Shown here: one piece after another, positions 1 to 64,000 of the stretch
How positions within the stretch are numbered: the first letter of the stretch is position 1
How the letters are laid out: every line of letters begins with the position of its first letter
From: Myxococcota bacterium
GTDB lineage: Bacteria > Myxococcota > XYA12-FULL-58-9 > JALHOP01
Direction: 5' to 3'
Assembly: GCA_022842935.1 (NCBI GenBank)
Contig: JALHOP010000002.1
Location: forward strand, 124,001 to 188,000
Length of the DNA stretch: 64,000 bases
Notes under the pieces: model-generated
What the model was told of the DNA's origin: nothing
The model's input: the letters and a program-made list of their open reading frames with translations, nothing else
The model's database searches: none
Program-made: the position numbers and the translations under genes

Positions 1-773
1 CGCACAACCACAACCACGTGCGTATGTGGCGCAGCAATGCGCTGAACATGATCAGCGACTACTGGATCACATGCTTCTATGGCTATCCGGTGTTCGCGTG
101 GATCCCGACGCACAACACCAACCATCACAAGCACAACAACCGGGTTCCCGATTACACGATTACCTACCGTGTCACCGAGGGGAACAACCTGTTCTCGCTG
201 CTCACCTACCCGACGGTCAGCGGGTACTACCAACAAGAGCCCAACCGCCGCTTCATGCGCGAGACATTCCGAAAGAACAAGAAGCGCTTCGCGCACTACA
301 TGGCGCAGTTCGTCATTCTCATCGCCTTCATTGGGGTTGGCTTGTTCCTCGATTGGAAGAAGGCGCTTCTCTACATCGTCATCCCGCAGCAATTCGCGCT
401 CTTCATGGTGCTGATCTTCAACTACATCCAGCACGTCCACGCCGATGAAGAGTCGGACACCAACCACTCGCGCAACTTCACTGGCGCCATCGTGAACTTC
501 TTCTGGTTCAACAACGGCTACCATACGGTCCACCACGACATGCCAGGCCGTCATTGGAGCGACAACAAGAAGGCTCACGAAGCCATCGCGCACACCGTGA
601 ACCCGTCGCTCAACGAGAAGAACTGGCTCTGGTACATGACGCGCGTCTACATCATTGGGTTGTTCGTGCCGTCGATGCGCACCAAGTCGATGCGCCTTGC
701 GCGTCTGGCTGCCAAGGGCCAGGCGGCGACCGTCTCGGCCCACGTTGGCGCGGATGTCGCGCCGGCGGTATGA
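1..773 (+). CDS. Fatty acid desaturase, 5'-truncated by the window
   Basis: Membrane di-iron fatty acid desaturase, which introduces a double bond into an acyl chain using O2 and an electron donor. The open frame runs in from the left edge (codons in phase with position 3), so the true start lies outside; the first codons already read HNHNH, the expected first histidine box. The second box HNTNHH lies about 100 bp further in and the third, HTVHH within NNGYHTVHHDMPGRHW, near 525-545. Hydrophobic segments between boxes 2 and 3 (around 300-430) fit the usual transmembrane hairpin. The C-terminal 30 residues are Ala-rich and non-conserved. All three boxes are intact, so it should be active. Substrate (acyl-lipid or acyl-CoA) and regiospecificity cannot be read from the sequence. 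A weak hairpin follows the stop. Confidence 0.85.
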   Translation, partial: HNHNHVRMWRSNALNMISDYWITCFYGYPVFAWIPTHNTNHHKHNNRVPDYTITYRVTEGNNLFSLLTYPTVSGYYQQEPNRRFMRETFRKNKKRFAHYMAQFVILIAFIGVGLFLDWKKALLYIVIPQQFALFMVLIFNYIQHVHADEESDTNHSRNFTGAIVNFFWFNNGYHTVHHDMPGRHWSDNKKAHEAIAHTVNPSLNEKNWLWYMTRVYIIGLFVPSMRTKSMRLARLAAKGQAATVSAHVGADVAPAV

Positions 774-818
774 GGTCGCGCCTTTTCACGACGCAGCCAA
801 GCCATTAAGTCCCGACAA

Positions 819-837
819 ACCCCGCGCGCTTCGGGGT
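819..837 (+). terminator. Weak GC hairpin after the desaturase
   Basis: A 6-bp inverted repeat (accccg / cggggt) with a 7-nt loop lies between the desaturase stop and the MFS gene. There is no U-tract, so termination is only a possibility; it could equally be chance in GC-rich DNA. Confidence 0.25.
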
Positions 838-849
838 GGTAGCGTCGTC

Positions 850-2289
850 TTGAACCGCTCGCACGTCCTCGCCGGAATCCTGTGCTCCGTCTTCATGACG
901 GCTGTGGAAGCAACGGTGGTGGCCACCGCCATGCCGTCCGTTATCGCGGACTTAGGCGGTGTCGCGCTCTACGGTTGGGTCACAGCTGCTTACCTGCTTG
1001 CCTCGACTGTGACCGTCCCTCTCTACGGCAAGCTCGCCGACATGCGTGGCCGCAAGCCAGTGATGCTCTTCGGTCTGGCTCTCTTCCTGGTCGGATCGGC
1101 AGCCAGTGGTGCAGCCACCAGCACGCTTTTCTTGATTGGCGCGCGAGCGATTCAGGGCCTGGGTGCCGGCGCCATCGCTCCGGTCGCAATCACGATCGTC
1201 GGTGATATTTACAACATCGAGGAGCGGGGTCGCGTCCAAGGTTGGCTGGGGGCCGTCTGGGCGATCGCAGGTGCCGCCGGACCTTTGGTAGGTGGCTTCT
1301 TCGTTGCGACGCTTTCGTGGCGCTGGGTGTTCTGGTTCAACCTGCCGTTCGGGGTCGCCGCATTCCTGGTTCTGTGGCGCGTGTATCACGAGAGTGCAGC
1401 CGAGACATCGAAGCCCATGCGGCTCGACTGGCTCGGCGCGACCTCACTCACCATTGCCTCCGTTGCTCTGCTCGTTTTGGCGGAGCGGCGTGCGGTCGGC
1501 ATCACCCTGCCGCTCACGTGTGCGACGCTCATTGTGTTCATGGTGAGTCAGAAGCGCGTCAATGAGCCGGTCATCCCCGCCGAGTTTTTTCGCAGCCGCT
1601 TCATCACCATGGCGCTCCTCCTCAGCGCGGCCGTCGGCTGCGTCATGCTCGGCTTTCTCACCTACGCACCTCTGTACGTTCAAGGCGTGCTCGCGCGTTC
1701 GCCAGCCGAAGCAGGTTCGGTGGTTACCCCGATGCTCGTCGCTTGGCCGACCGCCTCGTTCATCATCGGCCGCAACTTGCGCCGCGTGGGCTTTCGTCTT
1801 CCCGTCGTGGCTGGGTTGGGGGTTACCGCGCTCGGCTCGGTGCTGCTTGCCATTTGCGTCCCGGGCGCGACGAGCATCTGGCCCTGGTGGATGGGGAGCT
1901 TCTTCCTGGGCGCGGGCATGGGGATGTGCGTCGTCACCATCACGGTCGCGATGCAATCGAGCGTCCCCTGGAATCAGCGCGGCGCGGTCACGGCGCTCGG
2001 CATGTTCACGCGTAGCATGGGCTCGGCAATGGGCGTCGGCGGCCTCGGCGCCTTGCTAATTGCAGGGCTCGAGACCTCTCTCGACCCGGAGCGGATCGGA
2101 GCGCTGCTTGCGCACGGGGATGGTAGCGCTCCGCATATCGATCAAGCTGCGCAGCTCGCCCTGGCGGCGAGCTTCGGTCCGCTTCTATGGACAATGGCCA
2201 CTGTTGCGATGGCGAGCTTCGGCGCAGCTCTGGCCTATCGTCCCCCGGACGTGCAGCCGGCCGTTTCGGCGTCGACGGTGGCCGAATAG
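850..2289 (+). CDS. MFS multidrug exporter, DHA2-like
   Basis: Predicted inner-membrane drug/proton antiporter of about 479 residues. The N-terminal helix carries MTAVEATVVATAMPSV, matching the DHA2-type motif around helix 1, followed by motif A-like GKLADMRGRKP between helices 2 and 3 and the motif GARAIQGLGAGAI. Hydrophobic segments continue to the C-terminus, compatible with 12-14 helices. The start is uncertain: the open frame extends upstream into the desaturase, with an ATG at 754 (overlapping the desaturase by 20 bp); I prefer TTG at 850 because it directly precedes the first helix and has a G-rich stretch (ggggtgg) 11-17 nt upstream. It lies on the same strand as the desaturase, with a weak hairpin between them. 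The substrate is unknown. Confidence 0.85.
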   Translation: MNRSHVLAGILCSVFMTAVEATVVATAMPSVIADLGGVALYGWVTAAYLLASTVTVPLYGKLADMRGRKPVMLFGLALFLVGSAASGAATSTLFLIGARAIQGLGAGAIAPVAITIVGDIYNIEERGRVQGWLGAVWAIAGAAGPLVGGFFVATLSWRWVFWFNLPFGVAAFLVLWRVYHESAAETSKPMRLDWLGATSLTIASVALLVLAERRAVGITLPLTCATLIVFMVSQKRVNEPVIPAEFFRSRFITMALLLSAAVGCVMLGFLTYAPLYVQGVLARSPAEAGSVVTPMLVAWPTASFIIGRNLRRVGFRLPVVAGLGVTALGSVLLAICVPGATSIWPWWMGSFFLGAGMGMCVVTITVAMQSSVPWNQRGAVTALGMFTRSMGSAMGVGGLGALLIAGLETSLDPERIGALLAHGDGSAPHIDQAAQLALAASFGPLLWTMATVAMASFGAALAYRPPDVQPAVSASTVAE

Positions 2290-2410
2290 CCATCGCGCCG
2301 AAGCTCCGACCTGAAGCCTCGCGGGGTGGCTGACAAGCCGGCGAGGCCAGCGTGAGATATCGCAAACATTAGGGTGCTCCCGTAACGTCGTGGCGGGAGG
2401 ACTAACGGAG

Positions 2411-2416
2411 TAGAAT
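2411..2416 (+). promoter_or_regulatory. Candidate -10 element, possibly leaderless
   Basis: TAGAAT (5 of 6 matches to TATAAT) ends 6 nt before the GTG start at 2423, placing the expected transcription start on or next to the start codon. No good -35 is visible at the usual spacing. Confidence 0.4.
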
Positions 2417-2422
2417 ACCCGC

Positions 2423-2986
2423 GTGATTCGTCGCCCCATGCGTATCGCCCCTCTATCGCGTCAGCATCGCGAAAACGTGCTCGAGTGGCTCAATGACCCA
2501 GCTATCGGGGACAGTCTCGACATCAAGCTTCCGCTCGGCATGCACCACATCGTGCAACGCGAGTTGCCCGTCTATGACCGCGATCGCGTACTGTCGATGG
2601 AGAGTGTGTTCATCTACGAGGTAACCGACGCCAACGGCCTCCTCGTTGGCTTCTGCTTATCGTACGCTTTCGACGACGATTCACCCGACGTGCGCGAGCT
2701 CGACTACGCGCTCCCCGGTCTCAACAAGAGCTCACCTGCCGCAACCTTCGAAACGATGGTCCGCATAGCCCACGCGGTGTTCTCGACGGAGAAGCCGCGC
2801 GAGCTACGCGTCTATATGCGCAACGGCGCGACGGTACCGGGACACGTTAGGGTCTTTACGCGCTTCGGTTGCGAGGTCGTAGCGTATTCGCCGCGAAAGA
2901 ATCTTCGTGGCGTACAGTTCAAATTGGTGCCGGATGACTACTACGCCTCCGCGGTCATCAAGCGTTACGGCATCGCCCGACAGTGA
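2423..2986 (+). CDS. GNAT-like N-acetyltransferase-fold protein
   Basis: 187-residue soluble protein. The N-terminus (PLSRQHRENVLEWLNDP) and the central strand, VFIYEVTDANGLLVGFCLSY, resemble the alpha1 and beta2-beta4 region of GNAT acetyltransferases, but I do not see a clear R/Q-x-x-G-x-G/A acetyl-CoA loop, so catalytic activity is uncertain. GTG 2423 is preferred over ATG 2438 because ACGGAG (2405-2410) sits 12 nt upstream and TAGAAT abuts it, which would also fit a leaderless message. Flanked by the MFS gene (same strand) and the convergent pncA. Function and acceptor substrate are unknown. Confidence 0.5.
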   Translation: MIRRPMRIAPLSRQHRENVLEWLNDPAIGDSLDIKLPLGMHHIVQRELPVYDRDRVLSMESVFIYEVTDANGLLVGFCLSYAFDDDSPDVRELDYALPGLNKSSPAATFETMVRIAHAVFSTEKPRELRVYMRNGATVPGHVRVFTRFGCEVVAYSPRKNLRGVQFKLVPDDYYASAVIKRYGIARQ

Positions 2987-3017
2987 AGGCGCGGCTCCGC
3001 CGGTTTCTTCAACAGGT

Positions 3018-3614
3018 TCATACAATTGCGATGCCGACTGACCGCATTTCCTCGAGGGCGCGCTGCGCGTCACCCGGCGTGACGTCGACACCGCGGCAGC
3101 CTTCGCTGAAGACACGAACCGTGAAGCCCAAATCGCGGGCGTCGAGCGCGGTGAACTTCACACAGTAGTCGGTAGCGAGGCCAAGAATGTCCACGCTGTC
3201 GACTCCCCGTCGGCGCAACTCTTTCGAAAGGTCGGTCTGCTTGCGGTGTCCGTTGTCGAAGAATCCGCTATAGCTGTCGATGACGGGGTCCGTGCCTTTG
3301 CGAGTCACGTGGGTGAAGCGACTGGTGTCGAGCGTTGGATGGAACTCGGCCCCTCGCGTGCCCTGGACGCAGTGCACTGGCCACATCATCTGCTGAAGCC
3401 CGTCGAGGTCACGAATGTCGTGAACTTTGGCACCGGGGTTGTTCACAGCGAAGCTGCGGTGACTTTTCGGATGCCAGTCTTGCGTCGCCACGACGACGGC
3501 GTATTGAGGCATGAGCCGGTTCGCGACCGCGACGACCGCATCGCCGCCAGGAACGGCCAGCGCGCCGCCGGGACAGAAGTCATTTTGAATGTCTATGACC
3601 AGCAAGGCGCGCAT
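3018..3614 (-). CDS. pncA: Nicotinamidase (PncA-type)
   Basis: Cytosolic isochorismatase-fold hydrolase converting nicotinamide to nicotinate and ammonia, the first step of the deamidating NAD salvage route. With the start at ATG 3614 the protein is 198 residues, typical for PncA. The catalytic triad is visible as Asp8 (VIDIQNDF), Lys106 (TRKGTD) and Cys151 (GLATDYC); the metal ligands Asp46, His48 and His52 lie in QDWHPKSH. The open frame extends 20 codons upstream without conservation, so the internal Met is the start. The product feeds nicotinate phosphoribosyltransferase, encoded about 12 kb away with nadE in this window. It ends close to the convergent GNAT-like gene. Confidence 0.93.
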   Translation of the reverse strand: MRALLVIDIQNDFCPGGALAVPGGDAVVAVANRLMPQYAVVVATQDWHPKSHRSFAVNNPGAKVHDIRDLDGLQQMMWPVHCVQGTRGAEFHPTLDTSRFTHVTRKGTDPVIDSYSGFFDNGHRKQTDLSKELRRRGVDSVDILGLATDYCVKFTALDARDLGFTVRVFSEGCRGVDVTPGDAQRALEEMRSVGIAIV

Positions 3615-3700
3615 AGCGCATCCATGATCAGCTCCCCCGACAGATGATACGCCACGCTCCGCCGCCGAGATCAAGCCGTGGTGCTCCGCGACGCGCGGTA

Positions 3701-4501
3701 TCAGCGCGCTCGCACCGCGATCATTGCCTGCACGGCGGCCGTTGCGGCCGCGTCGAGCTGGTCTTGGGCTCGTCTCACCACTCGGTCCAGCTCGCCACCA
3801 CCGCCGTCGCGCGCGAAGTGTCTGCTGCGCGCGGCGAGAGCCATCACTTCGTGAGCATTGAGATGGTCGAGCGTGGTGCTGGGTCGAGGCAAAGAAGGAA
3901 TTCTGTACAGGAGTGCCTCGACTGCCTGCGCAGCCCTCCGTGCGGTGTCGTCACAAGCGCCCTCGACGGGGGGCGCGAACAGGAGAGCCTGTGTCACGAG
4001 CTCGGCTCCCGCTTCGTGACCGCAGTAGATGTTCGCCTCCTCGAGAGCAGCGATCGCCGCATAACGCATGGTCGCGAGGCTCGTTGGGTCATCCGCCAAA
4101 GCGGCATTGATAGCGCTATCACGGATCTCCTCTGCCCTCACTCGCGACACGTGCGAGGAGCTCGGTCGCGCCGGGAGAGCGCAGCGCACAGCGCCCCATA
4201 GAGCGAGGGCCCCTGCAACGCCTTCGCCGATGCCGGTAAGCACACCGACGAGCACACCTGCGGCTATGGGGACGGCATGCGGCGCGCCCTGACGCAGAAG
4301 CTCGAGGAGACTCGGCTGGACTGTTGCGACCCTTTGGCGGGCTTTCACGCGATAGTCGTAAGCCCTCACCACGAGGTCGGCGAAGCGATGCGCGGGCTCG
4401 GGAACCTCGACCGCGAGTCCGACGCGGACTGTTTGTTCGAGCGAACGTCGCTCGACAGGGCCTGGCGTCGCCGTGGCGACCGGAACGACCGTGTAGCTCA
4501 T
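3701..4501 (-). CDS. Unknown membrane-hairpin plus helical protein
   Basis: I do not recognise this 266-residue protein. Residues 1-70 are hydrophilic, residues about 75-110 form a hydrophobic hairpin (HAVPIAAGVLVGVLTGIGE...), and the rest is Ala/Arg-rich and predicted helical. It is the last gene of a three-gene operon: its ATG overlaps the stop of the upstream gene in an ATGA (4498-4501), implying translational coupling. Its layout (N-terminal tail, two hydrophobic helices, helical C-terminal domain) is shared with the adjacent 4498-5430 gene and with 48621-49412, suggesting a paralogous family. No catalytic motif is apparent. Confidence 0.6.
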   Translation of the reverse strand: MSYTVVPVATATPGPVERRSLEQTVRVGLAVEVPEPAHRFADLVVRAYDYRVKARQRVATVQPSLLELLRQGAPHAVPIAAGVLVGVLTGIGEGVAGALALWGAVRCALPARPSSSHVSRVRAEEIRDSAINAALADDPTSLATMRYAAIAALEEANIYCGHEAGAELVTQALLFAPPVEGACDDTARRAAQAVEALLYRIPSLPRPSTTLDHLNAHEVMALAARSRHFARDGGGGELDRVVRRAQDQLDAAATAAVQAMIAVRAR

Positions 4502-5430
4502 GTCACATCGCTCCCGTGGCTAACGAGCTTCACGTCGAGTGCGGGGGGTTGCAGAGAGGGCGGGACGACGTGGGGGACGGCATCACGCAAGCTCTTGTGC
4601 TGACCCGCGGCGAACAAGCGTCGCAACACCGGGGCGACCGCATCGCGTTCGGCTTGCGAGCCTGCGTTTCGCGCCTGTTCGAGAATCTCGACATGACTCG
4701 GGGCGATACGAACTTCGGAGGCAAGGGTTCGCGCGAGGCGCCCTAGGTCGACCAAACGTTGTGCCTGTGCCTCGACCTGCGCCGACGGCGCGGGGATGGC
4801 ATCGCGGAGCGCCTCGAGATGCGCATGCGCATCAGGCGTAGTGCACTGATCCTTTGCAGAGATGGCGAGCCAGCTGTCGATCACGGAACGCACCACGGCA
4901 TCAGACCGCGGTTCGCCCGCGGTCGTTACCATCTCAACGAAGCTCGCGATCTCAGCGAGGTCGGCTGTCGAAGCTTTGGTGGCGGCCGCGCGCTCGACCT
5001 CACGAGCTGCGATGGCTTCTGCACGTAGACTGCGCACCGCGGCCACTGGGGCCCAGGTAAACGGAGCAATGCCAGCAAGAGCGAGCGCAAGATCGCTGAC
5101 ACCCGCGGCACCGAAGGCGGTCAAGAGAGCGAGGCTCGCCGGTGTGGCAAACAGAACAGCACGCTTGGCGGTGTGCCAAAGCGCACCATCGAGGGTACCG
5201 TCCCCAGCACGAATCGAGCGGGCGAACGCGACCGATGGTAGCTCATTCACCCGCTTGCCCTTGCCCGTCAGCACGATCTCGAAGCGGCGATTGAGCGCGA
5301 GGCCGAGCTCGAAGGCTTTTCGGATGCTTGCAACATCCGCAACCGGGTCGAACACGGCGGGCAAGGCCGCCGCATCTTGCGAACCCAGCACCAGCGTAGG
5401 CGACGTGTGCGCGAGAGCGGTGCGAATCAC
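4498..5430 (-). CDS. Unknown membrane-hairpin plus helical protein
   Basis: Unrecognised 310-residue protein, middle gene of the 6644-to-3701 operon. The start is chosen as GTG 5430, which overlaps the upstream stop as GTGA; the open frame continues 21 codons further upstream inside the previous gene without support. Residues near 90-145 contain two hydrophobic helices (AVLFATPASLALLTAFGAAG and LALALAGIAPFTWAPV), and the C-terminal half is alpha-helical with repeated Ala/Leu/Arg heptads, possibly HEAT-like. It ends in an ATGA overlap with the 3701-4501 gene. Coupling of all three genes suggests a stoichiometric complex, probably membrane-associated. Function unknown. Confidence 0.6.
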   Translation of the reverse strand: MIRTALAHTSPTLVLGSQDAAALPAVFDPVADVASIRKAFELGLALNRRFEIVLTGKGKRVNELPSVAFARSIRAGDGTLDGALWHTAKRAVLFATPASLALLTAFGAAGVSDLALALAGIAPFTWAPVAAVRSLRAEAIAAREVERAAATKASTADLAEIASFVEMVTTAGEPRSDAVVRSVIDSWLAISAKDQCTTPDAHAHLEALRDAIPAPSAQVEAQAQRLVDLGRLARTLASEVRIAPSHVEILEQARNAGSQAERDAVAPVLRRLFAAGQHKSLRDAVPHVVPPSLQPPALDVKLVSHGSDVT

Positions 5431-6644
5431 GGGGCCTTCTCTATGAGCGTGCCGAGAGTTGGGGCACTGTAGCCAGGCTCGCGGGGTCGCCATTCGAAGC
5501 GCGTGGTCGTCGCGGTGCGGAGGCGGTTGAGCTCTTGGCGGTGCGTAACCGCGTCGCCAACGTAGAGCTCGAATGTGCGTGGACCATCGACAGCACGCGG
5601 CAAGACATACCCCTCGGACTGTTCTTCGATAGCGGAGCGTTGATGTCGGACGGCACCGCCCCCGGCCAACGCAACAGCAAGCGATGCAGCAAGCGGTGCA
5701 TCGAGACTAGCGAGTTGTGCGTCGCTCAACTGACGAACCACGGCACGCGCAAGGGCGGCGCGTTGCTCCGGGGATTCGAGCGGCTCCGGAGCCGAGCGAT
5801 ACCCCCGCGCAAGCGGCAACAGGGCGGCAAGCAAGCGCGGTGATGATGTGAGACCTTGGCCGGGATTGTCCCAAGCACGCACGAGTTGGGTCGCCAACCG
5901 CTCGATGTCGGGACCAAACCTCGGCCAGCTTTGCTCGACGCTGGCAAGAAGCTTCGGAATTTGGTCGCGCGGTGCGCGGACAAGCTCGCGCGCAAGCTTG
6001 CCCTCGCGCAGTCCTTGAGCCGCACCTGCGGAGGGCGAGGCGAGAGGCGCGGAGGGTGACACACCCGTGACCGCACCCGATCGGACCGCATCGGCATAGA
6101 TGGCTCGGAAGACGCGGGCGCGCTGTTCGCTGACCTTGTGCGCATTCATCGCGATAACCTCATCGGCCTGCGGTATGTTCCGGTCGGCCACCAGGCGGCT
6201 CGCCGTCGTGATGCTCTCTCGATCAGCATCCGTGATCACGCCATCGGCAGCGACCTCATCGATAGCGGCATGAAGTTGGGCGGGCGTTCCCCGCTTCGCT
6301 GACGCGTACACATGCGCTAGCCGTTCGACCCACGCGCGTTCGCCTTCATCGACCTGGTTCAGTCGCGCGACGGGGACGTTGTCGTCCACAGATGCGACCG
6401 CCATACGAACGAGCTCGGCACGCCTCTTTGCGGTGAGGCGGTCGTCGGTCGCGAGAAGCGAGATCGCCATGCGGAGCCCGTGCCACTCCCACCCCGGTTT
6501 GTCGTTGAGCAGGACGTTTGCCTCAAGGTAGGCATCGACCTCGGCGACACTGGTCGTCCCATCAGCCCGACCGCTCGCCCGGTCCGCTACAGCGGCCCGG
6601 GCCCGATGAGCGTCGTTCGTCAAGCGTTCGATGGCGACAGTCAT
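5427..6644 (-). CDS. Unknown all-helical protein, first gene of coupled operon
   Basis: Unrecognised 405-residue soluble protein. ATG 6644 is chosen because AAGAGG sits 6 nt upstream; the frame continues 17 codons further upstream without a ribosome-binding site. It is predicted almost entirely helical and has no signal peptide or membrane segment. Around residues 140-155, AADGVITDADRESI looks like an EF-hand-type loop (acidic residues spaced around a Gly), comparable to GDGIDEAEAAVL in the 8647-9711 protein; calcium binding is a guess. A Ser/Ala/Pro linker around residues 205-222 (VSPSAPLASPSAGAA) separates two helical domains. It overlaps the next gene by GTGA. Confidence 0.6.
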   Translation of the reverse strand: MTVAIERLTNDAHRARAAVADRASGRADGTTSVAEVDAYLEANVLLNDKPGWEWHGLRMAISLLATDDRLTAKRRAELVRMAVASVDDNVPVARLNQVDEGERAWVERLAHVYASAKRGTPAQLHAAIDEVAADGVITDADRESITTASRLVADRNIPQADEVIAMNAHKVSEQRARVFRAIYADAVRSGAVTGVSPSAPLASPSAGAAQGLREGKLARELVRAPRDQIPKLLASVEQSWPRFGPDIERLATQLVRAWDNPGQGLTSSPRLLAALLPLARGYRSAPEPLESPEQRAALARAVVRQLSDAQLASLDAPLAASLAVALAGGGAVRHQRSAIEEQSEGYVLPRAVDGPRTFELYVGDAVTHRQELNRLRTATTTRFEWRPREPGYSAPTLGTLIEKAP

Positions 6645-6883
6645 CCTCGACCTCTTCGCTCGCGACGGTCGCGCGAGCGCCATTCGGGCAAACAACGCCC
6701 GGTTTCATGATTCGGGTCGAAATATCGGTGAGGCTCTACCCTTCGATGCTCCCACGACCCTGACGGTGTAGCAGGCTGGTGAGCGCCCGGTCCTGGTCAC
6801 CCCACAACGAACGTCAACGATAACGAACCACTTCGTTCTTGCGGGGTTTCGGCGCTTGCGCCTGCCCGTGCGCAAAGGAGCCC

Positions 6884-7282
6884 ATGAGCTACGTCAGACC
6901 TCTCACTCACTCTCCGAGTCTCAAGGAAGACGGACCGCCACCGGCCCGCTCGCCAGGCGTCAGCGTCGAACCAGCGCTCGCCGTACTGCTCACGAAAGGG
7001 CCGCGAGCGCTCCTGCAAGTCGTGGTGCGCTTCGTGGGCACGCGCGTTCGCCCTGGTCCTCCGTCTACGCTCAAAGAGCGCCGTGAGGAGGCAGGGCAGG
7101 CCAACGCAGCGAACATGGCTGCGGCGATCGCAGCGACCCGCAAAGCTACGGGCCAGACCCCGCGTGGACTCAACGTGTTCGCGCTAACCTCGGCTGTCTA
7201 TCTCGAAGCAACGCCGGTGTTCATCAAGGCGCTGCTCGAGCAACCGGGCGTGGTCGGTGCCGCGTTGAATCGCCAAACTTAA
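6884..7282 (+). CDS. Small protein of unknown function
   Basis: 132-residue protein I do not recognise. ATG 6884 is supported by a strong Shine-Dalgarno, AAAGGAG at 6874-6880, 3 nt before it; a longer frame starts upstream at 6839 but lacks such a site. The first 40 residues are Pro/Ser-rich and probably disordered; the rest is predicted helical with an Ala/Asn-rich stretch (EEAGQANAANMAAAIAATRK) and a hydrophobic C-terminal helix region that is too short for a confident membrane span. It is divergent from the 6644-3701 operon, with a 239-bp shared upstream region containing a small inverted repeat (aacgaa/ttcgtt at 6822-6837). Confidence 0.5.
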   Translation: MSYVRPLTHSPSLKEDGPPPARSPGVSVEPALAVLLTKGPRALLQVVVRFVGTRVRPGPPSTLKERREEAGQANAANMAAAIAATRKATGQTPRGLNVFALTSAVYLEATPVFIKALLEQPGVVGAALNRQT

Positions 7283-7383
7283 CCCCAGTGCTCGAGCGGC
7301 GGGGTTAGACCTGTAGGGGCCGCGGCGTTTCTCATGGCCCCCGCACGCATCAAGCGGCCTCAACGCGAGCGTTGAAGTACGCC

Positions 7384-8430
7384 TTAGTGGAGTAAAGTCG
7401 GTGCCACACGCTCGGCCGCCGCAAGCCAGACAGCGGCGTCGTCGCTATTGCCCTGAGTCTGGGCGTCGTTGGCTCGGGTCCGGAGCAGGGCTGCGATCTG
7501 CGCCGCATTGTCCGCGCCGCGGAGCGTACCCCAATCGAAGGAGGAGGCGACTCTGACGCGAATCGCGCCGCGCGCCAGCATCGTCGCGATGGCCGTGGAA
7601 CGCGCTTGGAGCGTCCGCTCGAGCGGCCCCTCGACCTCGAGCCCATGCGAGTTGGGTTTGCTCGCAATGCTCCTGCTTGCGGCGGTGCCGGGGCTGGGCT
7701 TTCCCACGAAGGCGTCTGTGGTGGGTGGTCGGGGCGCCGCAGAAGGCCCGATGACGAATCCACTCCCCATGGTCGCGCTGGCGTGCCTGGTTTGCTCGAC
7801 GGTCGCGACCTCCAACTTGGGACGCGTGCCGTTCAGGTAGCCCGCAAGACGCATGTCACCGCCATTGACGTCTCTGCCTGCGGTGCGAACGGTGTCCCAC
7901 GCCCAGCCCACCTCGGGGTCTTTGGCTTCGAGCTCGCGGGAGGCCGCGAGGGCGTCCCGCATCGCGTTGTCGACTTGACGCTGACGCTCCTCGGCCAGTC
8001 GCTTGGACTCTTCGAAGACTCGCCTCTGCGCGTCGTCGCGCTCACGCGCCACAGGGAGCATCATGTTGGCGCGGTCGAGCGCCTCCATGGCCGTGCGGAA
8101 CGCGAAGTTCGCACGTGCTACACCGTCGTTGGCACGCGCTATTTTTGCCTTGGCATCCCGAACGCGCTGTTCGTACGCAGCTTGCGCCGCCTGATCGACC
8201 TTACCGTCAGGGCCGGGCTTCGGCGGCTCGAGCGCCGCCAGCTCGCGCATGGCTTGGGCGAGCGTCTGCAACGCTGCAGAGAGGCGATCGCTCGCCGCCA
8301 CAACCATGTTTTGGGCCGCCTGCACCATGGCAGCGGCATCAGCTGCGTGAGTTGGGGACCAATTGGTGTCGGAGAAGGTGTAGGCGACTCCCGCGGTACC
8401 AATATCGTGTGCTTGAATCGAGACGGACAT
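7384..8430 (-). CDS. Unknown protein with long coiled-coil region
   Basis: 348-residue protein with no recognisable family. The ATG at 8430 (MSVSIQAHDIGTAG) is chosen; the frame runs 40 codons further upstream with low-complexity translation. Residues 30-185 are rich in Ala, Glu, Arg and Gln with heptad periodicity (for example ERDDAQRRVFEESKRLAEER), predicted coiled coil. The middle region around 230-280 is Pro/Ser-rich linker, and the last 80 residues are helical with NDAQTQGNSDDAAVWLAAAE, which resembles a TPR-like helix pair. No signal peptide. It is divergent from the 8647-9711 gene across 216 bp. Confidence 0.55.
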   Translation of the reverse strand: MSVSIQAHDIGTAGVAYTFSDTNWSPTHAADAAAMVQAAQNMVVAASDRLSAALQTLAQAMRELAALEPPKPGPDGKVDQAAQAAYEQRVRDAKAKIARANDGVARANFAFRTAMEALDRANMMLPVARERDDAQRRVFEESKRLAEERQRQVDNAMRDALAASRELEAKDPEVGWAWDTVRTAGRDVNGGDMRLAGYLNGTRPKLEVATVEQTRHASATMGSGFVIGPSAAPRPPTTDAFVGKPSPGTAASRSIASKPNSHGLEVEGPLERTLQARSTAIATMLARGAIRVRVASSFDWGTLRGADNAAQIAALLRTRANDAQTQGNSDDAAVWLAAAERVAPTLLH

Positions 8431-8646
8431 GGTGGTCCTGGCCTTTGGTTCATGTGATCGTACCGGCGCCTGTCTCTCGATGGCTCGGCACCCCGCCTGC
8501 CGTGCGGTCAGGCTCGGCTGCCGCCCTGACGACACGCCAGGCAACACCAACGTCGTGCACCTGTCGCCGGGTCAGAAGCGCGCATCGCAACGTGGCTGGG
8601 TGTGGCCCGATAAACCGGGCTTCCCCAACATCCCGGAGCGTCGCCC

Positions 8647-9711
8647 ATGACCCGTACCAACGGTGTCCGTGTATCCGTCCATCCTCTTTCGCGAACTGCC
8701 ACCACCAGCAGCGCCGCGACGCCGCGCCCGGGGTACGACACTTGGGGTCGGGCCCTCAAAGACCGTGATGTATGGGGCGGCATCAAGACGCCGGACGGAA
8801 AAGTCGTGAATACCGGCGATGGTATCGATGAAGCTGAGGCCGCGGTCCTCAACGAGTTGGCGGAAACCGACACAGTTCAGTTCTTGCACCGCTTGGGCGC
8901 CGACTCGAAGAACGGAACCCCCATCACGTACCGCCGCGAGGATGTCATCGCCCCGGGCGCCACGGTAACGTCCGCGTTCACCGCCCGTGACGGCAAGGTC
9001 GTGGTGGAAGTCGCCGTCGAGGTGAGCCAAGAGCTCGCGCAACGCTACTTGCGCAACTACATCGCGTCGCCCGAAAAGCAGGTAACCGCTCCGCTCATCG
9101 CCAAGGTCACGCTCACTGGCGCAATCAATCGTCAGGGCGAGATCGCCGATTTGAAGGCGCAAGCAAGTCTGTCCAACTTGCCGCGGTTGTCGACCGCAAA
9201 GCTGGGCGACTTCGAGCGCTACACGCGCATCGTCCTGCGCAGTCTGCCGGTCGGCGAGACGATCACGGAACCGATGCGAGAGTTGGTGGCGGACTACCTG
9301 GATATCATGTTGCGCGCTTCGTCGCTGCGTGCGGTCGAGCTCGCCCATGGCCTCGTCGTCGAAGACCCGCCCTTCAAGATCGAGATCAGCCGAGAGGGCA
9401 GAGCCGGCGCTGCGCACATCAAAGCGGGGAAAAACGGGCTGGACGTCCAGCTCGATCACGTCCTCGACGTGGTGGGCGCGAACACCCCGCGCATCGACGT
9501 CAAGCTCGACTCGCGCCTGGATGCAGCAGACGACGACACCTTGAACGTTGGGACCGTCACCGCGCGCACGACTGAGCGACTCGTCGCGAGCTTCGCCGAC
9601 CACCGGACGCAGCTCTACCGTGTCGAGAGAGACGGAAGTCGTACGAAGCTCGACGACCGGTTCGCTAGGCTCGTGGTTGGCTCGGCGTTTCTCCGCGCCG
9701 CTCGCGCGTGA
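8647..9711 (+). CDS. Unknown two-domain protein
   Basis: 354-residue protein not matched to a family by eye. GGAG at 8635-8638 sits 8 nt before ATG 8647. The N-terminal 40 residues are Ser/Thr/Arg-rich and look disordered; residues 55-70 contain an acidic loop (NTGDGIDEAEAAVLNEL) reminiscent of an EF-hand-like segment. The remainder alternates strands and helices, with a beta-rich segment (TVTSAFTARDGKVVVEVAVE) and a C-terminal acidic stretch (DAADDDT). No signal peptide or membrane span. It is followed by a GC-rich hairpin at 9736-9779. Confidence 0.55.
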   Translation: MTRTNGVRVSVHPLSRTATTSSAATPRPGYDTWGRALKDRDVWGGIKTPDGKVVNTGDGIDEAEAAVLNELAETDTVQFLHRLGADSKNGTPITYRREDVIAPGATVTSAFTARDGKVVVEVAVEVSQELAQRYLRNYIASPEKQVTAPLIAKVTLTGAINRQGEIADLKAQASLSNLPRLSTAKLGDFERYTRIVLRSLPVGETITEPMRELVADYLDIMLRASSLRAVELAHGLVVEDPPFKIEISREGRAGAAHIKAGKNGLDVQLDHVLDVVGANTPRIDVKLDSRLDAADDDTLNVGTVTARTTERLVASFADHRTQLYRVERDGSRTKLDDRFARLVVGSAFLRAARA

Positions 9712-9735
9712 ACTGATACCGACCGGTTAAGCACA

Positions 9736-9779
9736 AAGCCGCGCAGCGCGAGGAACGTCTCGTCTGGCCTGCGCGGCTT
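9736..9779 (+). terminator. 11-bp inverted repeat hairpin after the 8647-9711 gene
   Basis: A perfect 11-bp inverted repeat (aagccgcgcag / ctgcgcggctt) with a 22-nt loop begins 25 bp after the stop at 9711. There is no long U-run, so it may be a Rho-assisted stop or an mRNA-stabilising hairpin. Confidence 0.5.
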
Positions 9780-9866
9780 CGCGGCGCTTTCGGTGTTCTT
9801 GCGCGACCGTGACCTCGTCCCTACCGACGAAGCAGGCTATACGTTCGACTCAATGTTGGGGCGCAC

Positions 9867-10643
9867 GTGTCGCTAAGCGACGTAACGCTGCTGCGCGTCT
9901 GGATCGCGGTCGCGCTTCTGCTCTCGCTGGTCGCCGCCAAGGCGACTTCGATGCGAGCGGCTCGCGTCACGCGCGATGAAGTACCCGGCTTCATCTGGTC
10001 ACCCCTCTTGTCAGTTGCATCTTGGCGGCAACGCACGCCGCTCAATGGTCTTCTATTGCGAACAAAGGCGGCCCGCTTCGCGCTCTTCGCGGTTCTCGTG
10101 CCCGTGACGTGGTGGTTGTATCTTGCTGTGCTCGTTCCACTCGGTCCATCGCTGCTCCTGCGGGGTTATGCAGCCATCATCCCGCTCTACTTTCTGGTCG
10201 AGCTGTTCAGCACGTCTTTGGAGCTCGCGTTCTCACTGTCTGGTTGGTCGATCCCACAGCACATGCGCAACCCGCTCGCGGCGCGCAGCATCGACGAGCT
10301 CTGGGGGCGTCGCTGGGGTACGTGGGTGTCCTCCTGGCTGCGTCAAGTCGTTTTCGCTCGCTATCGCAGACAACCGACGCGCGGCACGCTTGCAGTGTTC
10401 TTGTTTTCCGGCGTCTGGCACGAGGTGCTGGTGGACGTTCCACTCGGCATCTTCTACCGCATCGATGTCATGGGGGGGTGGAGCGCGTACTTCGCAATTC
10501 AGGCTTGCGGAGTCCTCGCCGAGAGGACCTTCTTACGTGGTCATCGACGTGCGCGCTTCGTGTTCGCTTGGGCGGTGCTCCTGCTGCCCGCCCCGCTCGC
10601 ACTCAATGCAGCGACCCTGAGCGCGATTGGGCTCTTGACCTAG
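9867..10643 (+). CDS. Wax-synthase-like membrane O-acyltransferase
   Basis: 258-residue polytopic membrane protein. The segment SIDELWGRRWGTWVSSWLRQ followed by FLFSGVWHE resembles the wax synthase/MBOAT-type signature, where a conserved Trp-rich helix precedes a Ser-Gly-x-x-His motif with the catalytic His. About seven hydrophobic segments are visible, starting at residue 10. It would transfer an acyl group to an alcohol acceptor in the membrane; a link to lipid storage is inference. GTG 9867 is the start, with no strong Shine-Dalgarno. The protein is shorter than most MBOATs (300-450), typical of the compact wax-synthase-domain subset. It is convergent with the DUF2378-like gene. Confidence 0.55.
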   Translation: MSLSDVTLLRVWIAVALLLSLVAAKATSMRAARVTRDEVPGFIWSPLLSVASWRQRTPLNGLLLRTKAARFALFAVLVPVTWWLYLAVLVPLGPSLLLRGYAAIIPLYFLVELFSTSLELAFSLSGWSIPQHMRNPLAARSIDELWGRRWGTWVSSWLRQVVFARYRRQPTRGTLAVFLFSGVWHEVLVDVPLGIFYRIDVMGGWSAYFAIQACGVLAERTFLRGHRRARFVFAWAVLLLPAPLALNAATLSAIGLLT

Positions 10644-10694
10644 CCACGAACACGCCATCACGCTCGGGCTGCACCGCTCGATCGAGGCTCGGCG

Positions 10695-11243
10695 CTACGG
10701 CGACCAAACGAGCTCGAAAGAGCACTCTTTATCGCTAAAGCTGACAATCTTGGCGACCGCGGTTCTCGCCCCACAGAGTCCCAAGATGGTTTCGAAGCGG
10801 CCCATCAAGGACGCCCACATGGGCTCGGTCCACCCGCTGACGTTCGCGACGACGCCGGCAGCGTGCGTGTTGGTTAACGTCGACCATGTGACATCGCCAC
10901 GTGAGTTGTACTGCTTGAAGGCCGAGTCGGCGCGCTTGAGGACGTTCTCGTACTCCATGAATCGGACGAACACCTTGTAGACACCACGAAAGTCTATACG
11001 CGCCGCCTCGGCGCCAACCCGGCGGTTGGCAGACGTTGCGCCTTTGCCCAGCTGCTCGCGGATCGCTTCGTGGATCGCGGCGGCAAGCGCGATGGGGTAG
11101 TACTGCGTTGGCAGCATGACGCCTTCCAACGTTGCGCGGTGCTCGGGCGGCAGCGCCTGCTTGACGCGTCGTAACCCTTCGGCACCGTGCACCTGTTCGA
11201 TGGCGGCGAGAAGAGCTCGGATGGCGGTACCTTTGGTCTGCAT
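10695..11243 (-). CDS. DUF2378 (TIGR02265)-like protein
   Basis: 182-residue cytosolic protein resembling the TIGR02265/DUF2378 family, which is known mainly from myxobacteria, often in many paralogues, and has no assigned function. Family-like features are an N-terminal helix GTAIRALLAAIEQVHGAEGL, then LPPEHR, then a QYYPIALAAAIHEAI helix, a Val-Tyr-Lys-Val-Phe segment, and a C-terminal strand (KECSFELVWSP) similar to the CxFEVxW ending seen in V4R-like proteins. ATG 11243 is chosen; 13 further in-frame codons upstream look non-conserved. It is one of the best lineage clues in the window. Confidence 0.6.
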   Translation of the reverse strand: MQTKGTAIRALLAAIEQVHGAEGLRRVKQALPPEHRATLEGVMLPTQYYPIALAAAIHEAIREQLGKGATSANRRVGAEAARIDFRGVYKVFVRFMEYENVLKRADSAFKQYNSRGDVTWSTLTNTHAAGVVANVSGWTEPMWASLMGRFETILGLCGARTAVAKIVSFSDKECSFELVWSP

Positions 11244-11299
11244 GGGTGAACGGGTGCAACGCCCGGGAGCACAATTGCGCAACGCGGGTATAGTCTTGT

Positions 11300-12472
11300 C
11301 TACTGTAGCGGATGCAAGAGCAAGAACTCGAGCATCGCGGGCTCGCGGTCCTCACCGCTCCCGTTCGGGTAGTCGCCGTCGGGCCAGCGAAGATGGTTGA
11401 CCAAACAGAGGCACGCGGCGCTCGTTGGGCTGACCGTGCAGGGGGCGGTGCTGCAGACCGGAACCTCGGTGCAGCGACTCTGATCGACGTCGAGACCGGC
11501 GCCGCGCTCGACACCACCAATCAATTGCCCCACGAGCCCCGGCAGCCCACGCGCAGACGCGCTCGTCACCCACGTGGACGTAACGAAGCCCGGTTCGGCG
11601 CCGAAGCAGGCGAGGTCAGAGGAGCCACAGGGTACGGCCAGATCGCAGGTGCGATAGACGACGAGGATCGGGACTGTGGAAGCAGGCGTCGTCGTTAGCT
11701 TGCAGCGAGGCTCCCCCTCCCAGAGCACCCCGGTAAAGGGGTCGCGTTCGATGTCATCAAAGGGATCGGCGCCTGCGAAAACCGCCGCCGCCGCTACGCG
11801 CGAACCGCCAGGGGTCGGCGTAGCATGGCGCGCGATTGCGTACAGTTGACCGAAGAAAGCCCCATTCGACCAGCCCATCACGTAGATGCGACTGGGGTCG
11901 ACTCCTCCCTCGGCCACGATGTCGTCGATCAAGCGGTCGGCGCTCGCGATATCAGGGTTATCCGATGGGGCTCGCAGGTCGCGAAAATAGAAGTCGTGGT
12001 GGCGACCGTCGCGTGGCGCGTTGGTTGGAAAGTGCAGATTTCGCCCTTGGGGCAAGGCCAGAATGAGCTGCGAAGCGATGGCCTTGTCGAGGAGATGCGT
12101 TTCCGTCTCGGCAACGTCGCCACCTTCCCCACCGGGGTGAAACCAGACGATGAGCGGGCGCAGCTCGGAATGGGACGACGCGGGGCGATAGAGACAGGCG
12201 TAGCGCGGCGTTTCATCGCTTATCCACGTGCGCTGCATCGACCAGCGCGGGTCGTCGCAGGCCAGCGGGTCTGAAGGCGAGGTTATCGGGACCTGCGGCA
12301 ACTCAGCCGCGAGGCGCGTGCAGGGAAATGCCTCGGTGCACATGGGGAGGGGGCTTGCGAGTCCGGTGTCTGGCGCGCAGGGAGCCCCAGGGTCCTCATC
12401 GCGGTCGGGACGCGCAGGCGGCGTCGAGCTGCAGGCAAAGAGGAGCAGCGTGAGCAGTGCTCGACAGCGCAT
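11300..12472 (-). CDS. Secreted esterase/depolymerase-like lipoprotein (alpha/beta hydrolase)
   Basis: 390-residue lipoprotein of the PHB-depolymerase/feruloyl-esterase-like alpha/beta hydrolase type. The N-terminus MRCRALLTLLLFACSS is a short lipoprotein signal with lipobox LFAC. The oxyanion motif WFHPGGEGG lies near residue 105 and the nucleophile elbow GWSNG near residue 200. Numerous cysteines (for example CSTAPC and CLC) suggest disulfides in an exported protein. A C-terminal His (NHLRWPDG) could complete the triad. The substrate (polyester, feruloyl ester or other) cannot be decided. The start is ATG 12472, since 65 upstream in-frame codons are Arg-rich noise. Confidence 0.7.
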   Translation of the reverse strand: MRCRALLTLLLFACSSTPPARPDRDEDPGAPCAPDTGLASPLPMCTEAFPCTRLAAELPQVPITSPSDPLACDDPRWSMQRTWISDETPRYACLYRPASSHSELRPLIVWFHPGGEGGDVAETETHLLDKAIASQLILALPQGRNLHFPTNAPRDGRHHDFYFRDLRAPSDNPDIASADRLIDDIVAEGGVDPSRIYVMGWSNGAFFGQLYAIARHATPTPGGSRVAAAAVFAGADPFDDIERDPFTGVLWEGEPRCKLTTTPASTVPILVVYRTCDLAVPCGSSDLACFGAEPGFVTSTWVTSASARGLPGLVGQLIGGVERGAGLDVDQSRCTEVPVCSTAPCTVSPTSAACLCLVNHLRWPDGDYPNGSGEDREPAMLEFLLLHPLQ

Positions 12473-12657
12473 GCGGCTAGAGACACCGACGCGTGCAGGA
12501 ATTGCAAACACGAAACTCGGGCGCCGCCCACGACATCTGAGCGTCTGAGCCGCAGCCCGAAGCACTGTCGCGATGACCACCGTGAGGGCGCAACTTCGTC
12601 GAGAGCGCCCCGATAAATCGATTCCGCGCATGGCCGCATGCGCCAAAAGGGATGGGT

Positions 12658-13248
12658 ATGTCGTCAACGCAGCTCGAGACCAGGCAACGCTCAGCCTTCC
12701 ACATCGGTGAACCGGTCACGCCGCCTACGACGGTGCCGGCGACCATCGAACCGCCCGTGGCACCCAAGCCGCCCCGTGTACCGATCGGGACACGCGTCAA
12801 AGAGCGCGTCGACGCCCTCCAGAAGACTCCACTGGGCGAAGGAATCACCAACTGGGTGAACGCGGTCGGGTCGGTCGCAGGTTATGTCGTGCCCGTGGCA
12901 GTCGCCGCCGGGGTCGGCTACGCGATCGGCGGCGTCTCCGGTTCGGCCCGCGTTGCCGAGTCCACGATGTGGCTGTGGGGCGTCGCGGGAGCCGTCGCGA
13001 GCGTCGGCAGCCAGGGTAGCGAGTGCCTGGCCAATGTCCGACTCCGCAAGCGCGAAGGACACAAGTTCCCACGGCTCGCGGCGTTTCGCGATGTCATGGG
13101 CTGGTTCATCGCCCCGGCGTCAATCGCTGGCTTGGCCGCAGCGTATGCTTTCGGTCCGGATACGGGGACCTACGTCGGCGCCGGTGTCGGTGCTACCTTT
13201 GCGAGCATGGGGTTGAGCGTCTACGCGGCGCGCACACGGCGCCGCTGA
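12658..13248 (+). CDS. Small multi-spanning membrane protein, unknown
   Basis: 196-residue protein. Residues 1-45 form a Pro/Thr-rich tail, then four hydrophobic segments are seen (around residues 70-95, 100-120, 145-165 and 168-190), separated by a basic loop (RLRKREGHKF). ATG 12658 is chosen because AAGGG lies about 6 nt upstream; an ATG two codons earlier overlaps that site. The Gly/Ala/Val-rich helices resemble those of the 3701, 4498 and 48621 proteins but there is no long helical C-terminal domain. It is divergent from the esterase lipoprotein and convergent with nadE (19-bp gap). Function unknown. Confidence 0.5.
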   Translation: MSSTQLETRQRSAFHIGEPVTPPTTVPATIEPPVAPKPPRVPIGTRVKERVDALQKTPLGEGITNWVNAVGSVAGYVVPVAVAAGVGYAIGGVSGSARVAESTMWLWGVAGAVASVGSQGSECLANVRLRKREGHKFPRLAAFRDVMGWFIAPASIAGLAAAYAFGPDTGTYVGAGVGATFASMGLSVYAARTRRR

Positions 13249-13267
13249 ACCGGGCAACAGCAACGGC

Positions 13268-15240
13268 TCAGCGAGCCTTCGTACGCCCGTGCAGCTCCGC
13301 GAGCTCGACCTTGAAGCCCCCTGACAGGATGGGGAAGCGACACCAGGTCTTTGGGTCGAGGTTTTCGTCGTCGAGGTGGAACGACGGAGCATAGCGCTCT
13401 CGCTTCCATTGATTGCGTGACCAGAGAGTGAAAAAGCGCTCGATGTAGTCGACCAACTGCTCGCGGCTGATGCTCGGGAACTGCTCGGCGACGACCGCGA
13501 GCACATCTGCGGGCTCGCGTTTGTCGCGGATGGCCGCGCGCTCGATGGCATCGAGCACTGCGAAGGGCATGAGGTCGCCTTCAGAGACTTGCTTGGCTTG
13601 CTGCGGCCGTAGCTCGGGAGTCGAACGTTGATCGACCACCGCATTCAAGAACGCGAAGGCGCCGTCGCCCTCTGGTCCCTCGCGCATGAGCCAGGCGAGC
13701 CAGTGGCGGAGGAACGCCTTGTCGATGCCGGCGATAGGTGACAGGCCGCCGCAGGTATCGCCGTCCATCGTCGAATACCCGACCGCCGCTTCGCTACGAT
13801 TGCTCGTCGCGAGAAGCAAAGCACCCCGCACGTTCGCGAACATCCATACCGATGGGCCGCGCACGCGCGCCTGAATGTTCTGCAGTGCAAGGTCGTCTGT
13901 GGTCCACTCCAGCGGACGCCCCAAAGCTTGACTCACGACGCCCACGTAGTGACTGACCATGGTGTCGATCTCGAGCTCGTGGTGTTCGCTGCCAAAGCCT
14001 TGGGCGACGACACGTGCGGCATCGCGGGTGACCGATGAGCTATTGCTGCCGCCTTGGTACGCGGTGAGAAGGAGCGAGCGTACGGCGCCCTCCGCCGTGA
14101 GCCCCCGCATGTAGGGAACCTTCGCCTGGAAGCCTTGCGAGCCGAGCTCGCGCATTGCGCGCCGCACCATGAGCGCAACCAAGGCCACGACAGCCGTCGA
14201 GTCCGCTCCACCGGACAAGCTCACCACGAAACCGCGCGAAGCGCTCTTGCGCATGTAGTCGAACAACGCGAGCGTCACCGCGCGGGTGAACTCTTCTTCC
14301 TTGCGCGAAGGTCCGCTCTCCCAAGCATCGGCTTTGGCACTCGGCACCGCTGGCACGTGCTCGGGCCAGGCAAAGTCCACCTTCACGGTCTGCGCGTCGT
14401 CGGTGACGAGGTCGGGTCTGAAGCTCCCGGTGCGCGCCTGTTGCATACGGGTCGCTTCGACGTCGACGATAGCGCTGGTGAGGGACCAGTCCTCGAACCC
14501 GAAGCGGCGGCCCTCGGCGAGCATGCGGCCACCGCTCGCGATCAAACCGCCGCCGTCCCAGATGATGCGGCCCGAATCGTTGCCAAGGTGATTGGCGTAA
14601 ACATAGCTGGCACCAAAGGCTCGCGAGCCCTCGAGCACGAACCGCCGCCGCGTATCGATTTTGTCGAACGCAAAGTGCGACGCCGACGGATTCATGATCA
14701 CGTCGACACCAAGCGCGGCCAGGGCGGCGCCAGGTCGGCTCGCGACCCACGCGTCTTCGCAGATCTCGAAGCCAACGCGGACCCCGCCGATGTCGAAGAG
14801 CACGTCCCCGAGCGGCACCCCGCCCAAATCTTCGAGCAGCGCGCGCGCGCCAACCGGCCAAGCCTTGAACCAACGTGGCTCGTAGTAGACACCATCGCCG
14901 GCCAAGTGGTGCTTGGCGACGAAGCCAACGAGCTTTCCGTCGACGGCCAGCGCGGCACAATTGAAGAGGCCGTTGCGGTAAAGAAGCGGCAGGCCGAGCG
15001 AAACGACCATGCCCGCTGTCTCCGGGAGCAACGCTTGCAGCATGGCGAGAGAGCGCCGCGCAACGCCCGCCCCAAGGAAAGCGTCTTCACAACCGTAGCC
15101 CGAGATGCAGAGCTCGGGCAGACACACCAAAGTCGCCCCTTGCGCGCGTGCTCCGCGCAACGCGTCGGTGATGCGCGCTGCGTTACCAATCCAGTCGAGC
15201 GGCGTCTGGTTCAGGACAGCAGCGGCGACGTGAATGCGCT

Positions 15241-15244
<4 letters not shown>
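13268..15244 (-). CDS. nadE: Glutamine-dependent NAD+ synthetase
   Basis: 658-residue two-domain enzyme that amidates nicotinate adenine dinucleotide to NAD+ using ammonia from glutamine. The N-terminal nitrilase-like glutaminase domain shows the Glu-Lys-Cys triad: Glu44 (CLPELC), Lys111 (FVAKHH) and Cys162 (ICEDAW). The C-terminal synthetase has the ATP pyrophosphatase loop SLSGGADST at about residue 343. Length matches the glutamine-dependent class. Its ATG overlaps the pncB stop as ATGA (15241-15244), so the two are translationally coupled. With pncB and pncA this leaves only NadD (adenylyltransferase) missing from the window for nicotinamide-to-NAD salvage. Confidence 0.95.
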
Positions 15245-16713
<1,469 letters not shown>

Positions 16714-16848
16714 CTGCTGCGAGAGCCTCCTCGGGCGCTGTAGGTAACAAGAGACACCAAGGCAGGCCCAAGGCAAGGACTCACGGAGGCACGAGAAGCG
16801 GCTTTTCGTTGTGTCGAGCATTGGCCGGCTCGATGGTAGAGAAAGACG

Positions 16849-19275
16849 ATGCGCTTCGAGAACGCACCGGCCCTCACGGCATCACCAAGCGAGCTAAGTG
16901 AGCGTCGGGTCACGCGCCGGGTATTGGGTACGTTTCGCGCCTCGAGCGGCCGCCTACTGGTCGTCGACCCCCACACCGAGCTCGACCGCGAGCCGCTGGA
17001 CGTCACTCTGCCGCAGGGCAACCATCAGCTGCTCGTCTTCGAGGCGCGGGGAACGCAGGCGCTCGTCCAGCTCGTCGTACGCGAGGGACCAGTCGCCGCG
17101 TGGGAGCTCGTCGAAACCGCGCCAGTGGACTCCGGCATCCTCGCGGTCCTCGACGAGGTGTCGCGCGCGGGGCTCCTCCTGAAGGAGGGTGCCGATGCGG
17201 AAGGTTCACTCTACGACTTCCTTGAGGACGCGATGTCCGAGCACGAAGGAACGCGTAGCTTCGTGTTCGACCCAGGTTTCGGGACGCCGCACACCATCGC
17301 GCTATTCGGCGTTGGCGACGGTAGCTATCCCATCTGGGTCGGCCGCGATGCGACGGGCGAGGTCACCTCGGTAGTGGTCGACTTCGGCGTCCTGAGCGAC
17401 GGCGACGCGCGCACTGACCGTGAGCTCAACGCCGCCCGCGCCCGAGCAGCGCAAGCGCCACGTGCGGCCCACATAGCGGCCGCTCACACCGCTATCGCGA
17501 CCGGCGACACCGCGCGCCTCGCCGCCCTACTTGAAGACCAATCTGTTGAGCCGCACGACATACTCGAAGACGACGACGAGGCCACCCTGCTTTCACGTGC
17601 CATCGAGGCGAACGACGCCGTGGCTGTCGAGCTCCTGACGCGGCGTATCGCAGACCTCACCCTGCCGCTGTTCATGCGGACGCAGCGAAGACGAACCTAC
17701 TTCGAGCTTGCGAGCAATCAACGCCGCGCAAACCTCCGCATCGCCGAGATGCTCCGAGCGGGTCACGAAGCCGCGCTCGTTGGGCTCATCACACCCCACC
17801 GGATGCCTCTCGCAGAGGCGAAGCTGCTCATGGACCCCGTCACGTGGGCGCGCGTCGCCCGGCGTCGCGACCCCGCAGGCGCAGGCGAAGCGCTCGTCGT
17901 CGAAGGTGACTGGAAGCTCGACGTGCTCGACCTCGACACCCTTGGGCACGCAACTCTGGTGCTCGTCACGGGCCACCTCGAGGCCCGAGCGCTGGTATGC
18001 ACGAGCAATCGCCCTCTGACAGTGGTCGTCGCTGGAAACCTCGTCTGCGACGGCTGCGTGTTGGGTCCGCAGACGCTCGATGTCGATGGCGACCTTTCGG
18101 TACAGACTCTCTTCTTCGGCGAGAACTCCACGGGGACCCTCCACGTGACCGGCCAGCTTCACGCGCAGGTACTCGTCGCGCTTGGCGGCTACGCGCTCCG
18201 AACGGCCTCGGTCGACACCGCAACGATTCGTCATCGACTCGTCGAAGACGAGTTGCACCCCGGGGCGGCGCTCGCACTCGATCGCTACCTCATGCCCGAG
18301 CTCGTCGATGAACGCGGGGGAGACGCGAGCGAGCCACCACGTCAAACCGTCGATCGCGCGCGCCTTGGCGCCGCCCTGCGCCAAGGTAGCGCCGTGCTGC
18401 TGCCGACCACGGCGCTCGGCAAACCGCGTTACACCGAACGCTTCACCAACATCGCTTTCGCGGACGCAGCGACGCTCGCGGCCAAAGTGGAGCTCTTCAA
18501 CCAGCTCTTCGAGCTCATCCCTCGCACGGCACCCGAGCAGGTCTTCGACCTCGACGCCGACACGACGGTCTATGTGAACCGCTCCCACAAACGCGCGACC
18601 GACGGACGCAAGACGGAGGACTGCATAGTTTGCGTCGGCCCCGGCGACGTCGAGCTCTACGTAACGAAGCGGCGCGGCATCCAGATGGTTGCGCGCGGCG
18701 CCGGCCGAGGTTCCGTCGCGGACGTCTTCGATCACCCGACACTGCTCGCAATCGGGCAGCGCGTCTGGAGCGCGACCTTCGAGCGCGCAAACGGCTACGC
18801 CCACTACTTGCCGCTGCTCCAGCGGGTGGTGTCGAGCCGCGCCATACTCGAGCTGGTGAATACGCCCGTCGTCAAGGCGCGCTACGACCGCTGGGACGCC
18901 GGTGATGACGACGAGGATGCCTACTTCTGGCGCGGTTCTCATTTCTTTCAGTTCAAGAGCTGGACGCGCGACGACCCACGTTCCATCGTGCGTGTCGGTG
19001 AAGAGAAGATAGCCGCGTCGTTCGACGTCGCGTCCTTCGATTTCGTCGTCGACGGCAACGCAGCGGACGCCCCGTGGTCCTTGACCTATCGTTCGAGCCA
19101 GGAGGACGACCCGCGCGACCGCTACGCCAAGGCTCGTGTGCCGCTTTCGGTGCTCGAGCCGCTCCTCCTCGAGAAGGCGATTGCCCTGTTCCGACTGGCG
19201 CGCCACGCAGTCGCGGAGAAGAACGCGGCCTACGAGGGTGACCTGGCGAGCGAGCCCGAGAGCGCGGAGAGCTAA
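16849..19275 (+). CDS. DUF4241 protein with ankyrin-like and beta-repeat regions
   Basis: 808-residue cytosolic protein without a signal peptide. Residues about 40-190 match the DUF4241 pattern (FGVGDGSYPIWVGRDATGEV then VVVDFGVL). Residues 195-330 are helical, ankyrin-like. Residues about 350-450 form short Val/Leu/Gly repeats (VVAGNLVCDGCVLGP, VDGDLSVQTLFFG, VTGQLHAQVLVALGG), which suggest a right-handed beta-helix like bactofilin-type or pentapeptide-like solenoids. The C-terminal 350 residues are unassigned. DUF4241 and such solenoids occur among predicted immunity proteins of polymorphic toxins (general knowledge, not shown here). No toxin gene is adjacent. It overlaps the convergent L,D-transpeptidase by 4 bp. 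Confidence 0.6.
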   Translation: MRFENAPALTASPSELSERRVTRRVLGTFRASSGRLLVVDPHTELDREPLDVTLPQGNHQLLVFEARGTQALVQLVVREGPVAAWELVETAPVDSGILAVLDEVSRAGLLLKEGADAEGSLYDFLEDAMSEHEGTRSFVFDPGFGTPHTIALFGVGDGSYPIWVGRDATGEVTSVVVDFGVLSDGDARTDRELNAARARAAQAPRAAHIAAAHTAIATGDTARLAALLEDQSVEPHDILEDDDEATLLSRAIEANDAVAVELLTRRIADLTLPLFMRTQRRRTYFELASNQRRANLRIAEMLRAGHEAALVGLITPHRMPLAEAKLLMDPVTWARVARRRDPAGAGEALVVEGDWKLDVLDLDTLGHATLVLVTGHLEARALVCTSNRPLTVVVAGNLVCDGCVLGPQTLDVDGDLSVQTLFFGENSTGTLHVTGQLHAQVLVALGGYALRTASVDTATIRHRLVEDELHPGAALALDRYLMPELVDERGGDASEPPRQTVDRARLGAALRQGSAVLLPTTALGKPRYTERFTNIAFADAATLAAKVELFNQLFELIPRTAPEQVFDLDADTTVYVNRSHKRATDGRKTEDCIVCVGPGDVELYVTKRRGIQMVARGAGRGSVADVFDHPTLLAIGQRVWSATFERANGYAHYLPLLQRVVSSRAILELVNTPVVKARYDRWDAGDDDEDAYFWRGSHFFQFKSWTRDDPRSIVRVGEEKIAASFDVASFDFVVDGNAADAPWSLTYRSSQEDDPRDRYAKARVPLSVLEPLLLEKAIALFRLARHAVAEKNAAYEGDLASEPESAES

Positions 19276-19987
19276 CCTCCAGCCCCGGCATTCGCCTCGA
19301 GGGGTTGGAGAATGACCACCATCGCTCCGATCGGAATGCGCTCGTACGCCGCCGCGATGTCCCTGTTGTGCAGGAAGACACAACCCCACGAGCCACGCGC
19401 GGTATCGCTATCGTCCCACTCCTCTGCCCAACCATGAAAACCGATCCCGCCGCCCAGCCCAGTGCCCTGCGGCGGGAGCGCGCGCTTTCGCCAGGCGCGG
19501 GCAATCGCGCGGGCCGTGGCCACCGTGGTGACCCCGGCACTCACCCCACGCTTCGCGTCGTAGGCGTTCGGATAGTTGAGCTTGATGAAATGTCCGCCAT
19601 AGTAGTCAGCGTAGTCACCACTGAAGGGACCAGTGCTCTTGCCGGTAACGAAATACATGCCGCGCGGCGCCTTCAAGTCGCGGTGTCGCTCCTTGCAACC
19701 GGCCACTTGACCGAGTCCGACCTGGAGGTCCCCCCACGACGCTCGCCTTCGACGAGAATGAAGTGACGCTCGTTATTTTCGTAGAAGAGGTGCTCGATGA
19801 CGACGGAGTCGTCTTCTATAGCGACGACCCGTCCCGCGGCGATGGCTCTGATGTCGACACCTCGCGAACGCGGGTTACTGAAGCCGTCAGCAGGCGGAAT
19901 CGGCGCCTCCATGTACGCGTCGAACGGGCCCTGCTCCGTGGGCATTGCCGCCGCCGGGAGCAGCGCGACCATAACGGCGAGAACCAT
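19272..19987 (-). pseudogene. L,D-transpeptidase (YkuD fold), frameshifted
   Basis: Two overlapping minus-strand frames, 19673-19987 and 19272-19706, read as one exported L,D-transpeptidase if a single base is added in the C6 run at 19730-19735 (G6 on the coding strand). The first frame gives a signal peptide (MVLAVMVALLPAAAM) and the early YkuD strands ending RHFILVEGERR; the second continues LQVGLGQVAGCKERHRDLK, then APRGMYFVTGK, and ends with the catalytic motif: His in FHGWAEEW, and SWGCVFLHNRD with the catalytic Cys. The enzyme would form 3-3 peptidoglycan cross-links or attach proteins. As written, neither half can work alone. A homopolymer sequencing error and a true mutation are equally possible. 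Confidence 0.75.
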
Positions 19988-20185
19988 CGCAGACGAGGTT
20001 ATCGCGCTCGGGTTGGTCGCGCATGACGTGCAGCGTTATCGAGCTCCGGGCGGGCGGGGTCCGAGGGTCTCGCCCGTACGCGTTCCCACCTTGCCCCGTG
20101 ACATCACCGGGCGACCGCGAGTACAACGCCCGCGGGCCGCGTCTCGGGGGCGCGGCAGAGTGACTGCTATTTCAGGGAGGCTTGG

Positions 20186-23125
20186 ATGCGTAGGCCTGGT
20201 TTGTGGCGTGTCGTCGTATGCTCCGCATTGATCGGTGTATCCGCGATAGCGTGTGGTGACGAAGACGACAATCTTGGGGAAGACTTCAATCCGTATCCAA
20301 AGGAGCCGGTCGAAGAGCCAACGGTTCCCACGATCGACGAGCTACCCGCAGCCGAGACACTGAGCGCCGGCATGAGCGCCAACGTCAACGTGGTCATCGA
20401 CCGCCGTGGTATGCCGCACATCTACGCGGCGAACTTGCAGGACGCACTCCGCGCCCAGGGCTACATCATGGCGCGTGATCGCTTTCCTCAGATGGAGTTC
20501 ATTCGCCGGGCAGTCACCGGCACACTGACCGAGGCCGTGTCACCGGTCGCCGGCACCTCACTAACGCTCGAAGACGACATCCAGGCGCGCTTCTTCGGAT
20601 TCAAGCGCGTCGCGACGCAGGTGTACGACGGCCTCGACGACAACGATGTGGTCAAGACCTCGGTGGACGCGTTCACGGCGGGCGTCAACGAATGGATTGA
20701 CGAGATCCTGGCGGAGAAGGCCAAGGGCGCCTCGGCGAGCTTCACGCGCTTCGTGCCCCGTGGCGCTGGCTTGTTCAACGCGATCATCGCGAGCCCCTTC
20801 TTCGGCCACTGGGAGCCGACCGACGTCATGGCCATTGCGCGCTATCAAACGTTCGTGTTGTCGTTCGACCAAGCGGACGCGGATCGCAGCCGAGCATTGC
20901 AGGGGATTGGTGCCGGCTCGTTTGGTCCCTCAGCGCCCGAGCAACAGCTGGGCTTCGCAGCCCTGTTCGATATGGCCGCCCACGCCCCCAGCCGCGACGT
21001 CTACACGACGGACGCAGGCGGACCTGCGGAGCTCAGCGTTCACCCAGCGCGTGGCATCCCTGCCCCCGCCCTGACCGTGGCCTCGGGTAGCCCGAGCCCC
21101 ATGAAGGCTGGGCACCCGGCAGCGGCCTCTGCGGCGGCGCGCTTCGGCCAGCACGCCCGTCATCTCGCCCGCCTGCTGGGTGACGTCGACCGTGGCTCGA
21201 ACAACTGGGTGGTCTCTGGCGCGCACACCGCGAGTGGCGCCCCAATCCTCGCCAATGACCCGCACTTGTCGCTCACCAGTCCCGGTGTTTGGTACTACAC
21301 CCACATCACGGCGGCCGCCGAAGGCATCGACGCCGAAGGCGTGGCTTTTGCCGGCCTGCCGAGCGTCGTTCTTGGCTTCACCAAGGACCTCGCGTGGGGC
21401 GCCACTGTCACGAACTTCGATGTCGTCGACTTCTACGCCTTAGACAGCGCCCCGACGATCGATGGCGGCGGTGTGATGACGGTCGAGACGCTCGCCGGCG
21501 AGGTCACGGTTGGTCCTTCGGCGGTCGAGACGATTCGCGTCGGCCCCGCGGCTCCTGCGGGCAACGTCACCGTCCCCATCTATACCGTGGGCAATTTCGG
21601 ACAGGTCGTCTTCGAGGGTACCACGCCTCAACCCGTCACCGTCCGCACGATCAACTTCGACGCGTCGAACGAGCTCGGGTTCTTTTTGCGCTTGTTGACC
21701 GCCAGAACGATCACGGACGCTCGGGCTGCGCAGGCCACCTACTTCGAGGCCGGCTCGCAGAACTTCGTGATGATCGCGAAGAACGGCGACATCGCCTGGC
21801 AGACGTATTCGCGCGTCCCCGCGCGGCCGGATGTTGCGACGTCGTGGCCTGGCTCGCCAGCCACTCCGAATGACCCGTCGAGCCCTGCGACGACGGGCTG
21901 CCCGACGTTCGTGTTGCCTTCGGTGGCCGCGTTCACCTGGACCGGTGACCTCGAGCCGACCTCGCTTCCCTCGCTGCTCAACCCTGCGAAAGGTTGGATC
22001 GCAACGGCCAACCAGGACAGCATCGGCGTCAATCGCGACGGCAACCCTTGCAACGACAGCGTCTACCTGGGCGGCGACTACGATCCGGGGCACCGTCAGT
22101 ACCGCATCGCCGAACGACTGGACGCGCTCGTGACCCGAGGCGACATCACGGTCGCCGATATGCAAGCGCTGCAGGGCGAGTCGAAGTCGAGCCTTGGCGA
22201 GACCCTGCGCGGTCCGCTCGTCGCGGTGCTCGACGACATCATCGCAGACACCGACGATGTCGATCTTGCCGCCGACCTTGGCGAAGTGCGAGGTCGTCTC
22301 GTGGCCTGGAGTCTCGCGACTCCGGCTGGTGTAGACAGCACGGACCCGGCTGTCATCGCGGACAGCGTCGCGACGACGATTTTCAACGCGTGGATCACGC
22401 GGATCATCGCCATGGGCTTCGGGGACGAGGCAGCGCGGCTTGGCGTTCGCCCACCCGCAGCGGCGCTGCTCGAGCGCGCGATCACCTGCAGCGCCACCGA
22501 CGACAAGGGCCTCCTGACCTTCAACGACGGACTCGGTAGCACCATTCTGTGGGACGACATCGACACTGCCGGAACCCTCGAAACACGCGAGGACATTTTG
22601 CTGCAGTCGCTGCTCGACGCGGTCCAGTCGCTCGTCTCGCGCTTCGGCGAGAACCGCAGTCTGTGGGTCTGGGGCAAGCTCCACACGGTGAAGTTCCGAG
22701 CGCTCATCCCGCCGACCAGTCTCGACGTTCAGTCGATCCCGGCCGCCGACGATCCGCGCTACGCCAACGGCTTCCCGCGCCATTCGGACTGGGGCGCGGT
22801 CGACGTCGGCAACTACGATCTGTGGAATGCCTATGAGGCGACCGGCGCTAGTCCGCCCGGAGACCCCGTTGACGTCAAGGACAGCATCGACGTCCGAGAC
22901 TTCGCCTACGGCGGCAGTGGCCCGTCGCAGCGTCTCGTCGTCGAGATGCTGCCCGAAGGTCCCAAGGCGTACAACGCTCTCCCGGGTGGTCAGTCGATGT
23001 ACCCGGACAGCAAGCACCACCGCGACGAAGCGGCGCTCTGGCAAAAGAATCAGGCTCCGCAGCTCAACTTCACACCAGAAGAGGTGGCGGCGAACGCGGA
23101 GCGCAAGATCGTCCTGACGCCGTAA
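20186..23125 (+). CDS. Penicillin acylase family (S45) lipoprotein
   Basis: 979-residue Ntn-hydrolase precursor of the penicillin/acyl-homoserine-lactone acylase family, which cleaves amide bonds of acylated substrates. Signal VVVCSALIGVSAIAC with lipobox AIAC predicts a lipoprotein with the mature Cys at residue 23. The alpha domain carries GYIMARDRFPQMEFIRR; the autoprocessing site is GSNNW with the nucleophile Ser338, then the typical ANDPHL. A large non-standard insertion rich in Val/Thr separates the later beta-domain motifs. Shine-Dalgarno agggagg (20174-20180) supports the ATG. A strong terminator follows. Substrate (beta-lactam, N-acyl homoserine lactone or other) cannot be decided. 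Confidence 0.85.
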   Translation: MRRPGLWRVVVCSALIGVSAIACGDEDDNLGEDFNPYPKEPVEEPTVPTIDELPAAETLSAGMSANVNVVIDRRGMPHIYAANLQDALRAQGYIMARDRFPQMEFIRRAVTGTLTEAVSPVAGTSLTLEDDIQARFFGFKRVATQVYDGLDDNDVVKTSVDAFTAGVNEWIDEILAEKAKGASASFTRFVPRGAGLFNAIIASPFFGHWEPTDVMAIARYQTFVLSFDQADADRSRALQGIGAGSFGPSAPEQQLGFAALFDMAAHAPSRDVYTTDAGGPAELSVHPARGIPAPALTVASGSPSPMKAGHPAAASAAARFGQHARHLARLLGDVDRGSNNWVVSGAHTASGAPILANDPHLSLTSPGVWYYTHITAAAEGIDAEGVAFAGLPSVVLGFTKDLAWGATVTNFDVVDFYALDSAPTIDGGGVMTVETLAGEVTVGPSAVETIRVGPAAPAGNVTVPIYTVGNFGQVVFEGTTPQPVTVRTINFDASNELGFFLRLLTARTITDARAAQATYFEAGSQNFVMIAKNGDIAWQTYSRVPARPDVATSWPGSPATPNDPSSPATTGCPTFVLPSVAAFTWTGDLEPTSLPSLLNPAKGWIATANQDSIGVNRDGNPCNDSVYLGGDYDPGHRQYRIAERLDALVTRGDITVADMQALQGESKSSLGETLRGPLVAVLDDIIADTDDVDLAADLGEVRGRLVAWSLATPAGVDSTDPAVIADSVATTIFNAWITRIIAMGFGDEAARLGVRPPAAALLERAITCSATDDKGLLTFNDGLGSTILWDDIDTAGTLETREDILLQSLLDAVQSLVSRFGENRSLWVWGKLHTVKFRALIPPTSLDVQSIPAADDPRYANGFPRHSDWGAVDVGNYDLWNAYEATGASPPGDPVDVKDSIDVRDFAYGGSGPSQRLVVEMLPEGPKAYNALPGGQSMYPDSKHHRDEAALWQKNQAPQLNFTPEEVAANAERKIVLTP

Positions 23126-23148
23126 GCCAGCGTCAAACCTGCACGACG

Positions 23149-23188
23149 AAGCCCTGCCGGTGATCCGTGAGATTCCGGCAGGGCTTTT
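23149..23188 (+). terminator. Rho-independent terminator after the acylase
   Basis: A perfect 12-bp stem (aagccctgccgg at 23149-23160, ccggcagggctt at 23175-23186) with a 14-nt loop, ending in a short T-run (ctttt). It begins 23 bp after the acylase stop. Confidence 0.88.
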
Positions 23189-23305
23189 CGTTGTCGACAG
23201 ACGACGCTGCCCCCTTCCGAAGCGCAGAAGACGTGGCCTTTCTAACCACCCGGGCCACCGCACCTCTTGAGCGGGCGCCGCAGATGCTGGAATCGTACGC
23301 GCCAT

Positions 23306-24436
23306 ATGACCGTCATCCCCGTCACGCCTGCAGCCGGCAGCCTCGCGCGCGTACCGCGCACCCTCTGGGTGCTCGCCTCGCCACGGCAAACCTTCGCCGA
23401 GCTCGCCGAAGGCGAGGGCAAAGCGCCGCGCGGCTACGGACTCATGTTTCTCTGGCTGCTCATCGAGCTCGTGCTGGGCGCCCCCGGCCTTGCGGCGAGC
23501 ATCGGCAGTGAGCTGTCGCGGGAGCCGGTCCATGGGCTCACCCACCTGTACACGGCGTACATCCGCCACGTGGCGCTTCCGGCCGTCGCCATGTTCGCGG
23601 TCGGGCTCTCGATCTACTACGTTCTGCGTGCCAAGAAGGCGCGGCGCGATCTCTGGGCGTGCGTGAGCATCGTCAGTTACGCCTGGGTGCCGCACCTCGT
23701 GCTCGTCGCGGTCGGCGCCGTACTGACTGTTTTCAACATCGACCACCCACTGCCTGCGCCGCACCTGCGGACCATCGTCACTGACGGTAGCGCTCGCCAG
23801 CTCCTCACCGCTCTAATCGAAATCGGCCCCGTCGCTCTCTTCGTGTACCTCGCGACGCGTGCTTTGGTGCGTGGTCAAGCCCCGTTGCCCATCACGAGCA
23901 GCGATCGCTCACGCACCTGGGTCGTGGCGCTGCTCTTTGCAGCGCTCATGGTCACCAGCGCCGCGGCAGCGACGCGCACGGTGCGCGACCGCTGGGACAC
24001 GTTTCGGCCGGTCGAGATTGGCGAGTCTGTCCCAACGCTTGCGCTCCTCGACGCCGACGGCAAGCCCGCCAAATCGCCAACCTTCGTGGGCAAGGTTAGC
24101 ATCATCGACTTCTGGGCCACCTGGTGTGGGCCGTGCGTGACCTCGCTGCCGATGCTCGAGCGCACCGCACGCAGCTTCGAGGAGCGCGGCGTGCAGCTCG
24201 TCTCGCTCAATACCGAGCCCGAGAACCTGGCTGCAGTGCGAGCATTCCGCGTCGAGCACCGGCTCGCATCGACCGTGTACGTGGACACCGGCTCAGCTGG
24301 AGAACGATTGCACGTGACCGTGCTGCCGACCACGTTCATCGTCGACAAGCGGGGCGTGCTCCGCTACCGCCACGTCGGTGTTGTCCCCGAAGCGGTGCTC
24401 GGGCAAGAGATTGCCGACCTCGTGAACGAGCCCTAA
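23306..24436 (+). CDS. Yip1-like membrane domain fused to TlpA/ResA-type thioredoxin
   Basis: 376-residue membrane-anchored thiol-disulfide protein. Residues about 10-220 contain five or six hydrophobic segments (LMFLWLLIELVLGAPGLAAS, AVAMFAVGLSIYYVL and others) resembling a Yip1-type integral domain; a last helix (VVALLFAALMVTSAAAA) leads to a periplasmic thioredoxin domain with the redox motif WATWCGPC near residue 274 and the cis-Pro motif VLPTTFIVD. It probably reduces or oxidises exported proteins, as TlpA/ResA do. ATG 23306 is chosen; no strong ribosome-binding site is visible. Its last 144 bp overlap hflX on the other strand. Confidence 0.75.
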   Translation: MTVIPVTPAAGSLARVPRTLWVLASPRQTFAELAEGEGKAPRGYGLMFLWLLIELVLGAPGLAASIGSELSREPVHGLTHLYTAYIRHVALPAVAMFAVGLSIYYVLRAKKARRDLWACVSIVSYAWVPHLVLVAVGAVLTVFNIDHPLPAPHLRTIVTDGSARQLLTALIEIGPVALFVYLATRALVRGQAPLPITSSDRSRTWVVALLFAALMVTSAAAATRTVRDRWDTFRPVEIGESVPTLALLDADGKPAKSPTFVGKVSIIDFWATWCGPCVTSLPMLERTARSFEERGVQLVSLNTEPENLAAVRAFRVEHRLASTVYVDTGSAGERLHVTVLPTTFIVDKRGVLRYRHVGVVPEAVLGQEIADLVNEP

Positions 24437-26158
24437 GGCATCTCTGATGCGCGCGAGCAGCTTGTCGGCGCCATTGCCCGTTATGGCGGATACAGCAACC
24501 CCGTCATGTTTGCGCGCCAAGGCTTGCGCCTCGAAGCCCTCGACCTGATCGGACTTGTTGAAGACGACAACGCTGGGTATGCCGCCAAGCTCGAGCGACT
24601 GGAGCAGGCCTTCAACAGCCGCCATCTTCTCGTTGCGCATCGGATCGGACACATCGACGACGTGTAACAAGAGGTCCGCTCCCTCGAGCTCTTCGAGCGT
24701 CGCGCGGAACGCCTTCATGAGGTCTTCGGGAAGCTCGCGGATAAAGCCAACAGTGTCGGTAATGACGGCCTCGGACGCGGGCGCACCATCACGTCCGCCC
24801 AAGCGGAGCTTGCGGCTGGCTGGGTCGAGAGTGGCAAACAGCTGGTCGGCGACGAGCACAGAGCTTTCGGTGAGGCGATTCAAGAGCGTCGATTTGCCCG
24901 CGTTGGTGTAGCCGACGATCGAGACGATCGGCACGTGGCTCCGCTGACGCTGCGCTCTGCGGAGCTGACGTTGTTGTGAAAGCTTCTCGATCTCGTGCTC
25001 GAGCCGGGTGATACGGTCACGCGCTCTACGGCGATTGATCTCGAGCTTGGTCTCGCCCGGGCCACGGCCACCGATGCCGCCGGTGAGACGTGAGAGGCCG
25101 GCGTCGAGATCAGTGAGCCGGGGCAAATTGTACTTGAGCTGAGCCAGCTCGACCTGGAGCTTGCCGTCGCGGCTCTGCGCGTGTTGCGCAAAAATATCGA
25201 GGATGAGCTGGGTGCGATCGATGACCTTGAGGTCGGTGGCCGCGGCGATTCCACGGGCCTGTGCAGGCGACATGTCGTGATCGAAAACCACGAGCTCGGC
25301 GCCGACGTCGAGGCAACGCAAGGTCACCTCTTCGAGCTTGCCCTTACCGACGACGTATTTGCCGTCGACCTGTTTGCGCAGCTGCACCATCTCGTCGGCG
25401 ATGACGACGCCGGCGGTCGTGGCGAGCTCCCGCAGCTCGCTCATCCGCCACTCACCGTCGTATTTGCTCGCGTAGACCCCGACCAGCACGGCACGCAGGC
25501 GACGATCGCTCGCGTCGCGACCGGCACTGACATGACGCGCGAGCTCGGCCTCGAGGGCGGCGACGAGAGCGCCGAAGTCGAGCTCGACCTCGAACACCGA
25601 TGGCGCGCGCTCGGTCTTGTGTTTTTCGCTATCGCGGACACCGGGCGCCGGATACGCATAAGACAGGGCGCCCGGACGGCCTTCTTCGTCGACACGAAAG
25701 GCGGCCACCGCGTCGAGGCGCAGCTTGGTCAAGTCGGTGTAGTCGTCGCGGGTGAGCGCGCCGTCATCGAGCACGGTGTGGACGTGGCGAAGGCCTCGAA
25801 GGTGGCCGCCACCACCACGCTGACGACCGATATCGGGAAGATAGACGCGCTTACTGTCACCGACGAAACACTCTTCGACCTGGCCGCGCCGGTTGATGAG
25901 GACGCCCACCTGGCGACCGATGTCGCGTGAGATCCAGGCGAGGTGTTTCGCGAGCTCTGGGCTAACTAACTGGTCGACAGGAACGCGGCGCTGAAAGGTG
26001 CGTTCGAGGGCCTTTTTTTGGCTGGGTTTGAGGCCTGCTGTATTGCCAGTGACGTTCGTGATGCGAGAGCTCCTCGCAGCTCGAGGCTGCGGCGCCGCCG
26101 CTGTTCGGGCAGGCAGCGAATACACGCTTAGAATACGCCCTGAAATCGGCGTCGACAA
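24293..26158 (-). CDS. hflX: GTPase HflX
   Basis: 621-residue ribosome-associated GTPase implicated in stalled or heat-damaged ribosome rescue. The HflX N-terminal domain shows [14 protein letters not shown] and the G domain has G1 GYTNAGKST (about residue 412), G3 [10 protein letters not shown] and G4 NKSD. It is longer than the roughly 430-residue E. coli protein: about 190 extra N-terminal residues, common in some lineages, and about 46 C-terminal residues that are purely antisense to the tlpA-like gene. No ATG is available; TTG 26158 has AGGCGG close upstream, and GTG 26125 is an alternative. It is divergent from gshB with only 45 bp between starts. Confidence 0.92.
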
Positions 26159-26203
26159 GCCGCCTATGGCGTTCCCGCATGCAAGCCCTTAACCTCTGCA
26201 ACC

Positions 26204-27139
26204 ATGCAACGCACCGTCGCTTTTGTGATGGATCCGCTCGAGCGCATCCACCCCGCCGCCGACACCAGCTTCGCTCTCATGCTCGAGGCCCAGGCACGGG
26301 GCTTTCGGATCATGCATGTCGCCCCCAAGGCTCTTTCCCTGGCGGGGAGCGCCCTGACCCTCGCGGGGCATGACGTCCAGGTCGCAGACACCGCCGTCGA
26401 CTACTTCAACGTGCAGTCGGCCCTTCGCCTAGGCGCCAGCGACTGCGCCGCCATCTTCATTCGAACCGATCCGCCGTTCGACGAGCACTATCTGATGGCG
26501 ACCTGGCTGCTATCGTTCGCCGAGGAGGCCGGCGTTCGCGTCATCAACAGCCCGCGCGGCATCCGCAGCGCCAACGAGAAGCTCTATGCTCTCAACTTCG
26601 CCGACGTCTGCCCCGATACCATCATCACGACCAGTCGCGACGATGTGAAACGCTTTCTTGCGGAACACGGCGGCCAAGCGATCGCCAAACCCCTCGACGG
26701 TCACGGTGGCTTCGGCGTCATGCGCCTCTCGGTTGGCGACTCCAACGTGAACGCGATCGTGGATACTCTGTCCGTCGAGGGGAAGAAGCCCATTCTCGTG
26801 CAAGCGTACCTCCCCGAGGGTGCCGATGGGGACAAGCGCTTGTTCATGCTCGACGGCAAGCTTGCGGCCGCGCTGCAACGGGTGCCCCCAGCGGGCGATC
26901 ATCGCGGCAATGTCCACGTTGGCGGCACGGTGAGGACTGCCGAGATCGGCGACGCCGAACGCACGATCGCCGAGCGCCTGGGCCCGCGGCTCAAGGCCGA
27001 CGGCATCTACTTCGCGGGCCTCGACATCATTGGCAGCAAACTCATCGAGGTGAACGTCACGAGCCCAACGCTTACTCGCGAGCTCAAGCGTCTGGGCGGT
27101 GCCGATATCCCCAAGTTGATCTTCGATAGCCTGCGCTAA
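26204..27139 (+). CDS. gshB: Glutathione synthetase
   Basis: 311-residue ATP-grasp enzyme that joins gamma-glutamylcysteine and glycine to make glutathione. The N-terminus VAFVMDPLERIHPAADTSFALMLEAQARG (partly quoted: MDPLERIHPAADTSFAL) is the family hallmark, followed by FIRTDPPFDEHYL, the substrate and ATP-binding KPLDGHGGFGV near residue 163, and the C-terminal EVNVTSPT metal-binding segment. The length equals that of E. coli GshB (about 316). TAACCT lies 8-14 nt before the ATG and could be a -10 element for a near-leaderless message. gshA is not in the window. Confidence 0.95.
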   Translation: MQRTVAFVMDPLERIHPAADTSFALMLEAQARGFRIMHVAPKALSLAGSALTLAGHDVQVADTAVDYFNVQSALRLGASDCAAIFIRTDPPFDEHYLMATWLLSFAEEAGVRVINSPRGIRSANEKLYALNFADVCPDTIITTSRDDVKRFLAEHGGQAIAKPLDGHGGFGVMRLSVGDSNVNAIVDTLSVEGKKPILVQAYLPEGADGDKRLFMLDGKLAAALQRVPPAGDHRGNVHVGGTVRTAEIGDAERTIAERLGPRLKADGIYFAGLDIIGSKLIEVNVTSPTLTRELKRLGGADIPKLIFDSLR

Positions 27140-27179
27140 GGGCGCGAGGCCCACCCACCGCAGCGCTCTAGCGTTGGTG

Positions 27180-27515
27180 CTACGGCTGGGCCGACAGCGA
27201 CTCGAGCTGCGTCAAGAAGCCCATGACAGCCTCGTTGGCGCGAAGGCTCCGGCACTGTTCGAAATAGATCATCCAGGGGCCGTCGACTTGCTCACGCATG
27301 ACAGCGAAGGTCTCTTCATTGAGAAACAAGTCTTCGAACCCCTGCGTGCTGAGGGGCGCCTTCTTACGGCCCTCGCTCGTCCGGCACCACTCGGCCAGAA
27401 CCACAGCGAGCCACGGCTCGATCTCACCGGAATCGATCCAACGATCGAGCACGGTGAGGCGCCGCTTCACGAACTCATCGTCAGTCGCGAGCCTACGCAG
27501 AACCGACTCGGCCAT
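27180..27515 (-). CDS. Small helical protein, unknown
   Basis: 111-residue soluble protein that I do not recognise. Rich in Leu/Glu/Trp and predicted helical throughout. ATG 27515 shares its A with the TGA of the upstream gene (TGATG), so the two genes are translationally coupled; a TTG one codon earlier is a less likely start. The pair 28033-27515 and 27515-27180 forms an operon. No signal peptide, membrane span or catalytic motif. It is convergent with gshB. Confidence 0.5.
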   Translation of the reverse strand: MAESVLRRLATDDEFVKRRLTVLDRWIDSGEIEPWLAVVLAEWCRTSEGRKKAPLSTQGFEDLFLNEETFAVMREQVDGPWMIYFEQCRSLRANEAVMGFLTQLESLSAQP

Positions 27516-28033
27516 CAAGCCGCCTCGGCCTCGAGATGCAGGCGGTTAGCAAAGGTCGCCGCGCGACCGTGCGTGTCGCGGGCAACGACCGGGTTGTTGC
27601 GCTGCTGCAGAAGCCAGCCCTCGAAGTTGCCACCGGCTTCCGCGACGAGCTCTCCCAAACCGACGAGCGCGAGGCCATGGTTTTTCCAGGCGGCGCTGCC
27701 GCGCATGAAGTCGGTCAGCTGCTCGCTGAGCCACTCATCAGAGGTCTCTTCGACCTGGTCGGCGCGGAGCTGCGTCTTCTTCGCCTGCTTGTCGGTCGTG
27801 CGACGGCTCGCGTCGACCTGGAGACGATTGCGCATCCGCTCGATGAACTCGACGAGGTCGCCACCCGTGACGCGCTGAACGAGGCCGCTCTTCAGGGCCT
27901 CCTGGTAGTCGGAGTGCGTATTAATGAGCTGCGCCGCCGCCTCGAGGGCTGAAGCCTGCGGGCGCTCGGCAGCATCGAGCTGTTGGCGGATATTGTGGAG
28001 GGCATCAGGCGGCAGTGACTTGAATACGCGCAT
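27515..28033 (-). CDS. Helical protein, unknown
   Basis: 172-residue soluble protein of unknown family. ATG 28033 has AGGATAAGGGA just upstream as a ribosome-binding site. The sequence is predicted helical, with charged segments (MRNRLQVDASRRTTDKQAKK) and a Gly/Leu-rich helix (GLALVGLGELVAEAGGNFEG). It is coupled to the following 111-residue gene by TGATG. Upstream lies a 432-bp gene-free region with a 7-bp tandem repeat, which would be part of its promoter region. Nothing suggests a function. Confidence 0.5.
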   Translation of the reverse strand: MRVFKSLPPDALHNIRQQLDAAERPQASALEAAAQLINTHSDYQEALKSGLVQRVTGGDLVEFIERMRNRLQVDASRRTTDKQAKKTQLRADQVEETSDEWLSEQLTDFMRGSAAWKNHGLALVGLGELVAEAGGNFEGWLLQQRNNPVVARDTHGRAATFANRLHLEAEAA

Positions 28034-28465
28034 TGTTCCCTTATCCTCAGCAATCGTATCGGCCAGGTGGAGCCGGTACAGGCCAACACGAGGCGGCTCG
28101 TGATCGGCTCAAAGCCTACTGGGCTTCTAGGAACTATCTAAACGAGTCGCGCGAAATTTAACAAGCAGAAAGCAGCGGACACGACGGCACCCGTGTCGCG
28201 GTTTTCAAGCAGCCAAGCTCGTCTTCAGTCGGTAGCAGTTGTCGGCAAGTCGATCGGGCAGTTGCGCGAGAACGCGTGCCACGACGGCCATCGGCCCGCC
28301 ATCCGCCATCCGCCATCCGCCATCCGCCATCCGACTCGGGCACGTGCACGCGGCTTTCGCGAAGGCTCGCCGAAGGCCGTCAATTCAACGTTTACGGCAC
28401 TTTGCCTATGCCGCCCCAAGGCGAGGCCGAACGAGCGGTGCCAGGTGGCACAGGCGCCATGCGGC
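28034..28465. other. 432-bp gene-free region
   Basis: Between the SCP2 gene stop and the 28033 gene start (both minus strand). It holds the heptamer tandem repeat at 28296-28330 and a small inverted repeat (gacacg/cgtgtc, 28178-28197). The short frames crossing it are repeat translations without ribosome-binding sites, so I see no gene. Confidence 0.6.
28296..28330 (+). repeat. Heptanucleotide tandem repeat, 5 perfect copies
   Basis: Unit ccgccat repeated five times without mismatch plus a partial ccg, with a degenerate unit just upstream (cggccatcggc). Seven is not a multiple of three, so copy-number change would shift any reading frame across it, though none is convincing here. It lies about 270 bp upstream of the 28033 gene. 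Confidence 0.9.
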
Positions 28466-28852
28466 CTACTTTACGGCTGGACGCTGTGTGCTGCGCACTT
28501 CGGTGGCTGTGCCGCCTGCCTGGAACAAAAAGCCGACGCGCTTGAGCACTGTCAGATCGCCAGAGAGCTCGACATTGCCTTCAACGAGCGCCTTGCGCGC
28601 GTCAAAGGTCCCGTTGAGCATCTTTTCCATCTCGGTGGCCGTGATCTTGATGGTGAGGTCGGCTTTCCACTCGGAGCCCTCGACGACACCGGCAACCGGC
28701 GGACGCAGACGAATGGTCCAGGTGCCACCACCACGCCCCGTAACGACGAACCGGACGTTCACGCCAACCGCCGCAGCGGCCGGCCCCTTCCAGCGAAGCA
28801 TCGCCGGCAGAACGGTCTCGAAGTACTCGTTGGGTGTCAGCGCCTTAGGCAT
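28466..28852 (-). CDS. SCP2 sterol-carrier-domain protein
   Basis: 128-residue single-domain SCP2-like lipid-binding protein. The typical fold is seen as an N-terminal helix (LTPNEYFETVLPAML), strands with VRFVVTGRGGGTWTIRL, and the characteristic ADLTIKITATEMEKMLNGTFDARKAL region (quoted in part: ITATEMEKMLNGTFD) followed by VEGNVELSGDLTVLKRV. SCP2 proteins bind sterols or acyl lipids; the ligand here is unknown. GGAG sits 4 nt before ATG 28852. A TTGACA-N18-TAGGGC promoter lies upstream at 28891-28862. Length is normal for the stand-alone domain. Confidence 0.85.
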   Translation of the reverse strand: MPKALTPNEYFETVLPAMLRWKGPAAAAVGVNVRFVVTGRGGGTWTIRLRPPVAGVVEGSEWKADLTIKITATEMEKMLNGTFDARKALVEGNVELSGDLTVLKRVGFLFQAGGTATEVRSTQRPAVK

Positions 28853-28861
28853 ACCGCTCCA

Positions 28862-28891
28862 GCCCTAGTGACGATCCCGACTTCGTGTCAA
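28862..28891 (-). promoter_or_regulatory. Candidate sigma-70 promoter for the SCP2 gene
   Basis: On the minus strand TTGACA (28891-28886) is followed after 18 nt by TAGGGC (28867-28862). The -35 is perfect, the -10 poor. The start codon follows 9 nt after the -10, giving a very short leader. Confidence 0.4.
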
Positions 28892-29058
28892 CGCTCAGAC
28901 CCACACAAAACAATGAGGTTACTCGAAGCCGCACGCTATCATCGGCACAAAAACTTTGCGAGTTTCGTGTCTTAGCTCGATTGCTTACGGCGGTACATAG
29001 CCCCAAGCGCTCTTTCGGCCCGAAAACCGCAGCGAAAAGTACGCGCCCATGGGCCTTT

Positions 29059-29086
29059 TTGACAGGGTTTGGCCCCCTGCTATCCT
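29059..29086 (+). promoter_or_regulatory. Candidate sigma-70 promoter, leaderless spacing
   Basis: TTGACA (29059-29064), 16-nt spacer, TATCCT (29081-29086). The ATG of the sulfatase-like lipoprotein is at 29094, 7 nt after the -10, so the transcript would start at or next to the start codon. Confidence 0.6.
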
Positions 29087-29093
29087 CCGGGCC

Positions 29094-30557
29094 ATGACGT
29101 ACGCGTGCGGACATGTCTCGGTGTCACACAAGCACGCTTGGCTATGCTTGGCGCTGCTCCTGACTGGGTGTCGGGAACGCAAACCACATCAGGCCGCCAA
29201 AGCGGCCGACCCGATCACGCTCCCTCCGGTGACTCTCAGCGAAGCCGGAGACAAAGCAAACGGCGTCATCCTGGTGACCGTCGATACTCTGCGCGCCGAC
29301 TACCTGAGCTGCTACGGTCACACGCGCATCCTCACACCCTCGTTCGATCGCTTCGCGAGCATGGGGGTCATGTTCCGCAACACGTTCTCGCAGGCCAGCA
29401 CGACGACCCCTTCCCACTCGTCGATCATGACGAGCCTCTACCTGCAAGACCACAACGTCTATTCGAACTTCGAGGCTTTGGGCGACGGGCCGACGACGAT
29501 CGCGGAGACGTTCAAGGCGGCCGGCTACGGCACCTACGCGCTGGTCAACATGAGCCACTTGAACCCGGAGGTGGGAAACCTCGCGCAGGGGTTCCAGCAC
29601 TTCGTGCGAAGCGCCAACATGCGACGAGCAAGCGCGAGCTTCGACGATCTGCTCAAGTGGATCGGCGACCAAAACGGCAAACCGTTCTTCGCATGGGTTC
29701 ACCTTGCGGACGTTCACACCCCCTACCGCCCGCCTCCACCTTACGATCGCTTCTACTATGACGAAGACGAACACGACCCGAACGAGACATCGATGGCCAA
29801 AATCTGGCCGACGCTGCCCAAAGAGATGAGCGACCACCCGTCGTTCCAGGCATGGTTGTCCGGCATCACCGATCTCGACTTCGTGCTCGCCCAGTATCAG
29901 GGCGCCGTCACTTATGTGGATGACGAGTTCGGGCGTCTACTCGACGCGCTCGAAAGTCAGAAACTGCTATCGCGGACAGCAGTGGTGGTCACCGCCGATC
30001 ATGGTGAATCGCTCGGCGAGCACGGCATGTACTTCGTGCATACGGGGCTCTACGACTCGACGACGCATATCCCGTTGCTTGCTTGGTTTCCGGGCGACGG
30101 CCGGCACGGCGTGCAGGTGCGCGACATCGTCGAATCGGTCGACATCTTGCCAACGGTCCTCGAGTACATAGGCCTTTTGCCCCCCGAGGGCATCCGAGGT
30201 CGCTCACTGTGGCCGCTCATCCGTGGCGGCTCGCTGCCTGCAAAGACCGCCTTCATGGAGCATGCGGGACGGAGCCTCGTCGGGCTTCGCTCGGATCGTT
30301 ACGCGTACCTAAAGCACCTTCGCAATTCGTACATTCAGCCCTCGTATCCGTTCACCCGCGATCGCGAAGAGCTCTACGACATCCAAGAAGACCCGCACCA
30401 GCTCCGTGACTTGTCGAAGGACCGGCAGGATCTCATCGCCCAGTTCCGCGCTGAGTTGGAGCGCCGCCGCCACGGGAAGCTCGACTTCGCCCCGGGCAAG
30501 GCCGAGGTGACCCCCGAAACAACCGATGTGCTCAGATCCCTGGGCTACGTGCAGTGA
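29094..30557 (+). CDS. Sulfatase/alkaline-phosphatase-fold lipoprotein
   Basis: 487-residue exported lipoprotein; MTYACGHVSVSHKHAWLCL then LALLLTGC is a lipoprotein signal with lipobox LTGC. The sulfatase fold is clear: VILVTVDTLRADYLSCYGH (metal-binding Asp), TPSFDRFAS, and VVVTADHGESLGEHGMYF (second metal site). At the position where true sulfatases have Cys/Ser-x-Pro-x-Arg it reads TTTPSHSSIMTS, so the formylglycine Cys/Ser is replaced by Thr and the Arg by His. It may therefore be a phosphatase/phosphodiesterase-type or phosphoglycerol-transferase-like relative rather than a sulfatase. ATG 29094 is preferred over 29049 because of the signal peptide and the promoter. Confidence 0.8.
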   Translation: MTYACGHVSVSHKHAWLCLALLLTGCRERKPHQAAKAADPITLPPVTLSEAGDKANGVILVTVDTLRADYLSCYGHTRILTPSFDRFASMGVMFRNTFSQASTTTPSHSSIMTSLYLQDHNVYSNFEALGDGPTTIAETFKAAGYGTYALVNMSHLNPEVGNLAQGFQHFVRSANMRRASASFDDLLKWIGDQNGKPFFAWVHLADVHTPYRPPPPYDRFYYDEDEHDPNETSMAKIWPTLPKEMSDHPSFQAWLSGITDLDFVLAQYQGAVTYVDDEFGRLLDALESQKLLSRTAVVVTADHGESLGEHGMYFVHTGLYDSTTHIPLLAWFPGDGRHGVQVRDIVESVDILPTVLEYIGLLPPEGIRGRSLWPLIRGGSLPAKTAFMEHAGRSLVGLRSDRYAYLKHLRNSYIQPSYPFTRDREELYDIQEDPHQLRDLSKDRQDLIAQFRAELERRRHGKLDFAPGKAEVTPETTDVLRSLGYVQ

Positions 30558-30642
30558 CTTGTGTAAACATCACGAGCGCGTCCGATTGGGCTTTGCCACA
30601 CGCGAGTAAGGCGTCTTCCCATTCTCGCGAACGAGGTCCCGT

Positions 30643-32244
30643 TTGGACGGTGCCAGCCGGGCGGTCGCCAAGTTCGACGCCAAAGCCGACGTCCCCGCGT
30701 CGATCGTCGTTTTCCTCGTCGCGCTGCCCCTCTGCCTGGGTATCGCGCTAGCCTCTGGCGCCCCTCCGGCGGCCGGCATCGTGAGTGGCATCGTCGGCGG
30801 CCTCGTCATCGGCGGTCTTTCCGGTTCGGCGCTCTCCGTCAGCGGCCCGGCCGCGGGTCTCACCGTCATCGTCCTGGCCGGCCTCGAGCGACTCGGCGAC
30901 TATCCGAGTTTCCTCACCGCGGTGGTACTCGCTGGACTCTTCCAGGTCGCTCTCGGTTTCGCGCGCACAGGCATCATCGGCGACTTTTTTCCAGGCGCGG
31001 TCATCCGAGGGATGCTCGCTGCTATCGGGCTCATCCTCATCTTGAAGCAATTGCCGCACGCTGTGGGTTGGGACGCCGACTACGAAGGTGACGAGTCGTT
31101 CTTTCAAAACGATGGCCGTAATACGTTCAGTGAGCTCTTCGACATTTTCAATCATGTCTCGATGGGGGCTCTCGTCATCGCCGCCGTCGCGCTCGTCGTG
31201 CTCGTCATGTGGGATTCGTCAGTCATGAAGCGGGCGAGCATCCAGAAACGTGTACCTGCGCCGCTGGTCGCGGTCGTCGTGAGCACGGTGGTCGCTAGCC
31301 TGTTCGACTCGGTACCTAGCCTTGCGACCGCGAGAGAACACTTCGTCGCATTACCGGCGCCCGAGTCGCTGGGTGCGCTCCTCGCCGGTCTCCATCACCC
31401 GAACTTCGCGGCGCTCGCGCGCTTCGACACGTGGGTGACCGCTTTCGCCCTCAGCATCGTCGCGAGCCTCGAAGCGCTCTTGTGTGTCGACGCCGCCGAC
31501 AAGCTCGATCCGCTGAAGCGCATTACCCCCACGAATCGAGAGCTCAAAGCGCAGGGCGCCGGGCAAATCATCGCCGGTCTGCTCGGAGGCCTGCCACTCA
31601 CCGCGGTCATCGTCCACAGCAGCGCCAACATCGCGGCTGGTGGGCGCACCAAGCTGTCGACAATCATGCACGGAGGATTGCTATTGCTCGGCTTCTTGGC
31701 GGCGCCGCGCATCTTGAACCTGATTCCGCTCTCGGCGCTCGCCGCGGTCCTCATCGTCACGGGCTACAAGCTGTGTAAGCCGGCCATCATGCGGGAGATG
31801 TGGAAGCGCGGCTGGGACCAGTTCATCCCCTTCGGGGTCACCATCGTGGCGATCCTCTTCACCGACCTCCTGCGCGGCATCATTGCTGGCATCATCGTGG
31901 GCGTCGCGTTCATCCTGCGCACCAACTTCAGCCGCGCCATCACCGTGATGAGCGACGACGACAAGTATCTGGTGAGCATGGCGGGCAACGTCTCGTTCCT
32001 GAACAAGGCCTACCTGCGTCGCAGCTTCAATAGCATTCCCAAGGGCTCCTACGTGCTTATCGACGGAACGCGCGCTGGCTTCATCGACAAAGACATCGTC
32101 GAAACGTTGCGCGATTTCTTGGAGTCGGCAAAACACGCTGGCATCAACGTCGAGCTCAAGCGCTCACCAACCAGCAACAATCCGGTCTTCAAGACCGAAT
32201 CAGCCTCTGTCGACTATAGCGACTCCTCTATGGCCTCGACCTAA
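30643..32244 (+). CDS. SulP family anion (probably bicarbonate) transporter
   Basis: 533-residue inner-membrane transporter of the SLC26/SulP family. Start TTG 30643 with ACGAGG 6 nt upstream. The N-terminal membrane domain begins DVPASIVVFLVALPLCLGIAL, has the SulP segments SGSALSVSGPAAGL and the later helix GLLGGLPLTAVIVHSSANI, and ends near residue 430; a C-terminal STAS domain follows (around 435-510, with YVLIDGTRAGFIDKDIVE). Only 12 bp separate it from a beta-carbonic anhydrase gene, a pairing known for bicarbonate-type SulP proteins, so bicarbonate is the likely substrate; sulfate cannot be excluded. Confidence 0.88.
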   Translation: MDGASRAVAKFDAKADVPASIVVFLVALPLCLGIALASGAPPAAGIVSGIVGGLVIGGLSGSALSVSGPAAGLTVIVLAGLERLGDYPSFLTAVVLAGLFQVALGFARTGIIGDFFPGAVIRGMLAAIGLILILKQLPHAVGWDADYEGDESFFQNDGRNTFSELFDIFNHVSMGALVIAAVALVVLVMWDSSVMKRASIQKRVPAPLVAVVVSTVVASLFDSVPSLATAREHFVALPAPESLGALLAGLHHPNFAALARFDTWVTAFALSIVASLEALLCVDAADKLDPLKRITPTNRELKAQGAGQIIAGLLGGLPLTAVIVHSSANIAAGGRTKLSTIMHGGLLLLGFLAAPRILNLIPLSALAAVLIVTGYKLCKPAIMREMWKRGWDQFIPFGVTIVAILFTDLLRGIIAGIIVGVAFILRTNFSRAITVMSDDDKYLVSMAGNVSFLNKAYLRRSFNSIPKGSYVLIDGTRAGFIDKDIVETLRDFLESAKHAGINVELKRSPTSNNPVFKTESASVDYSDSSMAST

Positions 32245-32256
32245 GGACGACCAACA

Positions 32257-32898
32257 ATGCCTCACAGCGTCCATCCCATCGACCGTATGCTATTGCAGAA
32301 CAAGGCATGGGCGTTCGAGCGCGTCCAGAGCGACCCATCGTTCTTCAAGCGGCTCTCGAGCACGCAAAAGCCCGAGGTCCTGTGGATTGGTTGCAGCGAT
32401 AGTCGCGTGCCAGCCAACGAGATCACCAACACCGGGCCGGGCGAGATCTTCGTTCACCGCAATGTCGCGAACCTCGTCCGCCCAGGCGACGTGAATTCGT
32501 CGAGCGTCCTCGAGTACGCTATCGGCATGGTCAAGGTGCGCAGCGTCGTGGTCGTCGGTCATCGCGGCTGCGGCGGTATCCGCGCTTCCATGGCAAGCTT
32601 CGATGGCTTGCCTGCGACGCTCGCCGACTGGTTGGGTAGCATCCGCGAGGTCTACGCGAAGAACGCTGCTGAGCTCGACGCGCTGCCCGAAGGCGATGCG
32701 CGCGAGAACGCCCTATTGGGTCACGTGGTGCGGACCCAGGTCGAAAACCTGGCCAAGATGGACGTGGTGAAACGTCATTGGGCCGAGCGCCAGGCGCCCT
32801 CGCTCCACGGCATGGTCTACAGCACCGCAGACGGGCGCCTGGTCGAGCTATGCCGCGTGCTACCTAGCGCTACCGCCCCTGTGGCCGCGGCAAGTTAG
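32257..32898 (+). CDS. Beta-class carbonic anhydrase
   Basis: 213-residue zinc enzyme interconverting CO2 and bicarbonate. Zinc ligands Cys46, His102 and Cys105 (GCSDSR and GHRGCGG) and the catalytic dyad Asp48-Arg50 are present. The N-terminal LLQNKAWAFERVQSDPSFF and the FVHRNVANLV segment are typical of the Can/YadF type. It is 12 bp downstream of the SulP transporter, implying co-expression for inorganic carbon or pH homeostasis. Its stop overlaps the convergent TetR-family gene by 4 bp. Length is normal. Confidence 0.95.
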   Translation: MPHSVHPIDRMLLQNKAWAFERVQSDPSFFKRLSSTQKPEVLWIGCSDSRVPANEITNTGPGEIFVHRNVANLVRPGDVNSSSVLEYAIGMVKVRSVVVVGHRGCGGIRASMASFDGLPATLADWLGSIREVYAKNAAELDALPEGDARENALLGHVVRTQVENLAKMDVVKRHWAERQAPSLHGMVYSTADGRLVELCRVLPSATAPVAAAS

Positions 32899-33509
32899 CG
32901 CTCCGACGACACCCCAACCAGCACGGTGTCGACGAGCTTGATGAGAAAGGCTTCATCGAGTGGGGCATGCCGCGTCAGCAGGCGCAGGTAGATTGGGTCG
33001 AAGACGATGTCGAGCAAGACATCGAGGTCGACCCCGGGGCGCAGCTCGCCGTTGCGCATCGCTTCCGCGAGCACCAGCTTCGCGGCGTTGCGCCTCGGAC
33101 TTATGAAGCTCGCGACGAAGGCCTGCTGCAGCTCTGGGTTTGACTGAGCGTCGGCGATGACGCGCCGGATGGTGCAACCAAAGGTCGTCCGCGTGAAGAG
33201 CTGCATCAGCACGGTCGCCTGCGAGAGGAGCGTCTCACGAAGGGTCCCGGAGCGCGTCCAGGTAAGGTGCTGGCTGACTGCGTCGAGGAAGCCCTCGAAC
33301 GCGATAGCCGACGGTGAGCTCCACCAGCGATACAGCGTCGCCTTCGAAACCCGCGCGCGGGCAGCGATGTTCTCCATGGTCAAGGCGCGCGTGTCGCCCT
33401 CTTGCAGCAGCTCGAGAGCGGTCTTGAGCACCAGCGTCCGCACACTGTCGCTGCGCGGTCGACCGCGCTTCGGCTTCGCGGCGGCCAAAGCCTTTTCCTC
33501 GATCATCAT
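32895..33509 (-). CDS. TetR/AcrR family transcriptional regulator
   Basis: 204-residue repressor-type DNA-binding protein. After a basic KPKRGRPRSD tail, the helix-turn-helix spans about residues 25-70: LKTALELLQEG, LTMENIAARARVSKATLYRWW. The C-terminal ligand domain is helical. ATG 33509 (or the next codon, 33506) is the natural start; the open frame runs far upstream through the DUF971 gene in another frame. It lies 4 bp after the DUF971 stop, so the two genes are probably co-transcribed. Target genes may include the neighbouring DUF971 or SulP/carbonic anhydrase genes, but no operator is visible. Confidence 0.88.
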   Translation of the reverse strand: MMIEEKALAAAKPKRGRPRSDSVRTLVLKTALELLQEGDTRALTMENIAARARVSKATLYRWWSSPSAIAFEGFLDAVSQHLTWTRSGTLRETLLSQATVLMQLFTRTTFGCTIRRVIADAQSNPELQQAFVASFISPRRNAAKLVLAEAMRNGELRPGVDLDVLLDIVFDPIYLRLLTRHAPLDEAFLIKLVDTVLVGVSSER

Positions 33510-33513
33510 GTCA

Positions 33514-33858
33514 TCACGAAGATAGGTCGCGACGCTCGAAGTGACCCTGGGCAGGGTCGAGGTCGCGTAAATAGTCCCACGAGTATATGCCTGTTGTGTG
33601 GGTGCCGCCGCCATCGTCTTGCCAAACGATGTTGATGGCGTAGCTCCCGACCTCGTCGATGCGAGTGATGACGGGTCGTGCGACATCGACGAAGCGTGTG
33701 GGTCCGCCATGCCCCTGGCAATGCGCGCACGGGCAGTAGCCACGCAGGTAACGCAGCGGATAGTGGCTCTGCTTACCGTCATCCCAGGCGATCCGTAGGC
33801 CGCCGGAGGCGCGCTGGACCTCGATTTCCAAGGGTTCTACGTTCACGTCTGCTTCCAT
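33514..33858 (-). CDS. DUF971 (GBBH-like N-terminal domain) protein
   Basis: 114-residue protein of the DUF971/gamma-butyrobetaine-hydroxylase-like N-terminal domain family. Core residues are visible: LRIAWDDGKQSHYPLRYLRGYCPCAHC, whose Cys cluster (CPCAHC) may bind a metal, and YAINIVWQDDGGGTHTTGIYSWDYLR (quoted in part: HTTGIYSWDYLR). In other bacteria the domain is stand-alone or fused to Mrp/ApbC iron-sulfur carriers, but the role is unproven. ATG 33858 is chosen; a TTG seven codons upstream is possible. First gene of a pair with the TetR regulator; divergent, by 47 bp, from the PEGA-like gene. Confidence 0.82.
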   Translation of the reverse strand: MEADVNVEPLEIEVQRASGGLRIAWDDGKQSHYPLRYLRGYCPCAHCQGHGGPTRFVDVARPVITRIDEVGSYAINIVWQDDGGGTHTTGIYSWDYLRDLDPAQGHFERRDLSS

Positions 33859-33905
33859 TGGCGAAAGGAGGGCATCCAAGTCAACATGTGACTGGAGTCT
33901 CTCCC

Positions 33906-34481
33906 GTGAGCACGCGCCGCCGCTACGACACGACCGCCTTGGTGGGCAAGATGCGCCAGGAGCGCCGCAGGAACCTCATCCTGGGGATGTGTGCGGCAGG
34001 CACACTTGCGGCCCTTGTGGTGTTCTACATGCTGAACATGCGCGGCATGACGATCCCCGAGGTGCCAGCCGACGTGACGCCTCGCGCGCCAACCGGCGAC
34101 GCCGCTGCGCCAGCGGTAAGCGGAGCCCCAAGTATGGGTGCGCCCGGCGCGGCGCAACCAAGCCCAGCACTGGCACAATCGCCGCCTCAGAACGGCAGGC
34201 AACCCACGATCATCGAAGAGACCCCGCCCAGCATGTCGATCGTCCGCTCCAACATGCCAGCTGGGGCTCTCGTCTGGATTGACGATGCCGGCGTGCCTCG
34301 GGGTACGCAGTTGCAGCTCACGCATGGACGTCACGGGGTACGGGTCAAGATCGGCCGGCACACGATCCATGAGCGCTTCGAGGTGAAGGCAGGTGAGAAC
34401 CTAGAGCTCAAGCTTGACGCAAAGAAGAAGAAGCTGGTGGTCGAAAGGCACCCCGTCGCATCCAGGGCCCGCGGCCGTTAA
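33906..34481 (+). CDS. Single-pass membrane protein with PEGA-like domain
   Basis: 191-residue protein with GTG start at 33906, supported by GGAG 8 nt upstream. Residues 1-20 are basic, residues 22-42 are hydrophobic (LILGMCAAGTLAALVVFYML), and residues 45-110 are a Pro/Ala-rich periplasmic linker. The last 75 residues (GALVWIDDAGVPRGTQLQL then HGVRVKIGRHTIHERFEV) look like a PEGA-type beta-domain, here with the Pro-Gly-Ala replaced by PAGALVW. PEGA domains occur on surface proteins and kinases; the partner is unknown. Confidence 0.65.
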   Translation: MSTRRRYDTTALVGKMRQERRRNLILGMCAAGTLAALVVFYMLNMRGMTIPEVPADVTPRAPTGDAAAPAVSGAPSMGAPGAAQPSPALAQSPPQNGRQPTIIEETPPSMSIVRSNMPAGALVWIDDAGVPRGTQLQLTHGRHGVRVKIGRHTIHERFEVKAGENLELKLDAKKKKLVVERHPVASRARGR

Positions 34482-34581
34482 AGTGGGCGTACAGCTGGGA
34501 ACGGTATCAATGTCCGCATCGCCCCACCTGATGCGCTGACTCTTTGCCTTTCAGCGCGCTTTTGGCGTAGAAATTTTGCGC

Positions 34582-35586
34582 ATGACCATTGCGCAGCGAG
34601 CAGCGTGGCAGGTCGTTGTTATCGTCATGTTTCTCCCTCGCCCCGCCTGGTCACAGGCGCAGGGCTCGAAGATCGACCCCGAGGATGCTGTTCGTGCTCG
34701 CGACGCGGAGACGCCAGCTCCGAACAGCGACGAGCCGTATCCGCAGCACCGGCTTGTCTACTCGAACCTGATCGCCGGTCGCGTGAACCCCATCGGCCTC
34801 GAGAACCAGATCGACCTCTCGTATCGCTACCGGCTCTACAACAGCGCGGCCCCCATCCTTCGTGAATCCTACGTTGGTCTTTCGTTCACGCCATCACTCA
34901 GCCCCGCGATCGTGCGCCTTGGAGCGACGCTCGAGGTCAGGCCGCTCTCCATCCTGATGTTCTCTGCCGGCTACTATGCGAGCCGGTTCTTCGGTCTATT
35001 TGGCTTCACGCAAGATTTCGACTCACCGTCTGCCAACTTCTCGGACTCCGCCATTCGCGCTGGCGACGACCGTGGTGAAGCGTTCGCGACGGGTGGCCGA
35101 GAGGCGCAGCTACGTGGCCAGCTGTTGTTGAAGTTCGGGACGCTGGTCGTGCGCAACGACATGAACGCGTACTGGACGAAGTACAATCTCCCGGGCGAGT
35201 CGTCGCTCTACTACCACATCCGACTAGACCTCCTGATGCCGAACGGCGGCTGGGGCTTCGTCAACGACAGCGACATACTCCATGTCAGCGACAGCGGACT
35301 GGTGCTCGGCGTCCGCGCAAGCGTCTCACACGCCTTCTACCGCGATAGCGACTACTTGCCGGGCGAAGCGGGCAACAATCCTAACTCGCCGACCGTGCGC
35401 GTTGGCCCGATGTTCGCGTATCGCTTCTGGGACCGGCCGGGCAGCTTTTTCAATCGTCCGACGCTACTCGTGATCGCGCAGTGGTGGCTCGACCATCGCT
35501 TCCGCACCGGGCAGGACGTCTCGCAAGCTCTCCCGTACCTCGTCGTCGGTTTCAGTTTCACCGGTGATGTTTGGTCGTCGCGCTGA
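34582..35586 (+). CDS. Outer-membrane beta-barrel-like protein
   Basis: 334-residue exported protein with signal peptide ending PAWSQA. The mature part is rich in aromatic residues and alternating hydrophobic strands (QIDLSYRYRLYNSAAPI, SYVGLSFTP, RLGATLEVRPLSILMFSAGYY), and the C-terminal strand LPYLVVGFSFTGDVWSSR resembles an outer-membrane barrel end. ATG 34582 is preferred over a TTG two codons upstream. A possible promoter (TTGCCT, 18-nt spacer, TAGAAA ending at 34573) would give a nearly leaderless message. Substrate or role unknown; porin-like is a guess. Confidence 0.6.
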   Translation: MTIAQRAAWQVVVIVMFLPRPAWSQAQGSKIDPEDAVRARDAETPAPNSDEPYPQHRLVYSNLIAGRVNPIGLENQIDLSYRYRLYNSAAPILRESYVGLSFTPSLSPAIVRLGATLEVRPLSILMFSAGYYASRFFGLFGFTQDFDSPSANFSDSAIRAGDDRGEAFATGGREAQLRGQLLLKFGTLVVRNDMNAYWTKYNLPGESSLYYHIRLDLLMPNGGWGFVNDSDILHVSDSGLVLGVRASVSHAFYRDSDYLPGEAGNNPNSPTVRVGPMFAYRFWDRPGSFFNRPTLLVIAQWWLDHRFRTGQDVSQALPYLVVGFSFTGDVWSSR

Positions 35587-35643
35587 AGCGCGTTTGGCGG
35601 GCTGTCGCATGCGAGGCGCGTAGCGGGTAAAGTTTGGCCGCAA

Positions 35644-36138
35644 ATGGAACGACTTCAGTATCCGTATCGCCCCAGTTGGAAGCTTATCGTCGGTGTGACC
35701 GCTCTCTTCGGCGCATGCTTGGTATTCTTCATCCACCAGACGGTAACGAATGACCGTGGTGTGATCATCAACCACGCCATCGAGCTGGGACCGCAGGGCG
35801 CGACGATCTTCTATGGCGTGCTAGCTTTCTTCAGCGGGGTGTTCGTCGTCGCCGGCCTGTTCATGGCGGTGGCGCGCACGCGCTTCGAACATCGCCTGGT
35901 CATCGACGAACAGGGCGTCGAGCTACCGAGCAAGGCGTGGAAGGCGGAGCACATGCGTGTCGCTTTTTCCGACATCGGCGACGTCCGGCACATGGTGATG
36001 AACGGCAGTCACTGGATCGCGGTGACGCACCAAAACGGCAAGCTCAACATCGATGGAAATCGCCTACCGTCGAAGGCGGACTTCGAGATCGTGATGCGAA
36101 CCCTCGTCGACCGCGTGGAGAGAGCGCGGCGGAGCTGA
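35644..36138 (+). CDS. Two-pass membrane protein with PH-like C-terminal domain
   Basis: 164-residue protein of unknown function. Two hydrophobic helices (about residues 15-32, LIVGVTALFGACLVFFIHQ, and 55-75, FYGVLAFFSGVFVVAGLFM) precede a small soluble domain with strands RLVIDEQGVELP and MVMNGSHWIAVTHQNGKLNI that resembles a bacterial PH-like domain. No strong Shine-Dalgarno; TAAAGT ends 10 nt before the ATG. Followed by a gene-poor stretch with an HTH remnant. Confidence 0.5.
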   Translation: MERLQYPYRPSWKLIVGVTALFGACLVFFIHQTVTNDRGVIINHAIELGPQGATIFYGVLAFFSGVFVVAGLFMAVARTRFEHRLVIDEQGVELPSKAWKAEHMRVAFSDIGDVRHMVMNGSHWIAVTHQNGKLNIDGNRLPSKADFEIVMRTLVDRVERARRS

Positions 36139-36154
36139 GCAAGTAACGAGCTCA

Positions 36155-36334
36155 TTGGCACGCTCCGTCGCCCGAGCTGCGTTGCGCGACGGAGTTATGC
36201 GCGGTTATCCCATCTCGTACTTGGCGCGCAATCACGACATCCCGCTCACGCGCGTGCGCAAGTGGGTCAACGTGTTCCGCGGTCACGCATGGGCTGGAGT
36301 CGAAGCGCTGACTGACCCAACCAATCGTCGGTGA
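36155..36334 (+). pseudogene. Transposase-type helix-turn-helix fragment
   Basis: A 59-codon frame (TTG 36155 or ATG 36197, stop at 36332) encodes GYPISYLARNHDIPLTRVRK followed by a Trp-containing helix and GVEALTDPTNRR. This matches the N-terminal HTH of IS3/IS481/IS630-type transposases (pattern: Y-x-I-x-x-L-A-x-x-x-x-I-x-x-x-T-x-x-x-W, then a GxEAL-type turn). Nothing resembling a DDE catalytic domain follows, so it is a decayed insertion-sequence remnant or a small HTH protein. The rest of the 36139-36487 interval, up to the convergent 1361-residue gene, shows no gene. Confidence 0.45.
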
Positions 36335-36487
36335 TGATGCCACGCGCAGCGTACTCGAGTAGGTCTAAGCGACCAGTTCGAGGCGGCGCCCTCCGTTCAA
36401 GGGTGACTCACCTTCGCTGTAGCGCCGTCCAATGCCTTGAGGCGAAAGGGCTGCATAACAAGGGACTGCGCTCACCACGACGCGAGC

Positions 36488-39400
36488 TCACGACAATAGG
36501 CACAACCGTCCGAGAATCAGCATCAGAGCGAAGAGCACGAGAGCGATAGCGAGCGCCGCAAGCCACGCCTCCTTGCGAACCCAAGCGATAACGAAGAGGA
36601 CGAGCGCGAGCACCAAGAGGACCCATCCCAAGCAGCGCTGGTGCTTGGACTGCTTACGGCACATCGGGTTCTGCGGCGTGTACGGCGAGCCGTCTTCACC
36701 ATCCGGTGTGCCGTCGTTGTCGCTATCGGTATCGACGACGTTGTCGACGCCGTCTTGATCGGCGTCGCCGGGTGGCTCCTTGCCATCGATGATGCCGTCG
36801 CCATCACTGTCCGGGTCGAGGAAGTTCGGGATGTCGTCGCCGTCGGCGTCGCCCTGCACTTCGTCGTCGTCGAGGAGCCCATCGTCGTCTTGGTCGCGGT
36901 CCTCCGGGAGCTGCACCTTGATGTCGATGTCGTCGGTCTCGTCCGGCCCCGAGCACTCGCCGCCGTCGTAGATGGCGGTCGCCGTCCAGTTGCCACCGGT
37001 GACGACGATGTATTGATCGTCGTAACACCCGAATTCGTCGGTCATGACCTCGTGATAGACAGGGTTCCCCGACGGGTCCTTGTAGCGGATGGTGATCTTC
37101 TCGTTGGGTCGCGGCGGGATCGTGCAGCCCTTCACACTCACGATCTGGCAGGCGTCCGGTTTGCGGTCACCTCCGAGCTGCTCGACCATCTTTCGATATT
37201 CTTGAACGGCGCGCGCGTAGGTCTTGCTCGACGGATCGACGCCCGTGCCGGTGGGCTTGCCTTGGCGGCATGGCGTCATGTGCTCGTCGATGGTGAGGGT
37301 CGTGCGGTCCCGTAGGTTGGCGTCGACCTGGACTCCGCCTAAGCGGATGAGCGTGTCACCACGTGGCACCCAACCCGTCACGTGCATGCTGTGGCGGGTA
37401 CACGAGGGAGCGCTCTGCGGCGGCTGGAACGTAAGTTTGCCGATGCCAACTTCGTCAATGGCGAGGAGTTTGCGCGACGGGGTGAGTGACTTCGACCAAT
37501 CCATTGGCATGCCGTCGACACGGAAATAGACGAGCGTCGGTTGCGGCTGTGGATTTTTGACTTGAAACTCGAAGGTGCTGACGTCGTACGGACTCGAGTG
37601 GTTGACATATTCGACGGAAAAATTGTGCTGAGCCGTGTTGTTCCCGGAGTTGGTGTCGTTCGGGATGTCTTGCAGCTCGAGCTTCACACAGTTGTGCGGA
37701 TCCTCCGCCTCGGCGGGCTCCCAAACCACGTAGACGTCTTTGACCTCGTCGGGCCCGAGCTCGTCGATGAAGACGATCTTGTAGAGGTCGAAAGAGATGC
37801 TGTCGCCCACCGTATGGTACGGCGCCGACAGCAAGAAGCGTACGCGAACATCATAGGCTGTTGCGGGTCCGTGATTGCGGACGCGCGCATAGATGCGGTT
37901 TTCTTCGCCACCGTAAGGCTGTTCTTCGCCGGGCGTGCCCGGGTCCTCGTACGGCTGGTGATCAATCCAGACGTCCGGGTTCTGATAGTAAGGGTCGTGT
38001 GGCTCGATGTAGACGTCGTAGTCGTCAGCCGGCGGCGCGTAGTCGATGCGCACCTTGTAGCCCCCGTCGTTGGCGAGCTTCGACACCACCTTGGCGGTGA
38101 GCCCGGTGCCGCCGGGGCTCTCCTGTTGGTTCACGCCCAATGCAGCGTCGCTCACGACGTCGGTGTTCTGCGTGTGATCGCGAACGATGACAGGCGCTTG
38201 GCCCTGCGGGATGAGCTTGTTGACGTAGTACATGAGTACGCCGTCCTGCGGCACGGTGGCGTCAGCGTTTCCGAGCGACGGGCTACGGGACTCGAGCCAG
38301 TAGAAGTGCGTCTCGTCCTCGAAGGTCGTGGCGCCTTTGGTAAGACCCACCGCGACAGCCCCGTATTGTCCGCTTTCGAGGATACTCTGATAGGCGACGT
38401 CGACCTGTTGATTGCTGATGGGATCATCGTAGGGCGGCCGCGCAATGAAGAAGATCTTGCCGCCACTGCTCGTCACCCAGGTTGCGAGCTGCTTTGACCA
38501 CACCAGCGGGTGCGCGCCCTCGAAGGGCTTCGCCATGTTGTCCCACTCGTCGGCGATGTGTGGGATGGGAATGTCGACGTTGTCGTAGGTGTAGAGGTCC
38601 CAGAGACCGAACTGGTGGCTCATCCCGTGCGCGAACAATGGCGTCGCGTTGCCCGGGCCTTGCACCGACACCGAAAGATAGATGGTCTTGCCGTTGAGCT
38701 CGTACGGCCAGTTCTTCGTAGTCGCGAAATCGATGGTGAAGTTGGGGTTGTTGACGACGATGATGACGCGGTCGATGTCGTCTTCGGGATCGTCGGTCTC
38801 CCCATCGAGCACGGTCGGCTCGGCGGCGAGGAGCTTCTCCAAAACCTCGGTCGACATGTCGATGAGCAGGGTCTCTTCGCCGGTCGAGTAGGTGCTCTCG
38901 GGATCGTCGAGAGAAACCGGTCCGCGATAGAGGGGCTTTACGTGCGTGAGCCCATAGCTGGTTTGCTCGACCCAGGCGGCGAGCTCATCGACACGCTCTT
39001 GCACCACGGTCATGTCGACATTGCCATTGACGTCCGGGAAGAGCGCCGCGACCACGAGCGTATCCTGGTCGCCAATCGGGAATGGTGCGCGCGTCACGAC
39101 GACGCGCCGCAACGCAACGTTGTTGCTTCCGCGAACCTCGTCGAGGCCGGAAGCCGGCGCGGTTGGGTCGAAGACGTTGATGGAGCGCACGAGGACGTTG
39201 AGCGTCCCCAGCTGATCGACCGTGCTCTCGGGTGCCGGTGGCCGCCAGACGATCGGCCCGATGACGATGTTGCCGCCTGGGGCGACTGCGGGAACGGCGA
39301 GCTGGTTGCCGGCGCTGTTGATCTGAGGCGTGGTGTAGCTCGTGTACATGCCTGCGGACGACCAATCGGCCGGGAAGACGAGAGGCGAGCCTGGGTCGGC

Positions 39401-40573
39401 CCAGTAGACCTGAAGTATAGCGTTGGTCGCGAGGTGTGCACCGCGATTGCGGACGGCAACATAGATGTAGTTGTTCTTATCGAAACGCGGCTGCTCGAAA
39501 GCGTACGCTGTCAGGCCGTTCTGCTGTGCCTGCGCGACGTCGACGTCCGGCTGGTGCCGAACCAGGATGTCAGGAGACGACAAGATATAGCTCGGGTCGG
39601 TCGGCTGGGTGCCGTCATCGAAGCCGTGATCACGCACGAAGAAGTCGAACGGCTGTGAAGCGTCGGGCCCCAGAAAGGCAAGAAGCTGCGCGTTGTTCGA
39701 GTCGATGACGAAGATGTGGTTGTCGGCGTCGACCTCGACCTTCTGGGGGCTGCCGACGAGCGGCTTGGTACCAAGCGTCGCGTAGCGCGTGCCGTTCTGG
39801 CGCATGACCACGACGCGGTGGTTATCCGTATCGGCGACGACGAGCTTACCGTCCGCGAGCACGGCAACGTCACGTGGTGAGCGAAACAGACCGTCGCCGG
39901 TGCCGTACGCACCGAACGACGTGTTCGCTCCAGCGGTCGGGATCTTGACGATACGGTGGTGGTCGGTGTCGGCGAGGTAAATGGTGCCGTCGGCGGCGAG
40001 GTCGAGCCCGTAAGGATTGCCCCACGACGCGTCTGTCTTGTGCACTGACCACGACGTGTCTGCCGGCCCATCGGCTACGAGGATGCGCTTGTTGCCGGAG
40101 TCGAGCAGGTAAACCTTGCCGTCGGGCCCGGTGGCGATGTCGCGGGGCCGTTTGATGTTCACGCCGACGACGCTGTTGCGGGTGCTCGACGCAAACGTCG
40201 CGTCGTAGACGTATTGGGAACCGTTCCAGCGAAAGAGCTGCACCTCGTTACCGAAGGTGTCGACGACGTAGACGTTACCGTCGGCATCGCCCGCGATGCC
40301 TTGCGGCTCGTTCAATGCTTCTGGCGCGCTGCGGTTCGCGACGAAGCCGAAGTGGTCCCAGTTCGGTGCCGCGGTGAGGGCGGCGATGCTCGCGTACTTG
40401 ACGCGGTGGTTGCCGGTCTCGACCACCAGGACGCGTCCGTTTTCAGCGTCGATGCCGAGACCCGCGGGTGCCTTGAAGCCGTCGGTGAGCACGAAGGGAG
40501 CACCGTATTCAGTCGTCGCTTGAACAGACAGTGGCCAACAAAGCGCCGCGATGATGGCCCAAGAGTTCCTCAT
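36488..40573 (-). CDS. 1361-residue NHL/CARDB-like/TSP3 surface protein with degenerate M6-like domain
   Basis: Exported protein with signal MRNSWAIIAALCWPLSVQA. Residues about 30-310 are NHL beta-propeller repeats (GNVYVVDTFGNEV, GTIYLADTDHHRIVKI, GKLVVADTDNHRVVVM). Two CARDB-like units follow, each opening with a D-x-x-x-x-HQP motif (PDILVRHQP; PDVWIDHQP) and YVAVRNRG or YARVRNHG. Between them, around 500-830, is an M6/immune-inhibitor-A-like peptidase domain with AHGMSHQFGLWDLY at 648-661: the HExxH glutamate is Gly, so it is probably inactive. About 80 residues of Asp-rich thrombospondin-3 repeats precede a Cys and two transmembrane helices at the C-terminus, an anchor. Last gene of the four-gene coupled operon. 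Confidence 0.8.
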   Translation of the reverse strand: MRNSWAIIAALCWPLSVQATTEYGAPFVLTDGFKAPAGLGIDAENGRVLVVETGNHRVKYASIAALTAAPNWDHFGFVANRSAPEALNEPQGIAGDADGNVYVVDTFGNEVQLFRWNGSQYVYDATFASSTRNSVVGVNIKRPRDIATGPDGKVYLLDSGNKRILVADGPADTSWSVHKTDASWGNPYGLDLAADGTIYLADTDHHRIVKIPTAGANTSFGAYGTGDGLFRSPRDVAVLADGKLVVADTDNHRVVVMRQNGTRYATLGTKPLVGSPQKVEVDADNHIFVIDSNNAQLLAFLGPDASQPFDFFVRDHGFDDGTQPTDPSYILSSPDILVRHQPDVDVAQAQQNGLTAYAFEQPRFDKNNYIYVAVRNRGAHLATNAILQVYWADPGSPLVFPADWSSAGMYTSYTTPQINSAGNQLAVPAVAPGGNIVIGPIVWRPPAPESTVDQLGTLNVLVRSINVFDPTAPASGLDEVRGSNNVALRRVVVTRAPFPIGDQDTLVVAALFPDVNGNVDMTVVQERVDELAAWVEQTSYGLTHVKPLYRGPVSLDDPESTYSTGEETLLIDMSTEVLEKLLAAEPTVLDGETDDPEDDIDRVIIVVNNPNFTIDFATTKNWPYELNGKTIYLSVSVQGPGNATPLFAHGMSHQFGLWDLYTYDNVDIPIPHIADEWDNMAKPFEGAHPLVWSKQLATWVTSSGGKIFFIARPPYDDPISNQQVDVAYQSILESGQYGAVAVGLTKGATTFEDETHFYWLESRSPSLGNADATVPQDGVLMYYVNKLIPQGQAPVIVRDHTQNTDVVSDAALGVNQQESPGGTGLTAKVVSKLANDGGYKVRIDYAPPADDYDVYIEPHDPYYQNPDVWIDHQPYEDPGTPGEEQPYGGEENRIYARVRNHGPATAYDVRVRFLLSAPYHTVGDSISFDLYKIVFIDELGPDEVKDVYVVWEPAEAEDPHNCVKLELQDIPNDTNSGNNTAQHNFSVEYVNHSSPYDVSTFEFQVKNPQPQPTLVYFRVDGMPMDWSKSLTPSRKLLAIDEVGIGKLTFQPPQSAPSCTRHSMHVTGWVPRGDTLIRLGGVQVDANLRDRTTLTIDEHMTPCRQGKPTGTGVDPSSKTYARAVQEYRKMVEQLGGDRKPDACQIVSVKGCTIPPRPNEKITIRYKDPSGNPVYHEVMTDEFGCYDDQYIVVTGGNWTATAIYDGGECSGPDETDDIDIKVQLPEDRDQDDDGLLDDDEVQGDADGDDIPNFLDPDSDGDGIIDGKEPPGDADQDGVDNVVDTDSDNDGTPDGEDGSPYTPQNPMCRKQSKHQRCLGWVLLVLALVLFVIAWVRKEAWLAALAIALVLFALMLILGRLCLLS

Positions 40574-41253
40574 TCGATCACCGAACGCAGCTTTGGCGAC
40601 TGATAGAAGCCGCTATCGCGTTGCTCGAGCAGTGGCGCGAGCTTGGCTCTAACGGCAGCGTCGCGGGGGGTTGCCTCTTTGAAGTACGCAAGAGCGTGCA
40701 ACTGCAGTGCGTAGTTCTCACCTGAGAAACGCGCGAGCAAAGTGTCACGCAGCCGTGCATCGTGTGTCTCGGCCAACGCGCCGATGACGACACCCCGAAC
40801 GGTTTCGACTTGGTCGAGCTGTGCTGCCTTGGCGACGAGCTCCGGGTGGTTATTGCGCGGCAGCGCAGCCGCACGACGCTCGAGGTCTGCGGCGAGGCGG
40901 TCCCGCGAGGTGTTCATACGATTGAACGCGCCCACGAGAGCGTCGCGACCAGCGGTCCCCGCGCACGCGCCGAGAACAAGCGCGGCGTTGCTTGCCTGGC
41001 GGGCGCGCTCCCCGGAGGAGTCTGCGGCAATCCACGCGGGGTCTAGGCGCTGTTGTAGAGGCGCGAGATACGTCGCGCAGTCGGCGCGAACCTTGCCGTA
41101 GAGTGCCATCACTTCGTTACCGGACATGGGGGTCAGCCCGTGGCTCGCTCGAGTGAGCATCGCCACGGCCTGCTCTGGCGTCATTGACTGAGCTCCTGCG
41201 CGGCTAGCCGCAATAGCAAACAGCAAGACAACGACAACGGCGCGCATGGTCAT
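40570..41253 (-). CDS. Secreted helical protein, operon gene 3
   Basis: 227-residue exported protein with signal MTMRAVVVVLLFAIAASRAGAQ. The mature part is all-helical; repeated units in the second half (ETVRGVVIGALAETHDARLR, DTLLARFSGENYALQLHALA) suggest HEAT-like repeats. Start ATG 41253 overlaps the upstream stop (ATGA), and its own TGA overlaps the ATG of the 1361-residue gene (40570-40573). It has no lipobox and no catalytic motif. Its placement between two giant surface proteins suggests a scaffold, chaperone or inhibitor for them. Not recognised as a family. Confidence 0.65.
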   Translation of the reverse strand: MTMRAVVVVLLFAIAASRAGAQSMTPEQAVAMLTRASHGLTPMSGNEVMALYGKVRADCATYLAPLQQRLDPAWIAADSSGERARQASNAALVLGACAGTAGRDALVGAFNRMNTSRDRLAADLERRAAALPRNNHPELVAKAAQLDQVETVRGVVIGALAETHDARLRDTLLARFSGENYALQLHALAYFKEATPRDAAVRAKLAPLLEQRDSGFYQSPKLRSVIE

Positions 41254-44200
41254 GGGTTCTTCATCAGGCTGTTGCCCGCGGCGGGCAGGTTGCCGAGTGG
41301 CCGCACTGTGCGCGCGGTGGTCTCGGTGGCTTGGGTGATACGGCGATATCTCGACACCGAATCGTCGGTGAACGTACTTAGCGCCGGATAGAAAACGGTT
41401 TGCGGGTTCGCCGCGTCTACGCCGTTGAGCAAGAGGTGCCCCAGCTCGTGCGCGAGCGTCCGGTTGGCGATGTTGAGTTGCGGAACGAGAACGGTGAAGG
41501 AGACTTCGTTGTGAACGACGGTCTGGAAGAACGGCGGTATAGCAACAGCGTTGGCGCCGGGCATGGGGGCGGCGAAGAAGACCTCGACGATGTCGTTCGT
41601 CATGCCGGCGCTGAACGCGTTGAAGACGGCAGCGACGTCGCCGTTTGCGGCCAAGATGTTGTTCATCTGACCGTCGGCGATGATGTCCACGCCGCCGACT
41701 TGCGGGGCGTCTTGAACGATCGTGGCGCCAACCTTCACGATGCGCAGGCATGCCTGCGCCCAAGCAATGTCCGCTCGGGTGACCTGGTCGTTGGCTTGCG
41801 CTTCGCTAACCACCGGAGTGCGACCGTTGACCACGCCGGCGGCGTCGCCGGCCCGCATCGTCACGCCACCATGGCTCAGATCGATGTAGGGCTCGCTGCG
41901 TTCACCGACATCATGTACGCCGTCCGCGTCGGCATCGGTAAAGTCGAAGACGGCGTTGCCGGCACCGATGTTGGCAGTACCGGCGTTACCGTCGTGGTCG
42001 AAGCCGATGTCCTGGAAGGGCTCGTTGAAGACATGCAGTCGCACCTCGACGCGCCGTCGTGACTCGGCTCCGCGCTGACAAACGGGAACGTCGATGACCT
42101 TCGCGGATGCGGCGCCGGCCGGCATGTAGCTCGTACGCACTGCGCCGTTGATGTCGACACGGTGGGTTCGGTCGTTGTTTGCATCATCCGCGATAACGCT
42201 GCCAAAGCCATCGTCGGCGGCGAAGTCGTCATCCGCCGTTGGGATGTCGTTTGTAGTGAGCAGCTGTGAGCGAGAGACGAAAACCCCGGTGTTGGCGCCC
42301 GTCTCCATGAGTAGTGTCTGAACGGCGACGTCGTTTGTCGCATTGGCCTGGTCGAGCGTTCCGAGCTGCACGAAACGTGTTTCGAAGGCCGCGGGATCGG
42401 TGTTGGCGCCAGCGTCCGTCACCCGGATGTAGAAGCGCGATGGATCTTGCTCGATGAAGTTCGCCGGGTCGGCATTGTTGATGACGTTGAAGGCGGCATC
42501 GTAGGAGTTGTCCCAGCGACCGATGCGCGTGAAGAACGCGGGGGTGTCAGCGGCCGTGATGGCATGATCATTGTTGCTGTCGCGCACGGTCTCCACTGCA
42601 ACGATGTTCAAGGCGAGTGGTACCTCCGTCGCGAGCACCCCGTTGGTCTCGAGTTGGAGGCGCAGCTCCGCAGCGCCAGCGCCAACCCCTTCCAGGAAGA
42701 CCTGCGTTGGCACAATTTCAGTAGAGAGGTCGTAGCTCCGGGGTAGTGCAATCTCGGTGCTCTTGTTGACGTCTTCGTAGAGGCGGAACGTCGCGACGCT
42801 CGCAGACAAAACGACGGAACCGACGAGGTCGAACGGCTCCAGCACGATGTCAACCTGCACGATGTCGTTCTCTTGGGCTGGTGCGGGCGTCTGCGTGTTG
42901 TCCGCGGCGTCGTTCCAGTCATCGTCGTCGATGTTTGCGAAGACAGGCATGCCCTGCGGTGGCGCCGGACTGCCGCTGGGTGTCGCCGCCAAACTGTAGA
43001 CAGTGAAGGCGTGCGGTGCGCTCACCCCGAGACTCGCGCCTTGGCGTTTCGCCTCGACGACGATCGTGTAGTAACCGGGTTCAACGAGGACGCCGAAGTC
43101 GTGGCCGTTCCAGTTGATGGTCCCCGAATCAGCCCCAGGCAGGATGTCGCTTGCGCGTTCGGTGTTGGCGGCGTCATAGACGTACCAATCGATCTCGTCG
43201 ATCTCGGTCACGCCCGAAATGCTGAAGTCGATGTCGAGGGTATCGGTGCCGTCATCTAGGTCCTGATGGCGCACCAGGATGTCGCTCGTGTCCGCGATAG
43301 AGACATCCGCTACAGCGACGCTAATCGCATTGAGCTCAATCGCGCTGTACGGCGAAGTGCTGAGGCTCGCGTCAAGCAGCGACACCCTGACGTGGTAGTG
43401 GCCGGGTAACGGCCGGAAGTTACCGGTGCCAGCGCCGTTCCAGTTGAAGACGTTGTAGGCACCTTGGTCGTTCGCCAAGACGTTGAAGTCGTAGTCGACG
43501 TAGAACGGGCTCTGATCGTCGTCTTCGTGAAAGATCGCGAGCTCGGTGAAGGCACCGGCGTTGAACTCTGGGTGGTTATAGATGGTGGCGTCGAGGTGGT
43601 AGAGGATGGTCACGTCGGTCTGGTCGGTGAACTCAACGACAGCCGGCTGGGCGGTCGTGGGTGCGTCGATGCACAACGGGTTGGGGCAATTGCGGATGAC
43701 CACGAAGGTGTTCGCAGAGCCGAGCAACTGAGGGTTGTCATCGTCGCCAACCGTGAGCTGGACGTCCCAAACGCCCTGGCACTCGAGCGGTACGACGGCA
43801 CCGGCGGCGAACAGGTTGAACGCTGAAAGCGACGGTCCCGCGGGTGCGCTGCAGAACGCGGGTGGCGTGAAGGTCCAACTGTAGCTCTGAATGCCGAGGC
43901 CATTGGCGAGCGGCTGATCGAGGAGCGTGTTATCGAGGTCGAAGCTCCAAACGCCGGAGAGAGCGACGTCTTGGGTCACGGCGCCGTTCAACGTCATGTA
44001 CGCCATTGGGGGGCTTACGACGGCGGTCGGTGGGGTGTTGGGGTCGATGATCATGACGCTCTGAAGCGCCGTCGCTTCGTTGTCTTCGCCGTCCCACACG
44101 GTCACTTCGAAAGTGAACTGGCCGCTCGCGCCGAGGGAGGCGAAGCTGCTGAACGCGAGCGTCGACGACGAGCCGTTGATCCCAAGCACCTCGTCAACGC

Positions 44201-45851
44201 GACCGAGCGGCTGAATGCCGTAGAGATCAGAAGGCACGTCGACGAGCGACCATTGATAGGTGGTGATGGCGGGTGAGATGTCTTTCACTGGCGGATCGCT
44301 CGAGCTGTGACAGCGGCCAGAGACGCCGACGCATGGCGAGTCGGGGTCTTCGGAGTCCGAGGCATCGAGCGTGAGCGGGAAGTCGGCGACTGAAAGAGTG
44401 GGAGGGTCGCCGGCCAAAGTGGCTCCTCCAGCGCTCACGACCACGACCGCTGTCGGTTGGCCATCGACGAGGACGGTGATGTCCTCGCTGGTAACGCCAG
44501 GCGGGTCCGCGTTCTCGCCTTCGTTGTCGGTGGCGGTGAGACGAAAGATCCAGGTGCCAGCCATGCCGACCGTCAAAGCGGGCAAGTAGAGGGAGGCCTC
44601 TTCCGAAAATCCACTCTGCGGACCGATGCCCGCGGAGTCGGGTGACTGAATGATGTCCCAGACGAAGGTGAGCGCGCCTCCGTCGTCGTCGTCGAGCACG
44701 CTGGTGGCGACATCGATGGAGTCACCGACGTCGATCTCGGTCTCGCCGACGAAGTCGATGCGCGGCGGCAAGTTGAGGACCTTGAAGGTGAAGGTGGCGG
44801 TGTCCTCGCCCGGCGGGTCGGCGTTGGGGCCTTCGTTGTCGGTGGCGGTCACGCGCACTTGCCAGTTGCCGATGTCGTCTTCGTCTGTTGTGTAGGTCGG
44901 AAAGTTCGCCGCGGTTCCGACGTTGTTGGCGGGCGGATGGCTCGACCCTGAAGGGCTCGAGACGATGTCCCAAGAGAACGACAAGTTGCCGCCGTCGGGA
45001 TCGGTCGTGGGCGTGGCGGTGACCTGAATGTCTTCGAGAGCGTCCATCTCGCTGTCGCCGTCGATACTAATTTCGGGCGGAACGTTGGGGACATCGAAGC
45101 TATGGGTCGCGGTGATGCGTTCGCCTTCTTGGTCGTCGAGGTCGAGCTTCACGACCCAGTGACCGATGTTGGCATCGTCGTTCATGGCAAGTGACGGCGA
45201 TGCGCTATTGGCGTTGCTCAACGACACGGCGCCCGACGGCTTGGTGGTGATCGACCAGTAGTAATCGAGCCCAGAGCCGTCGGCGTGGTCGGGGTCTTCG
45301 GCGTTGCCGTCGAAGGTGAGCGTCGTGTTCCAGGCGGGTGTCGGCGCGTGGGTGATGCTCGCGGTCGGAAGTGAGTTGTAGACCTCGATCTGAAACTCCG
45401 AGGGCTCCTCGCTCGGGTAGACCTGGCTTTCCAAGCAGCTGATGCCACAAACGTGGCCGGGATCTGACTGGCAGTAGCTCGGATTGACCTGGTAGCACTG
45501 GCAGACGATATCCCAGGCGCCGAGATCGACGAGCGAGTCCCAGCGCGCCGTGAAGTTGTAGTCGATGAGTCCGTCGCCATTGGTGTCCCACATGGCGCAG
45601 CTCTCGAAGTCCAGCGGATTCGAGGTCAGCTGCTGCGCGTCATTGCTCTGGGGCGAGATGTTGAGATCAGAGGGCGCCCCGCCGAGATACTCGGAGCCGC
45701 AGCTGCAAGCCCACATGAAGTTCACGCCGTTCGTGGCGTAGATGTAGTAGCCCCCCTCCTCTTTGACGAGGTGATAGCCGGTATAGACATCCGCGGAAGC
45801 CGACGAAGGCAAAGCGCAGGCGACCAAGCCAGCGACAAATAGTCTCTTCAT
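41250..45851 (-). CDS. 1533-residue PKD-domain zinc metallopeptidase
   Basis: Exported protein with signal MKRLFVAGLVACALPSSASA. A Cys-rich N-terminal region (CSCGSEY, CAMWDTNGDG, CQCYQ, CGISC) is followed from about residue 165 by five to six PKD/Ig-like domains (repeats of TATDNEGPNADPPGEDTATF type and NTPPTAVV). Residues about 800-1050 contain FlgD-Ig-like segments (NWNGHDFGVLVEPGYYTIVV). Near the C-terminus AHELGHLLLNG (HExxH at residues 1468-1472) is a zinc-metallopeptidase motif; the third ligand is unclear. Catalytic motif at the very end is unusual. Coupled by ATGA to the foldase gene upstream and the helical gene downstream. It shares the motif DILVRHQ with the 1361-residue protein. 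Confidence 0.8.
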   Translation of the reverse strand: MKRLFVAGLVACALPSSASADVYTGYHLVKEEGGYYIYATNGVNFMWACSCGSEYLGGAPSDLNISPQSNDAQQLTSNPLDFESCAMWDTNGDGLIDYNFTARWDSLVDLGAWDIVCQCYQVNPSYCQSDPGHVCGISCLESQVYPSEEPSEFQIEVYNSLPTASITHAPTPAWNTTLTFDGNAEDPDHADGSGLDYYWSITTKPSGAVSLSNANSASPSLAMNDDANIGHWVVKLDLDDQEGERITATHSFDVPNVPPEISIDGDSEMDALEDIQVTATPTTDPDGGNLSFSWDIVSSPSGSSHPPANNVGTAANFPTYTTDEDDIGNWQVRVTATDNEGPNADPPGEDTATFTFKVLNLPPRIDFVGETEIDVGDSIDVATSVLDDDDGGALTFVWDIIQSPDSAGIGPQSGFSEEASLYLPALTVGMAGTWIFRLTATDNEGENADPPGVTSEDITVLVDGQPTAVVVVSAGGATLAGDPPTLSVADFPLTLDASDSEDPDSPCVGVSGRCHSSSDPPVKDISPAITTYQWSLVDVPSDLYGIQPLGRVDEVLGINGSSSTLAFSSFASLGASGQFTFEVTVWDGEDNEATALQSVMIIDPNTPPTAVVSPPMAYMTLNGAVTQDVALSGVWSFDLDNTLLDQPLANGLGIQSYSWTFTPPAFCSAPAGPSLSAFNLFAAGAVVPLECQGVWDVQLTVGDDDNPQLLGSANTFVVIRNCPNPLCIDAPTTAQPAVVEFTDQTDVTILYHLDATIYNHPEFNAGAFTELAIFHEDDDQSPFYVDYDFNVLANDQGAYNVFNWNGAGTGNFRPLPGHYHVRVSLLDASLSTSPYSAIELNAISVAVADVSIADTSDILVRHQDLDDGTDTLDIDFSISGVTEIDEIDWYVYDAANTERASDILPGADSGTINWNGHDFGVLVEPGYYTIVVEAKRQGASLGVSAPHAFTVYSLAATPSGSPAPPQGMPVFANIDDDDWNDAADNTQTPAPAQENDIVQVDIVLEPFDLVGSVVLSASVATFRLYEDVNKSTEIALPRSYDLSTEIVPTQVFLEGVGAGAAELRLQLETNGVLATEVPLALNIVAVETVRDSNNDHAITAADTPAFFTRIGRWDNSYDAAFNVINNADPANFIEQDPSRFYIRVTDAGANTDPAAFETRFVQLGTLDQANATNDVAVQTLLMETGANTGVFVSRSQLLTTNDIPTADDDFAADDGFGSVIADDANNDRTHRVDINGAVRTSYMPAGAASAKVIDVPVCQRGAESRRRVEVRLHVFNEPFQDIGFDHDGNAGTANIGAGNAVFDFTDADADGVHDVGERSEPYIDLSHGGVTMRAGDAAGVVNGRTPVVSEAQANDQVTRADIAWAQACLRIVKVGATIVQDAPQVGGVDIIADGQMNNILAANGDVAAVFNAFSAGMTNDIVEVFFAAPMPGANAVAIPPFFQTVVHNEVSFTVLVPQLNIANRTLAHELGHLLLNGVDAANPQTVFYPALSTFTDDSVSRYRRITQATETTARTVRPLGNLPAAGNSLMKNP

Positions 45852-46930
45852 GGCCGCGCGGCGGGAGCCGAGGGTTTCGCCGAAGGGCTGACGGCGGGCA
45901 GCGTGGCGATCTCGCCAAGCCCCCCATTCGTGCCCTTGTGCAGCGCGAAGTCCTCGGCGTGACGACGCTCGAAGGCGTTGTCGACCGTTGCCTCTTTAAG
46001 CAAAGCGGCGCGCAAGTCCGCGATCGCGGCGCTGCGGCGGCGGGCCCGCAGACTGCGTTCGATCTCGGGGCGGGCGGTTTCGAAGCTGACGTTCACCGCA
46101 GGGTTCAGGCGCACTAGTCTGAGCAAACGCAGACCGTCCGCGCTCTCGACAACGCTGGAGACCTCCCCCGGTTTCAATCCCCGCAGCGCCTTCCACACCG
46201 CCGGGTCCACACTTTTCTCCTCGACCCGTCCCATGTCACCGCCCAGGCGGGCGCGTGGGCTCTTGGAGTAAGTGCGGGCCAACGCCGCGAACGACAGCTT
46301 CGGGTCGCGAGCGAGCTTTGCTACTTCATCCGCTTTAGCGCGCGCGCCGCGGGCGAAAAGAATCTCCTCGGCTGTGAGGTACGCGGGTGTCTGATAGCGC
46401 GCATTGTTGCGGGTGTAGAAGATACGCGCGTGCTCCTCGCTTACGGGCTCATCTTTTACGCCAGCGAGCTTTTCCTCGAGCAACTGCGTCTCGAGGCTGC
46501 GGCGAAGACCAACATCTTGTTGCGGGTAGTTTGCGACGTGCTGTTTGAACTGCTCGGGAGTCTTGAAGGTCGCGGCCAGAGCGGTACGGCGGGCGGTGAC
46601 TTCTTCGGCGGACACGGTCACGCCGCGACGCTTGGCGCCCTGCCTCACGAGCAGCTCATTCACCATATCCCGCGCAATGGCTCGCTTGGTCTCGAGGTAA
46701 GTGGCGCGCGTCGTTAGTCGATGGCCTGTACCGCGCAAGCGCGCGGCGAACAGCAGATTGAAGCGGTCGAGCGGTACCGCTTCTCCGTCGACGGTGGCGA
46801 TGACCTCACGCTCGGGCTCGTCCGCAGCGAGCGGCGTGGGGGGCTCGGCGCCTCGGGGCGTGCAGGCAACTACGACGACCGCGATAGCGCACGCGAGCGA
46901 TGCTCGTTGCGAAATTCGACTGCTTTGCAT
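45848..46930 (-). CDS. SurA/PrsA-like peptidyl-prolyl isomerase lipoprotein
   Basis: 360-residue lipoprotein with signal SLACAIAVVVVACTPRG (lipobox VVAC). It has the SurA-like layout: an N-terminal helical domain (ATVDGEAVPLDRFNLLF then RAIARDMVNELLVRQGAKRR) and a parvulin domain with AEEILFARG, FAALARTYSKSPRARLGGDM and LKPGEVSSVVESADGLRLLR. It folds exported proteins, probably the giant proteins encoded right after it. ATG 46930 has AGGGG 3 nt upstream; its stop overlaps the next ATG by 4 bp. The C-terminal 60 residues are low-complexity. First gene of the four-gene operon; an 8-bp inverted repeat lies upstream at 47028-47051. Confidence 0.82.
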   Translation of the reverse strand: MQSSRISQRASLACAIAVVVVACTPRGAEPPTPLAADEPEREVIATVDGEAVPLDRFNLLFAARLRGTGHRLTTRATYLETKRAIARDMVNELLVRQGAKRRGVTVSAEEVTARRTALAATFKTPEQFKQHVANYPQQDVGLRRSLETQLLEEKLAGVKDEPVSEEHARIFYTRNNARYQTPAYLTAEEILFARGARAKADEVAKLARDPKLSFAALARTYSKSPRARLGGDMGRVEEKSVDPAVWKALRGLKPGEVSSVVESADGLRLLRLVRLNPAVNVSFETARPEIERSLRARRRSAAIADLRAALLKEATVDNAFERRHAEDFALHKGTNGGLGEIATLPAVSPSAKPSAPAARP

Positions 46931-47027
46931 CCGCCCCTCGACGTTGCGGGCAGACCTCCACCCTGGCGCGTCTCTAAGCGAAGGGCCGTCATCGTTTCCA
47001 ACAAAAAACGCTATTTCTCGGGATTTC

Positions 47028-47051
47028 CGGCTTACGGAGATCGGTAAGCCG
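47028..47051 (-). promoter_or_regulatory. 8-bp inverted repeat upstream of the four-gene operon
   Basis: Perfect arms cggcttac and gtaagccg separated by 8 nt, lying between the stop of the 47622-47080 gene and the operon start at 46930. On the minus strand it is not followed by an immediate U-run, so it may be an operator for the operon or a terminator of the preceding gene. Confidence 0.45.
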
Positions 47052-47079
47052 ACACAACCGACCGGCGGGGCTAGCTTAG

Positions 47080-47622
47080 CTAGGGGCTCGAACGTACGGG
47101 CAGCTGGCGGGTCCGCTCCAGCATGCGATGGTGCCATTCGTCGAAGGCGGACAGCTCGAGGACGCCAGCGACTTGTAACCCTGGCGGCTCGACGCTCGCC
47201 GAGAGGTTCGGTCCTTTTCGCTGGTCGAGACCAAACCACTCCGGGCGCTCCTTGGTGCCGACCCAGGCAGGCAACTCTTCATAGGCGGCCTGGAGTACGG
47301 CCCAGCACTGCTTGTCGAAGACGTCCCAGTCGAAGACGTACATTTCTTCGACCGCGAACCTAACCGCACCGGCACCGATATCGCGCAGGCGGTCGAGGCA
47401 AAGATTCGCGTAGGTTGCGTACTCCTCGCCAGGTAGCGCGCGGCCGTCCCGGCGGACCTCGAACGGTGCTGGGAGGACGAGACAGCTGCCATCGACGTGC
47501 ACCTGCATCGTCGCGCGAAGCTCACGCCCGATCGCTTCGGCAAGCTCGCGCGCCGCGTCGGCTGCATTGCGGTGCGTAAGCTCCGCGACTGCGGGCATGC
47601 GTCCGAGTTCATAGCTGCGCAT
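47080..47622 (-). CDS. Unknown 180-residue protein
   Basis: Soluble protein not recognised. ATG 47622 has TGGAGG 7 nt upstream, a good ribosome-binding site; 16 further in-frame codons upstream are unsupported. N-terminal half helical, with AADAARELAEAIGRELRATM, then strands MQVHVDGSCLVLPAPF and a Trp/Tyr-rich second half (EEMYVFDWDVFDKQCWAVLQ). The layout resembles small immunity-type or SUKH-like proteins, but no diagnostic motif is visible. It precedes the foldase operon with 149 bp between, separated by an inverted repeat. Confidence 0.5.
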   Translation of the reverse strand: MRSYELGRMPAVAELTHRNAADAARELAEAIGRELRATMQVHVDGSCLVLPAPFEVRRDGRALPGEEYATYANLCLDRLRDIGAGAVRFAVEEMYVFDWDVFDKQCWAVLQAAYEELPAWVGTKERPEWFGLDQRKGPNLSASVEPPGLQVAGVLELSAFDEWHHRMLERTRQLPVRSSP

Positions 47623-47799
47623 CGTCGAACCTCCAGAATTGGTCGCCTTAGCGGACGAGATGGGGGCCAAGCCGCATTGTCGCAGACATCACGATCCGAC
47701 GTAAACGGATGGCGATGCCCCGCCAGCACCAGGCTTAGTGTCCGCCGCAGCGGCACGGAAGGCATCGACGCAACGCGAGGACTCGCGTCCCTGGAGCAA

Positions 47800-48459
47800 T
47801 CACGACCTCTGGGGGGTTTCTTTCTCAATCGCGTCCGCTAGCACGGCGAGATCCTCGCCACGCTCGTAGAAGCCTCGCGGGACGGCGCGATGCGCGGCGA
47901 CGACGAAGCGGCGGAAGGTCTGGTCACTGGCGTAGACCTCCGAGCAAAGTCGCCGATAGAGCGCGAGTCGCGACTGTCGCATGTACGGCTCGCCAAGCCA
48001 TCGGCGAATGCGCAAGCGGCCGGCCTCGACTCTGACCTCGTCGAGCCAAGTATCGGGACCGTCGCCGCTCGAGTAGGTGAACCACCTGGCGTCATGAAGA
48101 CCGAACGCGAGAAAGTCGGTCGCCAGGTGAAGGTTGCGCATGTCGATGTAGCAAATGTCAGCGAGCATCTCGAAGCACAGCGCTAACCCGTCGACCGGGT
48201 TTCCATCGTCGCCGCGCTCGATGAGGCGAAACGGCCAATAGGTCACCGGACGCGGATGAGCCTCGAGCAACGCGACCGCCTCGCGCAGCTCGGCTGTGGC
48301 TTGATCTCGAACTGGTACGAACGCGCGATAGTCGTCAACGAACGGCGCGACCTGATCGAACCAAAGTCGATAGCGCCCGTAGTAGGCTGGATCTTCGTCG
48401 CGCTGGAAATCGCGCGGCACGGGGAGGTCTTCGAACTTTGGCACGCGATCCGAGCCCAT
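47800..48459 (-). CDS. Unknown 219-residue protein
   Basis: Soluble protein of no family I know. It is Trp/Tyr/Arg-rich (YYGRYRLWFDQVAPFVDDYR; VTYWPFRLIERGDDGNPV), which suggests a compact alpha/beta fold like many predicted immunity proteins. The start is ATG 48459, with GGAAG 2 nt upstream and TATCGT ending 9 nt upstream; a GTG six codons earlier is possible. It is divergent from the 48621 gene. No signal peptide or membrane span. Confidence 0.5.
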   Translation of the reverse strand: MGSDRVPKFEDLPVPRDFQRDEDPAYYGRYRLWFDQVAPFVDDYRAFVPVRDQATAELREAVALLEAHPRPVTYWPFRLIERGDDGNPVDGLALCFEMLADICYIDMRNLHLATDFLAFGLHDARWFTYSSGDGPDTWLDEVRVEAGRLRIRRWLGEPYMRQSRLALYRRLCSEVYASDQTFRRFVVAAHRAVPRGFYERGEDLAVLADAIEKETPQRS

Positions 48460-48620
48460 CGCTTCCAAACGATACACTGCGCGTGGCTGCTCGAGACAAG
48501 GCTTTCACCGCACAGCCTGACAGCGCGACAGGCCCGCCGCGCGCACGTGACGCGAGAACCACGCCGATAAGCACCACGATTAACGTCTCTTTGGGTGCCT
48601 TTGGCACCACGCAAGGGTGC

Positions 48621-49412
48621 ATGGCAGTCACGGCAACGGCGGTCGCGCCATCTCAAACCATCCTCAACGGGACGCTCCCGCAGACGAGCGTGTTCGAGCT
48701 CGCGCTTGCGCCCACGGCACCCCGCGCACCCAACGAGGCAGTCTCCGCAGCCGATGGGCGTGCGATCTTGCGCTTCGCACGGACATTCGAGGCGAATCTC
48801 GACGCGATGGTGAAGCCCTACTACTTCCCGGTGCCGACAGAAGCCGACCTCGGCAATGCGACTCTCACGACCACGGCAATTGGCTTCTTCGGAATCCCGC
48901 TGGTGGTTGGTCTGGGTCTGATGGCGGCTGGCCTCGACCGCTACTACACCGAAGTCACCCTCCCGCTGTTTGTGGGCTGCGCGGCGCTCGGCCCCATCGC
49001 GTGGGTGCGCGAGGCCGTATCGCGGCATCGTCTCAAGCACCCGCGTGGCACACCACTCGAAGCGCAGAGCCTGCGCGACGCCGTGAGCGCCGAGAGCACG
49101 TCGAACCCGCATGCACGAGCCGTCGCGGCCGAGATCCTCGGCGTGCGCCTCCGCGATGCTGGCTTCGTGAAGGCGTTCGACCCTGAGGCACTAGAAGTCG
49201 TACGCGAGCTCGCTGAGCCCCGTTCCGCGCGCCGCGAAGTCCACCAGCTGATCGCGGTTGCGCGATTCTTGAACCGCGGCAGTGTTTCGAACGGTCAAGA
49301 CCTCGACACCTTCAACCGGCTCATCGCTGATCTGCCACCCGACCTCGCTGAAGTCGCGCGCGAGCAAGGCCGCGCCCTGGTCTTGCAACCGGCAACCACA
49401 CCGGGCCAGTAA
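48621..49412 (+). CDS. Membrane-hairpin plus helical protein, unknown
   Basis: 263-residue protein. ATG 48621 has AAGGG 4 nt upstream; the long frame upstream of it reads as low-complexity. Residues 1-80 are hydrophilic, residues 87-140 hold two hydrophobic helices (TAIGFFGIPLVVGLGLMAAG; LPLFVGCAALGPIAWV), and the C-terminal 120 residues are helical with Ala/Glu/Arg (HARAVAAEILGVRLRDAGF). The layout matches the 3701 and 4498 proteins, including a basic segment right after the second helix. Probably a paralogue of that family. Function unknown. Confidence 0.55.
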   Translation: MAVTATAVAPSQTILNGTLPQTSVFELALAPTAPRAPNEAVSAADGRAILRFARTFEANLDAMVKPYYFPVPTEADLGNATLTTTAIGFFGIPLVVGLGLMAAGLDRYYTEVTLPLFVGCAALGPIAWVREAVSRHRLKHPRGTPLEAQSLRDAVSAESTSNPHARAVAAEILGVRLRDAGFVKAFDPEALEVVRELAEPRSARREVHQLIAVARFLNRGSVSNGQDLDTFNRLIADLPPDLAEVAREQGRALVLQPATTPGQ

Positions 49413-49440
49413 CCGAGGCGCGCGCAGCCACCGGCTACGG

Positions 49441-50544
49441 CTAGAAGTGCCGCCACGCATCAAACCACGCCGCAGCGTCCGATGGTGACACGCCGTGCTC
49501 ACTCGCCATCGCCACGAACACCTCGGCAGCGTGGTCACGCTCGGCCGATTCGATGTCATGTTTGGCATCCAGACGGTTCAACTCATCGACGAACTTGTGG
49601 AGGATAGGCTTCGCGCGCGACCCGGCGGACGAACCAAGCTCGGCCAATTGGCGTTGCGCCTCCTTCCATGCCTTGATCGCGCCCCGGGCCAAGGCCGGCG
49701 AGACCGCGTCCCAGGTGCGAAACGGGCACGCCAAGTTTTCAGCGATCCAGGCGTCGTCCTTGAGTCCAGTGATCTTCACGCTCGCGACAGGAGCGAGCTT
49801 GCGCTTGAGTACTGTTGACCACGCCTTGCGGCCGCCGCGGATCGTGATCTTCTGCAGGCAAGGCCAGGTCTCGGGGAGATCGTCGACCTCCAGCGCATAG
49901 ACGCCATCGAGCTCGAGCTCGCGCAGCCCTGGCAGGTCCGCGAGGGCCCGAACGTTTTCGATCTGTCCGCTATCGAGGTAGAACGTCAGCTGCTTCAAGT
50001 TTGGAAACACCCGCAGCGTCTTCGCATCGACGGCCCCAGTTCCGCGCAAGGTCAAGACCTCTAGGTCCTTGCGAGTGCGGGTCGCGGCGCCGAGCTCTGC
50101 GATCTCTAGGGTGAGGCAGAACGGAAAGCGCTCATCACGCACCGCCTGCGCGGACGGCTCGTCGTCTCGCGTCACCGCGTACCAGTCGCCCACGACGACG
50201 GTATCGATGGTTACGCTTTTCACCGGCAAGTTGCCGACGCGAATTGCCCACCATGGGACCTCGGCCTCGGCGTAAACGTGGTTCACGCCGACGTGGTTTT
50301 CTCGATAGCCTAGGCCCTCGACCCAGATCCCCTCGAACGTCTTCAGGACAACCCCCGCGCTTCGCGCCTCCGACTCCGATGGGACGTGCGGCCACCGGCC
50401 ATCGAGGACCACCAGCTCGACATGATTCGGCCCGTCGCTGCTCGCGAAGACCTGTAGCGCTCCGTAGTCGCCACCGGTGAGTCGGTAGGCGAATACATCG
50501 CCTGGGACAGCGCGTTGCGCGACCGGTCGTTTGCTCTTGGCCAT
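49441..50544 (-). CDS. Imm26-like N-terminal domain plus LRR-like protein
   Basis: 367-residue cytosolic protein. Residues about 15-60 (PGDVFAYRLTGGDYGALQVF) resemble the Imm26 immunity-domain opening, in which a G-D-V-x-x-x-x-L start is typical. Residues about 165-260 form leucine-rich repeat-like units (LEVLTLRGTG, LKQLTFYLDSGQIENVRAL, LRELELDGVYALEVDDLP). The C-terminal 90 residues are helical. ATG 50544 follows a run of non-conserved frame and is the likely start. Such proteins are predicted immunity factors against polymorphic toxins; no cognate toxin is adjacent. Domain calls are by eye. Confidence 0.5.
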   Translation of the reverse strand: MAKSKRPVAQRAVPGDVFAYRLTGGDYGALQVFASSDGPNHVELVVLDGRWPHVPSESEARSAGVVLKTFEGIWVEGLGYRENHVGVNHVYAEAEVPWWAIRVGNLPVKSVTIDTVVVGDWYAVTRDDEPSAQAVRDERFPFCLTLEIAELGAATRTRKDLEVLTLRGTGAVDAKTLRVFPNLKQLTFYLDSGQIENVRALADLPGLRELELDGVYALEVDDLPETWPCLQKITIRGGRKAWSTVLKRKLAPVASVKITGLKDDAWIAENLACPFRTWDAVSPALARGAIKAWKEAQRQLAELGSSAGSRAKPILHKFVDELNRLDAKHDIESAERDHAAEVFVAMASEHGVSPSDAAAWFDAWRHF

Positions 50545-50696
50545 AGGTTGGCAATTGTTCGCACACGTTCGCTGCGCCATTCAAATCGACAAGGAGCTGG
50601 CGGTGGCGTACCGAATCGCCTCTACCGAGCGAGCACGCCGGGCGTACGCGGTGACCGCGCTCGATGTCAGAGCAGCGTGGTATTGCCCGATGATCC

Positions 50697-52589
50697 ATGA
50701 GCGCGATCGGCGAGCTGCTTTCCAACGACCCGACACTGAACGTCCTGTCATCGGTCTTTGGGTTTCCATCCTTCAGGGCCGGCCAACATGACGCGGCTCG
50801 CGCGCTCATCCAGAGCCGCGATGCCCTCGTGCTCATGCCCACGGGTGGCGGTAAGTCACTTTGCTACCAGGTGCCGGCGCTGGTGTTACACGACCGCGGC
50901 GAGGGTACCTGCGTGGTCGTTTCACCGCTCATCGCCTTGATGCAAGATCAAGTCGACGCCCTCATGGCCAAGGGCGTATGCGCGCGCGCCCTGCACAGCG
51001 GTCTCGACGACGAGCAGCAGCGCGAAGTGCTCGGCCTCTTGTCGTCCGGCGAGCTGGCCATGCTCTACGTTTCACCCGAGCGCGCTTTAGCGGACGGGTT
51101 TCGGCGACTCCTCGCGCGCTGCGACATCTCGATGCTCGCTGTCGATGAAGCGCACTGTATGAGCCAATGGGGGCACGACTTTCGGCCCGAGTACATGCGG
51201 CTCGGCGAGCTGCGTCGCGAGCTCGGCGTCCCTACGATAGCCCTCACCGCGACCGCCACCCCGCGGGTGCTCGACGAGATCACCAAGACGCTCGAGCTCG
51301 ACGACCCAGTACGCGTACGCGGTGGGTTTCGTCGTGAGAATCTTCGCTTCGCGGTGTTACCACTCGGCAGCGACAAAGAGCGCTTCGAGGCCCTGGCCGC
51401 CGTGCTCGAGCAACACGGCATGCGCGACAGCCGCTCGCAAGACCGCGCTATCGTCTACTGCGCGACGCGCAAGAAGGTGCAAGAGATTGCCGGGGCACTG
51501 AAAGACCGTGGCTTCGCGGCGGGCTATTACCACGCGGGCCGTACCGACCTCGCGCGACAACGCGCGCAGACCGCCTACGAGCTCGGCAAGACGCGCATCC
51601 TCGTCGCAACCAACGCCTTCGGCATGGGCGTCGACTACAGCAACGTCCGCATCGTGGTGCATGCACAGATGCCGGGGAGCCTAGAGGCTTACTACCAAGA
51701 AGCTGGTCGCGCCGGACGCGATGGCGCACCGTCGCGCTGTTTGCTGCTCTACAGCCATGGCGACACGGCCACGCAACGTTTCCTCGCGAGCAAAGGTGGC
51801 TCGGCGGCCCACGCGGCGCGACGGCTCGAGGCCCTCCAGCGCATGGTTGACTACGCGAACGGCGAGCGATGCAGGCAGTCTGTCATAGCAGAGTATTTCG
51901 GCGACGAGCCTGGCGCCTGTGGCTCGTGCGACGTCTGCACCGATGTCGACGCGGTACGCGCGGTCCTCGCCTCGGCGCAAGGAGAGGCACGCGCCAAGCG
52001 CGAAGCGCGCGAGACGAAACAGCGGACGAGCGAGCCGCGACGCAAGCTCACGCCGGGTGAGATCGACATCATCCTCGAGATGGTAGGCGCGCTGCGCAAA
52101 CCGGTCGGCAAGGTGATGCTCGCGAAGGCTCTGCGTGGCAGTCGCGCGCGTGCGGTGTCACGGCTCGGCCTGTTGAAGAACCCCGCGCATGGCAAGCTCA
52201 ACGCACCAGAGCCGGACATCCTCGATACCATCGAGGGACTGATTCGCGACAATCGTCTGGTGCGCAAAGGACAGAAGTATCCGACCGTGTGGCTCGCAGG
52301 ACGACCAGTTCGAACGCCCGCTAGCGAACGCCCGGAAGGAGAGCGACGCCCAAGCCGGTTCCGCTCGCGCTACACACCGGTGTTTCGCGCCCTCGACAAC
52401 TACCGCAAACGACAGGCGCGCGCCTTGGGCTGGAAGTCGTTCATGGTGCTCACGAACGCGGTCATCGCGGCTATCGATGCAGCGCAGCCGCGATCGGTCG
52501 ACGATCTCTTCGCCATCAAGGGACTCGGCGCGTCGCGAGTAGCGCGCTTCGGAGAAGACATCGTTCGGTTGGTAGGGCAAGCACGCTGA
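50697..52589 (+). CDS. recQ: ATP-dependent DNA helicase RecQ
   Basis: 630-residue 3'-5' helicase acting in recombination and replication-fork repair. Walker A PTGGGKS is at 48-54, motif II DEAH at 150-153 followed by CMSQWGHDFRPEY (the aromatic-rich loop), motif III ALTATATP, and motif VI QEAGRAGRDG. The RecQ-Ct zinc site shows C-x16-C-x2-C-x2-C (GERCRQ and GACGSCDVC). An HRDC domain closes the protein (FRALDNYRKRQARALGWKSF; SVDDLFAIKGLGASRVARFG). All domains of full-length E. coli RecQ are present. Between the RQC and HRDC regions is a basic linker. The ATG lacks a clear Shine-Dalgarno. Confidence 0.96.
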   Translation: MSAIGELLSNDPTLNVLSSVFGFPSFRAGQHDAARALIQSRDALVLMPTGGGKSLCYQVPALVLHDRGEGTCVVVSPLIALMQDQVDALMAKGVCARALHSGLDDEQQREVLGLLSSGELAMLYVSPERALADGFRRLLARCDISMLAVDEAHCMSQWGHDFRPEYMRLGELRRELGVPTIALTATATPRVLDEITKTLELDDPVRVRGGFRRENLRFAVLPLGSDKERFEALAAVLEQHGMRDSRSQDRAIVYCATRKKVQEIAGALKDRGFAAGYYHAGRTDLARQRAQTAYELGKTRILVATNAFGMGVDYSNVRIVVHAQMPGSLEAYYQEAGRAGRDGAPSRCLLLYSHGDTATQRFLASKGGSAAHAARRLEALQRMVDYANGERCRQSVIAEYFGDEPGACGSCDVCTDVDAVRAVLASAQGEARAKREARETKQRTSEPRRKLTPGEIDIILEMVGALRKPVGKVMLAKALRGSRARAVSRLGLLKNPAHGKLNAPEPDILDTIEGLIRDNRLVRKGQKYPTVWLAGRPVRTPASERPEGERRPSRFRSRYTPVFRALDNYRKRQARALGWKSFMVLTNAVIAAIDAAQPRSVDDLFAIKGLGASRVARFGEDIVRLVGQAR

Positions 52590-52651
52590 GCGAGCGACGC
52601 GCAGTCTCACTCCGATGCGCTCGAGCCTAACGCGACAGCCGCTCGTTGAGG

Positions 52652-52657
52652 TAGAGT
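52652..52657 (+). promoter_or_regulatory. Candidate -10 element at leaderless spacing
   Basis: TAGAGT ends 6 nt before the ATG at 52664 of the DUF4272 gene. No convincing -35 at 16-18 nt. Same geometry as at 2411-2416 and 29081-29086. Confidence 0.35.
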
Positions 52658-52663
52658 CGCATC

Positions 52664-53770
52664 ATGACGGCCGACAACTTCGCGATCTACATGCCCTTCC
52701 AACAGATGTTTCCGGTCGACCTGCTCGAGAGCCTGGCGCCCGGCGCGACGGTCACGGCTGGGCAGCACGAGGCGAGCATCGTCTGGCCAGATGTCGGTGT
52801 GCGCGTGTCGCTCATGCCTGTCGAGCAACTACGGCAACACTTGCCCGGTCTCGTTGGCTATATCCGCAAGCACGGAGGACCCGAGGCGCTGGTCGCGCGC
52901 GTGTTCCAGACCCTAGGAGTCGCTGGCTGCGTCATCGCGCCTGGCTGGGACGAAGGCGGCAAGGCACACCGCTTCTGCACGGAGCTCACCGACATCGTCG
53001 CCGGCTTCGCTTTCACGGGCGATAGCGTCTTCGCGTACGGGCGAGACCTGATTCGCGAGGGCATGCATCGTCCTCCCGCCGAGGTCGTGCTCCAGCGCAC
53101 GCAATGTCTGCTCGCGTGCGCCGTGCGCGGGTTGATTGAAGACGATGCTGGCAAGCCCAATGAGGCCGCAGCCGAACAGATGCGTCGCGAGCTTCTCGCC
53201 TGGGTGCGCGACGACGATGGTCGACGCGACGCCGCGAGCGACGACGAAAGCGTGTTCCTCGACACGCCCATTGGGAGCGCCGATCCGCAAGAGCGTATCA
53301 ATCGCATCTGGGAGGCCGAAGCCGCCGCTGTCATGCTCTGGGCGCTCGGCGCCTACGCGCTGCCGCCTTTCCACATCACCGAACATCCCTTTGGCCTCGC
53401 CAAGCTCGTCGGCATCCGGAGCGCGCTTGCGCCGGCGCTCACGTTACCGTCGTTGCGCGATGATGACGAGCTCGAGGCGATGCGCCGCCAGCTCACCGGC
53501 GTTCACTGGCGCCTACGGGAGTGGTCGTTGTACCCAACGAAAGACGTCGACTTCACGGCGTTCGCCGCGCGCGGCGACTGGTTGTTGCCCTTCGCAGTCG
53601 ACGAGCTGCCGCTCGCGGGCGCCGACCTCGCGATCAACGGCGCGCCCCTGACCCGGGCTCCGGAAGGAGCTGTAAGAACAGCGTTGTCGATTGCACAGGA
53701 ACGTCAGCGCGGTATCGGTTGGGTTCTCGGCGTTCACCCGCTCTTCGAGCACGTTCGCGCGCCGACCTGA
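52664..53770 (+). CDS. DUF4272 protein
   Basis: 368-residue cytosolic protein. Residues about 145-270 match the DUF4272 pattern: QRTQCLLACAVRGLIED, then an Arg-rich helix, then INRIWEAEAAAVMLWALGAY. The N-terminal 140 residues (TADNFAIYMPFQQMFP) form an additional alpha/beta domain, and the C-terminal 90 contain a helical region with WRLREWSLYPTKDVDF. DUF4272 proteins often sit in immunity-type gene neighbourhoods, though function is unproven. No ribosome-binding site of note; TAGAGT sits at leaderless spacing. It is convergent with the anti-sigma operon's last gene. Confidence 0.75.
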   Translation: MTADNFAIYMPFQQMFPVDLLESLAPGATVTAGQHEASIVWPDVGVRVSLMPVEQLRQHLPGLVGYIRKHGGPEALVARVFQTLGVAGCVIAPGWDEGGKAHRFCTELTDIVAGFAFTGDSVFAYGRDLIREGMHRPPAEVVLQRTQCLLACAVRGLIEDDAGKPNEAAAEQMRRELLAWVRDDDGRRDAASDDESVFLDTPIGSADPQERINRIWEAEAAAVMLWALGAYALPPFHITEHPFGLAKLVGIRSALAPALTLPSLRDDDELEAMRRQLTGVHWRLREWSLYPTKDVDFTAFAARGDWLLPFAVDELPLAGADLAINGAPLTRAPEGAVRTALSIAQERQRGIGWVLGVHPLFEHVRAPT

Positions 53771-53791
53771 GGGCGACGCCAGGCGCGGACC

Positions 53792-54226
53792 TCAATCAGG
53801 CTTGGGTGCTTCGCGCGTGATCGCGAGAATGAGCGTCCCGTCCTGATACGCCGGTCCCCCGATGGCGAGTGTTCCGTCCTTGGCAATGATGCTCGTGGTC
53901 TTGAGTTTGATCTTCTCCACCTCGAGATCGACACGAAGCTTGCCGTGCTGGTCGATATCGCGTGGTTTCACGAGCAGCCACTCCTTGGTGGGGAGCTGGA
54001 CGCGGCCGGTGGCGCCGAGCTCGAGGGCGAGCTGTGCCTCGTCTTTGAGCTCGTAGGCCGTGAACTTGAGTGATGAGAGATCTTTCGCGAGCTTCTTGAG
54101 CTTCGGATCGATCCCCGTGGCTTTGTTGTGGGCGTAGATGATCTTCACGCCCAGCGTGACCGGTTCGGCTGCGAACGCAGGAAAGGCGAGCAACAGGTAC
54201 GCAATGGCGGTCAAAACGAAGCGCAT
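53792..54226 (-). CDS. Periplasmic protein, last gene of sigma/anti-sigma operon
   Basis: 144-residue exported protein with signal MRFVLTAIAYLLLAFPAFAA. The mature part is a beta-rich small domain (VTLGVKIIYAHNKATG; GTLAIGGPAYQDGTLILAIT). It is unknown but its ATG shares a base with the TGA of the anti-sigma gene (TGATG), so it is translationally coupled to the ECF module and may sense or modulate the envelope signal. No Cys or metal motif is visible. Confidence 0.6.
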   Translation of the reverse strand: MRFVLTAIAYLLLAFPAFAAEPVTLGVKIIYAHNKATGIDPKLKKLAKDLSSLKFTAYELKDEAQLALELGATGRVQLPTKEWLLVKPRDIDQHGKLRVDLEVEKIKLKTTSIIAKDGTLAIGGPAYQDGTLILAITREAPKPD

Positions 54227-54774
54227 CAGAACTCGAGCGGCTGTGACCCCGAGCCAGAATCGACCCAGATGAGCGTCGTATTACCACTGTCGTCGTGGAG
54301 AACGGTAGCCTTACCGTCTTCGCCGACCTCGAGCGATTCGACCGTCACCGAGGTCGCAACGACACCGTTCCCCTGCTGCGGCAAGACGCGGTCGCGCATG
54401 AGGTAGACGACTCCAGGTGCCGACAACGCACCCAGCCCAGCCGCGAGGGCAACACCCGCGAGGGCTTTGCGATGGAAGAGCAGCACGTCGTCCCACCAAG
54501 CGCCAAGGCGCGCCGACAGCGTGCGTTCTTTCCGTACAGCGATGCGCTTGCGGATCCCAGCAAGCGCGGCAAGCGCATCGACCGGCTCGGCGTCGAGCTC
54601 GGCATCCACCATCGCATTCATGTCACGGCCAAGCTTACGCAAAGCCTCGGCCTTACCAGCGACCGTCGGGTCATTCTCGACCAGGTCGCGCACCTCGGTG
54701 GCGCGGGCACCAGCCTCGCCGTCGACCCAGGCGTAAAGAAGCTCGTCGGAGACGTTGGCACGCTTACCTGTCAT
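54226..54774 (-). CDS. Membrane-anchored anti-sigma factor (RskA-like)
   Basis: 182-residue protein directly downstream of an ECF sigma gene, overlapping it by ATGA (54771-54774). The N-terminal cytosolic part (SDELLYAWVDGEAGARATEV) resembles the anti-sigma zinc-finger-less N-terminal helices of RskA-like proteins (no HxxxCxxC is present). A transmembrane helix lies near residues 100-120 (KALAGVALAAGLGALSAPGV). The C-terminal periplasmic part of about 60 residues is small. It probably sequesters the sigma factor until an envelope signal releases it. Function inferred from position and topology. Confidence 0.7.
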   Translation of the reverse strand: MTGKRANVSDELLYAWVDGEAGARATEVRDLVENDPTVAGKAEALRKLGRDMNAMVDAELDAEPVDALAALAGIRKRIAVRKERTLSARLGAWWDDVLLFHRKALAGVALAAGLGALSAPGVVYLMRDRVLPQQGNGVVATSVTVESLEVGEDGKATVLHDDSGNTTLIWVDSGSGSQPLEF

Positions 54775-55514
54775 TGGGACTTCTCCGTCACCGTCGCGCT
54801 CTCCGGGGAGCTACCCGCCAGGTTTGCTTGCATGCCGCGGCGTGCATGGAAGAGTCGGCTCATCACGGTGCCCTTCTTGATGCCGAGGGTCTCGGCGATT
54901 TCTTCGTAGCTGAATCCCTCGAGCTCGCGAAGTACGATCACCGCTTGGTGAATCTCAGGCAAGCCACGGAAGGCGCGGTCGAGCTTTGCCGCGAGCTCTT
55001 TGCGCTCTGCAGTGTCGTCCGGGCCAGCGTCGCGATAGCGGGGCCAGAGCTCGTCTCCAGACCGTAGGGCATCACGCGCGGTCTCGTCCTCGAGCTCGAC
55101 GCGGCGCTCGCGGCGACGCTTGCGCATGGTGTCGATCGAGAGGTTCACCACGATGCGATAGAGCCACGTGTAGAAGGCCGACGAGCCCTCGAAGTCCTTC
55201 AAGCGGGCGTGCACGCGAGCGAAGGCGTCCTGCAAAACATCTTCGGCGTCGTGGCGATCTTTCAGCAGACCGAACGCAACGCGGAGCGCACGGCGATAGT
55301 GGCGCGTCACGAGCTCGGAGAAAGCGATCTCGTCGCCACGCGCCGCACGCTGCACGAGCAGCTTGTCGGTCAGTGGCTCATGGGCGAGGCGCGGTTCGGA
55401 TGGCGTGGCCGTCTCTCCTGTGACGATACGTAAACGCGGCTTGGCCGCGGGGACTGCCTGGTGCTGCTTGGCGCGCATGCGCACGCCCGACGAGTTTTGG
55501 CGCGTCTCCTTCAT
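54771..55514 (-). CDS. ECF-family RNA polymerase sigma factor
   Basis: 247-residue sigma-70 family ECF factor. Region 2 (LKDRHDAEDVLQDAFARVHA) and region 4 (GFSYEEIAETLGIKKGTVMS) are clear, joined by a short linker; the extra N-terminal residues (about 50) are basic and low-complexity. The start is uncertain: ATG 55514 or ATG 55478; neither has a well-spaced ribosome-binding site. Coupled to the anti-sigma gene downstream. A palindrome (55566-55587) lies 50-110 nt upstream of either start and could be an autoregulatory site, since ECF operons are often self-activated. Target regulon unknown. Confidence 0.9.
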   Translation of the reverse strand: MKETRQNSSGVRMRAKQHQAVPAAKPRLRIVTGETATPSEPRLAHEPLTDKLLVQRAARGDEIAFSELVTRHYRRALRVAFGLLKDRHDAEDVLQDAFARVHARLKDFEGSSAFYTWLYRIVVNLSIDTMRKRRRERRVELEDETARDALRSGDELWPRYRDAGPDDTAERKELAAKLDRAFRGLPEIHQAVIVLRELEGFSYEEIAETLGIKKGTVMSRLFHARRGMQANLAGSSPESATVTEKSQ

Positions 55515-55565
55515 GCTAGCAAAGACGCTCGCCGAGCACGGAAAATTTACGCCAGAATCGGCGTC

Positions 55566-55587
55566 GAACGTGACGCCCGTCACGTTC
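55566..55587 (-). promoter_or_regulatory. Perfect 10-bp palindrome upstream of the ECF sigma gene
   Basis: gaacgtgacg, cc, cgtcacgttc: arms match perfectly with a 2-nt centre. On the minus strand it contains GGAACGTGAC, where GGAAC resembles an ECF -35 element. It may bind a regulator, contain an autoregulated promoter, or terminate proC. Confidence 0.5.
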
Positions 55588-55602
55588 CGAAAAATCAACG
55601 AT

Positions 55603-56427
55603 TCAGCGACTCTTCCCGAGCTCTTTGGAGCGTTCGGTGGCGGCCTGGACGGCATTGATGAGGGTGGTGCGCAAACCACCCTGCTCGAGCGTGTGCAAGC
55701 CAGCGATGGCTGTGCCACCCGGACTTGTAACCTGGTCCTTCAAAACCCCGGGGTGAAGACCCGTCTCCAAAAGGAGCTTGGCGCTGCCCAACACGGTCTG
55801 AGCTGCCAAGGCCTGGGCCTGGCGGCGCGGCAGCCCCACCTTCACCCCCGCATCGGCTAGCGCCTCGATGATCATGAACACATAGGCCGGACCGCTGCCC
55901 GATAGACCGGTCACGGCATCGAGCAACGACTCGTCGACGACAGTGACGAAGCCAACCGCCTGGAAGATGGCTTGTGCATGCGCAAGGTCTTCGGTGCTCG
56001 TGTGGATACCCATGGCGATTGCGGTGGCGCCGAAACCGACGAGCGCCGGGGTATTCGGCATGGCGCGCACGATGCGCGCCCCTTCTCCCAAGCGCTGCTC
56101 GATCGAGTCGATGGTGAAACCGGCAGCAACCGACAGGATGAGGGGCTTCGACTGGGTGACGGCAGGCGCGATCTGCTCGAGAACCTTGCTCAATATCTGC
56201 GGCTTGACCCCCAACAACACGATGTCGGCGTCCTTCACAGCCGCGACATTGTCCGCCATAGCGGCAATTCCGTAGACCTTCTCGAGCTCGGCTCGGCGCT
56301 CTGCGCGCGGTGCGGTGGCGACAACGTTCTGCGCCTTGACCAGGTTGGCCGTGATGAGGCCCCGCACCAGCGCCTCGCCCATGTTGCCAGCGCCAATGAG
56401 GGCAAGCTTGCGTCCAGAGAGTGGCAT
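55603..56427 (-). CDS. proC: Pyrroline-5-carboxylate reductase
   Basis: 274-residue NAD(P)H-dependent enzyme for the last step of proline synthesis. The Rossmann motif KLALIGAGNMGEALVRGL begins at residue 6, and the C-terminal VTGLSGSGPAYVFMIIEALADAGV is the ProC signature (quoted in part: LSGSGPAYVFMIIEALAD). ATG 56427 is chosen with GGGAG 8 nt upstream; the frame extends 40 codons further with Ala-rich noise. It is 73 bp downstream of the HEAT-repeat gene stop on the same strand. Length is standard (about 270). Confidence 0.95.
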   Translation of the reverse strand: MPLSGRKLALIGAGNMGEALVRGLITANLVKAQNVVATAPRAERRAELEKVYGIAAMADNVAAVKDADIVLLGVKPQILSKVLEQIAPAVTQSKPLILSVAAGFTIDSIEQRLGEGARIVRAMPNTPALVGFGATAIAMGIHTSTEDLAHAQAIFQAVGFVTVVDESLLDAVTGLSGSGPAYVFMIIEALADAGVKVGLPRRQAQALAAQTVLGSAKLLLETGLHPGVLKDQVTSPGGTAIAGLHTLEQGGLRTTLINAVQAATERSKELGKSR

Positions 56428-56500
56428 TACCGCGGCTCCCGCACAGGGAGTTCTTTTGGCAGACGCAGCGGCTCCAGCGTCCGCCGCATGCATTGCGTCA

Positions 56501-57772
56501 TCACTGTGCGCCGCCGCCGCTCGCGCCGGTTTGCGCGACGCGTGCATCTTTCAGATGCTTCAGGACGCTGCGGATCTGCAGCAAGATGCGCGCATTGTCT
56601 GGGTCGGAGGCGAGCTTCTCGAGGGTCGGAATGACCGACTGCGAGCCCAGATACTGCATAGCGAGCACGGCACTCCCGCGAATGTAAATCTCGTCGTCGT
56701 GGCTCGCGGCGAGCAGCACTTTTTCCGCCTCATCGCCGCCAACCACACCCAGGAGCTTGATGGCGCGCGCACGCGCGTAGCGCTCGCTGCTCGACTGCGC
56801 TTCTTTGACGAACTGCTGGATGGGCAAGAGAGAGCGCATCGCGCGCAGTGACTCGCGAGCCGCAGCGCGGACCTCTTCGACCTCGATATCGCGCTCGTAG
56901 ACGCCGAGGACGAGGCGGGCCGCTTCCTCGTTGTTCACCCCGCGCAAGACATTCACGGCGCCACGGCGCACGGCAGCGTCGTGATGGTCGATACCACGCT
57001 GCAAAAGCGCCATCATGCGCGCGGGCTCGAGCTTGAGAACCGCGCCCTTGGTGATGTCGAAGTTCTCGGGCGTCTCACCCAGGGCGCGTTCGAGCACCGG
57101 CTCGGTCTCGGGGGTAATGGGCTGCGCCACGACGTAGGCAAGCGCGACCTTGCGCACGCGAGAATCTTCGGCACCGTTGTAGGCTGCGACCACAGAGGGT
57201 AAGGCCTCGACGCGCTCGAACTTGGCCAGAGCGCGCTCGGCCTCTTCACGCACGAACGCTTCACGGTCGACGCCCTGCGCCTTCACGATGTGCGCGATAC
57301 CGCGCTGTTCGTTGAGGTTCGCAAGCGCGGTCGCTGAGGCGGCGCGCACCGTGTAGTGAGCGTCGCTCGCGAGGGCAGAGATGAGCGCAGGAGCGGCGCG
57401 CTCGTCGTTGCTGCGACCAAGCAACACCGCAGCCTGCAGGCGCACCTTGAAGGCGTCGTCATGCGACAACGCGTCGATCAGGCGTTGCACGTATGCGTCG
57501 CGATCGGCGCGGGCCACCGGCGTTAGGGATTCGTTCGAGCGCGGTACCGCCTCGCCGTCCCTCTCGGGGTCCCCAGGGGGCGGCTGGGTCGGCGGCTTCT
57601 CGGGCGTAGCCGCTTTCCCGGGCGGGGCCGCTGGCGCGGACGTTTTCGGGGGAGTTGTCTGAGCCAAGACGCTCTCGGTGAAACCGAGCGCCAAGCCAAA
57701 GCCGACCGCCACCACCAAACCGGCGGTTGCCTGCTTCACGCAACTGCGCGGCGGCGAACCAAGAAGCGCCAT
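56501..57772 (-). CDS. Exported HEAT-repeat protein
   Basis: 423-residue exported protein with signal-like N-terminus (TAGLVVAVGFGLALGFTES then VLAQ), a Pro/Ala-rich linker, then HEAT/PBS-lyase-like helical repeats of about 35 residues: DAFKVRLQAAVLLGRSNDER, HYTVRAASATALANLNEQRG, DSRVRKVALAYVVAQ, and IYIRGSAVLAMQYLGSQS. They form a protein-binding solenoid. ATG 57772 is chosen; the frame opens further upstream. It is divergent from another HEAT lipoprotein and followed by proC. Partner unknown. Confidence 0.8.
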   Translation of the reverse strand: MALLGSPPRSCVKQATAGLVVAVGFGLALGFTESVLAQTTPPKTSAPAAPPGKAATPEKPPTQPPPGDPERDGEAVPRSNESLTPVARADRDAYVQRLIDALSHDDAFKVRLQAAVLLGRSNDERAAPALISALASDAHYTVRAASATALANLNEQRGIAHIVKAQGVDREAFVREEAERALAKFERVEALPSVVAAYNGAEDSRVRKVALAYVVAQPITPETEPVLERALGETPENFDITKGAVLKLEPARMMALLQRGIDHHDAAVRRGAVNVLRGVNNEEAARLVLGVYERDIEVEEVRAAARESLRAMRSLLPIQQFVKEAQSSSERYARARAIKLLGVVGGDEAEKVLLAASHDDEIYIRGSAVLAMQYLGSQSVIPTLEKLASDPDNARILLQIRSVLKHLKDARVAQTGASGGGAQ

Positions 57773-57865
57773 ATCGTCGTTTGCGTAACACACGTCGGAT
57801 GCCCCCTCAACGAATTGGCGGGAAGAGTTGTCGCGACGACGTGACGAAAACGTGAAAACCCTTCG

Positions 57866-57893
57866 TTGAGCTGAAGTCCGAGCCGTGTACAAT
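57866..57893 (+). promoter_or_regulatory. Candidate sigma-70 promoter of the HEAT lipoprotein gene
   Basis: TTGAGC (57866-57871), 16-nt spacer, TACAAT (57888-57893, 5 of 6 to consensus). The ATG at 57936 would follow a leader of about 36 nt carrying a G5 ribosome-binding stretch. Confidence 0.55.
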
Positions 57894-57935
57894 GGGTCCG
57901 GCAGTAGCGAACATCTGCAGCAGTCGGGGGTTTCG

Positions 57936-59459
57936 ATGCGTACTTCCGCCTTGTCCTGCGCCGCGCTCGGCGCTTTCGTTCTGGTTACGAGCTTCGCCTG
58001 CAACAAAGACGACCCCAACAGCACGGCCTATTGGCTTGGGAAGGCGAAAGATCCGAAAGAACGCTCCGAAGCACTCCGCCAGGTCGGCCGGCTCGGCAAG
58101 ACGAGCGACGCATCGGTCGTCAAGAAGGTGCTTGGCTACCTGCAGGAGGAAGGCGAGTGGCAGCCCGACGCCGCCTACGCCTTGGGCGAGCTCGGCGACA
58201 AAGGGGTCAGCCAGGACCTCGTGAAGCAGCTCGACTTCAACGCCAACCCGAACGATCGCGTCGGCCGCGTCAAGACGTCAACGAACCAAGCCATCGCGCG
58301 TGCGCTTGCCCGCCTTCGCGCCTCCGACGGTGTCGACCCGCTGGTGCGCCTCGCTGGACGCGCCGATGACCGCACCCGCGAGACCGCGATCCGCGCGCTT
58401 GGCGACCTTGGCGACAAGACCGCAACCGACGCCCTGCTTGGCTTTCTGAGTCCCGAAACCCCCGCTCCGCTGGCGCGGACAGCGGTCTCGGCGCTGGGTG
58501 CCCTCCGCGACGGCAAGGCCGCGCCTCGCCTGGTCGTCATGCTCTACGAGGAGCGTGGCGATGTGACCTTCTACGACGAGGCGCGCTTCGCCCTCATTCA
58601 GATCGGTGAGCCTGCTGTTGCCATTCTGACGCAGACGATCGAGCGCAAGAACGACCAGGTCGAGAAGGTCAAGCTGGCAAGCGGAAAGCCCTTGCCCGAG
58701 GGAGCAGTCGAAGCCCGTGCCGGCTCGGTGCTCGGTGCGATGCGCGCCAAAGCCGCAGAGCCGGTGCTCATTGCGACGCTCGCCAAGCTCTACGCGAAGT
58801 ACAAGACGGCCAAAGACGACAACATGGCTGGCGCGGTCGTCGAGCTCGCGTACGCGCTCGGCTATCTTGGGACGCCCGAGGCAGCCAAGGCCCTTCATCC
58901 GCTCGCCGAGGACACCGACCTCGCGATCCGCGTTGCTGCTTGCGAAGCGCTCACCGCTTCTGGAGACACAAGCGCCTTGCCGGTCCTCGTCAAGGCGACC
59001 CAGACGGGAGGCGATGATGCCCGCCGAGCCGCCATTGTCGCAGTGACCCGCTTGGGTGACGCGTCGCATCTGGCGACCTTCGCGACGCTCGCCAAAGACG
59101 AGCAGCTCGCGGCCAGCGTGCAGGACGACAAGGTCCGCCTCGAGGCCGCAGCGCAGTGCAATTCCGACCCCACCTGCTGGCGCGGCAAGTTGGGCGACGC
59201 GAACCCGCGCGTGCGCGAGCGCGCCGCCTACCAGCTTGGCTGGGCCGGCGATAAGTCGGCCAAAGACGTGCTCACCAAGAGCGCTGAAGATAGCGTCCCC
59301 GAAGTGCGCTTCGCTTCGGTGTTGTCGCTCGAGCGCTTGGGAGCGGTCGACGCGAAGTCGTTGCGCGCCATTCAGGAGCGCTCCGGCGACCGCATGGAGT
59401 ACCGCGCCGTCAACGCTGAGATCGCGCGCGTGCTCGCGGCAAACCGCGACGCGAACTAG
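57936..59459 (+). CDS. HEAT-repeat lipoprotein
   Basis: 507-residue lipoprotein; signal SCAALGAFVLVTSFAC with lipobox SFAC. HEAT/PBS repeats follow through the chain (AAYALGELGDKGVSQDLVKQ, RETAIRALGDLGDKTATDAL, ARTAVSALGALRDGKAAPRL, RVRERAAYQLGWAGDKSAKD). ATG 57936 follows a G5 stretch; the upstream GTG 57885 is less likely. A good promoter precedes it. The protein is divergent from the 56501-57772 HEAT protein, making a back-to-back pair, each exported. Likely a scaffold in the envelope; no enzyme motif. Confidence 0.82.
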   Translation: MRTSALSCAALGAFVLVTSFACNKDDPNSTAYWLGKAKDPKERSEALRQVGRLGKTSDASVVKKVLGYLQEEGEWQPDAAYALGELGDKGVSQDLVKQLDFNANPNDRVGRVKTSTNQAIARALARLRASDGVDPLVRLAGRADDRTRETAIRALGDLGDKTATDALLGFLSPETPAPLARTAVSALGALRDGKAAPRLVVMLYEERGDVTFYDEARFALIQIGEPAVAILTQTIERKNDQVEKVKLASGKPLPEGAVEARAGSVLGAMRAKAAEPVLIATLAKLYAKYKTAKDDNMAGAVVELAYALGYLGTPEAAKALHPLAEDTDLAIRVAACEALTASGDTSALPVLVKATQTGGDDARRAAIVAVTRLGDASHLATFATLAKDEQLAASVQDDKVRLEAAAQCNSDPTCWRGKLGDANPRVRERAAYQLGWAGDKSAKDVLTKSAEDSVPEVRFASVLSLERLGAVDAKSLRAIQERSGDRMEYRAVNAEIARVLAANRDAN

Positions 59460-59495
59460 AGGCGCATCCGCACCCACTGAACCCCTTTTTACAGA

Positions 59496-59518
59496 CCCCC
59501 TGACACGGCTGCAGGGGG
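59496..59518 (+). terminator. Hairpin between HEAT lipoprotein and comF
   Basis: 7-bp stem ccccctg/caggggg with a 9-nt loop, 36 bp after the HEAT stop. No U-tract follows, so termination is possible but unproven. Confidence 0.35.
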
Positions 59519-59563
59519 GCGGGTCGAGCCGCTGCTTCGGGGCGAGGTGTACGCCATGTTCGC

Positions 59564-60337
59564 ATGAGCATCTTCGCGCGCCTGCGTGAGGACGCGCTCG
59601 ACACAGGACGAGCGGTTCTCGACGCGGTTTACCCCGCGCGCTGTGTATGCGCGCCGGACGAGCCGTTACCCACGCGGCCACCGTTCGGTCTCTGTGACAT
59701 CTGCGTAGCCAACCTCGAGCCGAACGACAGCGAGCGCTGCGCGGTCTGTGACCATCCTGGCCCTCGCTGCTGTCCTCCGGGGAGCGACCTGCGCATGCGC
59801 GCGCCCTACCTTTACACGGGGCCGCTACCGAGCGCGGTCCACGCCATGAAGTTCGGTGGGCGTGATGACCTCGCGCGAGGACTCGGGCGCCTCCTCGCCG
59901 AACACGTCGATATTGGCACCTTGGCGCGCGAGTGCGACCAATGCGTGCCGGTGCCGCTATCGACCGCGCGCGCCCGGCAGCGTGGCTATAACCAGAGCGC
60001 CATCCTGGCGCGGGCAATTGGGCGAGCCCTGGGCATGCCCGTCCGCCATTGCCTACGTCGCAACCGCGACACCGCCCCCCAACACACGCTCGATGCGGTC
60101 CAGCGCCAGACCAACGTCCGCGGCGCTTTCAGGGTCAAGGGTCACGTCATCGGGTCGGTGCTACTGGTCGACGACGTCATCACCTCCGGAGAAACGGTGC
60201 GCGCCGCCGCCCATGCCCTGCTCGAGGCCGGTGCGCATCGTGTGGTCGCCGTTGCGCTCGGCCGCACGCCACGCGGCGCGGTCGAGGCGCACCCCAGGCT
60301 CAGTCTCGCACCTTCGCGTGCCAAGGAAGCTCCGTAG
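59564..60337 (+). CDS. comF: ComF-family phosphoribosyltransferase-like protein
   Basis: 257-residue ComF/GntX-type protein, linked in other bacteria to DNA uptake. A Cys-rich N-terminal zinc motif is present (CVCAPDEP, CDICVANL, CAVCDHPGPRCC), then the phosphoribosyltransferase fold with RARQRGYNQSAILARAIGRA and the PRPP loop VLLVDDVITSGET around residue 205. Activity on PRPP is not established in the family. First gene of the comF-alr-mlaEFD run, with 37 bp before alr. The start ATG 59564 lacks a strong ribosome-binding site. Confidence 0.9.
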   Translation: MSIFARLREDALDTGRAVLDAVYPARCVCAPDEPLPTRPPFGLCDICVANLEPNDSERCAVCDHPGPRCCPPGSDLRMRAPYLYTGPLPSAVHAMKFGGRDDLARGLGRLLAEHVDIGTLARECDQCVPVPLSTARARQRGYNQSAILARAIGRALGMPVRHCLRRNRDTAPQHTLDAVQRQTNVRGAFRVKGHVIGSVLLVDDVITSGETVRAAAHALLEAGAHRVVAVALGRTPRGAVEAHPRLSLAPSRAKEAP

Positions 60338-60374
60338 AATTGCGCTTCCGCCTCGTGGCTGCGATAAAACGGGC

Positions 60375-61598
60375 ATGTCCGTCGCTTCGGGGATTCGACC
60401 CACAGCGGTTACCGTCGATCTCCAGGCGTTACGCGCCAACGTGGCCACGTTACAGCGGCGAGGTGGTGGTCACCCGTTGTGCGCCGTGGTGAAGGCCGAC
60501 GCTTATGGCCACGGTGCGCTCGCGGTGGCGCGCGAGCTCGAGCTCGGCGGTTGCGCTTTCCTTGGTGTGACGCTGGTCGAAGAAGGCGTGGCGCTGCGTG
60601 ATGGTGGCGTTCGCGCCCCGATTCTGGTCCTCGGCGGCGCCTTCGGTAGTCAGGGCTTCGCGGCTGTCGTCGAGCACCACCTTACGCCCGTCATCTGGCG
60701 CGTCGATCACCTCGCCGACCTCACCGCCGCCGCCCGCGGGACGAGCGTCGCATACCACCTGAAGGTCGACACCGGCATGGCGCGTCTTGGCGCCCAGGTG
60801 GACGAGCTCGCGACCTTCCTCGCCGCGGCCAGGGCGACGCCGCAGCTCAAGCTCGACGGTTTCATGTCGCATTTCGCGAGCGCGGACATCGTTGGTGACG
60901 CGAAAAACCTCGAGCAAGTGGCGAGCTATACCTCCGCTATAGCGAAAGTAAGGCAGTCGGGATTTTCGCCCCGCTGGCTGCATGTCGCGAACACCCCTGC
61001 CCTGCTGACCGGCGTGCATGGTGACGGACACACCCTGCTGCGTCCGGGTGGCGGTCTCTACGGACTCGACACGCGCGACCGCCACGTCGGTGACGATCCG
61101 CTGCAGGCGATCTTGCGCTGGACGACGCGCCCGATCCACGTGAAGCACATCCCTGCGGGTACCAGCGTGAGCTACGGTGCCCGCTGGACCGCCAAGCGCG
61201 ATAGCGTGGTCGCGACGCTTCCGGTTGGCTACGCCGACGGCTACCCTCGCATCATGACGGGCAAAGCGAAGGTGCTCGTGAAAGGCGAGCTCGCGCCGGT
61301 GGTTGGCACGATATGCATGGACCTTTGTCTGGCGGACGTGACCGACGTGCCGGGCGTGTCCACGGAGGACGAGGTCGTGCTCATCGGCCAGCAAGGAAAT
61401 CGTCGCATCACAGCCGAAGACCTCGCGGCGAACGCGGGCACCATCGCATACGAAATCACCTGCGGCATCGGCCCGCGGGTTCCGCGTCGCTACGTGGGCT
61501 CGAGCGTCGCGACCACCGTTTCAGGTGCCTCCCAGGGCAGCACATCGACGACGACAGCCCGTCCACAACCCCTCGCGGCGCAAGGGCACGACGCGTGA
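60375..61598 (+). CDS. alr: Alanine racemase
   Basis: 407-residue PLP enzyme making D-alanine for peptidoglycan. The PLP lysine is Lys40 (CAVVKADAYGHGALA), the catalytic Tyr is in SVSYGARW near residue 267, and HVANTPALL carries the phosphate-binding region. The C-terminal 30 residues are Ser/Thr-rich and non-conserved. ATG 60375 is chosen; the long upstream frame lies inside comF. Its stop overlaps the mlaE start as GTGA (61595-61598), an unusual coupling of wall and outer-membrane lipid genes. Confidence 0.95.
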   Translation: MSVASGIRPTAVTVDLQALRANVATLQRRGGGHPLCAVVKADAYGHGALAVARELELGGCAFLGVTLVEEGVALRDGGVRAPILVLGGAFGSQGFAAVVEHHLTPVIWRVDHLADLTAAARGTSVAYHLKVDTGMARLGAQVDELATFLAAARATPQLKLDGFMSHFASADIVGDAKNLEQVASYTSAIAKVRQSGFSPRWLHVANTPALLTGVHGDGHTLLRPGGGLYGLDTRDRHVGDDPLQAILRWTTRPIHVKHIPAGTSVSYGARWTAKRDSVVATLPVGYADGYPRIMTGKAKVLVKGELAPVVGTICMDLCLADVTDVPGVSTEDEVVLIGQQGNRRITAEDLAANAGTIAYEITCGIGPRVPRRYVGSSVATTVSGASQGSTSTTTARPQPLAAQGHDA

Positions 61599-62440
61599 GC
61601 TCGTCGTCAACCCTCGAACGCTTGAATGAGAACCCGGTCGCTCGCCCGTTCGTTGCGATCGGCAACATGGCGATCAGCGGTCTGACAGAGCTCGGCCTCG
61701 TCGTGCAGTTCTTCGCGAGTGCCGTAGCCCTCGCTTGTCGCCCTCCGTTCCGAGTCACCTTGCTGCTCAATCAGATGGAATTCGTGGGCGTCGGCTCGTT
61801 GTTCATCATCATGCTCACCGGCACCTTCACTGGCGCGGTCTTCACCCTGCAAACGGTCAACGGGCTCGCGCAGTTCAATCTCGAGAGCGTCGTTGGCACC
61901 ACCGTCATGATTGGCGTCACCCGAGAGCTCGCCCCGGTACTCACGGCGCTCATGGTCACCGGGCGAGTCGCCAGCGCCATGGCCACCGAGCTCGGCACCA
62001 TGCGGGTGACCGAGCAAATCGACGCAATGGAAGTCATGGCGGTGAACCCGGTGCAGTATTTGGCGTCGCCCCGGATCGTCGCGTCCGCCATCATGGTGCC
62101 CTGCTTGTCCATGTTGTTCGTCGCGGTCGCGTACGCTGGCGCGTACATCATGGCCGTGCCGGTCCTTGGCATCGACGAAGGCGCATACATCTCGCGCATT
62201 CAGGAATACGTCGCGAGCTACGACGTCATGCACGGCTTCTACAAGTCGATTATCCTTGGTGTCCTCTTGGCCACGGTTGGCTGCTACAAGGGCTACAACG
62301 CCGCCGGCGGTGCACGCGGCGTCGGCAACGCAACCACCCAGGCCGTCGTCATCAGCTCGATCTCGGTCTTCGTCTTGGACTATGTCCTCTCCGCGCTGCT
62401 CATGAAGTTCGAGCCGACCTACAACGCGGTGTCGTATTGA
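61595..62440 (+). CDS. mlaE: MlaE-family ABC permease (lipid asymmetry)
   Basis: 281-residue permease of the MlaFEDB phospholipid transport system that maintains outer-membrane lipid asymmetry. The typical MlaE core (LNQMEFVGVGSLFIIMLTGTFTGAV; TRELAPVLTALMVTGRV; ATELGTMRVTEQIDAMEVMA, quoted as separate short parts) is present with five or six hydrophobic segments. The GTG start overlaps alr by GTGA. Its TGA overlaps the MlaF ATG (TGATG). It has an N-terminal extension of about 20 residues relative to E. coli MlaE. Confidence 0.93.
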   Translation: MSSSSTLERLNENPVARPFVAIGNMAISGLTELGLVVQFFASAVALACRPPFRVTLLLNQMEFVGVGSLFIIMLTGTFTGAVFTLQTVNGLAQFNLESVVGTTVMIGVTRELAPVLTALMVTGRVASAMATELGTMRVTEQIDAMEVMAVNPVQYLASPRIVASAIMVPCLSMLFVAVAYAGAYIMAVPVLGIDEGAYISRIQEYVASYDVMHGFYKSIILGVLLATVGCYKGYNAAGGARGVGNATTQAVVISSISVFVLDYVLSALLMKFEPTYNAVSY

Positions 62441-63216
62441 TGACCGACACCACCGTGGTGAGCGTCCCCGATTCGCCTTACGCCATCGAAGTGAAGAACG
62501 TCTGCAAGTCGTTCGGGCCGAATCCCGTGCTCAAGAACGTCAACCTGAAGGTGCGTCGCGGCAAAACCCGGGTCATTCTTGGGCCGTCGGGTTCGGGCAA
62601 GACCGTGATCATGAAGCACATGATCGGGCTCTTGAAGCCTGATAGTGGCAACATCTTGGTCGATGGAGTGGACATCACCACTCTGCCGCACAATGAGCTT
62701 TTGAATGTTCGCCGAAAGTTCGGCATGGTATTCCAGCAAGCCGCCCTTTTCGACTCGATGACCGTTGGCGAAAACGTCTCTTTCCCTTTGCGTGAGCACA
62801 GCGTGCTCTCGAAGGAAGCCATCGCGGAGAAGGTGCGCGAGAAGCTGGGCGTCGTCGACCTCAAGAACATCGAGCACAAGTACCCTGCGGAGCTGTCAGG
62901 CGGCATGCGCAAGCGCGTTGGCCTTGCACGCGCCATCGTCCTCGAACCGTCGATTGTCCTCTACGACGAGCCGACGACGGGCCTCGACCCGCTTACCACC
63001 GATAGCGTCGATAAGATGATCCTCGATGCCTCCAAACGCCTGAACGTTACTAGCGTCGTCATCTCGCACGATGTCGGCAGCGCTTTGCTCGTCGCCGACG
63101 ACATCGCGGTGATTCACGAAGGTGTCATCGTCGAAGACGTACCGGCCAAGGAGATTCGCGACAGCACGCATCCGTTCGTGCGCGAGTTCCTGCATACCTG
63201 GTTTCGCAAGCAATGA
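62440..63216 (+). CDS. mlaF: MlaF-family ABC ATPase
   Basis: 258-residue ATP-binding subunit of the Mla transporter. Walker A GPSGSGKT at 48-55, signature LSGGMRKRVGLARAIV, Walker B VLYDEPTTGLDP, and switch His in SHD. It follows mlaE with a 1-nt overlap and overlaps the mlaD start as ATGA. A conserved MlaF C-terminal tail (FVREFLHTWFRKQ) is present. Drives lipid transport between the inner and outer membranes; direction is debated in the literature. Confidence 0.94.
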   Translation: MTDTTVVSVPDSPYAIEVKNVCKSFGPNPVLKNVNLKVRRGKTRVILGPSGSGKTVIMKHMIGLLKPDSGNILVDGVDITTLPHNELLNVRRKFGMVFQQAALFDSMTVGENVSFPLREHSVLSKEAIAEKVREKLGVVDLKNIEHKYPAELSGGMRKRVGLARAIVLEPSIVLYDEPTTGLDPLTTDSVDKMILDASKRLNVTSVVISHDVGSALLVADDIAVIHEGVIVEDVPAKEIRDSTHPFVREFLHTWFRKQ

Positions 63217-64000
63217 ACGCTCGCACCCCACTCCTCGTTGGTCTCGTCATCGTCGCGGCGGTCGTGTCGCTCACTTACTTCTTGACGCAATCGAGCAACG
63301 GTAAGCTCGACAAGAGCAAGAGTTACGTCCTCTACGGCGACTTTTCGGACGCTGCGGGCATTCGCTGGAAGACGCGGGTGCAGGTCAACGGCCTCGATGT
63401 TGGCCGCATCGAAGGTATCGAACATGTCCGTGACAGCGACGGCAGACTCCTCGCCCGAGTGCAGCTGCGCATCGACAGGAAATACGACGTCTACGAAAAC
63501 GCATTCTTGAGGAAGGTCGCGGAGTCTTTGCTCGGCGACTTCAGACTCGACCTCGACCCAGGTACGCCCGGCCACAGGAAGCTCGAAGAGGGCGAAGTCA
63601 TACCCAACGTCCAGAGCACCTCCGACCTCGAGGCCATTCAATCCGAGCTGCGCCAGGTCGCCACCAACGTCAATCGCGTCACCGATAGTGTCGCGAAGGT
63701 GCTCGCCGGGCCCGAGGGAGAAGGAGCGTTGCGGCAGATCTTGGCGTCGGTCGAGCGGTCCGTCGTAGCGGTCGAGCAGACCACCTACGCGGTACGCGAG
63801 ACGGTGCAGAGCAATCAGGCGCTCGTCAACCAAATGATCGCCGACGTCCATCGCTTCACCAACACACTCTCGGACGTCAGCGGTCGCGAAGGCGAGATCC
63901 GCAAAATCACGGGTAACCTCGCGCAGCTCACCGAGCGCTTGAATACATTGGCAGGCCGTCTCGCCGAGGGCGAAGAAGGCGGCGAGATCACCGAGACGGT
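63213..64000 (+). CDS. mlaD: MlaD/MCE-domain lipid transport protein, truncated by window end
   Basis: ATG 63213 overlaps the mlaF stop (ATGA). 262 codons are visible and the frame is open at 64000. An N-terminal membrane anchor (PLLVGLVIVAAVVSLTYFLT) precedes the MCE domain: GDFSDAAGIRWKTRVQVNGL and DVGRIEGIEH, then LGDFRLDLDPGTPGHRKL. After residue 140 a long coiled-coil-like region begins (LEAIQSELRQVATNVNRVTD), longer than in the 183-residue E. coli MlaD, as in PqiB-type or actinobacterial MCE proteins. It forms the periplasmic lipid-binding ring. Confidence 0.92.
   Translation, partial: MNARTPLLVGLVIVAAVVSLTYFLTQSSNGKLDKSKSYVLYGDFSDAAGIRWKTRVQVNGLDVGRIEGIEHVRDSDGRLLARVQLRIDRKYDVYENAFLRKVAESLLGDFRLDLDPGTPGHRKLEEGEVIPNVQSTSDLEAIQSELRQVATNVNRVTDSVAKVLAGPEGEGALRQILASVERSVVAVEQTTYAVRETVQSNQALVNQMIADVHRFTNTLSDVSGREGEIRKITGNLAQLTERLNTLAGRLAEGEEGGEITET

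Follow-up and report, generated by a model that had tools for sequence, protein, structure and literature searches.

The genes hflX and tlpA-like lie tail to tail in the window, the stretch of 64,000 nucleotides of a Myxococcota genome analysed here, and by their open reading frame coordinates they share 144 bp (24293..24436), tlpA-like being read from the plus strand and hflX from the minus strand. The overlap is very likely due to a 3' extension of hflX into the antisense strand of its convergent neighbor, specific to this lineage and probably neutral. The tlpA-like side of the shared stretch consists of TCA, 46 codons, and TAA, and the HflX side comprises 47 residues (575-621) followed by TGA (Table 1). 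The conserved portion of HflX ends exactly at Leu-575, where the alignment with relatives stops, and this residue is invariant across 10 aligned HflX proteins. The original prediction, made from the sequence alone, had described a 144-bp head-on overlap with HflX continuing 46 codons past the TAA of the tlpA-like gene, and the open reading frame translations show these coordinates to be exact. It had further placed the overlap over the end of a C-terminal CxxC domain, which holds for the final 46 residues of the thioredoxin-like domain but not for the CxxC motif itself (WCGPC), located upstream and outside the overlap. By the geometry alone, the mRNAs of the two genes would be complementary across the overlap. 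The assembly to which the window belongs (6.28 Mb in 46 contigs, 97.43% complete and 2.89% contaminated) contains the sequence as a single, identical match.

Table 1. Features of the hflX/tlpA-like junction and its surroundings, in window positions
Feature	Position	Strand	Details
tlpA/resA-like gene	23267..24436	+	389 aa from first possible TTG; ATG 23306; stop TAA 24434-24436
hflX, long-type GTPase HflX	26158..24293	-	621 codons from first possible TTG, plus TGA at 24295..24293
Overlap	24293..24436	both	144 bp, codon opposite codon, phase 123:321
tlpA-like stop TAA (+) and HflX Leu575 codon TTA (-)	24434..24436	both	complementary codons
HflX stop TGA (-) and TlpA Ser codon TCA (+)	24293..24295	both	complementary codons
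HflX residues 576-621, antisense-captured tail	24296..24433	-	translation, predicted disordered
gshB, glutathione synthase	26204..27139	+	TIGR01380 331.8 bits, NF003573 335.1 bits; divergent from hflX

Both genes are real, as judged from family matches and from orthologues in relatives. HflX residues 222-574 match positions 1-350 of the 351 in the TIGR03156 equivalog model with 435.4 bits (cut-off 216.75), which assigns the protein to the HflX family over the full model length, and the N-terminal, middle, and G domains are all above their family cut-offs (PF13167, PF16360, and PF01926 in Pfam). By family match, the GTPase and ribosome-binding domains thus appear intact. The length of 621 residues is counted from the first possible start, a putative TTG. 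The tail (residues 576-621) is covered by no family model in the Pfam and TIGR03156/NCBIfam profile searches. Compared with the HflX GTPases described by TIGR03156, the domains are matched, but the Leu-Trp/Phe pair and the residues that follow it in relatives are lost and 46 captured residues stand in the window protein. In the best PDB match, to E. coli HflX, the matched part stops at chain residue 361 of 426, leaving 65 E. coli residues beyond, and the E. coli-type C-terminal domain is absent from the window protein, as it is from close relatives. In the region preceding the TIGR03156 part, residues at about 33-220 (25500-26060) are conserved in deltaproteobacterial-type relatives and match no Pfam family at E 0.001. 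A second HflX of 490 amino acids is encoded elsewhere in the genome (L200:1213-2685, TIGR03156 345 bits) and carries an acidic-residue insert between its N-terminal and middle parts.

The tlpA-like protein has a Redoxin/AhpC-TSA match above cut-off at residues 251-375 and belongs with the TlpA/ResA-like proteins by its thioredoxin-like domain with the WCGPC motif. As no NCBIfam equivalog is matched above its cut-off, the name cannot be taken further than "tlpA-like". The membrane part shows a marginal Yip1 match over residues 35-230 (28.8 against 28.6 bits), a match that is absent in the two tlpA-like relatives tested (E 0.001). Relatives in the order align with the protein over most of its length, and the alignment with five of them, from five genomes of the order, extends to a few residues short of the C terminus, which marks the tlpA-like gene as the partner of normal 3' length. 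As the tlpA-like protein is conserved to near its C terminus and HflX only to residue 575, the tlpA-like frame is the ancestral one here and the HflX tail the newcomer.

The HflX tail was compared with those at 53 loci, 29 from the search of relatives and 24 (L032-L055) of the 80 loci from a contig scan, the latter picked because nearly all match long-type HflX from the N-terminal part; the 56 loci with shorter-type HflX (L056-L111) were set aside. One locus on a contig without a stop (L006) was left out, giving 52 rows, with L032 and L004 covering one and the same record stretch. Past residue 573 the orthologues carry a median of 19.5 residues and at most 70 in these 52 rows, and the window protein carries 48, a length of at least which is reached in two of the rows; hflX is therefore the gene that is longer at its 3' end than its orthologues. 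The orthologue tails start with Leu-Trp/Phe in 42 of 52 rows, including all 28 from the 58-genome search, and the window protein has Leu-Gly in this place (the third residue past 573 is Gly). Six rows, all distant at 44-47% identity, end within three residues of the Asp-Ala-Leu position. Local alignment of the window tail with those 45 tails of relatives that exceed 10 residues gives a best score of 26, which 141 of 200 shuffled sequences reach.

These comparisons bear out the claim of the original prediction that HflX has acquired a new, lineage-specific tail from the tlpA antisense strand, as the tail is unlike that of any relative in the orthologue alignment. An independently conserved tail in relatives, named at the outset as the pattern that would speak against this, is not found; the relatives' tails are variable, mostly start with Leu-Trp/Phe, and differ from that of the window. 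A stop directly after the Asp-Ala-Leu position, the second such pattern, occurs in the six distant rows. A relationship of the tail to known HflX tails or to the E. coli C-terminal domain was also considered and finds no support in sequence, family models, or PDB matches.

Most probably the tail is without structure and dispensable. Its pLDDT is below 50 over residues 582-621 in AlphaFold predictions of 10 HflX sequences, a value that says little because no relatives aligned over the tail, and the relatives' tails, the family models, and the fold prediction give no evidence of a tail function, nor is antisense regulation evidenced. That the tail is instead a functional, overprinted C-terminal element replacing the short tail of relatives is highly improbable. 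HflX C-terminal parts do vary and can matter: E. coli HflX truncated at residue 372 keeps GTP hydrolysis and is reduced in ribosome splitting, according to one report (PMC4770234), and the 65 E. coli residues past the matched part lie at a site where HflX proteins bear extra domains. The E. coli-type C-terminal domain is not required for the family, and Sulfolobus HflX is described as lacking it (PMC4770234). Against a functional tail, the window tail has no similarity to the tails of relatives, lies outside the HflX family model, and has no confident fold. In six of the 52 orthologue rows the protein stops here with no tail at all, and the genome holds the second HflX (L200). Were the tail functional, a ribosome-rescue GTPase and a thiol oxidoreductase would be tied together in their sequence evolution.

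The probable 3' extension of hflX can be accounted for by a short series of steps. In the ancestral state the two genes would have been convergent (tlpA > < hflX) with their stops close together, and a small deletion, an indel, or a stop-changing mutation would then have removed the old HflX end in this lineage. The last conserved Leu codon of HflX would thereby have come to coincide with the tlpA stop, TTA opposite TAA, and HflX would run for 46 codons along the tlpA antisense strand to the first TCA, the codons TTA, CTA, and TCA being rare in a GC-rich genome; an HflX protein bearing this tail would be the product. The prediction had proposed stop-codon loss with capture of antisense sequence, of which the capture is supported and stop loss alone is not. 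Because HflX here lacks the Leu-Trp/Phe pair with the residues that follow, and because the tlpA stop falls on its last conserved codon, a deletion or indel is no less likely than stop loss alone, and mere loss of the stop behind an HflX end that is normal in other respects is not preferred. An event of this sort at the junction, deletion or indel, would be the simplest account, as suggested by comparison with distant relatives (67% identity or less).

An indel of a different origin, namely an assembly or sequence error near 24437-24450 that hides the real hflX end, is very unlikely. The neighboring minus-strand frame stops at a TAG (24435..24433), which would give a 3-4-bp overlap of the usual kind, and this stop lies exactly at the tlpA stop with zero open codons beyond; in Pallejà et al. 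(PMC2478687) most long convergent overlaps are ascribed to 3' extension by frameshift or stop change, sequencing errors included. HflX nevertheless aligns in the frame as given as far as residue 575, the bases at 24437-24450 include no homopolymer of four or more, and the alternative hflX end would likewise be without the Leu-Trp/Phe and tail of relatives.

The length of the overlap is that expected from codon usage. In the register of the overlap, antisense stops arise only opposite TTA, CTA, and TCA, which make up 0.123, 0.419, and 0.354% of the codons of the genome (0.895% together), and the TCA at the HflX stop is the first of the three encountered upstream of the TlpA stop. At least 46 codons free of TTA, CTA, and TCA precede the stop in 608 of 959 called genes, with a median of 73. 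The in-register antisense runs of tlpA relatives that have no overlap with hflX are 364 codons in G004, 88 in G007, 46 in G006, and 17 in G001, genomes of the same order, and that of the G002 tlpA gene is 12 codons. A run of 46 matches the codon-usage expectation, and the length therefore reflects the codon usage of tlpA and not selection for a tail; the overlap length is unremarkable once the HflX stop is gone. The smallest codon-usage margin of the tail is 1.1, and 132 of 959 real gene ends have margins no higher; the accepted HflX codons just before the tail score worse (-3.5) in the same test. Because in-register antisense looks gene-like here, codon usage does not tell the tail from a genuine gene end.

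The order contains eight genomes including this one, and the other seven belong to other families and genera. In G002, from another family, tlpA(+), hflX(-), and gshB(+) occur in the same order and orientation, and the convergent overlap of tlpA and hflX is 11 bp in a different register. The two genes are convergent and about 4.6 kb apart in G004, and in G001 they lie on one strand, flanking gshB on either side. The recurring neighbors may hint at a link between thiol chemistry and HflX. In G006, hflX overlaps an opposite open reading frame of 202 amino acids by 7 bp; this frame has no Pfam match and may not be a gene. From these gene orders, tlpA and hflX as neighbors are old in the order or have recurred in it, whereas this does not hold for the long overlap. 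The tlpA-like gene is preceded, in the same orientation, by a gene for a penicillin amidase-family protein (20186-23125, 979 aa, PF01804 447 bits), which has no counterpart in place in the seven neighborhood stretches compared.

The complementary 3' ends raise the alternative of a reciprocal antisense switch between tlpA and hflX, resembling an excludon, which is very improbable. A scan of 23100-26400 on both strands finds no terminator-like sites, compared with 2.0 in shuffled sequences, so that read-through transcripts would be possible, and excludons are described among convergent genes that have no terminator (PMC7154746). The geometry here would likewise give complementary 3' ends. The missing simple terminator is weak evidence in a GC-rich genome, however, and overlapping transcripts do not need overlapping reading frames; in this respect the junction differs from the excludon as outlined in that source (PMC7154746), since the reading frames themselves overlap. 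The length also fails to be conserved, with 11 bp in G002, a separation of about 4.6 kb in G004, and a single strand in G001.

Convergent genes overlap elsewhere in the genome as well. A survey of 1.197 Mb, comprising the whole of contig C2 and 540 kb of C1 with genes called by a crude codon-usage gene finder, gives 24 overlapping pairs among 170 convergent pairs, of which 13 overlap by at least 20 bp, six by at least 50 bp, and three by at least 100 bp. The three longest measure 144 bp (hflX/tlpA-like), 126 bp, and 119 bp, and the hflX/tlpA-like overlap is the end of a series, the longest of 170. The 126-bp overlap (L150:3497-3622) joins genes for an MFS transporter and a UPF0004-kind radical-SAM protein, and the 119-bp overlap (L150:15613-15731) those for an apolipoprotein N-acyltransferase (Lnt-like) and TruB; both lie in the same contig.

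Similar overlaps are also on record in other genomes. In Pallejà et al. 2008 (PMC2478687), 3' extensions account for 124 of 178 convergent overlaps longer than 60 bp, and the other 54 may be real. The hflX/tlpA-like pair is the same in kind as category iii of that work (3' extension, PMC2478687), being likewise convergent, longer than 60 bp, and composed of one gene longer at the 3' end and a partner of normal length; the particulars are the 144 bp and a conserved end that falls exactly on the stop of the partner. The commonest source of convergent overlaps is given as stop-codon mutation in a second study (PMC2174442), in table 3 of which phase 123:321 accounts for 33% of 1218 convergent overlaps longer than 4 bp. 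Codon lies opposite codon in the present case too, and no difference from that class is found (PMC2174442). A literature search, with subscription journals mostly outside its reach, found no paper on hflX as a convergent, overlapping gene.

The hflX/tlpA-like junction is a clean example of how cheaply long convergent overlaps can arise in a GC-rich genome. Where codon faces codon, antisense stops depend on TTA, CTA, and TCA, which are rare, and a gene that loses its end then acquires a tail dozens of residues long. For annotators it carries the caution that such tails are to be expected and should not be taken as new domains without comparison.

Follow-up and report, generated by a model that had tools for sequence, protein, structure and literature searches.

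The window, the 64,000-nucleotide stretch of DNA that was analysed, comes from a relative of the myxobacteria. It carries a four-gene operon on the minus strand, the genes of which are joined by three 4-bp ATGA overlaps. Both the coordinates and the letters agree with those given in an earlier note on this DNA. The genes run in descending coordinates, and the features assigned to them are listed below with the basis of each assignment.

45848..46930, minus strand: gene 1, parvulin-type peptidyl-prolyl isomerase (SurA/PrsA-like), 360 aa, probable lipoprotein (VVVAC); Pfam Rotamase, tree
41250..45851, minus strand: gene 2, exported PKD-scaffold protein, 1533 aa, with a predicted C-terminal zincin module; Pfam, HELGH motif
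42897..45851, minus strand: conserved scaffold part of gene 2, residues 1-985 (PKD/K319L/REJ-like repeats, FlgD-Ig-like region); Pfam, tree of residues 165-985
41250..42464, minus strand: exchangeable C-terminal module of type A, residues ~1130-1533 (Ig-like domain and predicted metzincin-like zincin); identities, AF2 and Foldseek
41436..41450, minus strand: HELGH motif at residues 1468-1472, with both H and the E unchanged throughout module types A and B
40570..41253, minus strand: gene 3, partner protein of family a, 227 aa, signal peptide, judged mainly helical from its sequence, proposed as immunity protein or cognate inhibitor; homologues
36488..40573, minus strand: gene 4, NHL-propeller/CARDB/pseudo-M6/CARDB/TSP3-like protein, 1361 aa; Pfam, TIGR03296, motif comparison
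38225..39019, minus strand: putative pseudo-M6 peptidase domain of gene 4, residues 519-783; TIGR03296
38615..38629, minus strand: HGMSH in place of HExxH, residues 649-653; motif comparison
37631..37927, minus strand: CARDB domain of gene 4, residues 883-981; PF07705, Foldseek to 3idu/2kl6
36488..36628, minus strand: two-helix hydrophobic C-terminal anchor of the NHL protein, specific to the window copy; sequence
45848..45851, minus strand: ATGA overlap of foldase and scaffold genes; sequence
41250..41253, minus strand: ATGA overlap of scaffold and partner genes, a junction that recurs in other loci; sequence
40570..40573, minus strand: ATGA overlap of partner and NHL genes; sequence

Pfam recognizes a Rotamase domain in gene 1, PKD/K319L/REJ repeats in gene 2, and six NHL repeats plus CARDB in gene 4, and gives no domain for gene 3. 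The signal peptides, the lipobox-like VVVAC of gene 1 and the two-helix hydrophobic C-terminus of gene 4 were read by eye in the window sequence.

Recurrence of the gene neighbourhood

The strict 4-bp coupling of the four genes had been taken in the earlier note to point to a stoichiometric complex. Two further same-strand pairs of open reading frames in the window also overlap by 4 bp (4498-4501 and 15241-15244). Thus, the overlap alone is unremarkable and cannot serve as a sign of stoichiometry. What goes beyond chance is the recurrence of the neighbourhood. Among 17 other loci, 11, drawn from three module types, likewise join scaffold and partner by ATGA, and two more do so by TGATG; in this count it is uncertain where the L111 partner starts.

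Homologues of the NHL protein, sought by domain search over 195 Myxococcota genomes and a named genome collection, occur at full length in genomes of the Myxococcus group (54-56% identity, with 43-45% for a second group) and in Zobellia amurskyensis of the Bacteroidota (52%). The scaffold gene adjoins every one of the nine full-length genes. Five Myxococcus loci (L105, L107-L110) keep the order of the window, with parvulin, scaffold, small exported partner and NHL gene, and in L116 parvulin, scaffold and partner are accompanied by an NHL protein that is shortened. Rearranged or reduced forms of the cassette are found in other Myxococcota and once in the Bacteroidota. L111 and L112 have the order NHL gene, scaffold, small gene and lack the parvulin; L113-L115 have scaffold and small gene without the NHL gene; and in five loci (L118-L121, L140) a parvulin is followed by a scaffold that bears a hydrolase module and then by a lipoprotein. 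The Zobellia locus (L106) comprises a vWA-PKD scaffold, a small gene and the NHL protein. The earlier note had staked its case on the families occurring together elsewhere; they do so in Myxococcus, and also in Zobellia, where the foldase is missing from the set. It had also treated the four genes as a fixed unit, and here the survey speaks against it, since 8 of 18 loci lack the NHL gene. A parvulin lies upstream of the scaffold in 14 of these loci and is absent from three; L113, where the contig ends, is undecidable.

The scaffold profile (A3) matches 12 of 193 Myxococcota genomes, one of 399 Flavobacteriaceae genomes and one of 395 Bacteroidota genomes, the last two being the same Zobellia. 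The seven further genomes from the order to which the window belongs yielded no scaffold, and a search of plasmids likewise returned none. This scattered distribution, with the absence from the related genomes, suggests horizontal transfer of the cassette. Upstream of the hydrolase-type cassette at L140 (L140:10-4215) lies a gene for a peptidase-like protein that has the motif HEWGH, PKD repeats and an end resembling MYXO-CTERM.

Enzyme modules and their partner genes

Across the 18 loci, the PKD protein consists of a conserved scaffold of about 985 residues followed by an exchangeable C-terminal enzyme module, of which there are four types. Type A, a HELGH-like zincin, is found in the window and in L111-L115, and type B, a HEVGH zincin, in L105 and L107-L110. 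Type C, a protein-arginine deiminase (PAD), is confined to the Zobellia locus L106 (PF03068, E 6e-42, 144.5 bits against a cut-off of 25), where, by eye, likenesses of the catalytic D, H/D and C motifs of PADs can be made out in the segments WFQDHMEVGY, VSHVDE and EVHCGTNV. Type D, an alpha/beta hydrolase combining GHSRGG with a beta domain at the C-terminus, occurs in L116, L118-L121 and L140 and gives weak matches to PETases and chlorophyllases. The hydrolase cassettes of L118-L121 and L140 have a Cys-rich lipoprotein as partner, with up to two copies in a genome beside a type B cassette. The Zobellia scaffold (L106:3024-8144) begins with a vWA-like region, recognized by eye, and ends in the deiminase.

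Identities along the window protein change with position. Residues 160-450 of the scaffold are 47-50% identical to Myxococcus proteins of type B, L105 being the best match (50%). Residues 1130-1290 are 38-50% identical to L111-L115 of type A, and the last ~240 residues (1290-1533) share 32-39% identity with L111-L115 versus 17-21% with L105-L110 of types B and C. In a maximum-likelihood tree of scaffold residues 165-985, the window scaffold joins that of Zobellia, which bears the deiminase module (100/99). Scaffolds with type A modules fall in three places in the same tree, and their union in one clade is rejected (p-AU 1.06e-6); module and scaffold therefore have different histories. Because types B, C and D are each limited to one clade of scaffolds or to a single locus, independent exchanges are few, with at least three module changes on a tree that does not indicate the ancestral module type. 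Exchange of the enzyme part on a retained scaffold is well supported.

The HELGH motif of the window module lies at residues 1468-1472 of gene 2. The metzincin signature (HExxHxxGxxH/D plus a Met-turn) is not reproduced: the window reads HELGHLLLNGVD, in which the consensus Gly is absent and no residue is assigned as third ligand. A PDB sequence search with the C-terminal region returned FlgD as the sole match. Among the best Foldseek matches of an AF2 model of the module (11 sequences, pLDDT 64.5) is protein-arginine deiminase 2 (4n22, E 9e-7). To judge by secondary structure, this match most likely arises through the beta-sandwich N and M domains of the deiminase. The others are adamalysin/ADAM metallopeptidases, including ADAM33 (1qua, E 2.5e-3, probability 0.99, TMt 0.43). 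The resemblances are weak and at the level of domains. As modelled, the window module is a zincin with metzincin-like topology, its likeness to adamalysins being weak (TMt ~0.43). A sequence link between the Ig-like region of the window and the PAD region of Zobellia was sought and rejected (hhalign probability 0.2), although Foldseek does connect the model with the PAD N and M domains.

The gene directly downstream of the scaffold follows the module type in all 18 loci. Family a accompanies type A (6/6), family b type B (5/5), family c type C (1/1), and families d and e type D (6/6), with the L109 partner assigned by eye. BLAST finds members within a family; between families, hhalign probabilities are below 2 except for d and e (96%). 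The idea that a, b and c form one distant family has no profile support. Family b and one member of family a give weak HEAT matches. All partner proteins have an export signal that is visible by eye, be it a signal peptide, a membrane anchor or a lipobox.

A phylum-wide profile search with family a recovered the six linked copies, an unlinked copy in genome G113 and, in G010, a marginal partial match. The G113 gene (L168:9452-10153) is an intact, stand-alone homologue. No scaffold, parvulin or NHL gene surrounds it, and genome-wide searches of G113 for the C-terminal part of the scaffold and for the NHL protein gave no match. Its dN/dS relative to the L113 partner is ~0.26, and the value for the linked L113 and L114 copies is 0.24. 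The orphan could reflect recent loss of a scaffold.

The parvulin and the NHL protein

The window parvulin is matched by Pfam Rotamase_2 (E 5e-15) and Rotamase (E 7e-13), scoring 49.9 bits against a curated cut-off of 21.7, and 13 other loci have a homologue in the same position, ahead of the scaffold gene. It resembles SurA/PrsA foldases in its parvulin domain and SurA_N-like region, yet it differs from them in being tied to this scaffold and in standing apart from other parvulins of the same genome. In a tree that includes the other parvulins of three genomes, the cassette parvulins separate from the rest with two label changes, compared with a mean of 11.1 after shuffling, and a single clade of cassette parvulins is not rejected (p-AU 0.49). 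Four other parvulins of the window genome group with their Myxococcus counterparts. These results support the earlier suggestion of a dedicated foldase. Outside the window, the same genome has three tandem parvulin genes (G000:C11:157996-160395), the counterparts of which are clustered in Myxococcus (G157:C1:9807569-9810049).

Gene 4 contains an M6-peptidase-like domain that had previously been overlooked. NCBIfam TIGR03296 is matched over model positions 15-286 of 286 with E values of 2e-5 to 2e-7, and eight of nine homologous segments match, a full-length likeness to M6 (immune inhibitor A-like) peptidases. The NHL protein nonetheless departs from these peptidases in two respects: its score is below the curated cut-off (28 bits versus 110.8), and a Gly replaces the catalytic Glu in every member compared. 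The corresponding motif is HGx[SA]HQ[FL]GLxDL in the window and in all eight homologues, and the window reads HGMSHQFGLWD where active M6 enzymes have HExxHxxGxxD. Because the catalytic Glu is Gly in every copy compared, the domain is probably a pseudoprotease; the idea of an active M6 protease in gene 4 was rejected on the strength of HGMSH. An AF2 model of the region (pLDDT 59) led Foldseek to CARDB alone (3idu/2kl6) and does not show the M6 fold, and a PDB sequence search with the region found no M6 structure. The C-terminal anchor described earlier is indeed present in the window copy as two hydrophobic helices, but it is not a conserved feature, being absent in Myxococcus and replaced in Zobellia. 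The end of the Zobellia protein (L106:9035-13615) gives a weak match to an outer-membrane beta-barrel in place of the helical anchor.

Possible roles of the cassette

Published polymorphic toxins (CdiA/CdiI, Rhs, MafB; Zhang et al. 2012, PMC3482391) offer the closest frame for this arrangement. Exchange of the C-terminus with retention of the N-terminal part is the published hallmark of such toxins, and the toxin classes listed in that survey include HExxH peptidases and AB hydrolases. The cassettes are alike in having a long exported N-terminal part with an exchanged C-terminal enzyme, a small cognate gene directly downstream, a single candidate for an orphan cognate gene, and HExxH peptidases and alpha/beta hydrolases among their modules. 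They differ in the PKD/K319L scaffold, dedicated parvulin and NHL/pseudo-M6 companion, which the available text of the survey does not describe; the terms PKD, NHL, deiminase and isomerase have 0 occurrences in it. The exported state of the partners is a further difference, as is the lack of a known releasing peptidase. Searches with Pfam and NCBIfam found no trafficking or pre-toxin domains (PVC-MPTase, HINT, RHS, FilH and others) and returned PKD, REJ, FlgD-Ig and catalytic domains only; no releasing peptidase of the HINT, PVC or similar type was identified. SitA/SitI of Myxococcus (PMC5562445, PMC8546572) are likewise myxobacterial and combine an N-terminal part, modular C-terminal toxins and cognate immunity. 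However, SitA proteins are lipoproteins that reach other cells through outer-membrane exchange, and their C-termini are nucleases with a cytoplasmic site of action, whereas here the modules are peptidases, deiminases or hydrolases borne by giant PKD proteins. The end of the Zobellia scaffold matches the deiminase domain PF03068 and has catalytic-like motifs of protein-arginine deiminases (PMC8826395), yet here the domain is the C-terminal module of a PKD scaffold; that paper does not mention PKD, Myxococcus or Zobellia. Searches of one literature library on NHL with PKD and Myxococcus, or on M6 with NHL, gave no match, and neither the scaffold nor the NHL protein is known to have a delivery role. 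We found the scaffold described nowhere.

We put at about even the chance that the cassette is a polymorphic-toxin-like secreted enzyme and immunity system with a dedicated foldase. Its own parvulin would then assist folding of the giant Sec-exported PKD scaffold in the periplasm, and the scaffold would display or deliver the C-terminal enzyme module, in the window the putative metzincin-like zincin. The module would reach the envelopes or surroundings of other cells and might be toxic there by acting on envelope proteins or lipids of competitors or prey. The small partner would shield the producer's own envelope from the module, as an immunity protein or inhibitor; since the partners are exported, such protection would be exerted in the envelope. 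The NHL/pseudo-M6 protein would serve to dock or anchor the scaffold, as an optional companion without catalytic activity. A more ambitious version, a new delivery class of polymorphic toxins with a PKD scaffold, its own parvulin, a pseudoprotease docking partner, swappable warheads including a deiminase, and exported immunity proteins that act in the envelope, can be put forward only tentatively. Weighing against the toxin-like reading are the small number of independent exchanges, the single orphan partner, the search for a releasing peptidase that identified none, and modules such as the PAD and the hydrolase, which could as well be ordinary secreted enzymes.

The main rival is a modular secreted hydrolase complex that is no toxin at all, in which digestive or processing enzymes for predation or nutrient release are paired with a cognate subunit, activator or secretion chaperone. 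An obligate cognate subunit predicts the same pattern of co-exchange, the module types are ordinary extracellular enzymes, and most of the organisms are Myxococcota, which are known as lytic predators. This explanation accounts about as well for everything except the orphan partner: an intact family a gene with no detected scaffold in G113 is odd for a subunit. The use of several unrelated partner families for one role is also more typical of immunity proteins. We regard the rival as possible while leaning against it.

The earlier reading, a fixed stoichiometric four-protein surface protease or adhesin complex with a dedicated foldase, now seems unlikely. It is consistent with the identical gene order in five Myxococcus genomes, the constant position of the NHL/pseudo-M6 gene beside the scaffold, and the clustering of the cassette parvulins. 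It fits poorly with the eight loci without the NHL gene and three without the parvulin, with an enzyme that switches from peptidase to deiminase or hydrolase while the scaffold is retained, and with an anchor that is not conserved. That the operon is a mere mobile cluster, held together by co-transfer with no functional coupling, is highly improbable, since its patchy spread (12/193 Myxococcota, 1/399 Flavobacteriaceae, none in the seven other genomes of its order) is outweighed by joint change of module and partner on a constant scaffold, recurring ATGA junctions, an export signal on every partner, and purifying selection on the partner.

If the toxin-like reading is correct, these cassettes would add a scaffold class to the secreted conflict systems known from predatory and social bacteria, with a dedicated foldase tied to a toxin-like giant and a conserved pseudoprotease as companion. 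The deiminase-bearing form would then be a bacterial effector that acts by citrullination. Even if the modules are purely digestive, the exchange of an enzyme along with its partner on a common scaffold lends itself to direct tests.
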